A stretch of 64,000 bases of DNA, from the NCBI GenBank assembly GCA_030626845.1, contig DAOUTG010000003.1:1-64000 (forward strand), given 5' to 3'. Below the pieces are notes generated by a model. The model saw only the letters and a list, made by a program, of their open reading frames with translations, made no database searches and was not told the origin of the DNA. This document shows positions 1-64,000 of this stretch, piece by piece. Position 1 is the first letter of the stretch, and each line of letters begins with the position of its first letter. The position numbers were made by a program, and so were the translations under genes. This DNA is from Methylococcaceae bacterium. GTDB taxonomy: Bacteria > Pseudomonadota > Gammaproteobacteria > Methylococcales > Methylomonadaceae.

Positions 1-2
1 AC

Positions 3-338
3 GTTGATAAATCTAAAAATCTCACTGGTTTTTGTGATTTTATTATGAGTCAATCTAGTGAGCAGTTTTACATGAGTCGCCCTATTATTAGCGTGGTTGA
101 GGCAAAAAATGAGTCGATTAATAGCGGCTTGGGACAATGTATTGCTGAGATGTATGCTTCGAGTTTATTTAATGATAATGAAGGCACACATTTATCGGTT
201 ATTTATGGTGCGGTTACGACGGGAAGTACATGGCGATTTTTGCGCTATGAAAATAAGAAGGCTTATATTGATTTACCCGAATATTATATTGCTGATGTGA
301 CTAAAATTATGGGAATTTTAGTGTCGATGATGAAATAG
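3..338 (+). CDS. C-terminal part of a PD-(D/E)XK-like nuclease-fold hypothetical protein, truncated by window start
   Basis: Frame is open upstream of the track ATG at 45 (VDKSKNLTGFCDFIMSQSSEQF...). VVEAKN...GLGQCIAEM...IYGAVTTGSTWRF...YYI matches the paralogue at 23104-23703. Confidence 0.6.
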   Translation, partial: VDKSKNLTGFCDFIMSQSSEQFYMSRPIISVVEAKNESINSGLGQCIAEMYASSLFNDNEGTHLSVIYGAVTTGSTWRFLRYENKKAYIDLPEYYIADVTKIMGILVSMMK

Positions 339-427
339 TATTTTATGTAAAAGAAATGATGCCATAAATTATTTGTAACTTAAATTCACGAAGTGTCTTT
401 GATGATTTTAATAGAAAAGGAAGTAAT

Positions 428-697
428 ATGCCCAGTATTTCAATGTTTTACGGTCTGATTGTTTATATGTATTTTATGGATAATAAACAACACAAACTTC
501 CGCATATTCATGTGAAATATCAAGATGATGAAGTTGTGCTTTCGATTCCAGAGGGTGATGTTTTGGATGGTAGCATTCCAAAGTCTAAAATGAAATTATT
601 GCAAGCTTGGGTTGAATTACATAAAGATGAATTGATGGCCGATTGGGAGCTTGCCGTTTCAGGTGAGCATCCTTACAAAATTAAACCGCTAAGTTAA
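428..697 (+). CDS. DUF4160 domain protein
   Basis: PSISMFYGLIVYMYFMDNKQHKLPHIHVKYQDDEVVLSIPEGDVLDG is typical of DUF4160; 4 bp from a DUF2442 gene, its usual partner. Confidence 0.75.
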   Translation: MPSISMFYGLIVYMYFMDNKQHKLPHIHVKYQDDEVVLSIPEGDVLDGSIPKSKMKLLQAWVELHKDELMADWELAVSGEHPYKIKPLS

Positions 698-701
698 TAT
701 T

Positions 702-1520
702 ATGAATCCACGCGTTAAATCCGTAAAACCTCTCTGTGATTACCAGTTACTTTTAGAGTTTACTAACGATGAAGTTGGAATTTATGATTGTAAATATTTG
801 CTTGATTTTGGTGTTTTTAAAGAATTACAGGATGTAAATTATTTTAAACAAGTCAGTATTGTTGGTGATACAGTTACTTGGATAAATGACCAAGATATTT
901 GTCCTGATACGCTTTATTTGGAGTCTGAAAAAATGGATGAAATTACCGCTATTTGGTTCAATTTGATGATCGACATTAATAACGATGATGAGTTATGTTC
1001 ATCTGAATTAGCACTTGTTTTTCATTTTGCGTGGCGATTAAAAATGAAATATCAAACAAGAATAAAAAAAATAGATTTTGAAAAAACATTTGCTAATAAT
1101 AAAAAGCTAGATTTATATGTTGAGTTAGATAATAAAAAAATCGGTTTTGAAATTAAGTTCCCAAAAAATTCTAATAATGGAACACCTGATACTGGAGGTC
1201 GCAAAAAAATAATTAATGATATTAAGAGACTTTGTTGGCTAAAAGAAAACAATAAAATAGAGAGGGGATATTTTTTGTGTGCTACAAATTCACTACCTTT
1301 TGTAAATAAAGGAAATAAACCTGATCTTTTTGAAACTTATCAAGGAAGTAGTTATAAAAAAGGTAATAGTTTTCCAGAGTATGAAAAAAGTAGTGTTGAA
1401 CTAGAAATAATACCTTATGATTTTGGGTTTTATTGGAATGATATTTCGCATAATGGTACAAAATATATACTGTCTTCAAAAAATATAAAATATGCTTGGC
1501 TAACCCCGATTATTATTTAG
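702..1520 (+). CDS. DUF2442 domain fused to a predicted PD-(D/E)XK nuclease-like C-terminal domain
   Basis: N-terminal ~80 aa (PRVKSVKPLCDYQLLLEFTNDEVGIYDCKYLL...LYLESEK) is DUF2442-like. C-terminal KLDLYVELDNKKIGFEIKFPKN has a D...ExK pattern. Confidence 0.5.
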   Translation: MNPRVKSVKPLCDYQLLLEFTNDEVGIYDCKYLLDFGVFKELQDVNYFKQVSIVGDTVTWINDQDICPDTLYLESEKMDEITAIWFNLMIDINNDDELCSSELALVFHFAWRLKMKYQTRIKKIDFEKTFANNKKLDLYVELDNKKIGFEIKFPKNSNNGTPDTGGRKKIINDIKRLCWLKENNKIERGYFLCATNSLPFVNKGNKPDLFETYQGSSYKKGNSFPEYEKSSVELEIIPYDFGFYWNDISHNGTKYILSSKNIKYAWLTPIII

Positions 1521-1613
1521 ATATTAAAACTTTTGATTCCCAAAATAACAACTAGGCTTTTTCGATTCCAACATTTTGTGTGGAAACCCATATCAAACGA
1601 ATAAGGAGAATTT

Positions 1614-1826
1614 ATGCTTGAATCAACAAAGCTTCATCAACAGGCAAGTCAGTTACCTCCTTTGGAAAAATTACGCCTTGCTGAATTATTACTTACTGAT
1701 TTAGATAAACCAGACCCTGAAATAACTGAAATTTGGAAAGAAGAAGCTCAAAAAAGATGGCAGGCTTATAAGAATGGTGAGTTAAAAACGACATCCTACG
1801 AATCTGTCATGAAAAAATACCGATGA
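1614..1826 (+). CDS. Addiction-module antitoxin (RelB/TIGR02574-like)
   Basis: QASQLPPLEKLRLAELLLTDLDKPDPEITEIWKEEAQKRWQAYKNGEL pattern; 4-bp overlap with downstream RelE/ParE toxin. Confidence 0.75.
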   Translation: MLESTKLHQQASQLPPLEKLRLAELLLTDLDKPDPEITEIWKEEAQKRWQAYKNGELKTTSYESVMKKYR

Positions 1827-2116
1827 ATATTCGTTTTTTAAATGCGGCTCAAGTGGAATTAGATGACGCTTTTGATTGGTATGAAAACCAAAAGCAATCG
1901 TTAGGACTTGAATTTTTAGATGAATTTGATAGTGCTGTCCAAAGGATCGTTAACTATCCAGAGTTACATTTGCAAATAGATGAAAATATTCACCGTTGTT
2001 TATTTAAACGATTTCCTTATTCGGTTATTTACGGCATTGATGTTGAAAATATTGTCATTATTGCTATTGCACATCAACATCGAAAACCTGATTATTGGCA
2101 AAATAGACTTAATTAA
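1823..2116 (+). CDS. RelE/ParE family toxin
   Basis: MNIRFLNAAQVELDDAFDWYENQKQSLGLEFLDEFDSAVQRI...FPYSVIYGID motifs of plasmid-stabilisation/ParE toxins. Confidence 0.8.
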   Translation: MNIRFLNAAQVELDDAFDWYENQKQSLGLEFLDEFDSAVQRIVNYPELHLQIDENIHRCLFKRFPYSVIYGIDVENIVIIAIAHQHRKPDYWQNRLN

Positions 2117-2119
2117 AAT

Positions 2120-2509
2120 ATGAATAATATAACTTGGCTAGATGAAATCCGTTGGACAAAAGATGGCTTAGTCCCTGTAATTGCACAACAAACAGGTACA
2201 GGCAGAGTAGTAATGTTTGCTTGGATGAATCGAGAATCGTTAGCGTTAACGGTTGAAAAAGGTTATGCGGTTTATTGGTCTCGTTCACGCAATCGCTTAT
2301 GGCGTAAAGGTGAGGAATCAGGGCATCAACAAAAGGTTATCAGTATTCAGCTTGATTGTGATGAAGATGTTATTTTATTGGAAGTTGAACAACAAGGTGG
2401 CATTGCGTGTCATACAGGACGTAAAAGTTGTTTTTATCGTCAGTTGATTGAGGGTGAATGGAAAGCGGTTGAAGCTGTTTTAAAAGATCCTTCGACTATT
2501 TATAAATAG
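2120..2509 (+). CDS. hisI: Phosphoribosyl-AMP cyclohydrolase
   Basis: [41 protein letters not shown]...[28 protein letters not shown]. Confidence 0.95.
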
Positions 2510-2512
2510 TTA

Positions 2513-3232
2513 ATGCTGAGTTTAGATGAGATATTAGGGGTTGCTAATCAAGGAATGACAAAACCTTTTTTATGCAAAGGTTCAGATGGAAAAATTTATT
2601 ATGCTAAAGGTAAGGGTGCAACACCTTCGGGTTTAATTAAAGAATGGATGGCGGCTAATTTAGCTCAAGCTTTTGGCTTGCCAATCCCCACATTTCATAT
2701 TGCCTATATTGATTCTCAACTCGTAAACTATTTTGGTGATGATGCTATTGATAACTTAGGTGCAGGTGAAGTTTTTGTTTCACAGCAAGTAGAATCCGCT
2801 AGTGAATTTAGATACTCGATGCTAAATAAAGTAGCAGTGGAGCTTCAACGAGATATTTTAATTTTTGATTTGTGGATAGAAAATGCAGACCGAACGCTCA
2901 GTGAAATATCTGGAAACCCTAATTTACTGTGGGGAAAATCAACAAACCAACTTTACATTATCGATCATAACTTAGCCTTTGATAATGATTTTAGCTTACA
3001 AGGTTCTTGGGACTTACATCCATTTGTAAAAAATATCCAATTAGATATTCAGGAACGAGAGGAATTAGAAGAAAGATTAATAAAAAGTTTACACGGTTGG
3101 TCGCGATGGTGGAATCAGATTCCCGATGAATGGAAACAACAAAATAAAGACTCCATGATTTTTGATGAAAACCGAACATTAGAACGACTTAAAGCAGAAT
3201 CTCAGGGTGATATTTGGTCAAAGCTATTATGA
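2513..3232 (+). CDS. HipA-like kinase (HipA_2-type) protein
   Basis: FLCKGSDGKIYYAKGKGATPSGLIKEWMAANLAQAFGLPIP...ILIFDLWIENADRTLSEISGNPNLLW...LYIIDHNLAF kinase-like motifs; followed by DUF3037. Confidence 0.7.
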   Translation: MLSLDEILGVANQGMTKPFLCKGSDGKIYYAKGKGATPSGLIKEWMAANLAQAFGLPIPTFHIAYIDSQLVNYFGDDAIDNLGAGEVFVSQQVESASEFRYSMLNKVAVELQRDILIFDLWIENADRTLSEISGNPNLLWGKSTNQLYIIDHNLAFDNDFSLQGSWDLHPFVKNIQLDIQEREELEERLIKSLHGWSRWWNQIPDEWKQQNKDSMIFDENRTLERLKAESQGDIWSKLL

Positions 3233-4044
3233 ATAAAAAAATTTGTCAATACAGTATTATTCGCTTTCAACCTTTTGTTGAAACAGAAGAATTTGCCAAT
3301 ATAGGCATCGTCCTTTATTTGCCTGAAACAAAGGAATTACATTTTAAATTATTATCAGCTAAAGAGCATGAACGCATTACGCATTTTTTTAAACCATTAA
3401 AAAAAGATATTTTTACTAGCACTATTCAAATTATTCATGCTGAATTAGAGCGTATTCAAACGTTACTGACAAAGCCTAAATCAATAAAAATAGATTTTTA
3501 CGAAGACCTTATTCGTCCACGTGAGGACATTATTCAATACAGTAAAAATCGAGCTTTATTTAGTACTAATATAGCAAAAACAGTTAATGATTTATTTGGA
3601 GATTATGTAAAACTTAATTCTGCGCATAAAGAAGGTTATGAACAAAAAATGCAAAAAAAAATTCAAGGCTTATTATCTGATTTAGAGTTGAAAGGATGTT
3701 TCAAAAAAGCTTCTCTAGGTGAAAAAAGTAAATATAACGTAAACTTTCCTTTTGTCAGTAATAATCATCAGGCTGTCATTAAGCCAATTCATTTTAAACA
3801 TTCGGATTCAAATAAATTAATAGAACATGGTTTAGGTTGGTTGATGAAAATTCAACAATTAAAGCGTTATAATTTTATTCAGCCTGATAATGTTTTATTT
3901 GCTTACAGTCCACCTGAAAATAAACAAGGTGTTTTATTTGATGCATTTAGAGATATTAAAGTTCAGATAGAGGATTTCGGGATTGTAACAACTGACATTA
4001 ATGATTCTAAAAATATAACTGACTTTGTTCGTCACTATATTTAA
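3229..4044 (+). CDS. DUF3037 family protein
   Basis: CQYSIIRFQPFVETEEFANIGIVLYLPETKELHFKLL is typical of DUF3037. ATGA overlap with the kinase stop; track start 3214 is probably too early. Confidence 0.7.
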   Translation: MNKKICQYSIIRFQPFVETEEFANIGIVLYLPETKELHFKLLSAKEHERITHFFKPLKKDIFTSTIQIIHAELERIQTLLTKPKSIKIDFYEDLIRPREDIIQYSKNRALFSTNIAKTVNDLFGDYVKLNSAHKEGYEQKMQKKIQGLLSDLELKGCFKKASLGEKSKYNVNFPFVSNNHQAVIKPIHFKHSDSNKLIEHGLGWLMKIQQLKRYNFIQPDNVLFAYSPPENKQGVLFDAFRDIKVQIEDFGIVTTDINDSKNITDFVRHYI

Positions 4045-4080
4045 TAAATTTATGATACTAAATTAATCAATATATATTAC

Positions 4081-4398
4081 ATGAATAATACCTTAAACCA
4101 ACTTGCCGAAGTTTTAGAACAGCGCAAACAACAACCCGCTGATAAATCCTATGTCGCCAGTCTTTATAATAAGGGCTTAGATACGATTTTAAAAAAAATA
4201 GGCGAAGAAGCCACTGAAACCGTGATTGCGGCAAAAGATGGCGATAAACAACAAATTATTTATGAAACCGCCGATTTATGGTTTCATTGCATGGTGCTAT
4301 TAGCACAACAAGACCTGCATCCTGATGATGTGCTTAACGAGTTACAACGCCGTTTCGGATTATCAGGCTTAGAAGAAAAATCCCAACGGTCTAACTAA
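4081..4398 (+). CDS. hisE: Phosphoribosyl-ATP pyrophosphatase
   Basis: [57 protein letters not shown]. Confidence 0.95.
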
Positions 4399-4413
4399 AA
4401 GAGGAGTAACAAC

Positions 4414-4632
4414 ATGGGAATGAGTCCTGTACAATTATTAATTATTTTAGCCATTGTCGTCGTACTCTTTGGTACTAAACGTTTGCGTAATTTAGGAACA
4501 GATTTAGGAGGGGCAATTAAAGGCTTTCGCTCTTCAATGAAAGACGGTGAAGCAAATGGCAACATTACCGAAGAAGACGATAATATTATTGATGGAAACG
4601 TTGAATCTAAATCAAAAGAAAAAATTAAATAA
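4414..4632 (+). CDS. tatA: Sec-independent translocase TatA
   Basis: [42 protein letters not shown]; followed by tatB, tatC. Confidence 0.95.
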
Positions 4633-4640
4633 CACGACCT

Positions 4641-4940
4641 ATGTTTGATATTGGATTTTGGGAATTATGTTTAGTTGGGTTGGTGAGCTTATTAGTCATC
4701 GGCCCTGAACGCTTACCTAAAGCGGCGCGAATTGCTGGGTTTTGGGTGGGTAAGGCGCGTCATACGATTGATGCGGTTAAAATTGAGATTAATCAAGAAT
4801 TACACGCGGAAGAAATGCGCCAAATTGTTGAAGAACAAAAAGCAGAGATGCAAAACTTTCAATCTATTATGGATGAAACGCATGAGGCAACGGAGATGGC
4901 TAAAGATGAACTCATTAATTTAGATAAAAAGTCTTTATGA
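4641..4940 (+). CDS. tatB: Sec-independent translocase TatB
   Basis: MFDIGFWELCLVGLVSLLVIGPERLPKAARIAGFWVGKAR. Confidence 0.95.
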   Translation: MFDIGFWELCLVGLVSLLVIGPERLPKAARIAGFWVGKARHTIDAVKIEINQELHAEEMRQIVEEQKAEMQNFQSIMDETHEATEMAKDELINLDKKSL

Positions 4941-5749
4941 ATCAGGAAAGTCACTCAGAACAACCGTTTATTTCACACCTTATTGAACTACGCAATCGTT
5001 TATTAAAAATTGTTTTAAGTGTTTTATGTGTTTTTTTAGGGTTAGCATCGTATGCCAATGAAATTTATACACTATTATCCGTGCCATTATTACAACATTT
5101 GCCTGAAAATAGTACGATGATTGCGATTGATGTTGCCTCGCCTTTTTTTACCCCCTTCAAACTCACCTTAGTTTTTTCAGCTTTTATCGCTGTTCCCGTA
5201 ATTTTATATCAACTTTGGGCATTTGTCGCCCCAGGTTTATATAAACACGAACGTAAAATGATTTTCCCTTTATTAGTCGCCAGTACGTTATTATTTTATT
5301 TAGGAATAGCCTTTGCCTATTTTGTGGTTTTTCCGTTAGTTTTTGGTTTTTTAACCGCTGCTGCGCCTCAAAATGTCGCTATTATGACCGATATTAGTAA
5401 ATATCTTGATTTTGTCTTAACGATATTTTTCGCATTTGGCATTACTTTTGAAGTTCCTATTTTTACTATTGTCTTGGTGTGGACAGGGTTAACGACTCCG
5501 AAAAGTTTAGCTGAAAAACGCCCTTATATTATTGTAGCAGCTTTTATAATTGGTATGTTTTTAACCCCACCTGATGCGATTTCTCAAACCTTATTAGCCG
5601 TACCCATTTGGTTATTATTTGAAACAGGGTTATTATTTTCTCGGTTTTTTATTCCTAAATCGCGTTATCAAACAGAAGTTGACGATGTTGAATTAGAAGA
5701 TGAATTTGATGAAATTGAACATCAAGAAGATGCTAAAATTCCCCATTAA
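4937..5749 (+). CDS. tatC: Sec-independent translocase TatC
   Basis: FISHLIELRNRLLKI...YQLWAFVAPGLYKHERK...GITFEVPIF. Confidence 0.97.
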   Translation: MNQESHSEQPFISHLIELRNRLLKIVLSVLCVFLGLASYANEIYTLLSVPLLQHLPENSTMIAIDVASPFFTPFKLTLVFSAFIAVPVILYQLWAFVAPGLYKHERKMIFPLLVASTLLFYLGIAFAYFVVFPLVFGFLTAAAPQNVAIMTDISKYLDFVLTIFFAFGITFEVPIFTIVLVWTGLTTPKSLAEKRPYIIVAAFIIGMFLTPPDAISQTLLAVPIWLLFETGLLFSRFFIPKSRYQTEVDDVELEDEFDEIEHQEDAKIPH

Positions 5750-5781
5750 TAGAGACTAAAATTAAGGTGAAATATAAAAAT

Positions 5782-6447
5782 ATGAAACAAGGGTTTTTTA
5801 TTACAGGTACAGATACTGGTGTCGGTAAAACTTGGGCAACGGTTGCATTAATAAATTATTTTAAAATGCGCGGAAAAATAGTTGTCGGCATGAAGCCTAT
5901 TGCCTCAGGATGTAAAGAAATTAACGGTATCTTGAAAAATGAAGATGCCTTGTTATTACAAAAACATGCCTCGGTCGCATTAGATTATCAACAAATTAAT
6001 TTCTATAGCTTTTTAGAACCTGTGTCTCCTCATCTTGCTGCAAATAATGAATGTGTTGATATAGATAAAATTGTTAAGAATTTTAACTGTCTGAAAAGGC
6101 AAGCAGATATTGTTTTAGTTGAAGGGGTAGGGGGGTGGTTAGTTCCTTTGAATAATCAAGGGGATGATGTTGAAATGCTGGCTAAGAAACTTCAATTACC
6201 TGTTATTATGGTGGTTGGAATTTGTTTAGGATGTATTAATCATGCGCGTTTAACTTATCAAGCTATAAAAGCGAGTGGCGTGGAATGCGCGGGCTGGTTA
6301 GCTATGTCGCTTGATCCTGAGATGTTAAGAATAAATGAAAATATAGAAACAATACAACAGGCTGTCGATATTCCATTATTAGGTATTTTACCTTATTCTA
6401 AAAATGCAGATTTTAAAAAATTAGCCGAACAGATTGTTTTTAGTTAA
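5782..6447 (+). CDS. bioD: Dethiobiotin synthetase
   Basis: MKQGFFITGTDTGVGKTWATVAL...MKPIASGC...VLVEGVGGWLVPL; in-frame alternative start at 5767. Confidence 0.93.
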   Translation: MKQGFFITGTDTGVGKTWATVALINYFKMRGKIVVGMKPIASGCKEINGILKNEDALLLQKHASVALDYQQINFYSFLEPVSPHLAANNECVDIDKIVKNFNCLKRQADIVLVEGVGGWLVPLNNQGDDVEMLAKKLQLPVIMVVGICLGCINHARLTYQAIKASGVECAGWLAMSLDPEMLRINENIETIQQAVDIPLLGILPYSKNADFKKLAEQIVFS

Positions 6448-6472
6448 GATTCTAACGAATCACTAAAAACAG

Positions 6473-6501
6473 TTGATTTAATCAACTCTGACCGCTATAA
6501 T
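6473..6501 (+). promoter_or_regulatory. Putative sigma-70 promoter for the atp operon
   Basis: TTGATT (6473-6478), 17-bp spacer, TATAAT (6496-6501). Confidence 0.6.
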
Positions 6502-6514
6502 TCCTCGTTGTGCA

Positions 6515-6892
6515 ATGGAGAGAGAGATGGCGGCGAAAAGAAAAATTTCGACTGTCAGCAAAATTTTAGGGTTACAAATTATTGTTGTTTTAATGATTTG
6601 CTTAGGTTTTTATATAGTAGGTGGACGCTCTACCGTATTATCTCCTTTTTTAGGCGGCATTGTTGCTTTCTTACCGAATCTTTATCTTGCACTACGGATG
6701 GCTCGAGTGACAGGGCAGGATGCTCAAAAAATTGTTCGCTCTTTTTATGCTGGAGAGTCTGGAAAACTAATTTTAACAGCGATGCTGTTTTTTATGATTT
6801 TCCAGATTCCAACTATAGAATTATTACCGCTGTTGACAGCTTATGTCGCAGCCCTATCAGTTTTTTGGTTCGCGCTTATATTTCGCGACTAA
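6515..6892 (+). CDS. atpI: ATP synthase subunit I
   Basis: Small membrane protein (FLGGIVAFLPNLYLALRMARVTGQDAQKIVRSFYAGESGKLILTA) at the head of the atp operon; start may be 6527. Confidence 0.85.
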   Translation: MEREMAAKRKISTVSKILGLQIIVVLMICLGFYIVGGRSTVLSPFLGGIVAFLPNLYLALRMARVTGQDAQKIVRSFYAGESGKLILTAMLFFMIFQIPTIELLPLLTAYVAALSVFWFALIFRD

Positions 6893-6905
6893 CTTTTTTA
6901 AGTGA

Positions 6906-8012
<1,107 letters not shown>

Positions 8013-8054
8013 TATTGTATCATCCATACTTTATAATTAATTGAGGAATGCATC

Positions 8055-8528
8055 GTGAGTATCAATGCTACTCTGATCGGTCAGATGATTACGTTTACAC
8101 TTCTGGTATGGTTTACCATGAAGTATATCTGGCCGCCATTAATAGAGGCTTTAGAAGAACGTAGAAAGAAAATTGCTGAGGGATTAGCTGCAGCCGAAAA
8201 AGGTCAAGAAGAAATGGATTTGGCGGAAAAACGTGCCTTAGTCGTTCTGAAACAAGCTAAAGAACAATCATCTGACATTGTCAGTCTTGCCCAAAAACGT
8301 GCTAATAACGTGGTTGAACAATCAAAAGAAAATGCCAAAAAAGAAGGTGATCGAATGATTGAAGCGGCAAAAGCCCAAATTGAGCAAGATTTACAGCAAG
8401 CCAAAGAAGGTTTGCGCCAGGAAGTTGCTACCTTAGCTCTGAGTGCTGCTGAACAGATTTTGAAAAAAGAAATCAATAAAGCAGAACATAAAACCTTAAT
8501 CGCTAAAGTAGCGAGTCAATTAGGGTAG
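8055..8528 (+). CDS. atpF: F0F1 ATP synthase subunit B
   Basis: [50 protein letters not shown]. Confidence 0.97.
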
Positions 8529-8536
8529 AGACACTT

Positions 8537-9070
8537 ATGAGTGAGTTATCAACTTTAGCAAGACCTTATGCCGAAGCCGTTTTTAAACGTGCTTTGGAGA
8601 CAGAAACTACAGCGCAATGGTCAACAACCTTAGGCTTTGTCGCCGCTGTTGTTAATGATATTAAATTTGCAGCCATTATAGATAATCCTAAAGTAAGTGA
8701 TGAGAAATTAATTAGCTTATTATTGGATATTTGTGGGCAGCAAACGACAACAGAAAGTGAAAGCTTTTTAAAACTACTAGTTCAAAATAATCGCTTAATA
8801 CTTGCAGATTCCATTTATAAACTCTATGAGGCTCAAAAGGCTGAAAAAGAAGGTTATATAGATGTTGATGTCAGCACGGCTTATGCTTTCACCAAAGAAG
8901 ATGAAAAAAAATTTTCAGCAACCTTGGGAAAAGAACTTAATAAAGTGGTTCGCTTGACAATTCAAGTTGATAAATCTTTAATCGGTGGTTTTATAGCCAA
9001 AGCAGGTGACTTAGTGATTGACGGTTCTGTCAAAGGTCAACTTCAAATCATGCAAAAAACTCTACAATAA
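8537..9070 (+). CDS. atpH: F0F1 ATP synthase subunit delta
   Basis: LARPYAEAVFKRAL...LIGGFIAKAGDLVIDGSVKGQLQIM. Confidence 0.97.
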   Translation: MSELSTLARPYAEAVFKRALETETTAQWSTTLGFVAAVVNDIKFAAIIDNPKVSDEKLISLLLDICGQQTTTESESFLKLLVQNNRLILADSIYKLYEAQKAEKEGYIDVDVSTAYAFTKEDEKKFSATLGKELNKVVRLTIQVDKSLIGGFIAKAGDLVIDGSVKGQLQIMQKTLQ

Positions 9071-9088
9071 AGTAGTGAGAAAAACAAA

Positions 9089-10630
9089 ATGCAATTAAAC
9101 CCATCTGAAATAAGTGATCTGATAAAAGAAAAGATCGAAAATTTCGACCTGAGTGTAGAAGCGCATACGGAAGGTACGGTTGTCAGTGTGACAGACGGTA
9201 TCGTTAGAATCCATGGGCTATCGAAAGCAATGCAGGGCGAAATGCTGGAATTTCCTGGCAATACCTACGGTATGGCATTAAACCTTGAGCGTGACTCAGT
9301 GGGCGCTGTAATTTTAGGGGCTTACGAACACATTTCTGAAGGTGATACCGTTAAATGTACGGGTAATATCCTAGAAGTTCCCGTTGGTGAAGCCTTATTA
9401 GGACGTGTTGTTGATGCTTTAGGCCAACCTATTGACGGTAAAGGGGCAGTTAAAACGACTGAAACTTCTCCTGTTGAAAAAATTGCCCCAGGCGTTATTG
9501 CTCGTCAATCAGTCGACGAACCCGTACAAATTGGTTTAAAGTCGATTGATTCTATGATTCCTGTTGGACGTGGACAACGTGAGCTCATTATTGGTGACAG
9601 GCAAACAGGCAAAACAGCAATTGCCGTTGATGCGATTATTAATCAAAAAGGCACAGGCATAAAATGTATTTATGTCGCGATTGGTCAAAAACGCTCGTCT
9701 ATTGCCAACGTGGTTCGCAAGTTAGAAGAACATGATGCAATGGGTCATACGATCATTGTCGCTGCCTCTGCCTCTGAATCTGCCGCGTTACAATTTGTTG
9801 CGCCTTATACGGGTTGTTCTATGGGAGAATATTTTAGAGATAAAGGCGAGGACGCGCTGATTATTTATGATGATTTAACCAAACAAGCTTGGGCTTATCG
9901 TCAAATGTCCCTATTACTTCGCCGCCCACCAGGTCGTGAAGCTTATCCTGGTGATGTGTTCTATTTACATTCACGTTTATTAGAACGTTCTGCGCGTATT
10001 AATGCCAAAGAAGTTGAAAAATTAACCAACGGAAAAGTAAAAGGTAAAACAGGTTCATTAACCGCTTTACCTATTATTGAAACCCAAGCGGGTGATGTAT
10101 CAGCTTTCGTTCCAACCAACGTAATTTCAATTACGGATGGGCAAATTTTTTTAGAAACGGATTTATTTAACTCAGGTATTCGTCCTGCGGTAAATGCGGG
10201 TTTGTCTGTGTCACGAGTAGGCGGAGCTGCACAAACTAAGATTATTAAGAAATTAGGGGGCGGAATTCGACTGGATTTAGCCCAATATCGAGAACTTGCG
10301 GCATTTGCACAGTTTGCATCAGATTTAGATGAAAGCACACGTAAGCAAATTGAACGTGGTCAACGTGTGACGGAATTGATGAAACAAAATCAATATTCAC
10401 CGATGTCGGTTGCTCAAATGGCAGTTTCATTATTTGCTGCAAATGAAGGCTTTTTAGATGAACTTGATGTAAATAAAGTCCGTGATTTTGAAGCAGCGTT
10501 ACAAAATTACATGAGTAGCGATCAAGCTGAATTGATGAATAGTATCAATAGTACAGGTGATTTTAATGATGACATCAAACAAGGCTTACGTTCTGCGATT
10601 GAGAATTTCACTAAAACACATAGCTGGTAA
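9089..10630 (+). CDS. atpA: F0F1 ATP synthase subunit alpha
   Basis: [18 protein letters not shown]...[17 protein letters not shown]. Confidence 0.98.
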
Positions 10631-10641
10631 AGGGTTGTCAA

Positions 10642-11508
10642 ATGGCTGTTGGTAGAGAAATACGCACTAAGATTAGCAGTATTAAAAATACGCAAAAAAT
10701 TACCCGTGCAATGGAAATGGTTGCTGCGAGTAAAATGCGTAAAACGCAAACTAAGATGCGTGCAACTCGTCCGTATGCAAAAAAAATTAGCCAGATTATT
10801 AAACATCTGGCTCATGCGAATCCAGAATACAAGCATTCTTATTTAGTTGAACGTGAAACTAAACGAATTGGCGTGATTGTTATTAGTTCTGATAGAGGGT
10901 TATGTGGTGGCTTAAACTCTAATTTATTTAGAAAAGTTATTAAGCAATTTAAACAATGGGACGAGACAGATATTGAAATTGATGTCTGCACTATTGGAAC
11001 TAAAGGCGCAGCTTTTGTAGGGCGATTAGAAGATTGTCAGTTATTGGGACAAGCTGCTAAATTAGGCGATAACCCCAATTTGAAAGATATTATTGGGGTA
11101 ATTAGAATCATGCTGGATAATTATGATTCCAAAACGATTGATGAGCTTTATGTCGTTAGTAATGTGTTTGTTAATACGATGACTCAAAACCCAGTGGTTG
11201 AAAAAGTTCTTCCGATCGTCGCCAGTGACATTGATGAAGAATTAAAAGGACATTGGGACTATATTTATGAACCTGATGCTAAAGAAGTGCTAGATAGCTT
11301 ATTGTCACGCTATATTGAATCGGTTGTTTACCAAGGGCTAGTTGAAAATAATGCTTGTGAGCAAGCTGCAAGAATGGTTGCCATGAAAAGTGCTTCTGAT
11401 AATGCAGGCAAACTCATTGATGAGTTACAACTGGTTTATAACAAAGCACGACAAGCCGCGATTACGCAAGAAATTTCGGAAATTGTTGCAGGAGCCGCAG
11501 CCGTTTAA
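10642..11508 (+). CDS. atpG: F0F1 ATP synthase subunit gamma
   Basis: [30 protein letters not shown]...[14 protein letters not shown]...[15 protein letters not shown]. Confidence 0.98.
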
Positions 11509-11534
11509 ACGCGAATCACTTATGAAGAATTTAA

Positions 11535-12944
<1,410 letters not shown>

Positions 12945-12962
12945 TTTAACCTATAGGTAGAT

Positions 12963-13388
12963 ATGATGACAATGACCATCCATGTTGATATTGTAAGTGT
13001 AGGACAAGAAGTGTTTTCAGGTCTTGCTGAAATGGTTTTTGTGCCTGCTGAATTAGGTGAATTAGGGATTGCGCCGCGTCACGCACCTTTAATTACGAAG
13101 TTAAAACCTGGAGAAGTTCGGGTTAAAATTAATGATAAAGATACGCAACCTTTTTATGTTTCTGGAGGAATGCTAGAAGTCCAACCTCATGTAGTGACTA
13201 TTTTAGCAGATGATGCTATTAGAGCGAAAGATATTGATGAAGCAGCCGCTTTAGATGCCAAAAAAAAAGCTAAAGAGGCTTTAGCAGACCAAACAGGAAC
13301 AATTAGTTATTCAACCGCCTCTGCTCAATTAGCTGAAGCAATGGAACAATTAAAATCTCTGGATAGATTAAGAAAACTTGGAAAATAA
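12963..13388 (+). CDS. atpC: F0F1 ATP synthase subunit epsilon
   Basis: HVDIVSVGQEVFSGLAEMVFVPAELGELGIAPRHAPLIT. Confidence 0.97.
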   Translation: MMTMTIHVDIVSVGQEVFSGLAEMVFVPAELGELGIAPRHAPLITKLKPGEVRVKINDKDTQPFYVSGGMLEVQPHVVTILADDAIRAKDIDEAAALDAKKKAKEALADQTGTISYSTASAQLAEAMEQLKSLDRLRKLGK

Positions 13389-13414
13389 TTATTTTTAGTG
13401 CTTAATTATTTTGA

Positions 13415-13450
13415 AGCTCGATAGTGAACTTGTTACTATCGGGCTTTTTT
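13415..13450 (+). terminator. Rho-independent terminator after atpC
   Basis: AGCTCGATAGT-gaacttgtt-ACTATCGGGCT followed by a T run. Confidence 0.85.
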
Positions 13451-13515
13451 GTCATGTACAGAGAAAGAATTTAGACATGTTAAAAAAATTGTATTTATTA
13501 CTTACATAATTTTAA

Positions 13516-14460
13516 ATGACAACACTTTATTACAGTGATACTATATTTTTAAAACATGATACAGGTCTTGGTCATCCTGAAACTGCTGCTCGGTTAATAG
13601 CAATAGATAAAGCATTAGCCTTAGAAGAATTTACCCCCCTGCAACGTTTAAAAGCGCCACTACGCAATGATACACAAGAAAATATTCGCCTAATTCATAG
13701 CCAACAATTAATAGATAATCTTTTGATTAGCGTTCCACAACAAGATTATACAGCGTTAGGTGGTGGTGATACTATTTTATCTCCCTATTCTATAGAAGCT
13801 GCCTTTAGAGCGGTGGATTGTGTTTGTGATGCAGTTGATCAGGTTTTAACAAAACAAGCTGATAATGCTTTTTGTGCGACTCGTCCACCAGGACATCATG
13901 CAACCCCTTCTCAAGCAATGGGTTTTTGTCTTTTTAATAATATTGCTATTGCTACTGAATACGCACGTAAACATTATCAAATCAAAAAAGTCGCCATTAT
14001 TGATTTTGATGTTCATCATGGTAATGGTACACAGGCTGCTTTTAATAATAACTCAGAAGTGTTTTATGCTTCTAGTCATGAAATACCAGGTTTTCCTGGT
14101 ACAGGTCATCCACAGGATATAGGGATTGGTAATATTGTTAATATTCCTTTACATTCAGGAGAAACGGGCGATAGTATCCGTAAAAAATACCGTTCTATTA
14201 TTTTACCTGCTTTAAAGAATTTTCAACCTGAATTACTATTAATTTCGGCGGGGTTTGATGCACATAAAGATGACCCCTTAGCTTCAATTATGTTAGATGA
14301 ATATGATTATCAGTGGCTAACGGAAAATTTATTAACGATTGCTGAAACTTATTGCCAAGGACGACTTATTTCTATTTTAGAAGGGGGTTATAATCTAGAG
14401 GCTTTAGGTAAAAGTGTGGCTGTACATCTAAGATGTTTGTTAAAGCAGGGTAGCATTTAA
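13516..14460 (+). CDS. Histone deacetylase family / acetoin utilisation-like deacetylase
   Basis: RPPGHHATPSQAMGFCLFNNIAIA...IIDFDVHHGNGTQ...LISAGFDAHKDDPL. Confidence 0.92.
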   Translation: MTTLYYSDTIFLKHDTGLGHPETAARLIAIDKALALEEFTPLQRLKAPLRNDTQENIRLIHSQQLIDNLLISVPQQDYTALGGGDTILSPYSIEAAFRAVDCVCDAVDQVLTKQADNAFCATRPPGHHATPSQAMGFCLFNNIAIATEYARKHYQIKKVAIIDFDVHHGNGTQAAFNNNSEVFYASSHEIPGFPGTGHPQDIGIGNIVNIPLHSGETGDSIRKKYRSIILPALKNFQPELLLISAGFDAHKDDPLASIMLDEYDYQWLTENLLTIAETYCQGRLISILEGGYNLEALGKSVAVHLRCLLKQGSI

Positions 14461-14785
14461 GTTAATATATTTTAGCTAAGATCACAGTTCTTAAGTAATT
14501 TATAAGAAGTGTGGGATTACAAAACATGTTTTGTATTCCATTTTTTAGCATGAATTTTCAATAATATTATAAATAGTTTTAAGAAAACGGTACTAGTTTT
14601 ACATAAAAAAACCATAATAGTATTCATAGCATTCGCACGTTTCGTTATTATTACGCATTTAAAGTACATAACGAATGCTTTCTACAGCGTATGCAAAATT
14701 ATTAGAAGACGATTATCAGGAATAAAGACAAATGATAAAAAAATCTATATTATGTATAACTTTTAATAATTTTAAGGGTTTCTAA

Positions 14786-15268
14786 ATGCAAGTTGCAGAT
14801 AATTTAGTCATTTCTATTGATTACACATTAATAAATGATGATAACGAGGAATTGGATAGCTCTAAAGGTCAAGAACCTTTAGCTTATATACAGGGTGCTA
14901 ATAATATAGTGCAAGGTTTGGAAGAGGCGTTAACAGGTAAATCTGTCGGCGATTCATTTAATGTCACTATTGAACCTGAAAAAGCTTATGGTCTTTATCA
15001 TGAAGATATGAAGCAAGTAACTGATAAATCAATGTTTGAAGGCGTGGAAAACCTAGAAGTAGGTATGATGTTTAATGCCGATGTAAGCCATGGGACGGGC
15101 GTTGTCACGATTACTAAAATTGAAGGCGATCAAATTACAATAGATGGAAATCATCCCTTAGCAGGTGAAACCTTAACTTTTGATGTTAATATTGTTGATA
15201 TTCGTGAAGCGACAGCGGATGAATTGAAGAATGGACATATTCATAATAGTCGTTGTCAACACGATTAG
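14786..15268 (+). CDS. FKBP-type peptidyl-prolyl isomerase (SlyD-like)
   Basis: YTLINDDNEELDSSKGQEPLAYIQGANNIVQGLEEALTGKSVGD...PEKAYG...DGNHPLAGETLTF. Confidence 0.92.
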   Translation: MQVADNLVISIDYTLINDDNEELDSSKGQEPLAYIQGANNIVQGLEEALTGKSVGDSFNVTIEPEKAYGLYHEDMKQVTDKSMFEGVENLEVGMMFNADVSHGTGVVTITKIEGDQITIDGNHPLAGETLTFDVNIVDIREATADELKNGHIHNSRCQHD

Positions 15269-15287
15269 TTTTAAAAAATATACTGCT

Positions 15288-15328
15288 GCTACTGCGTAGA
15301 ATGGGTTTAGCCCATCTTATGCAGTAGC
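15288..15328. repeat. 41-bp near-perfect palindrome (hairpin/terminator-like)
   Basis: GCTACTGCGTAGAATGGG-TTTAG-CCCATCTTATGCAGTAGC. Confidence 0.75.
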
Positions 15329-15338
15329 TGTCATTAGT

Positions 15339-15923
15339 ATGCCAATTCATAAAGAAACGAAAGTTATAAAGCTAGGAGGTAGCCTAGAACAATCTAGGCA
15401 ATTAATAGATTGTCTAAACTATATTGCTAATAATGTTAAAGATAATATTATTATCGTACCAGGGGGTGGCTTATTTGCAGATCATGTACGAAAATCACAA
15501 CAGCAATGGCAGTTTAATGATGTTATTGCTCATGAAATGGCAATTCTTGCAATGCAACAAATGGCATTGTTATTCCATAGTTTACAGCCTAATTTTCAAT
15601 GTTTAAACACAATTAAAGACATCCAGTCACAAATAAAAAAAAGTGCTAAAATTATTTGGTCACCTAAAATTAGTGAGTTAAATAAAGCAGGCATCCAAGC
15701 AAGTTGGGATGTTACCTCCGATAGTTTAGCTGCATGGCTTGCAATGCAATTGCAAGCAAATCAATTAAGTCTTATTAAAGCGACAAATGTATCTGATACT
15801 AATATTGCACAACTAATAAAACTAGGTATTATTGATAAGGAGTTTTCAAGTTTTATTGAAAATGTTTCTTTTAAAATTGAAATTATCAGTGCTGATAAAT
15901 TTTTTACTAGACTATCAAGCTGA
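15339..15923 (+). CDS. Amino-acid kinase family protein (MfnE-like / C1-cofactor-associated kinase)
   Basis: KVIKLGGSLEQSRQL...IIIVPGGGLFADHVR...WDVTSDSLAAWLAMQL; resembles AA-kinases of methanofuran/H4MPT loci in methylotrophs. Confidence 0.7.
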   Translation: MPIHKETKVIKLGGSLEQSRQLIDCLNYIANNVKDNIIIVPGGGLFADHVRKSQQQWQFNDVIAHEMAILAMQQMALLFHSLQPNFQCLNTIKDIQSQIKKSAKIIWSPKISELNKAGIQASWDVTSDSLAAWLAMQLQANQLSLIKATNVSDTNIAQLIKLGIIDKEFSSFIENVSFKIEIISADKFFTRLSS

Positions 15924-16148
15924 GAATCATGTTGAGTTCATTTGTATAAAAAAGCTATTTAAGTTTACTCGCATTGACCCTAGTATCACTATTCTTAAGG
16001 AATCTATAAAAACATTGAGAGTACAAATGATCCCATCTTTATCATAAGTGAATAGATTCTTCTTGGTAAAACAAGGGAAACAACATACTATGATGAGGCA
16101 TCCCAAATCATTTTGATTTTGGGCATAAATCTAAATTTCAGGAATAAC

Positions 16149-16499
16149 ATGAAAGAAATTACAGTTGATAGCAACCCAAGCGAAGCACTTTTAAAAAAAA
16201 TAGGTGTTGCTTACTGGCCAACATGGGAAAAAGAAGTCTCTGTATTCCCATGGGAATTTGTTACGACAGAAACAGCACTTATTTTAGAAGGTGAATGTAA
16301 AATGATACCTAAAAATGGCGGTCCGTCAACTACTTTCAAAGCGGGTGATTTAGTGGTATTTCCATTAGGCTACAAAGGTACTTGGGAAGTGAAAAAAGCA
16401 CTTAAAAAAAGCTATAAACACAACGATGGTAAAGTTGTCAAATGTATGTTTAATCGTTTGACCAGACTGTTAAATTTTACCAAATCATTGATGAAATAA
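16149..16499 (+). CDS. Cupin domain protein (DUF861-like)
   Basis: WPTWEKEVSVFPWEFVTTETALILEGECKMIPKNGGPSTTFKAGDLVVFPLGYKGTWEV; start taken at 16149 rather than track 16113. Confidence 0.8.
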   Translation: MKEITVDSNPSEALLKKIGVAYWPTWEKEVSVFPWEFVTTETALILEGECKMIPKNGGPSTTFKAGDLVVFPLGYKGTWEVKKALKKSYKHNDGKVVKCMFNRLTRLLNFTKSLMK

Positions 16500-16585
16500 A
16501 GTTTACTTCTATTATTTCCTGAATAATGGCTTCTGATATTTTTTGGCAAGTTCGTATTTTGAAAATGAGAAATAACTAAACTACT

Positions 16586-16629
16586 GGGGACATTGTAGAC
16601 TTAAATAAAAGGATAGTGTCCCCTTTTTG
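16586..16629 (+). terminator. Possible terminator/hairpin
   Basis: GGGGACA...TGTCCCC followed by TTTTT. Confidence 0.5.
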
Positions 16630-16868
16630 TCTTATATTCTTTAAAGCATTGACATTTCAGTTTTTTAGGCTCTTTAGGACTTGAGGTGCAGTAAATAAAA
16701 ATCGCACTTCAGAGTGAGCAAAAACCTTTATTGCTGATGGAGGAGCCTATACTATACCTTAAAGAAAGTGTCCTGAACTAATGATTACTTTTTTATGATA
16801 TGCTCTGAATAGCTCTACTTATGTAAAATATTTTTTACCGCTCTATAAGAAAATGGTATAATTGTTAC

Positions 16869-17232
16869 AAGAGTCGGTCGAACAGTCGCTGTTTTATTGT
16901 AATGATAGAAGAGAGGAAAGTCCGGGCTTCATAGGGTAGAGTGCCAGATAACGACTGGGAAGTGTGAGCTTACGGAAAGTGCTGAAGAAATTAAACCGCC
17001 CCTCACCTACAATCTTTGATTCTAGGTGAGAGGTAAGGGTGAGAAGGTGCGGTAAGAGCGCACCGCACAAATGGTAACAGGCGTGGCAAGGTAAACCCCA
17101 CTCGAAGCAAGATCAAATAGAGAAACATGGGTGTGACCCGCACCGTTTCTGGGTAGATTGCTTGAGCGACAAGGTGACTTGTCGCCTAGATGAATGGCTG
17201 TTTTAACAAAACCCGGCTTATAGACTGACTCT
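16869..17232 (+). ncRNA. rnpB: RNase P RNA (bacterial class A)
   Basis: gaacagtcgctg...gagaggaaagtccgggcttcatagggtagagtgccagataac...gacaaggtgacttgtcgcctagatgaatggc...acaaaacccggcttatagactgact; TATAAT at 16857-16862; T run after the 3' end. Confidence 0.93.
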
Positions 17233-17267
17233 TTTTTCCCCCTGCATTGCAAAATATTACCCGCGCA

Positions 17268-18998
17268 TTATCCCTTTCTTGATCGCCATTTATAAAGTTT
17301 CTGTGCAACCCAACTTCTCGGCATAAAAGTCCCTTTTTGGGTATAAAATAATTTATATTCATTATTAATCGTTGCATTAAATAAACATTGCGCTCGCTTT
17401 GTTCCACAAAAAAGTATTTGATCGCCTTCTTTGATTTTGTAATCATCTTTAGGTAATACCACAATTTTATCTTTTGATTTAATAACAAAAACAACCAACT
17501 CTAATAAATTATTTTTATTATCAGGATGCTTCAATAACCCCCCTAAAAATACATCTTGACCCTTATCAAGCCATTGAATAATAGCTTTACTATTTTCACG
17601 GGTAAAATTAATCGTTGTCAAATACGGAGTTTTATCACCAATAGTGGTTTTTAAACGTTCAATAACCCATTGCATTTCATCGGCTCGACCTTCTTTATTT
17701 TCTAACAAATAAAAGAAAAAAGGCTTTAATAAAGGCGCGATTAATAAAAATAATATTTTCCGGGCCGTCACTAAAGTTGGCTGCATGATTATATTAGTAT
17801 TGCCTGCCTCAAATGCAACTTCATTTTGATGACGGTTTTGCCTGACAATCGTAAATAAATTGGGGTTAAAATAACGTGCGTTTAATAAGATACCTAAATT
17901 ATGTCCATCATCATTTGTACCTGCTAATATACCGACAGCTTCCTCAATTTTTGCCTCGGCTAATGTTTTTGAAGTCGTACGCCCGACAATATAATGACTA
18001 GATTGCTTACTTTTACAGGCATTTGGGTCAATAATGGTCGTAGTCACCCCATATTTAGATAACACTCTATTGACCTCATACCCCATACGTCCATAACCAC
18101 AAATCACCCATTTTCCTAAAGGGGGATTAATATGATAATTAATACGCTCTTTCTTTTCCCGAACTAGCCAGCGGTTTAAAGCAAAAAAACCAGGATTGTG
18201 TATTGCTGCTGCTAATACTTTGGCAAAAGTTTTAAAAGGGTCAACAATATGAACTTCTCCGCCTAAATTAGCTAATGTATCTTCAACTACTTCAACTTTA
18301 GACATAGTAATAATACCAATATTAGGATTTAATACTCTAGCCGTTGTTGATATTTTTAAATTAACTTCTTCATCATTAGTAATCGCAACAATGGCTTTAC
18401 AGTTTTTTCGTGTAAGCCCTGCTTCCAATAAATGTTTAGGAACACTTGCATCTGCATAAAGCCCAAGCATTGGTACTTTATAGTTACGCAATTGTAAGGC
18501 TTTAATGCGTTCTGCATTTTCATCAATAATCACACATGCCCAGCCATAATCGCTTAAGCCTCTAGCTAACACACTACCTGTATCGCCAAAACCACAAAGA
18601 ATAAAATAAGGGGTTTGAATACGTCGTACATTACGTGAAAACTGCCATTCAGAAAGTGCGTGAATGAAAAAAGGATTTTGTAATAAATGCACAATAGCAC
18701 CAATCGCATAAATCCAAGTAATAACACTGGTATAAAGACAAATAATTGCCCACAAACGCTGGGCATTACTAAAAGGGTCTGGAATTTCACCAAAGCCTGT
18801 TGTAGTTGCAGTATAAGTTATAAAATAGAATGCATGAAAAATACTCATGGTTTCGGTTTTACCATTTTTTTCTATTCCTGGTATCAATGTCATTCCCAAA
18901 ATAGCAATCGAATAAACTAATAGTAATGCCATGATAGGACGACGCATATCACGCATAACAATAAAAGAAACTCGACTTAAATCAACGGGTGTTGCCAT
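17268..18998 (-). CDS. Potassium channel with TrkA-N/TrkA-C (RCK) domains
   Basis: FHAFYFITYTATTTGFGEIPDPFSNAQRLWAI pore region; two Rossmann segments (FILCGFGDTGSVLARGL, WVICGYGRMGYEV). Confidence 0.85.
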   Translation of the reverse strand: MATPVDLSRVSFIVMRDMRRPIMALLLVYSIAILGMTLIPGIEKNGKTETMSIFHAFYFITYTATTTGFGEIPDPFSNAQRLWAIICLYTSVITWIYAIGAIVHLLQNPFFIHALSEWQFSRNVRRIQTPYFILCGFGDTGSVLARGLSDYGWACVIIDENAERIKALQLRNYKVPMLGLYADASVPKHLLEAGLTRKNCKAIVAITNDEEVNLKISTTARVLNPNIGIITMSKVEVVEDTLANLGGEVHIVDPFKTFAKVLAAAIHNPGFFALNRWLVREKKERINYHINPPLGKWVICGYGRMGYEVNRVLSKYGVTTTIIDPNACKSKQSSHYIVGRTTSKTLAEAKIEEAVGILAGTNDDGHNLGILLNARYFNPNLFTIVRQNRHQNEVAFEAGNTNIIMQPTLVTARKILFLLIAPLLKPFFFYLLENKEGRADEMQWVIERLKTTIGDKTPYLTTINFTRENSKAIIQWLDKGQDVFLGGLLKHPDNKNNLLELVVFVIKSKDKIVVLPKDDYKIKEGDQILFCGTKRAQCLFNATINNEYKLFYTQKGTFMPRSWVAQKLYKWRSRKG

Positions 18999-19024
18999 TT
19001 TATAATTCCTAAAATAACTTAAAT

Positions 19025-19453
19025 TTATAATCGTGACATTAATGTTTCACTTACCAAAATAACAGTAGAAATAATATTAGCTAGTAATGCACCTCCTGCC
19101 AGTGAAACAATACTTATCATATCGTCAGAAAGAACGCCTGTCCCAAGAATATGAGTCGCATAAACCCAATACATTGCAGCCATAATTAACTGCAAGTCTG
19201 CAACCAAACTTGTTGCTAATAATAAAGCTCCAATTTGAGAGCGATCACCTAATTTTAAAATGGTTGCAATTAAATTAACGACAATAACCGCAAATAATTC
19301 CATGACATTGTGATGTTTAGTATTCTCCATTTCCCCTAAAAAAAAACCAAAATTGAGGGTAAGTGCAAACACAATAAAAAAACCAAAAATAACTTTTTCA
19401 AGATTCATATTTTTCTCCGCCACCAATGGCAAGCAGTATGTTTTAAGAGACAC
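19025..19453 (-). CDS. DUF6394-like integral membrane protein linked to the K+ channel
   Basis: Three to four TM segments; HHNVMELFAVIVVNLIATILKLGDRSQIGALLLATSLVADLQLI; adjacent to the channel gene. Likely start is the internal M (MNLEKVIFG). Confidence 0.65.
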   Translation of the reverse strand: MSLKTYCLPLVAEKNMNLEKVIFGFFIVFALTLNFGFFLGEMENTKHHNVMELFAVIVVNLIATILKLGDRSQIGALLLATSLVADLQLIMAAMYWVYATHILGTGVLSDDMISIVSLAGGALLANIISTVILVSETLMSRL

Positions 19454-19525
19454 ATTTTAAGCTAACGATTTTAATTAAAATGTAAACAAGGTAAAATTAA
19501 ACACTCTTTAATGAATTTTTAAAAA

Positions 19526-19921
19526 TTGATGACAAAATTAGAAACATTAAGAATTGATAAATGGCTATGGGCAGCGCGTTTTTTCAAAACACGAAAACTT
19601 GCATCAGAGGCCGTATCAGGCGGAAAAGTTCATCTCAATGGCAGGCGTTGTAAGCCTAGTAAAGAGGTAAAAATAGGCTCACAATTATTAATTCATAAGG
19701 ATCAATATAGTTGGGATCTTTATATTTTGGGGCTTAATCATCAACGTCGCCCAGCATCTGAAGCGGTATTATTATATGAAGAAACCACTGAAAGTCATGA
19801 TAAACGTCAACAACAGATTATCCAAAACAAGGAACAACGACAATTTTTACCCCATTCAGAAACTGAACGCCGACCTAATAAAAAACAACGTCGGCAAATT
19901 CATCATTTTAAGCAGAGTTAA
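19526..19921 (+). CDS. hslR: S4-domain heat-shock protein Hsp15
   Basis: LRIDKWLWAARFFKTRKLASEAVSGGKVHLNGRRCKPSKEVKIGSQL. Confidence 0.92.
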   Translation: MMTKLETLRIDKWLWAARFFKTRKLASEAVSGGKVHLNGRRCKPSKEVKIGSQLLIHKDQYSWDLYILGLNHQRRPASEAVLLYEETTESHDKRQQQIIQNKEQRQFLPHSETERRPNKKQRRQIHHFKQS

Positions 19922-19925
19922 TCCA

Positions 19926-20237
19926 CTATAAACAGGTTGGTGGTTTCGGTAAACCCGCTATTTTACAGGCATATTTTAAAGGTCCTTGAGGAAATAATTT
20001 GTGCAAATAGCGACTATTACCTTTCTCTACGCCTAGATTTTTAGCAATCGCCTTAGTAAAAACTCGCGCATTAGGTAAATGTTTAAAATTTTGGTAATAG
20101 CCCCGAATAAAAAAAATTATTTCCCAATGCGCTTCTGTCAATTTTATTTCATTATAACTTGCTAATGTCACTGCAACATCCTCATTCCAGTCTGTTGATT
20201 TACATAAAAAACCCTCACCATTTAATACTAATTCCAT
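19926..20237 (-). CDS. DsrC/TusE family sulfur-relay protein with two conserved cysteines
   Basis: LTEAHWEIIFFIRGYYQ...LFPQGPLKYACKIAGLPKPPTCL; both DsrC-type cysteines in the C-terminal arm. Confidence 0.92.
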   Translation of the reverse strand: MELVLNGEGFLCKSTDWNEDVAVTLASYNEIKLTEAHWEIIFFIRGYYQNFKHLPNARVFTKAIAKNLGVEKGNSRYLHKLFPQGPLKYACKIAGLPKPPTCL

Positions 20238-20518
20238 GTTAGTATTAATGAATGATTAAGAGTTAAAGTGACAAATTCTTGATAATTAATAACTTTTATC
20301 CCTGTCACTAGTTCACTAGGATCAATTCCACGTATTTCTATTTCCTCATCTAAAACAAATAATGAATGTAATGTAGACATTGTTTCTAATTCACTTGTAT
20401 TACGACTAGATTTCAATAGTCTAAATAGTGAATTTTCCATAAATAAAACGCTATCATTAATTGCTATACGCTGTAACGTTGCCAATTCCAAAGGCGATTG
20501 ATAAATTATATGAAGCAT
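20228..20518 (-). CDS. DsrH/TusB-like sulfur-relay protein
   Basis: MLHIIYQSPLELATLQRIAINDSVLFMENSLFRL...FVLDEEIEIRGI; overlaps dsrC/tusE. Confidence 0.75.
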   Translation of the reverse strand: MLHIIYQSPLELATLQRIAINDSVLFMENSLFRLLKSSRNTSELETMSTLHSLFVLDEEIEIRGIDPSELVTGIKVINYQEFVTLTLNHSLILTWN

Positions 20519-20838
20519 TATTCTATATAAGTTAATTTAAGCCCGATAATTCCCAAAATAATAAAGCCAATTGAAACCAATCTCACCCAATCAATGGACT
20601 CTTTAAAAAGGAAAATACCCAAAATAGCTACACCTACGGCTCCCATACCTGTCCATACTGCATAAGCTGTCCCTAAGGGTAATGATTTTATTGACTCCAT
20701 TAGTAAATAAAAACTCAAACAAGCTGAAACACAGGTAATAATACTGGGGACTAATTTAGTAAAGCCTTCGTTATATTTAAGACTTAATGCAAAAATAATT
20801 TCAGCTAATCCTGCTGAAAACAAAATAAACCATGCCAT
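20518..20838 (-). CDS. Small multidrug resistance (SMR/EmrE-type) transporter
   Basis: MAWFILFSAGLAEIIFALSLKYNEGFTKLVPS...PLGTAYAVWTGMGAVGVAILGIFLFKES. Confidence 0.93.
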   Translation of the reverse strand: MAWFILFSAGLAEIIFALSLKYNEGFTKLVPSIITCVSACLSFYLLMESIKSLPLGTAYAVWTGMGAVGVAILGIFLFKESIDWVRLVSIGFIILGIIGLKLTYIE

Positions 20839-20866
20839 TTATAACCTCTTATAAAAATAAAAGCCT

Positions 20867-22177
20867 TTAATTATAACTTATTGCCATTACGCGCTTTTGC
20901 CAACGTTGAAATAAAAGAAATCCAATAACACCTGTTTGTAGCATAGAAATACTAATCGCTAATAATAAATTTTCATTAAATACAGGTAAAATAAACCCCG
21001 CTATTATTTCAGCATTTGTACTTAAAAAGATGGCTGGGAGTAAGCCATATAAACAAATCATATACAACAAAGTAAGCCCCATTGCCCGTTTAGGATTAAC
21101 GGCATAACTAAAAAAAAGTAAAACCCCTATATCACGCAGCATCAATAAATAAATGACTAAAGGATAAGGATATATTTCTTCAATGGCTTCTACAGGGTAA
21201 GTTAAAGTTAAAAATAAGGTGCTAGGTAATACCAAAATAACAGTTACCATCCAACAAGGCATTTCTTGAAACATTCTTATCCACTGTGCTTGTTGGCTAT
21301 AAATCCATAATTTACGTGGCAACATAGGATTATTTTCATCAATAAACAATAATAAATAACTCGCAATAATACAGACACCAAAGCAAACCATAATCGAGGT
21401 CATAAATAATGTAAACTCAGGTTCTTCTACATCCCCAATAAAAAAGCCTGTTAAATAAAAAATTAAAAAGCCAATAAATGATAACCAAACCCAAGGCAGG
21501 GTACGAACGCTTAGTTCTTCTGATAATAAGCGGTAAATACCCGTAATCGTCCAAATGCAAGCGATGATTAAGCTAAACCCAATAAAATGGGCGAGATTAT
21601 AGGATTCGCCATACCAGACCAATGTTTTTTGATAAATATCATGACTGTTAAGCATCACAGGAACAATAAACATCAGTGCGACTAGCACTAATAAATAACT
21701 AAACCCTGTATTAAAACTTTGTCTGCGCCGTAGTGAAAATAAACTAACTAATAAACTAAAGCCTTGAGCAAGTAAGCCTCCCCCTAAAAAATAAACCCAA
21801 TTTAGCGCAATATATTCAGGCTCAGGGGTTGCTAGCGTGTAAACCAATAGGCAGAAAAAACCACCATACCAATTGTAAAGCGTACTCCCTAATAGTTTCC
21901 CCCAAGCTAATGACCAAGCGGAAATTGCCGAAGTTTTTTGTATATCCCAAGTATTATTTTGCAATTCATCAAAAATACTATTTGCCGCTTGTTTTGCACC
22001 CCAAAATAAAACGATCAAAGTATATAAACCTAACGCACTATAACTAACGCCTTTTTCAAAACGTAAGTCATCTAAAAGATAAGATGATGATAAAATAACT
22101 AATAAAAAAACAGGCATTCCAATTAAACGAGAAATGGAAAATTCTAAATAAAGATGACGTTGAAATTCAGGATTCAT
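20867..22177 (-). CDS. ABC transporter permease
   Basis: Multi-TM protein overlapping the ATPase gene. Confidence 0.75.
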   Translation of the reverse strand: MNPEFQRHLYLEFSISRLIGMPVFLLVILSSSYLLDDLRFEKGVSYSALGLYTLIVLFWGAKQAANSIFDELQNNTWDIQKTSAISAWSLAWGKLLGSTLYNWYGGFFCLLVYTLATPEPEYIALNWVYFLGGGLLAQGFSLLVSLFSLRRRQSFNTGFSYLLVLVALMFIVPVMLNSHDIYQKTLVWYGESYNLAHFIGFSLIIACIWTITGIYRLLSEELSVRTLPWVWLSFIGFLIFYLTGFFIGDVEEPEFTLFMTSIMVCFGVCIIASYLLLFIDENNPMLPRKLWIYSQQAQWIRMFQEMPCWMVTVILVLPSTLFLTLTYPVEAIEEIYPYPLVIYLLMLRDIGVLLFFSYAVNPKRAMGLTLLYMICLYGLLPAIFLSTNAEIIAGFILPVFNENLLLAISISMLQTGVIGFLLFQRWQKRVMAISYN

Positions 22178-23085
22178 TGTTTCACCGTTGATAAATAAGC
22201 ATCTTGTAAGTTAGTTATTATCGGGCTAAATTCACACACAGGTAATTGATGCGCTAGCAGTATTTTTAAGACTTCATTTTGAGTGTCTTTATTACCATTT
22301 AATTTGAAAACTGCTTGTTCTGCATTAATTTCTAGTTGTGAAAGTTCATCTATAGTTGATAAAACGGCTGCAAGTTCAGATACAGGATGAGTTAAAACTA
22401 ATTTAAAGGCTTTTAGTTGTTGAGATTTTTCTTTAATAGAAACTTGCTCAATAATACGCCCTTCTCGTAATACCAACATATCCGTAGAATAAGCTTCTAA
22501 CTCTGACAAAATATGGGAAGAAACAATTAATGTCATCCCCTGTTGTTGCAATTCTAAAAATAAATCAGCCAATAAATGACGCGCTTCTGGGTCTAAACCT
22601 GAGGCGGGTTCGTCTAATAATACGACTTTAGGCTGATGAATAATGGCTTGGGCAATCGCAACACGTTGACGCAAACCCCGTGATAATTCAGCAGGCGTTT
22701 TATCTAAACGATCACTAATATTTAATTGCTGACTTACGCGAAGAATGGCTGACTTACAATCTTCTGTCTTAATACCCTGCGCTCTCGCCACAAAATGTAG
22801 ACATTGACGAATAGTCAAACGATCATATAACCCGAAAAAATCAGATAAATAGCCTATTTTACGATGACAAAGACGGGGATGTTCTAAAACATCAATCCCA
22901 TCAATATTAATTGAGCCGGTTAAAGGTTGTTCTAAAGCTGATAAGCAACGTAATAAAGTTGTTTTCCCTGCACCATTAGGTCCTACTAAAGCGGTAATAC
23001 TGCCTGAAGGAATTGAAAAAGAAAGTTCATTTAAAGCACGAAAATTTGTGTATTCAAAGATGAGATTAGAGACTTTTATTAACAC
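22174..23085 (-). CDS. ABC transporter ATP-binding protein
   Basis: Walker [13 protein letters not shown]; signature ELSRGLRQRVAIAQAI; Walker B VVLLDEPASGLDP. Confidence 0.95.
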   Translation of the reverse strand: MLIKVSNLIFEYTNFRALNELSFSIPSGSITALVGPNGAGKTTLLRCLSALEQPLTGSINIDGIDVLEHPRLCHRKIGYLSDFFGLYDRLTIRQCLHFVARAQGIKTEDCKSAILRVSQQLNISDRLDKTPAELSRGLRQRVAIAQAIIHQPKVVLLDEPASGLDPEARHLLADLFLELQQQGMTLIVSSHILSELEAYSTDMLVLREGRIIEQVSIKEKSQQLKAFKLVLTHPVSELAAVLSTIDELSQLEINAEQAVFKLNGNKDTQNEVLKILLAHQLPVCEFSPIITNLQDAYLSTVKQ

Positions 23086-23103
23086 AATAGACTCACTCTT
23101 TAA

Positions 23104-23703
23104 TTAATTGGAAAGACAAGCTTGATTTAAAATACTCATAATTTTAGCGGGGTTTTCAATATAATATTCAAACATATCAATATAAAAATTACTGCCAACC
23201 AATTTAAAAAATTTCCAATTACTCCCGGTGGTCACACAACCATAAATTGTTTTAATCCTATTTTTCTTTTCTAAATTAAACTGTTGAGCGGCGACCATTT
23301 CGGCACCACATTGAGCAATACCGCTTTTAATATTATCATTCTTAGCTTCGACCAACATAATAATCGGCGCATTAAGGCTATATTGCTCCTTTGTTGCTGA
23401 AATAATAAAATCACAACGTCCTGAAAGACCTAAGGATTTATTAACATTAAATTCCGTTCCTGAAAATAAACTGATATTTTTAAGTGCTATTTTCAATTCG
23501 GCTAATAAAGGCGCAACAATAAATTCTGAACGTGCTTTTTCAGTATCAATGGCTAATGCCAAAGGAATGAATCGAGGTAATAAAGCTAATAACGCTTTAG
23601 GCACTTCATAATCAATAACTTGAGGAAATAAATTAACCTCCTCAATAAAATTAAGCGAAAACTTTGTTTTTAATTCATTAAGTGTAAAATCACAGTAACT
23701 CAT
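23104..23703 (-). CDS. Predicted PD-(D/E)XK-like nuclease-fold protein (paralogue of 3..338)
   Basis: GRCDFIISATKEQYSLNAPIIMLVEAKNDNIKSGIAQCGAEM...IYGCVTTGSNWKFF; D...EAK pattern. Confidence 0.6.
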   Translation of the reverse strand: MSYCDFTLNELKTKFSLNFIEEVNLFPQVIDYEVPKALLALLPRFIPLALAIDTEKARSEFIVAPLLAELKIALKNISLFSGTEFNVNKSLGLSGRCDFIISATKEQYSLNAPIIMLVEAKNDNIKSGIAQCGAEMVAAQQFNLEKKNRIKTIYGCVTTGSNWKFFKLVGSNFYIDMFEYYIENPAKIMSILNQACLSN

Positions 23704-24458
23704 GATGAACCTCGTTTAAATGAAAAACTTTTGACTAAAGAAGACCCACTTTTTAAGGCAAATTGAGTGGTTATAATGGACAAATAATCGACAAAACAAT
23801 AACAAGCGGCAACACCACTGGGCGGGTTAGCCTGTGTAAAACCGAAGATAGGGTCAATTTCAGCCCAAGCCCATGTGCCTGAAAAAGTTCCAACGATTTC
23901 AAGCCACGTACTAATAAAAAATGCACCTAAATAAATCATTGGCGCACGACCTTTAATCAGATAAATTAAGAAGATACAAAATAATATCGCGCCCGTTACA
24001 TCTTCACGTGAAGCAAAAACAGCCCCCCATAAAGCCCATGTCCCGCCTGTGATTACCGCAAAGTTTGCTATTTTTCGTGCGTAATGTTGAAAAAAACCAG
24101 AACGTGCTAATGCAACGATGGCTAAATACACCACCCCATGACCTGGAGGAACATAAGCGGGTAAATTATTAAAACGATAAAGGTAACATTCCATGTAGCT
24201 GGAAGCAAAAAGCTCTGCCATAGTGGCAAAAACAAGCGTTAATATTACTTGCATTCTGACGGCTTTACTTTCTCCCCACAGCATTAAAATCAATGCAGCC
24301 CATGTCATTAAGGCTAATATTTTTTGGTCAGCTAATATCCCATTAGTCCCGTCATAATTGACAACCACTGTAATAAAAATAAGAGAAAATAAGATTATGC
24401 CATAATCTTTATAATGATGAGAAGCACCAGGGGTTGAACTAGGAAGATAAGATTGCAT
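23700..24458 (-). CDS. Integral membrane protein of unknown function
   Basis: Seven to eight hydrophobic segments (ILFSLIFITVVVNYDG..., MTWAALILMLWG...). Confidence 0.6.
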   Translation of the reverse strand: MQSYLPSSTPGASHHYKDYGIILFSLIFITVVVNYDGTNGILADQKILALMTWAALILMLWGESKAVRMQVILTLVFATMAELFASSYMECYLYRFNNLPAYVPPGHGVVYLAIVALARSGFFQHYARKIANFAVITGGTWALWGAVFASREDVTGAILFCIFLIYLIKGRAPMIYLGAFFISTWLEIVGTFSGTWAWAEIDPIFGFTQANPPSGVAACYCFVDYLSIITTQFALKSGSSLVKSFSFKRGSS

Positions 24459-24473
24459 AAATATATTACATAT

Positions 24474-25019
24474 CTACCACATCAAATCATCAGGCACTTG
24501 ATAAGCTGCATAAGCATCATCTTCCTCTATTGAATCAGAATCTTTACGCTCATTTAATAATAAGACACAGTTTTTATCCCGTTGAAAAATTTTTTCAGCC
24601 ACTTCTGCTGTAACTATTTCATAACGTTTTTCTATTTTGACAATTGCTAATCGCCCATTAACGAGTTGCTCTCGAACATCACTGCTAACATAAATCTTTT
24701 TAATCGTAGAGCCATCACTAAAGTTATAAGCTTCCCCTTCTGCATCTTGAGGTACTTTTTTAGCATCAACTAATTGTTTAATTTGTGCGATAATCGCCTT
24801 TTTTTCTGCAAATTGTTCTTTTTGCAAATTTAATGTCTTATCTTTCTCAATTAGCTTAAGTTTAGCGCGTTTCATTGCCTCTGCAGTTTCATCAACCACC
24901 ACAATTTTATTTTTACGCACCGCTTGCGTTTGTTTACGCTTATTGGTTTTTGAAGTCTTCGCTTTTGCCTTATTAGTAAGTCCTGCCCCTAATAATTGCT
25001 CTTGTAATGATTTTGCCAC
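24474..25019 (-). CDS. DUF2058 family protein (YaiL-like)
   Basis: SLQEQLLGAGLTNKAKAKTSKTNKRKQ...YNFSDGSTIKKIYVS. Confidence 0.85.
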   Translation of the reverse strand: MAKSLQEQLLGAGLTNKAKAKTSKTNKRKQTQAVRKNKIVVVDETAEAMKRAKLKLIEKDKTLNLQKEQFAEKKAIIAQIKQLVDAKKVPQDAEGEAYNFSDGSTIKKIYVSSDVREQLVNGRLAIVKIEKRYEIVTAEVAEKIFQRDKNCVLLLNERKDSDSIEEDDAYAAYQVPDDLMW

Positions 25020-25096
25020 AATATTTTTTTAAAATTAAGATAATAAATAACAAACAAAAGAGCCACCCTCTTAGATGGCTCTAATTCTCACACTAA

Positions 25097-26638
25097 TTAA
25101 ACATTCCCTTGAGGATGACGACGTTTATCAGGTACTTGTAACCGATTAGCCGCATTAATATAAGCTTTTGCCGATGCAATCACTATATCGGTATCGGCGC
25201 CTAAGCCATTCACAATACGTCCTCCTTTTTCTAAACGCACTGTCACTTCTCCTTGTGCATCAGTACCACAGGTTATATTATTAACCGAGTATAGCTCTAA
25301 AGTTGCCTTCGTTTGTACGATGCTTTCAATTGCTTTCAAGCTCGCATCAACCACTCCACTGCCTTCGGCATTACCTGAGATTTCTTCATTTTCTATCCTT
25401 AAAGTGACATGAGCTTTAGGCACTTCACCTGTTTCAGATTGAACTTGCAATGAAACTAATTCAATTTGTTCTGTTTCAGGATGAATATTCACTTCTGAAA
25501 TTAGTGTTTGTAAATCTTCATCAAAAATTTCATGTTTCTTATCAGCTAATTGCTTAAAACGAAAGAAAGTTTCATTTAATTCTTGTTCACTTTGAAATTC
25601 AAAGCCTAATGTAGTCATTCGACTTTTAAACGCATTACGTCCTGAGTGCTTTCCCAATACCATACGATTTGTAGCCCAACCAACATCTTCAGCTTTCATA
25701 ATTTCATAAGTCTCAGGATTTTTCAATACCCCATCTTGATGAATCCCCGCTTCATGTGCAAACGCATTTGCCCCCACAATGGCCTTGTTTGGCTGTACTG
25801 GAAACCCTGTGATAGATGAGACTAATTTAGAACAAGTCACTATTTCTGGCGTATCTAACCTCGTATCGCATTCAAATATATCTTGCCGTGTACGAACTGC
25901 CATCACCACTTCTTCCAAAGAAGCGTTGCCCGCTCGTTCACCTAAACCATTAATTGTACATTCTACCTGACGCGCTCCATTCATTACTGCCGCCAAAGAA
26001 TTAGCAACCGCTAAACCTAAATCATTATGACAATGTACTGAAAAAATCGCTTTATCCGAATTAGGAATCCGCTGCATTAAATTTGCAATGGTTGCGCCAA
26101 ATTGTTGAGGAATACTATAACCTACGGTATCAGGAATATTTAATGTCGTTGCTCCTGCATCAATTACTGCCTCTAAAATTCGGCATAAAAAATCTTCATC
26201 CGAACGCCCCGCATCTTCGGGTGAAAATTCAACATTATCAGTATAGTTTCGCGCTCTTTTAACCGCCCTTACCGCATGTTCAATTACTTGCTCAGGCTGC
26301 ATTTGCAACTTTAATTGCATATGAATCGGAGAGGTTGCAATAAAAGTATGAATTCGTGAACTATTGGCTAATTTTATCGCCTCCCCCGCACGGTCTATAT
26401 CTTTATCTAAAGCCCGTGCCAAAGCACAAATGGTACTCTCTTTAATGACCTTTGCAACCGCTTGAACTGCTTCAAAATCACCGATACTTGCTGCCGGAAA
26501 TCCAGCTTCAATAATATCAACCTTTAAACGTTCTAATGCTTTTGCAATACGAATTTTTTCATCACGCGTCATAGATGCACCGGGGCTTTGCTCACCGTCG
26601 CGCAACGTGGTATCAAATATAATTAATTTATCTTTCAT
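25097..26638 (-). CDS. leuA: 2-isopropylmalate synthase
   Basis: [28 protein letters not shown]...[17 protein letters not shown]...[12 protein letters not shown] extends to an alternative start at 26653. Confidence 0.96.
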
Positions 26639-26871
26639 GATGTCTCCGTTCATGAAATTAGGTATTGACTTAAAATTAAATCAATAAAAAAGGATAGGGT
26701 GTGTGTTGTGAATATTTAAAGTAATAATGCCCTAAGGCAGTAACTTTAAGCTAAAGCAGGCAAGCGCACGAAAATTAACCAGTGAAGCTAGTTTTTTAAA
26801 ATTAATTTGTGCGTTAGAAATATGAGGTTTCATAAGATGAAACTATACCTGTTTACGTGCTATCTCTCAAG

Positions 26872-27615
26872 TTATTTTGCTTTTTTTTGTAGCCGTTTAC
26901 GACGCAACATCACCAATGTTATTACAGGACCTGAAATCGCATAAGCTAAAAAAAGTAAAAATAACATCGCGGGCGGTTGTATCATGATAAAGGCAAGACT
27001 AAGCATGACGATAATAGTCCCTCCAAAAGGAACACGACCCTTAAAATCTATTTCCTTAAAACTAGAATATCGAAAATTACTCACCATCAATAAGCCAGTG
27101 CTAATGGTCAATATCAAGGCAATAAATTTTAAAGATTCTACTTCATAATTATACTCAACACTAAACCATAAAAACCCCGCTAAAATAGCAGCTGCGGCAG
27201 GGCTTGGCAGCCCTTGAAAATAACGTTTATCTGCGGTTTCAACTTGCGTATTAAAGCGAGCTAATCTTAATGCGCCCCCTGCGGTATGAACAAAAGCGGC
27301 AAAAAGGCCTAATTTTCCCAAAGATGAAAATGCCCATAAATACATCACTAATCCTGGGGCAACGCCAAAAGAAACCATATCGGATAAACTATCATATTGC
27401 ACCCCGAATTCACTCTGTGTATTTGTCATTCGGGCAACGCGACCATCTAAGCCATCTAAAATCATTGCGACAAAAATAGCAATAGCAGCGACTTCAAATC
27501 GTTCATTAATAGCCGAAGTAATGGCATAAAAACCTGAAAACATCGCACCTGTGGTAAATAAATTAGGTAATAAATAGATACCGCGATGACGGGGAAATTT
27601 AGTTTTATTCATCAT
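26872..27615 (-). CDS. pssA: CDP-diacylglycerol-serine O-phosphatidyltransferase
   Basis: RGIYLLPNLFTTGAMFSGFYAI...DGLDGRVARMTNTQSEFGVQYDSLSDMVSFG. Confidence 0.94.
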   Translation of the reverse strand: MMNKTKFPRHRGIYLLPNLFTTGAMFSGFYAITSAINERFEVAAIAIFVAMILDGLDGRVARMTNTQSEFGVQYDSLSDMVSFGVAPGLVMYLWAFSSLGKLGLFAAFVHTAGGALRLARFNTQVETADKRYFQGLPSPAAAAILAGFLWFSVEYNYEVESLKFIALILTISTGLLMVSNFRYSSFKEIDFKGRVPFGGTIIVMLSLAFIMIQPPAMLFLLFLAYAISGPVITLVMLRRKRLQKKAK

Positions 27616-27735
27616 AGGTTCAACTCTTTAGTGGGGGACATTTATTTTTATTAAAGGGAATAAGACACCTTAACAGTCCCTTTTCTTGATATAGTTTAGC
27701 ATTCTATAATTAAAGATGTTAGCTGAGAGTATTCT

Positions 27736-29556
27736 GTGAAAAAAATAATTTTAATAACATTCATTGTGATTAACTGGATATTTTTAGGTGCAAAAGTTGC
27801 AATAGCAGAGACTAACCTAAACGCACCCAAATTAGCCCCAGGCTATGGTATTTTAGAATTTAACGCACCAAAAGCTGGGAGTTACCAGTTAAGTTCATTA
27901 GGAAAAGCGGGTAATGGTTCTATTTTAACCACAGAAAATCAGTCTAAGAAATTATTTGATTTTATGGGTGATAAGCTCGTTTTACTTAGTTTTATTTATG
28001 CAACCTGTAGTGATGTTAATGGCTGTCCTTTAGCAACAATGGTTTTTCATCATATAAAAAAACGTCTGTTGAAAGAACCTGAGATTGCCTCAAAACTCCG
28101 CTTATTAACCTTAAGTTTTAATCCGTTATTGGATACGCCTGAAAAAATGCTTGAATATGGTCAAAGTTTTCAAGATAAAGGTTTGGAATGGCAGTTTTTA
28201 ACCACGAAATCAGAAACAGAATTAAAACCCATTTTGCAACATTATCAGCAAAATATTCAAAAAGTTTATGATAATAAGGGACAATTCACAGGGACTTTTT
28301 CTCATATTTTACGCGTTTATTTAGTTGATAAAAAGAAAGGGATTCGTAATATTTATAGTGTTGATTTTTTACATGCAGATACCTTAATTAATGACATAAA
28401 AACACTCTTGTTTGAAGAAAATAAAAATGATAGCCAAAATATTATTTTACAGCCACGTAAAGGAAAACCCACTGATTTATTAAAAAATAGTTTAGAACCC
28501 CCTCTAGGGCTTCCTGCTATTATTTTCCCTAAAGATAATCCCCAAACTGTTGAAAAAATAGCTTTAGGGAAAAAATTATTCTATGATCGCCGTTTATCCA
28601 TAAATAATACCTTTTCCTGTGCAATGTGTCATATTCCCGAACAAGGATTTGGAAGTAATGAAATGGCAACATCTATCGGTGTTGAAGGTCGAACCGTCAG
28701 ACGTAATGCACCTACTTTGTATAACATTGCTTATATGGAAAAGTTATTTCATGATGGACGTGAAGATACTTTGGAACAACAAGCTTGGTCGCCTTTATTA
28801 GCCCATAATGAAATGGCAAATCCCTCTATTGGTTATGTTATTAATAAAATAAAACGACAAGCCGATTACGCAGGTCTATTTGAAACTGCATTTAAGCAGG
28901 GTGTAACAATGGAAACGGTGGGTATGGCTCTAGCGAGTTATCAACGCAGTTTGAATTCTGCTGATTCTGTCTTTGATCGCTGGTTTTATGGTAAACAAAG
29001 CAACGCTTTAACAGCCATTGAAGAGCAAGGTTATGGTTTGTTTGTAGGTAAAGCAGACTGTCATCAGTGTCATTTAATCAATAAAAAAAATGCGCTGTTT
29101 ACAGACCAACAGCACCATAACACGGGTATTGGGTATCAACAAAGTATGAATAAGCCTTTAGAAAGGCAGCATCTTCAAATTACGACAAATCAATTGATTG
29201 AAATTGATACTAATGTAATTGATAGCGTTGCAGAAACTAAAATGGCTGATTTAGGTTTGTATGAAATAACTGAAAATCCAAAAGATCGCTGGAAATATAA
29301 AACGCCAAGTTTACGAAATATTAATTTAACCGCTCCCTATATGCATAACGGTGAATTGCAAACTTTGGACGCTGTTATTGAATTTTATAATCAAGGAGGT
29401 ATTGTTAATGAAAACTTAGATCCGCTAATTAAACCACTCAATTTATCAAAAATAGAAAGTAATGCGTTAGTTGCTTTTTTGAAAAGTTTAACAGGAAGTA
29501 ATGTTGATGTACTCATTAATGACGCATTTGCAGCACCCATTGGAGAAAGTGAGTAA
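27736..29556 (+). CDS. SCO1/SenC domain fused to di-heme cytochrome c peroxidase / MauG-like domain
   Basis: Signal peptide; SCO-like LVLLSFIYATCSDVNGCPLATMVF and FSHILRVYLVD; two CXXCH motifs (CAMCH, CHQCH) and a CCP-type C-terminus. Confidence 0.9.
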   Translation: MKKIILITFIVINWIFLGAKVAIAETNLNAPKLAPGYGILEFNAPKAGSYQLSSLGKAGNGSILTTENQSKKLFDFMGDKLVLLSFIYATCSDVNGCPLATMVFHHIKKRLLKEPEIASKLRLLTLSFNPLLDTPEKMLEYGQSFQDKGLEWQFLTTKSETELKPILQHYQQNIQKVYDNKGQFTGTFSHILRVYLVDKKKGIRNIYSVDFLHADTLINDIKTLLFEENKNDSQNIILQPRKGKPTDLLKNSLEPPLGLPAIIFPKDNPQTVEKIALGKKLFYDRRLSINNTFSCAMCHIPEQGFGSNEMATSIGVEGRTVRRNAPTLYNIAYMEKLFHDGREDTLEQQAWSPLLAHNEMANPSIGYVINKIKRQADYAGLFETAFKQGVTMETVGMALASYQRSLNSADSVFDRWFYGKQSNALTAIEEQGYGLFVGKADCHQCHLINKKNALFTDQQHHNTGIGYQQSMNKPLERQHLQITTNQLIEIDTNVIDSVAETKMADLGLYEITENPKDRWKYKTPSLRNINLTAPYMHNGELQTLDAVIEFYNQGGIVNENLDPLIKPLNLSKIESNALVAFLKSLTGSNVDVLINDAFAAPIGESE

Positions 29557-29666
29557 TTTATTTACGCTATAAGTGATAAAAAAGCCAATTTAATAAATCG
29601 AAGATTGCTGGTAAATCAGTTCTTAAAACCAAAACTGATTAAGTCCTTTTAAATCAGTTAGTTAAT

Positions 29667-30043
29667 TGGTGGAGGCGGCGGGAATTGAACCCGCGTCCGC
29701 AAGCACTCTGCCATAAGCTCTACATGTTTATCTCGCGCTTTGATTTAACTGATTGTTACCCGACGAGCCAAGAAAATAATCAGCGATTTCGATTGGATTT
29801 AACGCTTCCAGCTCCGAACTAAGCCTTGCCGCGATCTTATGTAGATGACCTCTGGATGTTCGTAAGAACTCCGTACGCATAAGCACATACGGCCAAAGGA
29901 ATGGATGCTACAATTAAGCAGCTAAAGCCATTGAGTAGTTTTCGTCATTTGCGAATACTTTAATGTCAGTAGGTTTTACAAGCTGTACTGTGCTTGACAT
30001 GCACTCAAGGTTTTGCTACCCGCGTCGAAGCCAAGTCGCCCCC
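29667..30043 (-). ncRNA. ssrA: tmRNA
   Basis: Minus strand: 5' GGGGCGACTTGGCTTCGACGCGGG ... 3' GCGGACGCGGGTTCAATTCCCGCCGCCTCCACCA; tag reading frame at 29914-29952 encodes ANDENYSMALAA*. Confidence 0.95.
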
Positions 30044-30231
30044 TTTAAATGAACTAAGAATTATACCTTAGTTCATAAATAAGACCTAGGTCTAATGAAA
30101 TTTATTTTTGCAGATCTGTGATAATGATACTTTTTTAAGGTTAAAAAGTTTTTTTAAGTTCATGAATCTTTATTAATTGCTATAATCAAAATTGTACATT
30201 ATAGTAAAAATTAATTTAAGGGTTAAAATTT

Positions 30232-30624
30232 ATGAAAAAATCTAGTCAATTATTGCCTTTGCTTGCATTGTTAATGAGTGCATCTTTCGCGCAAGCGGCA
30301 GAAGACGTTAAACTTGAGGATAATTCTTCAATTCTTGGGAAATGGAATTTATATGCAGAAGCCCCTGCTTTACATAAAGAGAAAAAAGCGGTAAACATTA
30401 CTTGGGATTTTAAAAAAAATGGGGTTTTAAATACGGCTGCAACGGATACCCGCTCAAGAACGGGTGCGATGTCAATTAATCTTAAATATTCAGTTGAAGA
30501 GGGTGTAATAAAAAAACAAAGCACACCAGGTCGAGAAAAATATGAAACTTGTCGTGTTATTTCAAAAGAAGAAAAAGAAATGGTTTTAAAATGTAAATAT
30601 TTATATTTCTTTTTGAAAAAATAA
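30232..30624 (+). CDS. Secreted hypothetical protein
   Basis: Signal peptide MKKSSQLLPLLALLMSASFAQAA; ILGKWNLYAE...WDFKKNGVL resembles small lipocalin-like domains. Confidence 0.6.
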   Translation: MKKSSQLLPLLALLMSASFAQAAEDVKLEDNSSILGKWNLYAEAPALHKEKKAVNITWDFKKNGVLNTAATDTRSRTGAMSINLKYSVEEGVIKKQSTPGREKYETCRVISKEEKEMVLKCKYLYFFLKK

Positions 30625-30699
30625 GCTTATTTTCAGCTTTCATGGGTAACATGGAAGCTGATTTTATTTTTTTATAGTCAATTATTTTCTCTTTTTACG

Positions 30700-32775
30700 A
30701 TGCTCAATCAAGCCGTTATCTCACTGATAACTGTTAGCACTAATACTGCCCAACGCTTAGAAAAGTTAGGTATTTTTCTTATTCAAGACTTGTTATTTCA
30801 TTTACCGCTGCGTTATGAAAATCAGATAAAAAACTGTAATATTGGCTCTTTAAGTCCGGGACAACAGGTTTTAATCAGTGGTCAAGTTGAGTTTGTTGAT
30901 ATTTTAAGGCGTAAAAAACGCAGTATGATTTGCCGCATCAGTAATCAGACTGGATCTATAGATTTGCGGTTTTTTCATTTCAATACGCAACAATTTAATG
31001 CGCTAAAACCTGGAACCTTATTAAGTTGTTCTGGTGTTATTCGACAAGGCTATGCAGGATTAGAAATTGTACATCCTCAGTATAAAATTGTGACCGCAAT
31101 GGATCTACAGCCTGAACAACAGATCTTAACCCCCGTTTACCCTTTAACAGAAGGCATTAAACAATCCACATTAAGGCATTTAATTAATCAGGTGTTAAAT
31201 TTATGCCAACAACAGCCTGAATTACTCATTGATTATTTGCCTGAAACTATTTTACAACAATATCATTATCCAAAATTATTAGACGCGTTGCAAAGTTTAC
31301 ATAATCCTGATAAAAACATGCGCTATGATTTACTTGAAAATAAAACGAGTCCTGCTTTTAAACGATTAGCCTTTGAGGAATTTTTAACCCGCTCATTATT
31401 TATGTTGCAACATAAATCGCAACAGCAACAAGGGAAAGCAAGCGTATTTAAAACGAACATTAACCTTAAAAAACAGTTTATTAACGCGTTACCTTTTCAA
31501 CTGACCGCAGCTCAACAGCGAGTAATGGGTGAAATTGAAGTAGATTGCAGCCAATCTAAACCTATGTTACGTTTAATTCAAGGGGATGTGGGTTCAGGTA
31601 AAACAGTGGTTGCAGCCTACACCGCGTTATTAGCACTTGCTAATCACTATCAAGTTGCAATTATGACCCCTACCGAGTTATTAGCTGAACAACATCACCG
31701 TAATTTTAGTCACTGGTTTAAAGACTTTGCTTATCCTGTTGCCTTATTAACAGGGCAATTAACAACCGCAACACGTAAACAAACCTTAATAGAGATAGCT
31801 TCAGGGAAAGCAAAAATTGTTATTGGAACTCACGCTTTATTTCAAGAAGCGGTTAACTTTTCCAATCTAGAGTTAATTATTATTGATGAACAGCATCGTT
31901 TTGGGGTTCATCAACGTTTAGCTTTACGTGCTAAAGCGCAGTCAGCAGATAAAAGACCGCATCAATTAGTCATGACGGCAACGCCGATTCCACGAACATT
32001 GGCGATGTTACATTATGCTGATTTGGATATTTCTATTATTGACCAACTCCCCCAAGGTCGTAAAGCGGTGATTACCCGTGTTATCTCTTCTGATCGCCGC
32101 CTTGAGATAATTGAACGTATCCGTTATCGGATTGCTCAAGGTTATCAGGGCTACTGGGTTTGTCCTTTAATTGAAGAATCAGAAAATTTAGATTATGAAG
32201 CAGCTAAGAAAACGTTCAGTCAGTTAAGCTTAAGTTTACCGCAAATGCGTATTGGTCTGATTCATGGGCGGATGAAATCGGGTGAAAAAAATAAATTAAT
32301 GCAGCGTTTTAAAGCCCGTGAATTAGATTTATTAGTGGCAACAACGGTTATTGAAGTCGGTGTTGATGTTGCTAATGCGAGTTTAATGATTATTGAAAAC
32401 GCTGAACGTTTAGGTTTATCACAATTACATCAATTACGCGGTCGAGTGGGGCGGGGTTCTCAAGACAGTTATTGCTTATTACTTTATCAATCGCCTTTAA
32501 AACCCATAGCGCAACAACGGCTAAGGATAATTAGGTCAACAAATGATGGTTTCAAAATTGCCGAAGAAGATTTACGTTTGCGAGGTGCAGGCGAGTTAAT
32601 AGGGACACGACAAACAGGCTCACAGCAATTTAAAATAGCCCATCCTGATAATGATCGTGAATTATTGATGCCTGCTCAACAAACCGCCTATCATTTTTTA
32701 CAGCATTATCCAATACTTATTGAACCCTTAATTAAACGCTGGCTAGGTGCTGCAACAGATTATGCTGAGGTTTAA
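30700..32775 (+). CDS. recG: ATP-dependent DNA helicase RecG
   Basis: LIQGDVGSGKTVVAAYTALLA...IIDEQHRFGVHQR...MTATPIPRTLAM...QLRGRVGRG. Confidence 0.97.
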   Translation: MLNQAVISLITVSTNTAQRLEKLGIFLIQDLLFHLPLRYENQIKNCNIGSLSPGQQVLISGQVEFVDILRRKKRSMICRISNQTGSIDLRFFHFNTQQFNALKPGTLLSCSGVIRQGYAGLEIVHPQYKIVTAMDLQPEQQILTPVYPLTEGIKQSTLRHLINQVLNLCQQQPELLIDYLPETILQQYHYPKLLDALQSLHNPDKNMRYDLLENKTSPAFKRLAFEEFLTRSLFMLQHKSQQQQGKASVFKTNINLKKQFINALPFQLTAAQQRVMGEIEVDCSQSKPMLRLIQGDVGSGKTVVAAYTALLALANHYQVAIMTPTELLAEQHHRNFSHWFKDFAYPVALLTGQLTTATRKQTLIEIASGKAKIVIGTHALFQEAVNFSNLELIIIDEQHRFGVHQRLALRAKAQSADKRPHQLVMTATPIPRTLAMLHYADLDISIIDQLPQGRKAVITRVISSDRRLEIIERIRYRIAQGYQGYWVCPLIEESENLDYEAAKKTFSQLSLSLPQMRIGLIHGRMKSGEKNKLMQRFKARELDLLVATTVIEVGVDVANASLMIIENAERLGLSQLHQLRGRVGRGSQDSYCLLLYQSPLKPIAQQRLRIIRSTNDGFKIAEEDLRLRGAGELIGTRQTGSQQFKIAHPDNDRELLMPAQQTAYHFLQHYPILIEPLIKRWLGAATDYAEV

Positions 32776-32850
32776 TTGTGTAATGGGCTTTAGTTTGGTT
32801 TTAGTATTTTACCTTGACTATTAAAGCATTGAAAATTATAGTGAGGCTTT

Positions 32851-33795
32851 TTGTCTATTAGGTTCTTTATGGAACACCTTCCCGTTATGTATGCAGAGTC
32901 CCTGCATAGTTTAAATATTAAAGCTGATGGTATTTATTTAGATTGCACCTTTGGACGAGGAGGGCATAGTCGTGGGATTTTAGAAAAATTAAATCATCAA
33001 GGTCAATTGTTAGCCTTTGATAAAGATTTAGAGGCGATTCATTCAACTGATGCTCAAAAAATGTGTGCAGATTCTCGGTTTAATTTATCTCATGGTAGTT
33101 TTATAGAGCTAGAATCCATTGTAAAAGATAAAGCTTGGACGGGCTTAGTTGATGGTATTTTAATAGATTTAGGGGTTTCATCGCCGCAACTTGATACCGC
33201 TGAACGGGGTTTTAGCTTTTTAAGAGAAGGCGCTTTAGATATGCGAATGAATACGGAAACAGGATTATCGGCACAGCAATGGTTAGCACAAGTTGATGAG
33301 GCGGAATTAGTTCAAGTTTTATTTGATTATGGTGAAGAACGTTTTGCGCGTAGAATTGCGAGTGCCATTGTGAGTGAGCGACAACAAACGCCTTTTATTT
33401 CAACCCTACAATTAGCCAAGTTAATTTCTGAAGTTATTCCTGTGAAAGACAAGTATAAGCATCCTGCAACCCGAAGTTTTCAAGCGATTCGTATTGCGGT
33501 TAATCATGAGCTGGATGAATTGAAAACGGTATTACAGCAAGCAACCTCTGCATTAAAACCTGGGGGGAGGCTGGTTGTTATTTCTTTTCATTCGTTGGAA
33601 GATAGAATTGTAAAACGCTTTATTCGTAGTGAATCAGGGTATAAGTATAATCCTTTAAAATTACCTATTAAAGAAGTAGATTTAGAACAGGGACTCTTAA
33701 AAAAAGTAGGTAAAATGATACGGGCGAGTAAAGAAGAAATTGCTTTAAATCCGCGTTCACGTAGTGCGGTCATGCGGATTGCCGAGCGAGTTTAA
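32851..33795 (+). CDS. rsmH: 16S rRNA (cytosine1402-N4)-methyltransferase
   Basis: LDCTFGRGGHSRGIL...GILIDLGVSSPQLDTAERGFSFLREGALDMRM. Likely start is the internal ATG (MEHLPVMYAES). Confidence 0.96.
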   Translation: MSIRFFMEHLPVMYAESLHSLNIKADGIYLDCTFGRGGHSRGILEKLNHQGQLLAFDKDLEAIHSTDAQKMCADSRFNLSHGSFIELESIVKDKAWTGLVDGILIDLGVSSPQLDTAERGFSFLREGALDMRMNTETGLSAQQWLAQVDEAELVQVLFDYGEERFARRIASAIVSERQQTPFISTLQLAKLISEVIPVKDKYKHPATRSFQAIRIAVNHELDELKTVLQQATSALKPGGRLVVISFHSLEDRIVKRFIRSESGYKYNPLKLPIKEVDLEQGLLKKVGKMIRASKEEIALNPRSRSAVMRIAERV

Positions 33796-33796
33796 A

Positions 33797-34081
33797 GTGA
33801 ATTTTGTTCGTTTTTTCATTTGGTTTTTATTGGTAAGCTCATTAATGGCTTCTGCTTTAGGCGTGGTATATAACAAATACCAGACTCGGTTATTGTTTTT
33901 TGAGATTCAGCAACAACAGAAATATTTAGATAAACAGGAAATTGAATGGGGACAATTACAATTGGAAATTACCACTTTAACTTCAGAGAATCGGGTGGAA
34001 ATTGAAGCAATTGAAAATTTAGGGTTAATATTTCCGCATCGAAAAAAAGTTATTTATTTAAAAAATCAAGAGAAATTGTAG
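33797..34081 (+). CDS. ftsL: Cell division protein FtsL
   Basis: Short bitopic protein between rsmH and ftsI; GTG start at 33797 just after the rsmH stop. Confidence 0.88.
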   Translation: MNFVRFFIWFLLVSSLMASALGVVYNKYQTRLLFFEIQQQQKYLDKQEIEWGQLQLEITTLTSENRVEIEAIENLGLIFPHRKKVIYLKNQEKL

Positions 34082-34084
34082 TTT

Positions 34085-35785
34085 ATGTATGATCTTTTTA
34101 AAGGCGATACACCGCAATCAAAACAAACAAGAATTTTTGCTATTCGTAGACGACTATTGTTGATTATCATTTTGTTTGGAATGCTATCATTAGTATTACG
34201 GGCGATAAATTTACAAGTTGTTAATAAAGAATTTTTACAAGCACAAGGGGCTAAACGCTATTTAAGTAAAGTGCCTGTTTCAAGCTATCGTGGGAAAATA
34301 TTTGATCGTCATGGTGAAATTATGGCCATTAGTACGCCTGTGCTTTCAATTTGGGTTAATCCAAAGAAATTAGATAGAAACCAGTCTCAACAAATTGAAC
34401 AGATGATAGACGTGCTGGATTTACCCGAAGCTAAAATTAAACTACTGACCGATAAACAGCCTAAATTACATTTTTCTTATTTAAAACGCCGTATTAGTCC
34501 TGAATTAGCCTCAAAAGTAAAGAAACTTAATATAAAAGGGGTTCATTTTGATCGTGAGTTCAAGCGTTTCTATCCCGCAGGGGTTATGTCCGCCCATTTA
34601 ATTGGTTTTACTAATGTTGATGATATTGGGCAAGAAGGCATAGAAAGAGCCTACGAGGAGCATTTAAAAGGTAAAGCAGGTCTAAAATGGATTATTAGGG
34701 ATGGACGGCGACGTATTATTGAAGACTTTGAAAATGTTGAAGAATCAATACCAGGTAAAGATTTAACTTTGAGTATTGATCGTAGAATACAGTATTTAGC
34801 TTTTAGAGAGCTACAACATGCCTTTATTAAACACCGTGCAAAATCGGCTTCATTAGTGGTGTTAGATGCTAAAACAGGGGATGTTTTAGCAGCTGCTACC
34901 CAGCCTGCTTTTAATCCTAATAGTCGCAAAAATTTAAAAACTGGGGTTTACCGAAATAGAGCCATTACCGATGTTTTTGAGCCAGGGTCTACGATGAAAC
35001 CCTTTGTTATTGCCGCAGCATTAGATGGCAATTATATTTCTGAAGACTCAAAAGTTCGTACGAATGGTTCTTATAAAATTGGGATTAACCGCGTTAGAGA
35101 TGGGCATAATTATGGGGTGTTAAGTTTAACTAATGTATTGAAAAAATCTAGTAATGTTGCCGCTAGTAAAATTGCTTTATTAATGCCTGATGATTATTTA
35201 TGGCGAGTTTATAAACGCTTGGGTTTTGGTGATTCTGCAAATATTAGTTTTCCAGGTGAAGCGCATGGTAAATTACTGCCTTTAATGAAATGGAATGATT
35301 TTGCACAGGCTACCTTATCTTTCGGCTACGGGGTATCTGCATCAACTTTGCAATTAGCAAGAGCTTATACTGTATTAGCAGATGATGGGATTTTGCATTC
35401 GGTTAGTTTACTAAAAAGAGACGTTGATAATAATCCTCAACGTATTTTTAAAGCCGATGTGGCTAAAAAGGTGCGAGAAATGCTTGAGCATGTTGTTAAA
35501 CCTGGTGGGACAGCTCGGCGTGCAAGTGTGGCAGGTTATCGAGTCGCAGGGAAAACAGGAACAGTCAAGAAAGCCGAAAAAGGAGGCTATTCAAAAAAAG
35601 ATTATTCAGCGGTTTTTGTAGGCGTTGCTCCTGCAAGTAATCCCCGTTTTGTGATTGCGGTGATGATTGATGAACCTAAAGGAAAATATTATGGTGGATT
35701 GGTCGCAGCACCCGTTTTTTCTAAGGTAATGGCAGGTGCATTGAGGGTTTATGGCATTGAACCTGATATAGCAGTCCCTCAATAA
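34085..35785 (+). CDS. ftsI: Peptidoglycan transpeptidase FtsI (PBP3)
   Basis: DVFEPGSTMKPFVIAAAL, SSNVAASK, KTGTVKKAEKGGYSKKDYSAVFVGVAPASNPRFVIAVMID. Confidence 0.97.
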   Translation: MYDLFKGDTPQSKQTRIFAIRRRLLLIIILFGMLSLVLRAINLQVVNKEFLQAQGAKRYLSKVPVSSYRGKIFDRHGEIMAISTPVLSIWVNPKKLDRNQSQQIEQMIDVLDLPEAKIKLLTDKQPKLHFSYLKRRISPELASKVKKLNIKGVHFDREFKRFYPAGVMSAHLIGFTNVDDIGQEGIERAYEEHLKGKAGLKWIIRDGRRRIIEDFENVEESIPGKDLTLSIDRRIQYLAFRELQHAFIKHRAKSASLVVLDAKTGDVLAAATQPAFNPNSRKNLKTGVYRNRAITDVFEPGSTMKPFVIAAALDGNYISEDSKVRTNGSYKIGINRVRDGHNYGVLSLTNVLKKSSNVAASKIALLMPDDYLWRVYKRLGFGDSANISFPGEAHGKLLPLMKWNDFAQATLSFGYGVSASTLQLARAYTVLADDGILHSVSLLKRDVDNNPQRIFKADVAKKVREMLEHVVKPGGTARRASVAGYRVAGKTGTVKKAEKGGYSKKDYSAVFVGVAPASNPRFVIAVMIDEPKGKYYGGLVAAPVFSKVMAGALRVYGIEPDIAVPQ

Positions 35786-35788
35786 ATA

Positions 35789-36829
35789 ATGAACATTGAT
35801 TTTTTAATTATCGGTCAAGGATTAGCAGGCAGTTTGTTAGCTTTCGAGTTAATTCAACAAGGCTTTAAAGTTATTATTATGGATAATGGACTGGAAAATG
35901 CCTCTCAAATTGCCGCAGGGCTAATTAACCCCGTAACAGGGATGCGGTTTGTTAAAGCCAATGAGGTGGGTTTTTTATTACCCAGCGCGCAGAAATATTA
36001 TCAAAAATTAGAATTATTTTTTCAACAACCCTTTTATATTGAAAAACCAATGTGGCGAATTTTAAATTCGACACAGGCCGATACAAATGCCAAAAAACGA
36101 TTAAATAATTCTGATTACGCGCCTTATTTAGAGAATATTATTGAATCAAAACAATTTAATTCATCGGTATTAGTACAAAAGCAAACAGGGTATTTATTAA
36201 CCCATCATTTGTTAAAAATCTTAAAACAATTTTTTATACAAAAGCAATGCTATCAACAAAATTTATTAAATTATACGGATATTAAATTAACATCTTTAGT
36301 TAAATATCAGCATTTTAAAGCAAAAAAGATTATATTTTGTGAAGGCTATTCAGCAATTAATAACCCGTGGTTTTCTTATTTACCTTTTCAATTAGTTAAA
36401 GGTGAAATGTTAACCCTAAAAAATGAGCAACCTTTAATCAATAAATTATTTAATTATGGGCAATGGATGATTCCTTTAGATGCCTATAATTTTCGTATAG
36501 GGGCAACCTTTGATCGAGAAAATATTAATACTCAAAATACGATGCAAGCTCGAGAGACTTTATTAAAAAATCTACATCAAGTATTACCTGAAACCTCCGA
36601 GGCTCAATTAATCAAGCAACAGGCCAATATACGCCCCTGTACTTTAGATAAACACGCTTTTATAGGACTGCATCCTAAGCTGCCGCAATTGGCTATTTTT
36701 AATGGTTTTGGTGCAAAGGGAAGTTTACAAATACCGTATTATTGTCAGCAATTTATAACATTTCTATCAAAAAATAGTCCTTTAGATGCTAATGTTAATA
36801 TTCAGCGTTATCTTAACCACTTCAATTGA
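35789..36829 (+). CDS. FAD-dependent oxidoreductase (DAO family)
   Basis: IDFLIIGQGLAGSLLAFELIQQGFKVIIMDN...IAAGLINPVTGMRF...INGFGAKGS-like C-terminus. Confidence 0.85.
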   Translation: MNIDFLIIGQGLAGSLLAFELIQQGFKVIIMDNGLENASQIAAGLINPVTGMRFVKANEVGFLLPSAQKYYQKLELFFQQPFYIEKPMWRILNSTQADTNAKKRLNNSDYAPYLENIIESKQFNSSVLVQKQTGYLLTHHLLKILKQFFIQKQCYQQNLLNYTDIKLTSLVKYQHFKAKKIIFCEGYSAINNPWFSYLPFQLVKGEMLTLKNEQPLINKLFNYGQWMIPLDAYNFRIGATFDRENINTQNTMQARETLLKNLHQVLPETSEAQLIKQQANIRPCTLDKHAFIGLHPKLPQLAIFNGFGAKGSLQIPYYCQQFITFLSKNSPLDANVNIQRYLNHFN

Positions 36830-38109
36830 TAGCAAGTTTTATTAGTAACGGTTGTTAAAATGGCTGAACTTATCCACAAATCAGCAATAGCAACTAAGTT
36901 ATCATCCAAATAAATTAAGGGAATTTGTTCGCGATCCCAAGGTGGAATCTTAGCTTCTTGAAATAATTTTTTTAAAGAATGATGTCCTTGGCGATTAGGG
37001 AGTGCTATTTTTTCACCCCCTGATCTATATTTTATCGTAATGGTTGATTGTTGCCATCGCTGTTGTGGAATGCCTGTATTTGTACCGTATGTTTGTAAAT
37101 AAGTAGCGTTAGATAAAGGGAGTTTTTCATTCTTCTTTAACCAACAAAGGGGTTTAAAATGCTCATCACTCATTATTAAGCAATAGAGTTTATCTTGATA
37201 ACGCCGAATACTACAATCATGGCGTTTCAAAATAGGGTTAGCCTCTTTTTTAGCGGCAATGACTTGGTTAAAAAGTTGATCTATAAAGCTGACACTTGGC
37301 ATTTTTAAATGAAAATGGGCAAACCATTGACGAATCACTAAAGGTTGTTGATGTGTTTCAAGTAATAATAAAGCGTGAATAGATAGACTATTATCCGTAT
37401 TCATTAACTTGGCTAACCAATCAACTGCTAATTCGGTTAATAATTGCTGCGTAGTAGCACAATGCTTTGCTGTTCTGGCGACGGTTTTATCTAATGCCTG
37501 CCAATGGGTTTTTAATTGTGGGATAATTTCGTTTCGTAAAAAATTACGTTCAAAGTCATTACATTGATTACTGGGATCTTCGACCCAATTTAAGGATTGC
37601 TGATGGGCATAATCTCTAAGGGATTGTTGTGAACAATCTAATAAAGGTCTTAATAATTGTCCTTGTCCAAAAGTTGATATTTCTGCCATGGCTGAAAGTC
37701 CTTGTACACCCGCGCCTCGAAATAATTGTAATAAAACCGTTTCTAATTGATCCTCACGATGTTGAGCAACTAATAAAACATCGGCTGGATTGAGTAATTG
37801 CTTTAAGGCTTGATAACGTGCATCACGTGCCGCCTCTTCTGGGCTTTGTTTATTAGACGATTTTGCATTAACACGTAATAATTTGAAATTAGCCCCTAAT
37901 TGTTCTGCTTGTTGTTGACAATGAATTGACCAGCTATCAGCTTCTTCTTGTAAACCATGATGCACATAAACAGCGGTTAGTTTAGTTTTTATAGTTTGTT
38001 GCTGGCTGCATAAATGTAATAAAACATGTGAATCTAAACCGCCGCTGTAGGCAATATAAACCTGTTTGCTGTTTTCAATAAGCGCCAAGCAAGGGGCGGA
38101 AATTTTCAT
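36808..38109 (-). CDS. tilS: tRNA(Ile)-lysidine synthase
   Basis: VYIAYSGGLDSHVLLHLC...VYVHHGLQEEADSW...AQHREDQLETVLLQLFRGAGVQGLSAM. Confidence 0.95.
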   Translation of the reverse strand: MKISAPCLALIENSKQVYIAYSGGLDSHVLLHLCSQQQTIKTKLTAVYVHHGLQEEADSWSIHCQQQAEQLGANFKLLRVNAKSSNKQSPEEAARDARYQALKQLLNPADVLLVAQHREDQLETVLLQLFRGAGVQGLSAMAEISTFGQGQLLRPLLDCSQQSLRDYAHQQSLNWVEDPSNQCNDFERNFLRNEIIPQLKTHWQALDKTVARTAKHCATTQQLLTELAVDWLAKLMNTDNSLSIHALLLLETHQQPLVIRQWFAHFHLKMPSVSFIDQLFNQVIAAKKEANPILKRHDCSIRRYQDKLYCLIMSDEHFKPLCWLKKNEKLPLSNATYLQTYGTNTGIPQQRWQQSTITIKYRSGGEKIALPNRQGHHSLKKLFQEAKIPPWDREQIPLIYLDDNLVAIADLWISSAILTTVTNKTCYQLKWLR

Positions 38110-38172
38110 GTATTTAAAGTGGGAATCAAACCTATATTTTTTAACATGTCTTCGGGCTAATATTCTTAATTT

Positions 38173-39123
38173 TTAAGGTGTTTTTAGACTAATCCCATTA
38201 GCAATAAATTGAATTGTTTTTACAGGCACATCACCCATGATAACAAATTGGAGCTTACCTATTCTTTTAACTAAGGAATTAACTGATCCTGCTGATTGAA
38301 TTTCTAAGGGAACAGTTTCATCTTGTGCTTCTTGATAAATAGAAACCGAGGAAAAACCATCACTTAGTAATAGATGTTTGACAGATTGTTTAGATCCGTG
38401 CATTTGCATTTGTATAAAAAAAACTTCTTTGAAACCCTGCGGGACATTGTTGACAGTGAAAACTGCTTTTTCTAGGGCTTGTAGACCTGTCTGATGAATA
38501 TGCTTAATTTTTAAGTGTGCCACATTTAGATTAATGCTTGCAAAGGGTAAGCTTTTTTTAACTTTCAATTCGGTAAACATGACTTGTTCGATTATCGCCC
38601 CAGTGGGGTCATAAACTTCAGTTTTTAAGGGAAGTTTATGATGTTTATCAATCCAAATTTTTCGTGCGTATCGAAACGCATCTTTAGGCTTAATTAGGAT
38701 GACTTGTGTTGGAAGTAGGGCAACTTGAGCCTGCTCGCCTAATTTAAAATCATAATAAGCTGTTTGTTGATTAAAGTCTTTGGGTAAATTAATAATAAAA
38801 GAACGATGGGTTGGAAGATGATTAATTTCTATCTTTTTTAAGTCTTTAAAAAGACAACTAACCTTATCTGCATTTCTAAGTATTTCACGGACAGGTGAAT
38901 TTAAAGAGAGTAAGTGTTCTTGTTCAACATCTTCGTTAGCAGCGTGAAAATATTTCATGCTATCTAAGGTATTGTTTTTTAAAAATACAACTGTTCCCTG
39001 ATAATTGAGTGTTTTTATTGACGCTTGCATTTGGGTGAGCCAATGCAGGCTGTTTGTCGTCGTGTCTGTTGCAAGAACGTTATTAATAGATAAGATTATG
39101 AGTAGTAAAAAACGATTCAACAC
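38173..39123 (-). CDS. rseB: Sigma-E regulatory protein RseB (MucB)
   Basis: MucB/RseB fold sequence downstream of rseA; signal peptide VLNRFLLLIILSINNVLA with GTG start at 39123 (track start is upstream). Confidence 0.85.
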   Translation of the reverse strand: MLNRFLLLIILSINNVLATDTTTNSLHWLTQMQASIKTLNYQGTVVFLKNNTLDSMKYFHAANEDVEQEHLLSLNSPVREILRNADKVSCLFKDLKKIEINHLPTHRSFIINLPKDFNQQTAYYDFKLGEQAQVALLPTQVILIKPKDAFRYARKIWIDKHHKLPLKTEVYDPTGAIIEQVMFTELKVKKSLPFASINLNVAHLKIKHIHQTGLQALEKAVFTVNNVPQGFKEVFFIQMQMHGSKQSVKHLLLSDGFSSVSIYQEAQDETVPLEIQSAGSVNSLVKRIGKLQFVIMGDVPVKTIQFIANGISLKTP

Positions 39124-39124
39124 T

Positions 39125-39661
39125 TTAATTTTGCTTGTAACTGGCTGTTTGTGTATAGGGCTGAAAAGTGACGGCAGTATTAGTATAAAGACTCGTGTTA
39201 TGTGCTTGAAGATAATCATTAAAACGATTGTTGGGATTATTTTTTTGCTTTGTTTTTTGTTGATCTATTTCAGGTTGTGTTGTTATTGCTGCCATTGTTG
39301 ATGATGAAACAATATTGACTTTTAATGGTGTTTCTTCACTAGGTTTTAAAATTAAGATGGCGATTAATGAAACACAAGCAGCTAATGCCATCAAGGTTCT
39401 ATAAGACTTTTTTGGTTGTAAATTAACGGTGGAAAAATAGAGAGGGTCTTTTGATATTCCTTGTTGAATATTGCTTAAGAAGTCTTCTCTAATGGGTAAA
39501 ACCTTTTTAGACGATAAGCAATAAGAGATTGTTTGGTAACGATTAAGTTTATTTTGTAATGTTGGGTTTGATTGACATTCTTTTAATAAATCTAAGGTTT
39601 CATTAGATTTTAATTCATCATCAATAAAGCACGATATTTTTTGGTTTATATCATCAACCAT
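39125..39661 (-). CDS. rseA: Anti-sigma-E factor RseA
   Basis: ISCFIDDELKSNETLDLL...YQTISYCL, single TM, located between rpoE and rseB. Confidence 0.88.
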   Translation of the reverse strand: MVDDINQKISCFIDDELKSNETLDLLKECQSNPTLQNKLNRYQTISYCLSSKKVLPIREDFLSNIQQGISKDPLYFSTVNLQPKKSYRTLMALAACVSLIAILILKPSEETPLKVNIVSSSTMAAITTQPEIDQQKTKQKNNPNNRFNDYLQAHNTSLYTNTAVTFQPYTQTASYKQN

Positions 39662-39667
39662 AGAATT

Positions 39668-40264
39668 TTACCTTTTATCAAGCAATGGAAGTAATTTTTT
39701 GTCAATCGCTTCACGCGCTCTAAAAATACGTGATCGAATGGTTCCAACGGGACACTCCATTGTTTGGGCAATTTCGTCATAGCTCATTCCTTCAAATTCT
39801 CTTAACATAATAGCAATACGCATTTCTTCTGGAAGATTATCTATGACGGTTTCAATTGTGTTAACAATATCATCATTCATTAACAGATATTCAGGGGTAT
39901 CCCTACCTTGTAATTGCGGTGCGTTTTCGATTTGTTCGGCATCTTGAATATCAACTTGATAGTCAGAATAACGCCGCGAACGTGATAATAAATAGTTTTT
40001 TGCAGTATTTATCGCTATTCTATAGAGCCAAGTGTAAAAAGCACTATCGCCTCTAAAGTTAGGCAAGGCTCGATAGGCTTTAATGAATGCTTCTTGAGCT
40101 ATATCTTGAGCCTCACTTGGGTCTTTGATATAGCGATTAACTAATTGAATAATTCGGTGTTGATATTTAATAACTAAAAGATCATACGCAGATTTATCCC
40201 CTTGTTGGACTCTTTTGACCAAATCTTTATCAAGTTGTTCATTTATATTTGGTTGATTATTCAC
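39668..40264 (-). CDS. rpoE: RNA polymerase sigma-E factor
   Basis: LDKDLVKRVQQGDKSAYDLLVIKYQHRI...DIAQEAFIKAYRALPNFRGDSAFYTWLYRIAINTAKNYL. Confidence 0.96.
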   Translation of the reverse strand: MNNQPNINEQLDKDLVKRVQQGDKSAYDLLVIKYQHRIIQLVNRYIKDPSEAQDIAQEAFIKAYRALPNFRGDSAFYTWLYRIAINTAKNYLLSRSRRYSDYQVDIQDAEQIENAPQLQGRDTPEYLLMNDDIVNTIETVIDNLPEEMRIAIMLREFEGMSYDEIAQTMECPVGTIRSRIFRAREAIDKKLLPLLDKR

Positions 40265-40402
40265 ACTGCTACTTTAATGTTGAAATGGACACCTATAAAT
40301 CGTATAAGTTTATGAAAATAATTGCCATTACGCTAAAAAGCGTTATTATCTCCGAACAACGGTGATTAAGCCACTGTAACTTTCAATGTTGTTATTTTAA
40401 TT

Positions 40403-40700
40403 ATGCTTAATTCAAATTCTTTTGATGTTTTGATTATAGGGAGTGGGGCGGCAGGATTGAGTCTTGCGCTTAAACTTACTGATAAAGCCCGTGTTGTTGT
40501 CCTTTCAAAATTTTCTGTCATTGCGGGTAGTACCTATTATCCTCAAGGCGGAGTTTCAGCCGTATTGGATAGATGACGCGGTGGATTGAATTATTAGTAG
40601 AGGGCTTCATTATACCCAAGATTATCCTGAAGTGGATAATAGGCAACCTGTAAAAAATAGTCTTTTAGATCCAGATAGGGTAAATAAAACCGATAAATAA
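40403..40700 (+). pseudogene. nadB: nadB (L-aspartate oxidase) remnant with large internal deletion and frameshift
   Basis: N-terminal [57 protein letters not shown] (40403-40576), then in a different frame the NadB C-terminal motif SRGLHYTQDYPEVDNRQPVKNSLL (40596-40700). Confidence 0.88.
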
Positions 40701-40751
40701 CTTAAAAATGGACGATAATATTCTAAAAAACATTAAATTAAGGATTCCATT

Positions 40752-40946
40752 ATGTTAGCTAAACAAATTAGACCATTTGTTACCGAAAACGATTATTTAG
40801 AAAAATACTACCGCCTTAATGAAGAGGGGTTATGGCATTTAACCCTTTATGAGAAAGGTGATAGCGTCCAGTTTTCCTGCATAGATTATACATTAAGGAT
40901 GGATGATATTTATGCAGGTCTTTTAAACCCTTTTCATCCAGTTTAA
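40752..40946 (+). pseudogene. Possible C-terminal fragment of a Uma2/DUF820-like protein
   Basis: EEGLWHLTLYEKGDSVQFSCIDYTLRMDDIYAGL resembles Uma2-family C-termini; no upstream catalytic part. Confidence 0.4.
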
Positions 40947-41278
40947 GGTGCTAATGAGGGCGATGCTTTTAAGTTTCGTTGTTGTTGAATCTTTGCGCCG
41001 ATCCCTTGAGGTTTTATAAACCCTGTTGCGTAAGCGATAAAAATTAAAATAAATAAGCTTAATGACAGCCCAATACGGAAGGTTAAGGCTTTGGCTGTTT
41101 TTTCAGACTGCTGTTGCCCTTTATTTTTTACCATATAAAATAGGGCAGAGCCAAGACTGGCAATAATAAGCAAAAAAGCGATAATAATGAGGTTTTTGAT
41201 AATCATTAGAAGGCATTTAATGTGAATAAAATGACTATTTTCGATTATTAAAGCGTATTTGCCAATAGATGGACACAA
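40943..41278 (-). CDS. DUF2909-like twin-transmembrane protein
   Basis: Two TM segments (IIIAFLLIIASLGSALFYMVKNK, ALTFRIGLSLSLFILIFIAYATGFI); next to SURF1. Actual start probably the internal M (MIIKNLIII). Confidence 0.65.
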   Translation of the reverse strand: MCPSIGKYALIIENSHFIHIKCLLMIIKNLIIIAFLLIIASLGSALFYMVKNKGQQQSEKTAKALTFRIGLSLSLFILIFIAYATGFIKPQGIGAKIQQQRNLKASPSLAP

Positions 41279-41282
41279 AATT

Positions 41283-42020
41283 ATGCAATTCCAATTAGCC
41301 AGAAGAGATTTTGAAGTCTCTTTTTTTTTGGTAGTTATTTATTTGTTAATACTTAGCTTATTGATAAGTTTAGGTTTTTGGCAGATAGAACGTGCTACAG
41401 AAAAGCGTTTATTTTTACAACAACAGCAAAAGAAAACAAAATTTATTTTAAATTTAACCTCAGAAACAGAGGATAATCTTAAGTTATTACGCTATCGAAC
41501 GGTAATGATTGAAGGGCATTATGAAACCGAAAAACAATTTTTAATAGATAATCAGATTGTAAAAGCTAAAGCGGGTTATTTTATAATGACCCCTTTTATA
41601 TTTAAAAACTCAACTAAAGCAGTATTGGTTAATCGGGGTTGGTTAGCCGCTAATCCTGACCGGTCTTTATTGCCTGATATTTCTTTATTAAACAACCAAA
41701 ATCAGATTGTTGGTCGAATTAATAATTTTCCTAGCGTGGGTTTAAAGCTTCAAGGGGTAGAGATTCCAACTGAGGGTTGGCCTTCTGTGGTACAAGTTGC
41801 TGAAAGTAAGATCTTAGCAGAAAAGTTAGGCTATGATTTATTTTCATTTCAGGTTGAGTTAGACCCGGTGCAAGCGCAAGGTTATAGCCGTCAGTGGTTA
41901 GCAAAACCTATCATGCCACCTGAAAAGCATATAGGCTACGCCGTGCAATGGTTTGGGCTGGCAATCACTTTAACTTTTTTATTTTTCTGGCATAGCCGTA
42001 AAACACGAGTACATGACTAA
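41283..42020 (+). CDS. SURF1 family cytochrome oxidase assembly protein
   Basis: LGFWQIERATEKRLFL...LLRYRTVMIEGHYETEKQFLIDNQ...VLVNRGWL...GYAVQWFGLAITLTFLFF. Confidence 0.9.
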   Translation: MQFQLARRDFEVSFFLVVIYLLILSLLISLGFWQIERATEKRLFLQQQQKKTKFILNLTSETEDNLKLLRYRTVMIEGHYETEKQFLIDNQIVKAKAGYFIMTPFIFKNSTKAVLVNRGWLAANPDRSLLPDISLLNNQNQIVGRINNFPSVGLKLQGVEIPTEGWPSVVQVAESKILAEKLGYDLFSFQVELDPVQAQGYSRQWLAKPIMPPEKHIGYAVQWFGLAITLTFLFFWHSRKTRVHD

Positions 42021-42609
42021 TCAACATCAAAAAAACAAACGCGCCATTTTAATTATTTTTGGACTTTCTATTATCCCTTTCTGCTTTGCTTGGTACTTAT
42101 CAAATAATCCTGATTTAGTGGCAAAAGGAACAAGTAATGGAGAGCTTGTTGTGCCTGTTATCACCACTGAGCGTGCTGAAATGGTGGGTTTTGACGAATT
42201 TTCTACAAAAAATATTAAAGAATTAGTGGGACATTGGTTATTGGTTAATGTCATTCCTAATCAAGATTGTAATGCACTGTGTGTCGATGCCATTCATAAA
42301 ACCAAGCAATTAAGATTAATGCTTAATAAAGATTTAACCCGTGTACGGCGGATGGTTTTATTATTTAAAGAGAGTGACCCTGAATTAGCTAAAAGCTGGT
42401 GGCAAGATGATACGCGTCTACTACATATAAAACCGACTCAATCATTAATAACTAAACTTGAGAAAATTAGAAAAGGGACGGTTGTGGAAGGCATGCTTTT
42501 TTTAATCGACCCTTTAGGTAATATTATGATGCAGTATGAAGCTGAGTTTGATCCTTATGAGGTTAAGCGTGATCTTAAAAAATTACTTAGAATTTCACAA
42601 ATTGGTTAA
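42013..42609 (+). CDS. Membrane-anchored thioredoxin-fold-like protein of cytochrome oxidase assembly locus
   Basis: N-terminal TM, LVNVIPNQDCNALCVDAIHKTKQLRLMLNKDLTRVRRM; lies between SURF1 and ctaA, as in cox loci. Confidence 0.6.
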   Translation: MTNQHQKNKRAILIIFGLSIIPFCFAWYLSNNPDLVAKGTSNGELVVPVITTERAEMVGFDEFSTKNIKELVGHWLLVNVIPNQDCNALCVDAIHKTKQLRLMLNKDLTRVRRMVLLFKESDPELAKSWWQDDTRLLHIKPTQSLITKLEKIRKGTVVEGMLFLIDPLGNIMMQYEAEFDPYEVKRDLKKLLRISQIG

Positions 42610-42619
42610 GAGAATAAAA

Positions 42620-44536
42620 ATGTTAAGAAAAATAACTTTATTTGCGTGTTTGTTGGCATTTATAAGTATTGTATTGAATGCTTATATTCATTTGGCAGAT
42701 GTTAATGTTAAAGTGCAGGCATTACAAAATTTTCAGAATGAACCCTTTGTTTTACTGAATAGTTGGATATTACCTTATTTATGGGGTGCATTATTGTTGA
42801 CGGTTTTTACGTTAATCATCACTGCATTACAATCTTCGCAATATGTTAGTAAAGTAATAATAACCGCAACGATGACTCTTATTTTATTGGGGTTACAAGT
42901 TTTTGCGGGTATTTGGAGTATAGCAACACAATCCATGCCTTTAGCAGTAACTACGGAAGTATTACTTGGTTTTATTAATTTTTGGTGGTTATTTCGTTTA
43001 TATTTACAGATAAACCCTAAATTAGTTTTACAAAATAAAATAGCGACAGTTCGTTATTTTGCGATAGTCGCTATACTTTTGTTATTCACGCAGATTTTTT
43101 TAGGGGTTTGGTCAAGCAGTAATACTTCAACACTCATGTGTGCTGATTTTCCGCGCTGTAATGGTCAATGGTTACCGCAAGCGGATTTTATTAGCGCAAT
43201 TAATATTTTTAGCGGGATTTTAAATAATTATTTTGGGGCATTATCATTTGATGCCCAGCTTGCCGCACATTGGTTGCATAGGGTAGGGGGGTTAATTACC
43301 TTTGTTGTTTTAGTTTTATTAATGCTGAATGCAACCTCAAGTAACCAAAGTAAACCAACCCGTAAAGCGGGTTTATTTTTAAGTATTTTATTATTAATCG
43401 AACTGGGTTTAGGCTCATTTAGTATTAAATTGGCGCTACCCCTGTGGCTAATGATAGCTCACAATGGTTTTGCCGCATTATTAATGTTACCTTTAATTGC
43501 GATTAGTTTTTATAGTCAATATGGTTTTGTTGCGACTGAAACACCTGCTATTGATGATCTGCATGATGTTGTTGACGTTAAGCCTATTGTTGAAGAAGTT
43601 GATGTTCCCGATGATGGTTTATATTTACGTTTAACATCACAGCTTAAAAAAACCCGGACGGGTTTGGGTGGGATTTTAACTAGCTTACCTTTGGGACAAA
43701 AGGACATTAGTGATGATTTATTAGATGATATTGAAGCACGCTTATTATTAGCTGATATTGGGGTTGAAGCGACGACTGAGATTATTAATAAATTAACTGA
43801 AAGTTTAGATAAACATCAACTTAAGGATAGAGATACTTTATTAGCGGCTTTAAAACAAGATTTACTTGATATTCTTAAGCCTTGCGATCAACCTTTAGTG
43901 ATACCTAAGTTAGATTCGCCTTTTGTGATTTTAGTGGTTGGGGTTAATGGGGCGGGTAAAACGACAACCATTGGAAAGTTGGCTAAGAAAATGCAAAACC
44001 AAGGGTATAGTGTCATGTTAGCTGCAGGCGATACTTTTAGAGCTGCTGCGGTCGAGCAACTACAAGTTTGGGGTGAACGTAATGAAGTACAAGTGGTCGC
44101 TCAACAAACGGGCGCAGATTCGGCTTCGGTTATTTTTGATGCCTTGCAATCGGCTAAAGCTAAGGGGGTTGATATTTTAATTGCTGATACGGCGGGTCGT
44201 TTACATACTAAGTCAAATTTAATGGAAGAGCTTGCAAAAATTAAACGAATTATGGGGAAATTAGATGTAGCTGCACCGCATGAGGTTTTATTAGTTTTAG
44301 ATGCAGGAACAGGACAAAATGCGCTTTCACAAGCGAGATTATTTAATGAAACCGTGACTTTAACAGGACTAACTTTGACTAAACTAGATGGGACGGCAAA
44401 AGGGGGGGTTATTTTTGCCTTAGCAAAACAATTACACGTTCCCATTCGCCATATAGGGATTGGGGAAGGGATTGATGATTTACAAGATTTTAATGCAGAA
44501 CAATTTATTAATGCGTTATTTGTAACTGACGAGTAA
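42620..44536 (+). CDS. ftsY: CtaA/COX15-like heme A synthase fused in frame to signal recognition particle receptor FtsY
   Basis: N-terminal part: multi-TM with CADFPRCNGQWLPQ, AAHWLHRVGGL, MIAHNGFAALLM. From ~43611: FtsY NG domain (TRTGLGGIL..., GVNGAGKTTTIGKLAKK, DTFRAAAVEQL, DTAGRLHTKSNLMEEL, TKLDGTAKGG). No stop between parts. Confidence 0.9.
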   Translation: MLRKITLFACLLAFISIVLNAYIHLADVNVKVQALQNFQNEPFVLLNSWILPYLWGALLLTVFTLIITALQSSQYVSKVIITATMTLILLGLQVFAGIWSIATQSMPLAVTTEVLLGFINFWWLFRLYLQINPKLVLQNKIATVRYFAIVAILLLFTQIFLGVWSSSNTSTLMCADFPRCNGQWLPQADFISAINIFSGILNNYFGALSFDAQLAAHWLHRVGGLITFVVLVLLMLNATSSNQSKPTRKAGLFLSILLLIELGLGSFSIKLALPLWLMIAHNGFAALLMLPLIAISFYSQYGFVATETPAIDDLHDVVDVKPIVEEVDVPDDGLYLRLTSQLKKTRTGLGGILTSLPLGQKDISDDLLDDIEARLLLADIGVEATTEIINKLTESLDKHQLKDRDTLLAALKQDLLDILKPCDQPLVIPKLDSPFVILVVGVNGAGKTTTIGKLAKKMQNQGYSVMLAAGDTFRAAAVEQLQVWGERNEVQVVAQQTGADSASVIFDALQSAKAKGVDILIADTAGRLHTKSNLMEELAKIKRIMGKLDVAAPHEVLLVLDAGTGQNALSQARLFNETVTLTGLTLTKLDGTAKGGVIFALAKQLHVPIRHIGIGEGIDDLQDFNAEQFINALFVTDE

Positions 44537-44541
44537 AACGA

Positions 44542-45207
44542 ATGTTAATTTTTGATAAAGTATGTAAACGTTATTCTGATACGGACGATGTATTGTTAGA
44601 TGTAAATTTTCAATTGCAACGGGGTGAAATGGCTTTTCTAACGGGTCATTCAGGCGCAGGTAAAACAACTTTATTAAAACTGATAGCGATGATAGAGCAA
44701 TGTACACGAGGACAAATTCTATTATCAGGGCATAACTTAAATCAAATTAAAGAGCGTCATATTCCTTTTATTCGGCGTAAACTAGGACTTATTTTTCAAG
44801 ATTATAAATTATTACAGGATAGAACGGTGTTTGATAATGTTGCGTTGCCTTTAGTTATTTCAGGTTATGGACATAAAGAAATAGCGCGGCGTGTTAGAGC
44901 TTCATTAGATAAGGTAGGGTTATTAACTAAAGAAAAAAAATACCCCTTAGCATTATCGGGCGGTGAACAGCAGCGCGTAGGTATTGCAAGAGCTGTGATT
45001 AACAAGCCTTCGTTAATTTTAGCAGATGAGCCTACAGGGAGTCTTGATCCTGAATTGTCTTCTGAGGTTATGCGTTTATTTGAGCAATTTCAGCAAGTTG
45101 GGGTTAGTGTATTGATTGCAACCCATGATATTAATTTGATTAGACGGATGGATTATCGGGTTTTAACATTGGGTCATGGACAGTTGATAGAGAGTACGTC
45201 CACATGA
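44542..45207 (+). CDS. ftsE: Cell division ATP-binding protein FtsE
   Basis: [18 protein letters not shown]...[35 protein letters not shown]; between ftsY and ftsX. Confidence 0.96.
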
Positions 45208-46223
45208 TGACACGACAAAATAAGCGTATTCAAAAACTGAATACGATAGAAAAAAAACAAGCCATTCCCCCTAAAATTAAAAAGGTAACCAATAATATTT
45301 TTGAAAGATTTTATGCGTATTTAGCCTTACATGTTCAGACTTTATTTTCTAGTTTAGGGAAGTTGTTAAAAACACCTTTAACCTCATTGATGACAATTAT
45401 TGTTTTAGCGGTGAGTATTTCTTTGGCTACGGGATTTTATGTGTTACTTGCCAATGTAGAACAGTTAACAGGAAATTTAGAAGCTTCTAATCAAATATCA
45501 TTATTTTTAAAAAGTAATATCTCTGATTTAGAAGGGCGAAAATTAGCCGAGAGAATTAAACAGTCAGCCGATGTAAAAATGGTTGATTTGATTACTCAAG
45601 AATCCGCTTTAGCAGAATTTAGAGATTACAGTGGTTTTGGAAGTGCGCTAAATGCTTTAGAAACTAACCCTTTACCTACCGTTATTCAAGTGTTACCTCG
45701 AAATACTTTAAATGGGGGTGAAGAAATTCAGCGGCTAATAGGTGAATTAGAGCAGTTAGAAGAAGTTGATATTGCACAAATGGATATGCAATGGATTCAG
45801 CGATTACAATCCATGATGGTTTTAGCACAACAAGGGGTTATTTTATTAAGTTGTGTTTTAAGTTTTGCGGTATTGTTTATTATGGGTAATACCATTCGGT
45901 TGGAATTAGAAGATCGCCGAGATGAAGTTTTAATTGCAAAATTAGTGGGCGCTACTCATGCTTTTATCCAACGCCCTTTTTTATATACTGGATTTTGGCT
46001 TGGTGGTTTTGGCGGTGCAATGGCATGGCTTATTGTCACGATTATCATGCTTATATTGAAAAGCCCAATGGAACATTTATCCGAGCTTTACGATAGTAGC
46101 TATCAAGTTTTGTTTTTAAATTTTTCCGAAAGTCTTATTTTATTGTTGATTTCATCTTCACTAGGGGTACTAGGGTCATGGGGTGTATTGCATTATCAGC
46201 TTAAACAAATGAAGTTGGAATAA
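45204..46223 (+). CDS. ftsX: Cell division protein FtsX
   Basis: Four TM; ISLFLKSNISDLEGRKLAERIK...NTIRLELEDRRDEVLIAKLVGATHAFIQRPFLYTGFWLG. Confidence 0.95.
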   Translation: MMTRQNKRIQKLNTIEKKQAIPPKIKKVTNNIFERFYAYLALHVQTLFSSLGKLLKTPLTSLMTIIVLAVSISLATGFYVLLANVEQLTGNLEASNQISLFLKSNISDLEGRKLAERIKQSADVKMVDLITQESALAEFRDYSGFGSALNALETNPLPTVIQVLPRNTLNGGEEIQRLIGELEQLEEVDIAQMDMQWIQRLQSMMVLAQQGVILLSCVLSFAVLFIMGNTIRLELEDRRDEVLIAKLVGATHAFIQRPFLYTGFWLGGFGGAMAWLIVTIIMLILKSPMEHLSELYDSSYQVLFLNFSESLILLLISSSLGVLGSWGVLHYQLKQMKLE

Positions 46224-46232
46224 TTTTTAGAT

Positions 46233-48167
46233 TTACCTTTCAATCCAATGCGCTAAAGTATCATAAAGAATTTTAGAATCAATGGGTTTGGGTACATGCG
46301 TATTCATCCCTGCAGCAATAAACTTTTGTTTCTCTTCATCCATCGCATAAGCGGTCATGGCTATAATAGGAATATTTTTAAGCTGTTGACGAATAATTCC
46401 TGTCGCTTCTATGCCATCCATTTCAGGCATTTGTACATCCATTAAAATAGCATCATAATGATTTTCAGGGTCAAGTGCTTTGATAACGGCTTCTTTGCCA
46501 TTGTTAGCAATATCAACATGAGTACCGACTAATTTTAAAAATTCCACGACAATCAATTGATTTATTTCATTATCTTCTGCCAACAAAACTTTAGCAGTAT
46601 CCAAACTATTTATTTTTTTAATCTTCTTAATTTTATTTTCTTTTGGCTTAATTGTAATAAGAGATTGATTGTCCTGAGTTTTCAAATTAACATTAAACTT
46701 AAATGTACTCCCCGTGCCTAAATCGCTATCGACAGAAATTTCTCCCCCCATAAGTTCAGTTAATTGTTTACAAATAGCAAGTCCTAAACCCGTTCCTCCA
46801 AATTTTCGTGTTGTTGATGTATCTGCTTGAGTAAATGAGTTAAATAATTTTTTTCTATTTTCAGCACTAATTCCTATTCCAAAATCTTGAACACTAAAAA
46901 TTAATTCAACATCTCCATCGCTAGTATTACCCGCTTTTATCGTAATAATCACATCATTATTTTCAGTAAATTTAATCGCATTACTAATTAAATTAATTAA
47001 GATTTGCCTTAATCGTAAGGCATCACCGATTAAAAATTGGGGAACATTAGGGCTAATAGAACAAGATAAATTAATTTTTTTCTCTAAAGCACGGTCAGCA
47101 TTGAGACTAAGTGTATTATCAATAACATCTGATAATAAGTGAAAATCTTCATTTTCTATTTCTAACATACCTGCTTCAATTTTAGAAAAATCTAAAATAT
47201 CATTGATAATTCCTAATAAATCAGTGGCTGAGTGGTTTATTTTAAATAGGTAATCATGCGATGTAGGATTGAGTTCTATTTTTAATGCAAGTTCACTTAA
47301 GCCAATAATAGCATTCATGGGGGTACGAATTTCATGGCTCATGTTAGCAAGAAAATTACTTTTTGTTTGACTGGCTTCATTCGCTTTATTTTTTTCAGTA
47401 ATCAGTTCTTTTTCAATATTTTTAAGTTCTTGCATCATGATATTAAAGCCTTTAAATAAAGCACCATATTCATCACTACGTTGCATTTCTTTTGAAAGAC
47501 TATAATCTCTATTTGCAGGAACTTTCTCCATAATAGTTAATAATGCGTAAATGGGATTTGAAAATATCCGCTGGAAAAAATACGCTAAAATAAAAATAAT
47601 GAAAAATGTGACCCCAATGACAAGGAGTAAGGAATGTGCTAGGTCTTTAACTTTTTTTCTAAATTCTTGGGTATCAGCGATAACGTGTAATATTCCTGCA
47701 GTTCCATTGTTATTTTTCATTTTTATGGGAACAAAAACATCAAATTTTTTCCAAAAAAATAACGATTTATCCTCTAATTTTTTTTCTTTTTGATAGCTAA
47801 TTAATTGTTTAGCTGAATTATTAATTAATTGTATTTGTTTATCTTTTTTAATTTTTTCATGAAAATATTTAACAAAAATCTTGTTATTTTTATTATAAAG
47901 TAAAGCTGACATGATACTTGGGTTAACAGTTAATGCTGAAAGCATTCTATAGGCATCTTCCTCATCTTCAAAAAGGATAGAGGCTTCGAGATTAAAACTA
48001 CTTACATCGGCTAACTGCGTAATATTTGCCACCTCTTCTTTTCTAACTGTTTTTATCCCTGTGTAAAAGAGTACGCTGCTTGTAATAAGAAGACCAATAA
48101 TTGCAGTCAGACTTAAAATAAGCACTAATTTAGTGCGGATAGAAATATTAGAAAGTTTTTTCATCAA
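46233..48167 (-). CDS. Hybrid sensor histidine kinase (CHASE8-like sensor, HAMP, HisKA, HATPase, REC), copy 1
   Basis: [47 protein letters not shown] sensor; [70 protein letters not shown]. Confidence 0.9.
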
Positions 48168-48359
48168 TTAAATTTTATTAGTTTTTATAATTAAAGGCAG
48201 GTTTTATGAAACAGTCATGTGTACCGAGGTGTTAAAATTTTGGTATAATTTATACTTTAAAAGTTTAGGGTTCATCATATTATTAAAAATTCAATAGATA
48301 ATATTTGATCCTCAACTAAATTTATGATCTATTAAAAATTCGTAGTGGAACTTACATCT

Positions 48360-48872
48360 ATGATTTATTTGTTAAAAATAATTTTTTTATTCGGAATCTT
48401 GACTTTCATACCTGCTTACGCCGTAGATAGAGAACAGCACAAGGCTACTTTTCTAGGCTATTTACCTAATTATATCAAATGGCCAACCAGCATTGCAGAA
48501 GATAAATCGGGCTTCTTTAATATGTGTGTGCTGGGAGAAAATACATTTAAAGATTTTTTAAAACAGCTTTATGGCAATAAATCCATTAAAAATAAGCCTG
48601 TTAAAATTTATTATTTTGATGATATTAGCGATAGTCTTCATTGTCATTTGTTATTCATTAGTATTTCTGAGCGTAAGATAATTTCTGAAATATTGACGTT
48701 TATTAAAGATAAGCCTATCTTAACAATTAGCGAAATTAGAGGTTTTGTTGATAAACAGGGGATTGTTCAGTTTTACATGAAGGCTCAAAAAGTACATCTT
48801 AAAATAAATAATCAAGCAGCTATTAAGCATGGTTTGAAAATCAGTTCGCAATTACTCGCTATTACGAGGTAA
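48360..48872 (+). CDS. YfiR/DUF4154 family periplasmic protein, copy 1
   Basis: REQHKATFLGYLPNYIKWPTS...FNMCVLGENTFKDFLKQLYGNKSIKNKPVKIYYFDDI...CHLLFISISERKIISEIL...PILTISEIRGFVDKQGIVQFYMKAQKVHLKINNQAAIKHGLKISSQLLAI. Confidence 0.88.
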   Translation: MIYLLKIIFLFGILTFIPAYAVDREQHKATFLGYLPNYIKWPTSIAEDKSGFFNMCVLGENTFKDFLKQLYGNKSIKNKPVKIYYFDDISDSLHCHLLFISISERKIISEILTFIKDKPILTISEIRGFVDKQGIVQFYMKAQKVHLKINNQAAIKHGLKISSQLLAITR

Positions 48873-48877
48873 GTTTA

Positions 48878-51274
48878 ATGAAAAAACTGTTAATAACAAT
48901 CATCGCTTTATCGTTCGCACAAAGTATACTAAATACTGAAATTTTAGCAAATGAAATAGAACAACTTGATCATACCTCTATTGAGGATTTACTTAATGTA
49001 GAAACAGATGTCAAAGCTAATCTTGGTAGTCGAGGTGATTCTGTTGACTTATTAGAGGCAAAAGTTCCTGTTGATGTTATTACCGCAGAACAGATTAATC
49101 ACACAGGTTATACTGAGCTGAGTAAAGTTTTACAGCGATTTATTCCAGGGTTTAACTTTCCAAGAGTGTCTAATAATGATGGGACAGATCATGTTCGACC
49201 CTTTACCCTAAGAGGTATGTCACCAGATCAAATTTTAGTTCTAGTCAATGGTAAACGGCTTCATAGTAGTAGTTTATTGCATGTTAATGGTTCAATAGGG
49301 AGAGGATCTACGGGGGTTGATTTAAATACGATTCCTTTACATTCTATAGAGCGCGTTGAAGTATTAAGAGATGCTGCAGCGGCTCAGTATGGTTCAGATG
49401 CAATTGCAGGTATTATCAATATTATTCTCAAATCAGGTAGCGAAGAAAAGCGATTGACAACAACTTTAGGTCAAACTTATTCAGGGGAGGGTGCGCTTTA
49501 TCAAACAGATATTCACTATGGTATTGCATTACCACTCGATGGATTTATTAATGCAACCGCTGAATTTCGTGATCGTAGTCGGACTAATCATGCTTTACTT
49601 GATGATCGACAACAATATTTTGACGATGACTTGAAAAATAACAACCTTATTCATCAAAATAATCGACAAGGCGATCCTGATAGCCAAGATTTTTTGTTTG
49701 CCCTTAATTCTGAAATACCTTTATCCGATGATATTCTTTTTTATCTTCATGGAACAGTTGATTATCGCGAAAGTGAAGCGGGGGCTTTTTTTAGACGACC
49801 TGCTGATAATAGAACGGTTAGAGGTATTTATCCTGATGGTTTTTTACCTATTATTGCCCCTAAAATCATGGATTATTCTACGACAACAGGTATAAAAGGT
49901 GAAATGGAGAATGGCTTAAATTGGGACTTAAGTCATACAGTCGGCGGAAATCAGCTTAATTATCATGTTAAAAATTCATTAAATACCTCTTTAGGTATTA
50001 ATAGCCCAAGAAATTTTGATGCGGGCATTCTATCATCTAGACAACATACAACGACTTTAGATTTATTTAAGAAACTTAATTTAGGGCTTGAAGAGCCGAT
50101 AAAAATAGCGGCAGGGTTTGAATGGCGTTATGAAAACTTTGCGATTCATGCCGGTGAGGAATCATCTTATATTCAAGGGGGTGTCCCTATTCTTGATGGT
50201 CCTAATGCAGGTAATAAAGCCTCATCGGGGGCGCAAGGTTTTGGTGGTTTTACAACAGAAAATGAGTTAGAAGAAGATAGGCATAATTTTGCCACCTACC
50301 TTGATTTAGAAGCTCAATTACTGGATAAATTATCTTTAAACCTTGCAGGGCGTTATGAATATTTCAGTGATTTTGGTTCTAGTTTGAATGGTAAATTTTC
50401 ATTAGCCTATCAAGTAGTTGATACGCTTTTATTACGTAGTTCAGTCAGCACAGGGTTTCGAGCGCCTTCATTACAACAAACTTATTTCAACAACACCTCA
50501 ACCCTTAAAAATTTAAATGGCTCTTTGAGTACCGCTGAAATATTAAGAGTTAATTCATCTATTGCACAAGAACTAGGGGCTTCATCCTTAAAGCCTGAAG
50601 AGTCACAACATTTTACCGCAGGGTTTGTTTATAAACCGACAGCTAATTTATCTTTAAGTGCCGATTATTTTTATACTAAAATAGAAAATAGAATTATTTT
50701 TTCACGTAACATTTCATCCAGTAACTCATCCATTGACAGTGATATTTTAGCCTTAATTCCCGCGCGTTTTTTTAGTAATGCGATTGATACGCAAACACAA
50801 GGTTACGATTTACGAGGTAATTATTTAATTGATTTTGAAGAACAAGGTGAATTAAAATTAACCGTAGGTTATCACTATAGTAAAAATAGGCTCAAAGGTA
50901 GTGTTAGGTCACCCGCTGTTCTAGGCGAGGAAGGCAGTAAAATATTTTTTAGTGATAGAGAACGTTTAGAATTAGGTCAACCTAATGATAATCTTATATT
51001 AATGGCTTATTATAAAAAAGATGACTTTGATGGTGTGGTGAAGTTTATTAAGGCGGGTGCATTTTCAGATCAACAAGAACGACCTGATAGTCAATGGTTA
51101 GTTGATATAGATTTAAGTTATCAATTACATTCTAATTTTAATGTTGCTGTAGGCGTTCATAATTTATTTGATAGCGAACCAGAGCGTAATAGTGAAGATG
51201 GGGAATTTCCACGAAGCGCGCCTTATGGTTACAACGGCGGTTTTTATTATTGCCGTTTAGCCGTTGATTTTTAA
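48878..51274 (+). CDS. TonB-dependent receptor, copy 1
   Basis: Plug VPVDVITAEQINHTGYTELSKVLQRFIPGFNF...PFTLRGMSPDQILVLVNGKRLHSS...IERVEVLRDAAAAQYGSDAIAGIINIILK; C-terminal beta signal YCRLAVDF. Confidence 0.93.
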   Translation: MKKLLITIIALSFAQSILNTEILANEIEQLDHTSIEDLLNVETDVKANLGSRGDSVDLLEAKVPVDVITAEQINHTGYTELSKVLQRFIPGFNFPRVSNNDGTDHVRPFTLRGMSPDQILVLVNGKRLHSSSLLHVNGSIGRGSTGVDLNTIPLHSIERVEVLRDAAAAQYGSDAIAGIINIILKSGSEEKRLTTTLGQTYSGEGALYQTDIHYGIALPLDGFINATAEFRDRSRTNHALLDDRQQYFDDDLKNNNLIHQNNRQGDPDSQDFLFALNSEIPLSDDILFYLHGTVDYRESEAGAFFRRPADNRTVRGIYPDGFLPIIAPKIMDYSTTTGIKGEMENGLNWDLSHTVGGNQLNYHVKNSLNTSLGINSPRNFDAGILSSRQHTTTLDLFKKLNLGLEEPIKIAAGFEWRYENFAIHAGEESSYIQGGVPILDGPNAGNKASSGAQGFGGFTTENELEEDRHNFATYLDLEAQLLDKLSLNLAGRYEYFSDFGSSLNGKFSLAYQVVDTLLLRSSVSTGFRAPSLQQTYFNNTSTLKNLNGSLSTAEILRVNSSIAQELGASSLKPEESQHFTAGFVYKPTANLSLSADYFYTKIENRIIFSRNISSSNSSIDSDILALIPARFFSNAIDTQTQGYDLRGNYLIDFEEQGELKLTVGYHYSKNRLKGSVRSPAVLGEEGSKIFFSDRERLELGQPNDNLILMAYYKKDDFDGVVKFIKAGAFSDQQERPDSQWLVDIDLSYQLHSNFNVAVGVHNLFDSEPERNSEDGEFPRSAPYGYNGGFYYCRLAVDF

Positions 51275-51297
51275 ATTATTATTTTACTAAAAAATTA

Positions 51298-51408
51298 CTC
51301 TGTACATGACAAAAATGTAAATCGGAGTCCAAAACATGGTTTGGATTCCTATATTTCATTGATTTATAAGTAATTTATTGCTCATAATATTTTTTGTCAT
51401 GTACAGAG
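51298..51408. mobile_element. MITE-like inverted-repeat element between the two modules
   Basis: 18-bp perfect terminal inverted repeats CTCTGTACATGACAAAAA / TTTTTGTCATGTACAGAG, with an inner palindrome GGAGTCCAAAACATGGTTTGGATTCC. No coding capacity. Confidence 0.6.
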
Positions 51409-51438
51409 AAAAAATTAATAGAATATTGAGTAAAAAGT

Positions 51439-53361
51439 TTATTTTCCAATCCAATCTTCTAGGGTTTGATAGAGAAGTTTTGAGTCGATGGGTTTGGGTA
51501 CATGGGTATTCATCCCTGCATCAATAAACTTTTGTTTTTCTTCATCCATTGCATAAGCGGTCATGGCTATAATAGGGATATTCTTGAGATGTTGACGAAT
51601 AATTCCTGTCGCTTCTATTCCATCCATTTCAGGCATTTGTACATCCATTAAAATAGCATCATAATGGTTTTCAGGGTCAAGTGCTTTGGTAACGGCTTCT
51701 TTACCATTATGAGCAATATCAACTTTAATTTTTGCTGATTTTAAAAACTCAGTGGCAACTAATTGATTGATTTTATTATCTTCTGCTAATAATACGTGAG
51801 AATTTTCTAAAATATTAGTTTTTTTAGATTGCTCAACAACTTTTTCTTTAGTTTTAACGATAATAAGTGATTGTTCATCTTGAAGGCCTAGGATGACTGT
51901 AAATATAAAAGTACTTCCTATGCCGTGGTCACTTTCAACATAAATATCGCCGCCCATTAATTCTGTGAGTTGTTTACAGATAGCAAGTCCTAATCCTGTC
52001 CCACCAAATTGCCGCGTGGTTGATGTGTCTGCTTGGGTAAAGGGTTTAAATAATTTTTTTATTTGTTCAGGGGTAATACCAATACCTGAATCTTGAATAT
52101 TAAAAGTTAGTTGAGTTTTTTTATCGGTACTCTTACCATTTTTAATGGTAACAGTGACATCTCCTTGCTCGGTAAACTTAATGGCATTACTAATTAAATT
52201 AATCAAAACCTGTTTTAAACGTAAAGAATCACCCACTAAAAATTGAGGAACATTAGGGCTAATTTTGCAGTGTAATGTAATATTTTTTTCTAAGGCACGC
52301 TCCTTACTCAGGCTGAATACGCTATCAATCACATCAGAAGACAAATGAAAATCGTTTGATTCTATATCTAACATCCCTGCTTCAATTTTAGAAAAATCTA
52401 AAATATCATTAATAATACCCAGTAGATCTGAGGCTGAATGATTTATTTTAAATAAAAAGTCATGTAATTTGGGTTCAAGATCGGTGTTTAATGCAATTTC
52501 ACTTAAACCAAGAATCGCACTCATTGGGGTGCGAATTTCATGACTCATATTGGCAAGAAAATTACTTTTCGTTTGATTCGCTTGATCTGCTTTATCTTTT
52601 GCAATAATCAATTCTTTTTCAATGGCCTTAAGCTCTTGCATCATAATATTAAAGCCCTTAAATAAAGAACCATATTCATCATTGCGTTGCATTTCTTTTG
52701 AAAGACTATAGTCCCTGTTTTCAGGGACTTTTTTCATAATATTTAATAAGGCATAAATAGGATTTGAAAAAATTCTTTGGAAAAAATAAGTCAGAATAAA
52801 AATAATAAAAAGTGTGGCAAAAATGACAGCAAGCAGAGAATAACCTAAATTAATGGTTCTTTTTTCCAAATCTTGTGTATCAGCAATAATGTGTAGTATC
52901 CCTATGGTTGTATTTTCAAGCTTAATAGGTACAAAAGTATCAAAATTCTCCCAAAAAGAAAGAAAATGCTGTGGTTTAGTTTGTTGAGAATTTAATAGTT
53001 GCACTTTGGAGTTTTCGGTCAATTGATCGGTTTCATCGACACTAAGTTGCTCATTAAAATAGCTGACAAAAATTTCATTGTTTTCATCATAAATAATGGT
53101 TGCGACCATACTTGAATTATCCGCTAATGAAATTATCATTTCTTTAGTATCTTCTTTTTTACCAAAACTAAGTGCAGTTGCAATATTAATGCTACTCACA
53201 TTGGCTATTTGTTTAATTGTTTTAACTTCATTTCTTTTTACATCAACAAGATAGGCGTAAAAAATAAAACTGCTCGCAATTAATAGGGCAATGATAGCGG
53301 TTGAACTTAAAATAAGAACGAGTTTAGTACGAATTGATAAATCAGAAAATTTCTTAAACAT
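51439..53361 (-). CDS. Hybrid sensor histidine kinase (CHASE8-like sensor), copy 2
   Basis: Same architecture as 46233-48167; near-identical kinase and REC motifs, divergent sensor. Confidence 0.9.
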   Translation of the reverse strand: MFKKFSDLSIRTKLVLILSSTAIIALLIASSFIFYAYLVDVKRNEVKTIKQIANVSSINIATALSFGKKEDTKEMIISLADNSSMVATIIYDENNEIFVSYFNEQLSVDETDQLTENSKVQLLNSQQTKPQHFLSFWENFDTFVPIKLENTTIGILHIIADTQDLEKRTINLGYSLLAVIFATLFIIFILTYFFQRIFSNPIYALLNIMKKVPENRDYSLSKEMQRNDEYGSLFKGFNIMMQELKAIEKELIIAKDKADQANQTKSNFLANMSHEIRTPMSAILGLSEIALNTDLEPKLHDFLFKINHSASDLLGIINDILDFSKIEAGMLDIESNDFHLSSDVIDSVFSLSKERALEKNITLHCKISPNVPQFLVGDSLRLKQVLINLISNAIKFTEQGDVTVTIKNGKSTDKKTQLTFNIQDSGIGITPEQIKKLFKPFTQADTSTTRQFGGTGLGLAICKQLTELMGGDIYVESDHGIGSTFIFTVILGLQDEQSLIIVKTKEKVVEQSKKTNILENSHVLLAEDNKINQLVATEFLKSAKIKVDIAHNGKEAVTKALDPENHYDAILMDVQMPEMDGIEATGIIRQHLKNIPIIAMTAYAMDEEKQKFIDAGMNTHVPKPIDSKLLYQTLEDWIGK

Positions 53362-53465
53362 CTATATTTTCCCAAAATGATAGGGTGTGTACTGAATATG
53401 AAGCGCGTGTTTAATGTTTTGTTAAAACTATGTATAATCCATAAATATTTTGTTGAAATTTATTA

Positions 53466-54074
53466 TTGAATCCATATGAGCTTATTGTGTATAAACATCA
53501 AACAGTAACATTATTTTTAAATAATCTTACTGGTAAAAGAACAAATAAAGGTAGATTCTATCCAACTTTATTTTGTTTATCCATTTTATTTTTTTCCACC
53601 CCCAGCTTTTCTTTTGATAGAGAGGCGATTGAAGCTGTTTTTTTGGGGGTTGTGTCTAAACATATTACTTGGCCTGATAATGCTACACTACAAAATGAAA
53701 GTGATTTTTTTAATATCTGTATTTTTGGTGACAGCACCTTTGGTGGACATTTAAAACTTTATGATAATAAGCAAATAAAAAATAAACCTGTAAAAATATT
53801 ATATCCTCAAGAAATTGAAGGTTTTTCTAATTGTCATCTAATTTATATCAGTCAATCTAAGCGTAAAAAATTAAATGAAATACTTAGGTTTATTGATGGT
53901 AAATCTATTTTAACAGTGAGTTTAATTCGTGGTTTTGTTGAAAAAAAAGGAATGTTTCAATTTTACGAAAAAGGTTCGCAATTGGATATTAAAATAAATT
54001 ATAGGGTAACAGTTAATCATGGTTTTGATATTAAGGCATCACTACTAAAATATTTTAAAGTGGTTAATCGGTAA
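53466..54074 (+). CDS. YfiR/DUF4154 family periplasmic protein, copy 2
   Basis: REAIEAVFLGVVSKHITWPDNA...FFNICIFGDSTFGGHLKLYDNKQIKNKPVKILYPQEIEGFSNCHLIYIS; N-terminal start uncertain. Confidence 0.86.
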   Translation: MNPYELIVYKHQTVTLFLNNLTGKRTNKGRFYPTLFCLSILFFSTPSFSFDREAIEAVFLGVVSKHITWPDNATLQNESDFFNICIFGDSTFGGHLKLYDNKQIKNKPVKILYPQEIEGFSNCHLIYISQSKRKKLNEILRFIDGKSILTVSLIRGFVEKKGMFQFYEKGSQLDIKINYRVTVNHGFDIKASLLKYFKVVNR

Positions 54075-54079
54075 TTTAA

Positions 54080-56488
54080 ATGAAAAAAATTATAATAATC
54101 TCATTAGTTCAATGCATTTTTATTACCCATGTGATAGCTAAAGAAAAGGTTGATGAAATAGAACAACTGTATAATTCTTCTTTAGATTCTTTGTTCGATA
54201 AAGATTTGGATGCACAAGCTAATATTGGTAGTCGAGGAAAGGCGTTTGAATTATTAAAATCTAAAACCCCTGTTGATGTCGTTACTGCCGAGCAAATTAA
54301 ACACACAGGTTTTACAGAACTTAGCAAAGTTTTACAACGTTTTATTCCAGGGTTTAATTTTCCAAGACCTTCGATTAAAGATGGGTCGGATCATATTCGC
54401 CCTTTTACTTTAAGAGGCATGGCTCCCGATCAAGTTTTAGTTTTAGTGAATGGGAAACGTTTCAATAGTAGTGCTTTGTTACATGTCAATGGAACAATAG
54501 GGCGGGGTTCAACTGGGGTTGATTTAAATATAATTCCTTTGCATTCCATAGAACGTGTTGAGGTATTAAGAGATGGAGCAGCGGCTCAATATGGCTCAGA
54601 TGCCATTGCAGGAATTATTAATATTATTCTTAAATCAGGCGGTGAAGAACGCCGTTTAACGACAACTATTGGACAAACTTATGAGGGTGATGGTGAACTC
54701 TACCAAACAGATTTACATTACGGCATAACTTTACCACTAGATGGTTTTATTGATATGACCGCTGAATTTCGTAATCGTAACTCGACTAATAGAGCGATTA
54801 TAGATACACGGCAACAATATTTTGATGGCGATATTCGGAATAATAATCCTAGCACACAAAATAATCGTCGAGGGGACCCTGAGGCGCAAGATTTTTTATT
54901 TGCACTCAATTCTGAGTTACCCTTGTCAGATGAAATTATTCTTTATCTTCATGGGTCAACGAATTATCGTGAAAGTGAAGCGGGCGCTTTTTTTAGACGA
55001 CCTTTAGATGATAGAAATGTAAGAGAAATTTACCCCGATGGTTTTTCACCCTTAATTGCCCCCGAAATATTTAATTATTCAGCAACGTTTGGTGCGAAAG
55101 GCGAAACTTATTCTAATTTTAACTGGGATTTTAGTCATACCGTAGGGGGAAGTTATATTGATTATTATGTAAAAAACTCTTTAAATACTTCTTTAGGGAC
55201 TCATAGCCCAACATCGTTTGATGCAGGAGGATTAGGCGTTAGGCAACATGTAACTAACCTAGATGTATTTAAAGCGTTTGATTTTGGGTTTGAGAAACCA
55301 GTAAAAATAGCGACAGGATTAGAATGGCGTTATGAGCTATTTGAAATAAATCAAGGGGAGAATGCTTCCTATATTCATGGGGGAATACCTGTTCTAGATG
55401 GGAAAAATCAAGGACAAATTACTATGGCAGGATCACAAGGTTTCCCAGGTTTTAGTTCTGCGAGTGCAGTAGAGGAAGATAGACATAATTTTGCGGCCTA
55501 TATTGATTTAGATACCCAATTTTATGATAAGTTATCAATTGGGGTGGCAGGTCGTTATGAATATTATAGTGATTTTGGTTCGACCTTAAATGGTAAAGTT
55601 TCTATGGGTTATCAAGTGGTTGATAAGTTTTTATTACGTGGTTCTGTTAGTACAGGTTTTCGAGCCCCCTCATTACAGCAATCTTTTTTTAGTTCAATAT
55701 CCTCTATTGGCATTGATGGTGAGCTTTTTTCTGTTGGAACTATTCCCGTTGCATCTCCTCTTGCAAAATCTTTAAAAGCTGAACATTTAAAGCCAGAAAA
55801 ATCTGAGCATTTTACGGTGGGATTTGTTTTTGAACCGACTGTTAATTTTTCATTGAGTGCGGATTATTTCTATACTAAAATTAGAGATCGGATTGTTTTT
55901 TCAGGTAATGTAGGCGCATTTAATTCACCAGAAATAGGTGATTTTTTAGAACCCTATAACTTATTTGCCGTCCGTTCTTTTCTTAATGCGATTGATACAG
56001 AAACCCAAGGCTATGATTTACGAGCAAATTATAGTTTTGATTTTAAACAAAATGGACAATTAAAATTAACTGCTGCTTATCATTACAATAAAAATAAAAT
56101 TATAGGGGATGTTCGTTCACCCGCTATTTTTGGTATCAATGGCGCAAATATTGTTTTCAGTGAACAAGAGAAAGAACGATTAGAGTTAGGTCAACCTAAT
56201 GATAATCTTATTTTAATGGCACATTACAAAAAAGGAAATTTTGATGCTGCCGTTAAATTAATTAAAGCGGGCGCATTTTCTGAACAAGGACAACGCCCAA
56301 ATAGCCAATGGTTAGCTGACATAGACTTAGCTTATGAAGTACATAAGGACTTTCATGTCGCCGTAGGGGTTCACAATTTATTTGATACCGAGCCAGAACG
56401 TAATGTGGCGGATGGAACTTTTTTACAAAGCTCCCCTTATGGTTATAATGGTGGATTTTACTATTTTCGTTTAGCGGCTGATTTTTAA
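54080..56488 (+). CDS. TonB-dependent receptor, copy 2
   Basis: Plug and barrel closely related to 48878-51274; LRDGAAAQYGSDAIAGIINIILKSGGEERRL; terminal YFRLAADF. Confidence 0.93.
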   Translation: MKKIIIISLVQCIFITHVIAKEKVDEIEQLYNSSLDSLFDKDLDAQANIGSRGKAFELLKSKTPVDVVTAEQIKHTGFTELSKVLQRFIPGFNFPRPSIKDGSDHIRPFTLRGMAPDQVLVLVNGKRFNSSALLHVNGTIGRGSTGVDLNIIPLHSIERVEVLRDGAAAQYGSDAIAGIINIILKSGGEERRLTTTIGQTYEGDGELYQTDLHYGITLPLDGFIDMTAEFRNRNSTNRAIIDTRQQYFDGDIRNNNPSTQNNRRGDPEAQDFLFALNSELPLSDEIILYLHGSTNYRESEAGAFFRRPLDDRNVREIYPDGFSPLIAPEIFNYSATFGAKGETYSNFNWDFSHTVGGSYIDYYVKNSLNTSLGTHSPTSFDAGGLGVRQHVTNLDVFKAFDFGFEKPVKIATGLEWRYELFEINQGENASYIHGGIPVLDGKNQGQITMAGSQGFPGFSSASAVEEDRHNFAAYIDLDTQFYDKLSIGVAGRYEYYSDFGSTLNGKVSMGYQVVDKFLLRGSVSTGFRAPSLQQSFFSSISSIGIDGELFSVGTIPVASPLAKSLKAEHLKPEKSEHFTVGFVFEPTVNFSLSADYFYTKIRDRIVFSGNVGAFNSPEIGDFLEPYNLFAVRSFLNAIDTETQGYDLRANYSFDFKQNGQLKLTAAYHYNKNKIIGDVRSPAIFGINGANIVFSEQEKERLELGQPNDNLILMAHYKKGNFDAAVKLIKAGAFSEQGQRPNSQWLADIDLAYEVHKDFHVAVGVHNLFDTEPERNVADGTFLQSSPYGYNGGFYYFRLAADF

Positions 56489-56585
56489 AAAATACCGATT
56501 AAACGGCATAAATTAAGTTTTAATGTTAATAAAATAAAGACTAATGATACAATTTGAACCTTTTTAGCTAACTTATAGAGTTCAG

Positions 56586-57305
56586 ATGTTTTTAAAGCAA
56601 TTTTACACGACACATGAGGGGCAAATTTTAATTAGTGCCGAACAAGCCAGTCATTTTGCCAAAGATATTGCCAAAGATTTTAACCCCCTGCATGACCATG
56701 ATGCTAAACGCTTTTGTGTTCCTGGTGATTTATTGGTTTCACTTGTTATTGCAAAATATGGTTTAAGCCAGAAAATGCAATTTACTTTTTCGGGCATGGT
56801 TGGACATAACGTTTACCTAAATTTTCCTGAAACTGAAAGGGAAGATTTTGAAATCACCGATAACAATAATAAAACCTATATGCGGGTTCATCGTAGTGGA
56901 GAAATAACAACGGATGATAGTTTATTAGAAACCTTTATTCGAGATTATGTTGCTTTTTCAGGACCTAATTTCCCCCATATTTTAGTGCCTTTAATGGCAG
57001 AACAAAACGTGATGATTAATACCACGCGTCCTTTGGTTATTTATGAAAGTATGTCATTTGAATTTGAACATTTGAATTTTAATGCGCCTGAATTACAAGC
57101 AATAGAAAATAACTTAAGCATAGAGGGTAAACGAGGAGATGCACGGTTTCATTTTCAAGTTAATTCCAATAATAAAAAAATTGGTGCAGGGGTTAAGAAA
57201 ATTTTAATTAGTGGTATGCGTGATTATGACCTCCCACTTATTCAAGGATTCACTGAAAATTATTTAGCACGAAAAGCCGCTTACGAGAAAAATTCATTAA
57301 CGTAA
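56586..57305 (+). CDS. DUF3581 family protein
   Basis: ISAEQASHFAKDIAKDFNPLHDHDAKRFCVPGDLLVSLVI...MQFTFSGMVG. Confidence 0.85.
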   Translation: MFLKQFYTTHEGQILISAEQASHFAKDIAKDFNPLHDHDAKRFCVPGDLLVSLVIAKYGLSQKMQFTFSGMVGHNVYLNFPETEREDFEITDNNNKTYMRVHRSGEITTDDSLLETFIRDYVAFSGPNFPHILVPLMAEQNVMINTTRPLVIYESMSFEFEHLNFNAPELQAIENNLSIEGKRGDARFHFQVNSNNKKIGAGVKKILISGMRDYDLPLIQGFTENYLARKAAYEKNSLT

Positions 57306-58127
57306 TTTGATAGACTGTTTATCGGTGGTAATCAGTTGTTTTTTATATAATGCGCCTATCGCTTGTTTAAAGGCTTTTTTGCTAACGGCAAAAGCACGGT
57401 AAATATCTTCGGGTGGGCTTTTATCTCCTAAAGCCAAATAACCATTTTGAGCGATAAGGTGAGCTAATATTTTATCGCTTAAATCACCCGTTTGAGTATG
57501 GACAGGAACTAAGGGTTGTAAACTTAAATCAATGCGTTTATCTTCTCGTATTTTTTTAATATAAGCGGTTAATTTTTTACCTTTGCGAAGGGGTTGAAAA
57601 ACTTCATTGTTATATAAAACTCCCCAATGACTATTTTCAACAATCACTTTAAAACCTAATTCGGTTTTATCGGCAATAATAATTTCAACCTGCTGTCCTT
57701 CTTTAAAATAAAAAGATTCATCAATAATAAAATGCTCAAAGCGCGTCGTTGCCGCGATACGATTTTTATCATCAACAAATATTTTAACTAGATAAGATTT
57801 ACCGAGTTCTAGTGTCTGTCGTTGCTCATTAAAAGGGACAAGTAAATCTTTTGATAATCCCCAATCTAAAAATGCGCCTGCCTGTCCTATTTCAATCACT
57901 TTTAAATAAGCAATCTCATCAACTTGTGCTTTAGGGCTATGTAATGTTGCTGTTAGCTGTCCTTTTTTACCGCTGTAAATAAAAACATTTAAGATAACCC
58001 CTAGTTTACAGTCTTTAGGAGATTCATTAGCGGGTAATAAAATATTACCGAGTTCATCACCATCAAGATAAATTTCATTTGAATTTTGAATAACTTTAAG
58101 CTGATTAAATTTACCAATTTCTATCAT
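57297..58127 (-). CDS. cvfB: CvfB-family S1-like RNA-binding protein
   Basis: AYLKVIEIGQAGAFLDWGLSKDLLVPFNEQ...GVLYNNEVFQPLRKGKKLTAYIKKIREDKRIDLSLQ. Confidence 0.88.
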   Translation of the reverse strand: MIEIGKFNQLKVIQNSNEIYLDGDELGNILLPANESPKDCKLGVILNVFIYSGKKGQLTATLHSPKAQVDEIAYLKVIEIGQAGAFLDWGLSKDLLVPFNEQRQTLELGKSYLVKIFVDDKNRIAATTRFEHFIIDESFYFKEGQQVEIIIADKTELGFKVIVENSHWGVLYNNEVFQPLRKGKKLTAYIKKIREDKRIDLSLQPLVPVHTQTGDLSDKILAHLIAQNGYLALGDKSPPEDIYRAFAVSKKAFKQAIGALYKKQLITTDKQSIKLR

Positions 58128-58211
58128 TATTAGCCTTTAAAATTTTCAGAGTTTGTAAAAAAATAGACGCAGGATGAGAGTTGCCCATCCTACGTTTAAA
58201 TATTGTGTTGA

Positions 58212-58601
58212 TTATGCACCTTCATTATTAGCATCAGTATCATCAGAAGAGGATTCATTATTTTCATCTCTTTCTTTAGTCGGAGGCGTGGCTTTAGGTT
58301 CATCTCTAGGCGGAATAGTTACTTTAATCTCGGTTTGGTTTTTATCTGCCGCTTTAGCTTTCTTATCTTTTTTTGCCTGATGAACCTCAATATCCTTATT
58401 TAATTTTTCAACAGCCACTTTTTCTCTTTTTTTATTTGTTGGGATAATTTCTACTTTATTTTTATCAGCAGCCCCTTCTTTTTTAGAACAAGGCTTTTCC
58501 TGATAAGTATAACGACCCTCTAGTTTTCCTGGGCATTTGTAAACTCTGGCTTCTGCAATACCGATACTTGCAATCAGTAAAGGTAAAATTATTAATCTCA
58601 T
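58212..58601 (-). CDS. DUF4124-like secreted protein with charged low-complexity tail
   Basis: Signal peptide; ARVYKCPGKLEGRYTYQEKPCSKK; Lys/Glu/Asp-rich C-terminus. Confidence 0.7.
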   Translation of the reverse strand: MRLIILPLLIASIGIAEARVYKCPGKLEGRYTYQEKPCSKKEGAADKNKVEIIPTNKKREKVAVEKLNKDIEVHQAKKDKKAKAADKNQTEIKVTIPPRDEPKATPPTKERDENNESSSDDTDANNEGA

Positions 58602-58695
58602 CGTTTAATTCCTATTTGAATTTATAGAATAAAAAATAATACTAACATTAACTTGCTTAGATTAATAGGGTGTGAAGTCTCCATTTCTTAAAAGC

Positions 58696-58813
58696 TAAGG
58701 AACGTGCATGAAATAACTCAGTCATTTGTAGGTGCAGATTTATCTGCGCGGTGCGGATGAATCCGCACCTACAAAAGTAACTTATCTAAGTTATTTTGTG
58801 CATATTCCTAAGG
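58696..58813. repeat. ~118-bp imperfect palindrome with core GTAGGTGCGGATTCATCCGCACCTAC
   Basis: Outer arms TAAGGAAcgTGCAtgAAATAACT and its inverted counterpart; core TGTAGGTGCAGATTTATCTGCGCGGTGCGGATGAATCCGCACCTACA. Confidence 0.75.
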
Positions 58814-58864
58814 TATAATTTTAGGCTCAAATATTTTGAAATTGTGGATGAAAGATAAAAAATA

Positions 58865-59635
58865 ATGATTAAACTTGAAGATAATGAAATTCACCTTTGG
58901 TTTACTTTTCCTGATAAGATGACAGACAATCGTTTATTGAGACAATATCAGCAACTTTTAAGTGTTGAAGAACATAAACGTTGGCAACGATTTCATTTTG
59001 CAAAGCATCAACATCAGTATTTAATGACCCGTGCTTTAATTAGGACCACGTTATCACGCTATTTAGAAGGGTCTCCTGAGACATGGCAATTTTCAAAGAA
59101 TGATTATGGTAAACCGGCCTTATATCCAGCACAAAATTTATTTTTTAATTTATCTAATACAGAAACACTGATTGTTTGCGCGCTAAGTCGGCAACAAGAT
59201 ATAGGCGTTGATGTAGAAACTTTACAGCATAAATCAAGTACAGTAGAAATAGCGCAGCGTTTTTTTTCAGCGCAAGAAGTTGAAGCGTTATTAAATTGTC
59301 CAAAATCACAGCAGCGGCAACGTTTTTTTCAGTATTGGACCCTTAAAGAAGCCTATATTAAAGCACGTGGGCTGGGTTTATCTCAGCCTTTAGAGCAGTT
59401 TTCATTTAGTTTTAATGCGTCTCAAAAAAGTTTAAAGCTAAGTTTTCATGAGCCGTTAAAGGAAAACCCGAAATATTGGCAATGTTGGCTATTAAAAGTG
59501 ACTTCAATACATTATGCGGCTATTTGTATTTTTAACCCCACGGCGATTATTTATAAACTTCAAGCTAGAGAGGTTATTCCTTTGAAAAGTGAAATGAATT
59601 TTGATTATAATTTATTGGCAAACTCGTCATTTTAG
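58865..59635 (+). CDS. 4'-phosphopantetheinyl transferase
   Basis: LMTRALIRTTLSRYLEGSPETWQFSKNDYGKPAL...LFFNLSNTETLIVCALS...DIGVDVET...FFQYWTLKEAYIKARGLGLS. Confidence 0.93.
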   Translation: MIKLEDNEIHLWFTFPDKMTDNRLLRQYQQLLSVEEHKRWQRFHFAKHQHQYLMTRALIRTTLSRYLEGSPETWQFSKNDYGKPALYPAQNLFFNLSNTETLIVCALSRQQDIGVDVETLQHKSSTVEIAQRFFSAQEVEALLNCPKSQQRQRFFQYWTLKEAYIKARGLGLSQPLEQFSFSFNASQKSLKLSFHEPLKENPKYWQCWLLKVTSIHYAAICIFNPTAIIYKLQAREVIPLKSEMNFDYNLLANSSF

Positions 59636-59644
59636 GGAATAATT

Positions 59645-60463
59645 ATGCGCTTAGTTTATTTATTATTGTTACTTCCTTTATCTTTGCAAGCAACGCCTTT
59701 GAATGATTTACAAGCATTTAGGCAAGTTTATTATAATTTATTTCCACAACTTAAGTTAAAAGATTATGCAGAAGGAATTTATGCAATAGACCCTATTTCA
59801 CGCCAATCATGGTTAGCGATAGAAGAATTTCCCCCTTATGAACCTGCGATTGATGCAGGGAAATTATTGTTTGAGACGGCTTTAAAGAAAGATAAGTTTT
59901 ATGCAGATTGTTTTGAAAATAAAGGCATTGCGATTACTCAGAATTATCCTTTATGGAATGAACAGCGGGGTGAAGTAATCACTTTAGCAATGGCAATTAA
60001 TACGTGTCGGTTAAAATATCAATTACCATCGCTTAGTTATAAACAAGGTAAAATTGCTCAGATATTGGCTTATATGGCTTATACTTCTCGCGGTCAATTG
60101 ATTAATATTAAAGTACCAAAAGATAGTGCAAAAGCATTAACCGCCTATCAACAAGGGAAAGCGTATTATTATCAACGTCGTGGGCAATTAAATTTTTCTT
60201 GTGCTTTGTGTCATCTTAATAATGCTGGAAAACGTATCCGATCCGAAGTATTAAGTCCTGCCTTAGGTCATACCAGTGGGTGGCCAACTTATCGCTTAAA
60301 ATGGGGAGAAATGGGAACATTACATCGACGTTTTATAGGCTGTCATCGACAGATTCGTGCAAAATTTCCCAAAGCACAGTCCGTTGAGTTGCGTAATTTA
60401 GAATATTTTTTAACGTTTATGGGAAATGGGATTCCTATTAATGCACCGAGTACCCGACGATGA
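59645..60463 (+). CDS. soxA: SoxA-like c-type cytochrome
   Basis: YYYQRRGQLNFSCALCHLNNAGKRIRSEVLSPALGHTSGWPTYRLKWGEMGTLHRRFIGCHRQIRAKFPKAQSVELRNLEYFLTFMGNGIPINAPSTRR. Confidence 0.9.
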   Translation: MRLVYLLLLLPLSLQATPLNDLQAFRQVYYNLFPQLKLKDYAEGIYAIDPISRQSWLAIEEFPPYEPAIDAGKLLFETALKKDKFYADCFENKGIAITQNYPLWNEQRGEVITLAMAINTCRLKYQLPSLSYKQGKIAQILAYMAYTSRGQLINIKVPKDSAKALTAYQQGKAYYYQRRGQLNFSCALCHLNNAGKRIRSEVLSPALGHTSGWPTYRLKWGEMGTLHRRFIGCHRQIRAKFPKAQSVELRNLEYFLTFMGNGIPINAPSTRR

Positions 60464-61719
60464 TTAAAAAACAACCGAGCTGTGATGATATTTATGAGGC
60501 TGGATTAATTTCAGTTGAACAAGCTTTAGCCCATATTTTAAAAGCAACTCAAACTATTGAGGATTATCAGCAAATAGCGATTGAACAAGGAAAGGGTCGC
60601 TGTTTAAAAGAAGCTATTCAAGCGGGATTTAATGTCCCCTCACATAATAACTCAGCCGTTGATGGTTATGCGGTTTTAGATGAAGCGATACTTAAACAAG
60701 GTAAAATAAAATTAAGAATAGCGGGGAAATCTTTTGCAGGAAAGCCTTATCAAGGTGAAATAGTAACAGGAGAATGCTTACGAATTATGACGGGGGCTGT
60801 GCTACCTGAGAAAATGAGAACAGTTATTATGCAAGAGCATGTTCATGTCGAGGGTGATTTTATACAAATAGATGCAAGTCATCAATTAGGTCAAAATGTA
60901 CGTTTAATTGGGGAAGATTTAGGGGCAGGCGAAATTGTTTTAAAGGCAGGAAAACAACTGACCCCCCCTGATATTGGTTTGTTAGCCTCATTGGGTATTG
61001 CAGAAATTAAGGTTAAACGAAAATTACGCATTGCTATTGCATCCAGTGGTGATGAGGTATTTGCACTGGGAGAGCTACGCTCATCAACAGGACTTTATGA
61101 TAGTAATCGTTATAGTTTATTAGCGGCATTAACACGCGCCGATATAGAAATTATAGATTTAGGTATTATTGCCGATGATCCTGAGTGTTTACTAAATACT
61201 TTTCAAGAAGTAGCCGAGAGTGTAGATTTAATTATTTCTACAGGGGGGGTGTCTGTTGGGGATGCAGATTATACTAAAATGGCATTACAAGAAACAGGGG
61301 CGGTTGATTTTTGGAAGATTGCCATAAAACCAGGTAGACCTTTGGCTTTTGGGTATATTAAGAAAGCGGCTTTTTTTGGATTGCCAGGTAATCCTGTTGC
61401 GGTAATGGTGACATTTTATCAATTTGTTATCCCTGCTTTGGAAAAAATGTTAGGAATTACCGAGGGGTTAATTAGACCTATTTTTAAAGCCCGTGCTTTA
61501 GAAAACATACGCAAAAGGGCAGGGCGCACAGAAGTTCAACGGGGTATTTTAGCGCAAGATTCCCAAGGAAGTTGGACGGTTAAAACGACGGGTAAACAAG
61601 GGTCTGGGGTTTTATATTCAATGAGTTTAGCAAATGCTTTTATTATACTTGAACATGAACGAGGAAATGTGAGCGCGGAGGAATATGTTAATGTTCAAGC
61701 TTTTTCTGGGGTATTTTAA
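60460..61719 (+). CDS. moeA: Molybdopterin molybdenumtransferase MoeA
   Basis: NNSAVDGYAVLDEA...IMTGAVLPEKMRTVIMQE...STGGVSVGDADYTK...KPGRPLAFG...GLPGNPVAVMVTF. Confidence 0.95.
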   Translation: MIKKQPSCDDIYEAGLISVEQALAHILKATQTIEDYQQIAIEQGKGRCLKEAIQAGFNVPSHNNSAVDGYAVLDEAILKQGKIKLRIAGKSFAGKPYQGEIVTGECLRIMTGAVLPEKMRTVIMQEHVHVEGDFIQIDASHQLGQNVRLIGEDLGAGEIVLKAGKQLTPPDIGLLASLGIAEIKVKRKLRIAIASSGDEVFALGELRSSTGLYDSNRYSLLAALTRADIEIIDLGIIADDPECLLNTFQEVAESVDLIISTGGVSVGDADYTKMALQETGAVDFWKIAIKPGRPLAFGYIKKAAFFGLPGNPVAVMVTFYQFVIPALEKMLGITEGLIRPIFKARALENIRKRAGRTEVQRGILAQDSQGSWTVKTTGKQGSGVLYSMSLANAFIILEHERGNVSAEEYVNVQAFSGVF

Positions 61720-61758
61720 AGAGTCGTCTAAAAGACGACTCTCATTTTTAAACGAGGG

Positions 61759-62340
61759 TTAAGCGGCAAAATTAGTTGCAGCAAAATCCCAGTTCACCAA
61801 TGACCAAAATGCTTCTAAATATTTAGGACGTGCATTACGATAATCAATGTAATAAGCATGTTCCCATACATCACAAGTCAATAAAGGGGTTAAACCTTCA
61901 GTTAATGGGCAAGCAGCATTGCTACTACTGACCAAAGACAAATTCCCTTCTTTATCTTTCACTAACCATGCCCAACCAGAACCAAAGGTTGTAACTGCAC
62001 ATTTAGTAAATTCTGCTTTAAATGCTTCAAATGAGCCAAAACTTGCCACAATTGCACTGGCTAAATTGCCGCTAGGTTGACCGCCACCATTAGGTGACAA
62101 GCTGTTCCAATAAAAAGTATGATTCCAGATTTGCGCTGCATTATTAAAAATACCGCCTGAAGATTTAGAGATAATATCCTCTAATGATAAGCCGTCAAAC
62201 TCTGTTTCTGGGACTAAGTTATTTAGATTAGTCACATAAGTTTGATGATGCTTACCATAATGAAACTCTAAAGTTTCTTCTGATATGTGAGGGGCTAATG
62301 CTGTTTTTGCATAAGGTAAACTGGGAAGTTCAAAAGCCAT
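61759..62340 (-). CDS. sodB: Superoxide dismutase [Fe]
   Basis: [36 protein letters not shown]...[11 protein letters not shown]...FGSGWAWLV...[23 protein letters not shown]. Confidence 0.95.
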
Positions 62341-62723
62341 GATGTTTGCCTGTTGTGGTTAAAAAATGGGTAATAAGCTAGGGATAATTCCGACGGCTAT
62401 AAATACCTAGTATTTTAATAAAGATTATCACTCTATCATTGATACACAGGTTAATAAAGTAAAAATATCAATAAACTCATAAAAACAGGCAGGTTTTATG
62501 TTCGAGGAATAACCGTTTTAACGCTTCCTAATTTCTTGAGGTTATTAGTATTTGAGGGTTATTGACGGAATCTTCCTGTAAACGTTTTATTTTTGATTGT
62601 TTATTTATTAGACGGTATTTTTTGGACACTGTTCATTTATTGATCAGTTTGTTGTATCATAAAATCTGTTGTGTAACTTGTATAACTAATTGATGAATAA
62701 TGAATTATTAGAATTATAAATTA

Positions 62724-62742
62724 TTGGTATAGTTCGTGCTTC
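62724..62742 (+). promoter_or_regulatory. Putative sigma-54 (-24/-12) promoter of mmoX
   Basis: TTGGTATAGTTCGTGCTTC: GG at 62726-62727, exactly 10 nt, GC at 62738-62739; ~100 bp upstream of the mmoX ATG. Confidence 0.6.
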
Positions 62743-62843
62743 ATTCAATAATTAACAATTCTATTAAAAATCTATGGGTATTTTCTACTTAGATAGATTA
62801 AAGCGAATTGTTTTTTATTGGTCATAAATATGAGGAGTAACAA

Positions 62844-64000
62844 ATGGCAATAAGTGCAGCAACAAAAGCCGCAACCGATGCTTTAGCCGTCAATCGTGCG
62901 CCTACTAGTGTCAACGCACAAGAAGTTCATAGATGGTTACAAAGTTTTACTTGGGAGTTTGATAAGAATCGTAGCAAATATCCAACTAAATACAAAATGG
63001 CGAATGATACCAAAGAGCAATTCAAGCTCATCGCTAAAGAATATGCTCGTATGGAATCGGTTAAGGATGAACGCCAATTTGGTAGTTTGCAGGATGTTTT
63101 AACCCGTGTAGATGCGGCGAATAAAGTCCATCCTAAATGGAATGAAACCATGAAAGTCATCTCTAACTTTTTAGAAGTTGGGGAATACAATGCCATCGCT
63201 GCTACGGGTATGTTGTGGGATTCTGCCTCTGCTCCAGAGCAAAAGAATGGTTATTTAGCACAAACACTAGATGAAATTCGTCACACTAACCAATGTGGTT
63301 ATGTGAATTATTATTTCACGAAGCACGGACAAGATGCAGCTGGACATAATGATGCGCGTCGTACTCGAACTATCGGTCCGTTATGGAAAGGAATGAAGCG
63401 GGTATTTTCTGATGGTTTTATTTCAGGTGATGCGGTTGAATGTTCTATTAACTTACAGTTAGTAGGTGAAGCTTGTTTTACTAATCCATTGATTGTAGCT
63501 GTTACCGAATGGGCAGCTGCTAATGGAGATGAAATAACACCTACAGTATTCTTGTCAATTGAAACTGATGAGTTGCGCCATATGGCAAACGGCTACCAAA
63601 CAATTGTCTCAATTGCAAATGACGAAGCCGCTTCAAAATATCTAAATACTGATCTTAACAACGCTTTCTGGACACAGCAGAAATATTTTACCCCAGTTTT
63701 AGGAATGGCATTTGAATATGGTAGTCATTTTAAAGTTGAGCCTTGGGTTAAAACTTGGAATCGCTGGGTTTATGAAGATTGGGGCGGTATCTGGATTGGT
63801 CGTTTAGGTAAATATGGTGTGGAATCACCTGCAAGTTTACGTGATGCAAAAAAAGATGCTTATTGGGCGCATCATGATTTATTTTTACTAGCTTATGCTT
63901 TATGGCCAACTGGTTTCTTTCGTTTAACCTTGCCAACTCAAGAAGAAATGGATTGGTTTGAAGAAAACTATCCTGGCTGGTATGAGCATTACGGTAAAAT
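62844..64000 (+). CDS. mmoX: Soluble methane monooxygenase hydroxylase alpha subunit MmoX (3' truncated by window end)
   Basis: MAISAATKAATDALAVNRAPTSVNAQEVHRWLQSFTWEFDKNRSKYPTKYKMANDTKEQFKLIAKEYARMESVKDERQFGSL...LDEIRHTNQCGYVNYYF...ETDELRHMANGYQ...YEDWGGIWIGRLGKYGVESP; absent from the ORF track because no stop lies in the window. Confidence 0.97.
   Translation, partial: MAISAATKAATDALAVNRAPTSVNAQEVHRWLQSFTWEFDKNRSKYPTKYKMANDTKEQFKLIAKEYARMESVKDERQFGSLQDVLTRVDAANKVHPKWNETMKVISNFLEVGEYNAIAATGMLWDSASAPEQKNGYLAQTLDEIRHTNQCGYVNYYFTKHGQDAAGHNDARRTRTIGPLWKGMKRVFSDGFISGDAVECSINLQLVGEACFTNPLIVAVTEWAAANGDEITPTVFLSIETDELRHMANGYQTIVSIANDEAASKYLNTDLNNAFWTQQKYFTPVLGMAFEYGSHFKVEPWVKTWNRWVYEDWGGIWIGRLGKYGVESPASLRDAKKDAYWAHHDLFLLAYALWPTGFFRLTLPTQEEMDWFEENYPGWYEHYGK

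Follow-up and report, generated by a model that had tools for sequence, protein, structure and literature searches.

A HipAD-family kinase/DUF3037 gene pair between hisI and hisE in a methanotroph his-tat operon, at a joint that looks like a recurring slot for toxin–antitoxin modules

The closest described relatives of the locus reported here are HipAD modules, two overlapping genes of which the first encodes a HipA-like kinase and the second a DUF3037 protein. Two experimental papers deal with them. A HipA/DUF3037 pair beside the reverse transcriptase of Retron-Sda1 was published as a standalone defence unit that guards against Bas51 even when the retron is missing. This protection was lost once the kinase had been deleted, and deleting the DUF3037 gene was toxic (PMC12548924). 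In the system DS-6, renamed HipAD, mutating a residue predicted to be catalytic in the kinase, DS-6A, led to loss of defence (PMC13092281). HipAD has been found in a defence island, in a prophage or with a retron. In HipBA and HipBST, a toxin of the HipA kinase superfamily is likewise accompanied by an adjoining neutralising gene.

We analysed a window of 64,000 nucleotides from the genome of a Methylococcaceae bacterium, a gammaproteobacterial methanotroph of the order Methylococcales. In this window a pair of the same composition is embedded in a his-tat operon. The kinase matched HipA_2 (PF20613) at 251.8 bits, with a curated cut-off of 27, and its partner matched DUF3037 (PF11236) at 75.8 bits (curated cut-off 22.6). 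The PADLOC profile PDC-M66A matched the kinase at 43.9 bits and PDC-M66B the partner at 65.6 bits, the latter over residues 6-269 and hence nearly the whole length. Along most of their length both proteins were homologous to an annotated pair of Escherichia phage PhiR5_1, the kinase being 36% identical over 211 aa to the HipA toxin and the partner 29% identical over 236 aa to the HipD antitoxin. The phage pair itself matched PDC-M66A/B; it adjoins cI and shows the same gene overlap as the pair in the window. On the grounds of the PDC-M66 matches, the homology to PhiR5_1 and the two experimental papers, the assignment of the pair to HipAD (DS-6; PADLOC candidate PDC-M66) is firm as far as sequence comparison reaches, and the module as such is not new. 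A first-pass annotation had guessed at a kinase-based toxin–antitoxin (TA) or defence unit placed in a housekeeping operon. This guess fits the profile and phage matches as well as the published homologues, in which phage defence depended on the kinase and removal of DUF3037 was toxic (PMC12548924, PMC13092281). Since the identity to annotated HipAD is just 29-36%, target and trigger of the copy in the window may differ.

Several features distinguish the pair from the described systems. DUF1829, reported for DS-6B, gave no Pfam match in the partner, where DUF3037 was the one domain found (residues 8-127). Compared with HipBA and HipBST, the kinase is of the HipA_2 family and has 239 aa rather than the full length of HipA, the predicted toxin gene comes first, and the predicted neutralising role falls to a DUF3037 protein; Pfam matched no Xre/HTH family (HipB-type) in either neighbour of the pair. 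Whereas the Retron-Sda1 module adjoins a reverse transcriptase, the pair in the window has none beside it and is flanked by his and tat genes. Among named relatives, those nearest to the kinase came from Methyloglobulus; distant ones were found in three phage records and 20 records of a plasmid collection. No viral contig with a close relative of the kinase was found in IMG/VR, and a sequence search of solved structures returned no relative. The kinase and the DUF3037 protein were modelled with AlphaFold2 on alignments of 4 and 3 sequences; with a pLDDT of about 41, the models were too poor for use.

In the window the genes run in the order hisI, kinase, DUF3037 gene, hisE, tatA, tatB and tatC, all in one direction (Table 1). 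The hisI stop codon (2507-2509) is followed by three bases (TTA) and then by the ATG of the kinase at 2513. The TGA stop of the kinase (3230-3232) shares an ATGA overlap with the ATG of the DUF3037 gene at 3229, and 36 bases separate the end of the latter (4044) from hisE. The 3-bp gap and the ATGA overlap had both been given correctly to the base in the first-pass annotation, and hisE and tatABC do lie downstream of the pair as it had said. Two further units, both absent from it, precede hisI on the same strand. The nearer one is an Unstab_antitox/ParE-type pair, the toxin gene of which stops three bases ahead of hisI. It is preceded by a DhiT-like/DUF2442 unit (428-1520), whose DhiT-like protein scored 96.8 bits against NF048015, just under the cut-off of 100. 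This unit corresponds to the hisF–hisI interval of relatives, where the same order follows hisF; because the window begins at the first base of the contig, hisF itself would lie off the contig. The DUF2442 (DhiA-type antitoxin) domain of the protein at 702-1520 is extended at the C-terminus by some 200 aa, which contain a D...ExK-like stretch (LYVELDNKKIGFEIKF). A form of similar length was seen in G146, and G001 and G004 carry an 83-aa form alone.

Table 1. Features of the his-tat locus and its upstream neighbours, with positions in the window
Feature	Position	Strand	Evidence
DhiT-like toxin (DUF4160) and DUF2442 protein with C-terminal extension	428-697 and 702-1520	+	PF13711 87.2 bits, PF10387 51.8 bits
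Unstab_antitox and ParE-type toxin pair, just upstream of hisI	1614-1826 and 1823-2116	+	PF09720 58.9 bits; PF05016 36.6 bits
hisI (phosphoribosyl-AMP cyclohydrolase; PRA-CH), left flank of the insert	2120-2509	+	PF01502 121.6 bits; NF000768 173.8 bits
Kinase of the HipA_2 family, predicted toxin (HipA of HipAD / PDC-M66A)	2513-3232	+	PF20613, PDC-M66A, PhiR5_1 homology, conserved active-site residues
DUF3037 protein, predicted antitoxin (HipD / PDC-M66B)	3229-4044	+	PF11236, PDC-M66B, PhiR5_1 homology
hisE (phosphoribosyl-ATP pyrophosphatase), right flank of the insert	4081-4398	+	PF01503 78 bits; NF001611 169.9 bits
tatA, tatB, tatC, continuation of the operon	4414-5749 (tatA from 4414, tatB from 4641, tatC 4937-5749)	+	translations; spacing constant in relatives

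All joints from hisI through tatC measure 36 bases or less or overlap. Together with the common direction of the genes and the recurrence of the kinase/DUF3037 pairing across Gammaproteobacteria, where its joint overlaps or nearly does so, this argues that the layout is not due to chance. No terminator-like site was found within 1400-4700. Given the short joints and the lack of such a site between hisI and tatA, the pair is likely co-transcribed with the his-tat genes. Promoter-like matches were at chance level (13 found, 14.6 expected), so that a weak internal promoter is still possible.

The first-pass annotation had made its guess depend on the presence of the kinase active-site residues, and these were found in the window. 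K32, E44, D119, N124, D126, R127, N135, N137 and D151, invariant in 11 relatives, are all there, and the kinase matched 20/20 invariant columns of the 11-sequence alignment. It has no internal stop, and its DUF3037 partner is of full length. Decay of the kinase was observed in relatives. In G099 it carries a stop at the W45 codon and has lost, in frame, the 24 bp for D126-R127 and the residues that follow, next to an intact DUF3037 gene; an error in the MAG sequence could account for the single stop, less easily for the deletion. In the one-contig genome G070 the kinase gene is spread across three frames, again beside an intact DUF3037 gene, and in G593 both genes are broken. No intact kinase without a DUF3037 partner was found in the family genomes. 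Decay of the kinase beside an intact DUF3037 gene is the pattern that would be expected of a toxin and its antitoxin.

The hisI–hisE joint was then compared across the family. Of 151 genomes sampled, 114 carried hisI and hisE adjacent on one contig; distances were taken from match to match, the coordinates of the hits being paired by hand. A comparison of this spacing had been proposed in the first-pass annotation. Most relatives have no insert, with a distance of at most 34 bp in 87 of the 114 genomes, an overlap of 4 or 8 bases being the usual arrangement in those that were read directly. A distance of 61-143 bp was found in 14 genomes, and in the remaining 13 the joint was opened by about 470-1575 bp. 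The occupants of these 13 inserts were diverse. HipAD was present in G000 and G099, an orphan ORF with an Unstab_antitox/ParE pair in G001 and G004, an Unstab_antitox/ParE pair in G076, a DUF2281/YoeB pair in G146 and an LRAT-domain protein in G155. G030 carried a HicB-like/HicA pair, in which HicA_toxin matched at 55.1 bits and the partner merely resembles HicB. A pair of small unnamed proteins occupied the joint in G009, G075, G078 and G097, and in G026 one of these two small proteins was found together with a HicB-like protein. Beyond these inserts, HipAD was seen at the same joint in G174 and G602 of genus g20, where the locus ends at a contig edge, within the first codons of hisE in G174 and inside the kinase in G602. 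HipAD thus occupies the hisI–hisE joint in four genomes of three genera.

In a tree of HisI, HisE and TatC, four g22 genomes on very short branches bore four different cargoes, and empty relatives were interleaved with the insert-bearing lineages, which consequently do not form one clade. Since other TA pairs take the place of HipAD in related species, the hisI–hisE joint looks like a recurring slot for TA modules, the occupant of which changes between close relatives. The pair had been handled as a one-off in the first-pass annotation; it appears instead as one occupant of a slot with changing cargo.

Two observations on individual inserts may be added. The small unnamed pair (L053, L077, L079 and L082, from four genera) consists of a protein of about 78 aa with the motif GRWRKCKG and one of about 76 aa with the motifs CIDN.DYP and IDESGEDYLYP. 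One member of each protein was scanned without a Pfam match, and the pair is a candidate new TA pair. In L034 (G001), the ParE-type toxin ORF at 6260-6865 has no stop and runs in frame into hisE, yielding a 201-aa ParE-HisE frame; the start codon of hisE is TTG there.

We consider it probable that the pair in the window is a HipAD TA defence module, which probably travels on the his-tat transcript and sits in a his joint that exchanges its occupants across lineages of the methanotroph family. The kinase would act as the toxin and, by analogy with HipA, phosphorylate a component of translation, and the DUF3037 protein (HipD) would keep it inactive. The toxin-first order and the ATGA overlap would couple synthesis of the antitoxin to that of the toxin. 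A phage infection would presumably disturb the balance of the two, whereupon the infected cell would be arrested. No evident promoter or terminator belongs to the module itself, and it probably rides on the his-tat transcript. The his joint would have been opened in several lineages of the family, and its occupants would now be exchanged.

Instead of a defence system, the pair may be a selfish addiction module that has taken up residence and is kept because its loss would free the toxin and its deletion would endanger hisI and hisE, any effect on phage being incidental. HipAD has a patchy distribution (21 of 237 family genomes), decayed kinases stand beside intact DUF3037 partners and unrelated TA modules succeed one another at the same joint, all of which speaks for addiction. 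However, the published homologues defend against phage in a kinase-dependent manner (PMC12548924, PMC13092281), and HipAD adjoins cI in a temperate phage, a usual spot for anti-phage cargo. We therefore regard addiction in place of defence as a possible but somewhat doubtful account; the two are not exclusive.

As to the arrival of the module of the preferred reading, HipAD in the his joint, the boundaries of the insert showed repeats at chance level, no target-site duplication and no att-like pair. G000 and G099, which both carry HipAD at hisI–hisE, belong to sister genera. In the DUF3037 tree the G000 copy grouped with the copy of G602, from a different genus; HipAD relationships were drawn from this tree alone, the kinase tree having been set aside as unreliable for its partial G602 row, which was in a wrong frame. 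That HipAD reached hisI–hisE just once, in an ancestor, was disfavoured, as constraining the four his-linked copies to one group in the DUF3037 tree gave a worse tree (AU p = 0.016). A joint transfer of hisE and HipAD into G602 was suggested by the hisE tree, which puts this genome with the insert-bearing genera, and the tatC tree, which puts it firmly in its own genus. It was not significant, the ordinary placement of G602 in the hisE tree not being rejected (AU p = 0.29). The cargo would most plausibly be exchanged by homologous recombination in the flanking hisI and hisE genes, the sole basis for which is its fit to the discordance of the trees.

Two other joints of the his operon were opened as well, hisA–hisF in 10/14 genomes and hisF–hisI in 8/14, in one of them by just 219 bases; these genomes had been chosen for their hisI–hisE inserts or as neighbours of such genomes, so the rates are not family-wide. 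The cargo at hisA–hisF was a HEPN-like pair and that at hisF–hisI comprised DhiT/DUF2442, PIN, Uma2, HNH and T5orf172 proteins. The HEPN-like protein and its small partner of about 105 aa were seen between hisA and hisF in several genera (L043, L053, L079, L095). Judged by their sequences, at least three joints of the his operon (hisA–hisF, hisF–hisI and hisI–hisE) hold interchangeable cargo of TA type in this family. In the same or overlapping genome sets, the members of which are not independent of one another, hisB–hisH and hisH–hisA were opened in 0/23, the eight atp junctions in 0/105 and tatA–tatB and tatB–tatC in 0/95; hisE–tatA exceeded 200 bases once, by one base.

These controls bear on the reading that the invasion of hisI–hisE is nothing special and that modules of TA-rich genomes land in any operon. 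HipAD between dapD and dapE in Methyloglobulus argues for it, since other biosynthetic operons are evidently hit too. Against it stand the unopened atp, tat and hisB–hisH–hisA junctions of the same genomes, as well as the genome of the window itself, which is not rich in TA-type modules: five ParE-type and two Unstab_antitox matches were found, one of the latter in the pair upstream of hisI, and the copy in the window is the one DUF3037 match in the 2.5-Mb assembly. We consider such indiscriminate insertion unlikely. That his joints are special among all biosynthetic operons is nevertheless not proven, because the control operons are more essential and the dap operon of Methyloglobulus holds HipAD. 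A recruitment of the pair to control the making of histidine or export by Tat, say through phosphorylation of HisI, HisE or a Tat protein, is highly improbable. Despite its position at the hisI–hisE joint of four genomes from three genera, the pair is missing from most relatives with the same operon, unrelated modules occupy the same joint, other HipAD copies of the family lie elsewhere (for example in the Methyloglobulus dap operon, at hsdM or at an integrase), and the kinase of G099 is dead with no visible loss to the his genes.

The HipAD copies outside the his operon were observed in several settings, the neighbouring genes being named by eye. In L068 and L174 (Methyloglobulus) the pair lies between dapD-like and dapE-like genes of an amino-acid operon, as read from the translations. 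In L167 (G620, 555-3255) it stands right behind an integrase-like ORF of 410 aa, a possible mobile carrier. In L170 (G084, 4491-8645) HipAD and a Uma2-like ORF have an alr-like ORF on one side and, on the other, a fragment similar to the second half of that ORF, an arrangement that looks as if the two had been inserted into or beside alr.

Returning to HipAD as a defence module in an exchanging his joint, a broader proposal can be made. In this methanotroph family, the translationally coupled joints hisA–hisF, hisF–hisI and above all hisI–hisE may form a chromosomal exchange slot. Unrelated TA and nuclease modules would be inserted there, passed from species to species through recombination within the conserved his genes on either side and read from the biosynthetic transcript, no integrase being needed. 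We put this forward tentatively, as plausible but short of probable. In the literature on TA modules within the his operon no relevant account was found.

The module itself is already known, and less expected is its place inside the his operon. Searches for defence genes lean on defence islands and mobile elements, and here a single joint of an ordinary biosynthetic operon was found to hold HipAD and other TA modules, with unrelated ones taking their place from one close relative to the next. If the exchange proposal is true, conserved housekeeping operons would be a hunting ground for TA and defence pairs still to be discovered, among which the small unnamed pair of four inserts would be a candidate, and such exchange would offer a simple, integrase-free route for moving these modules.
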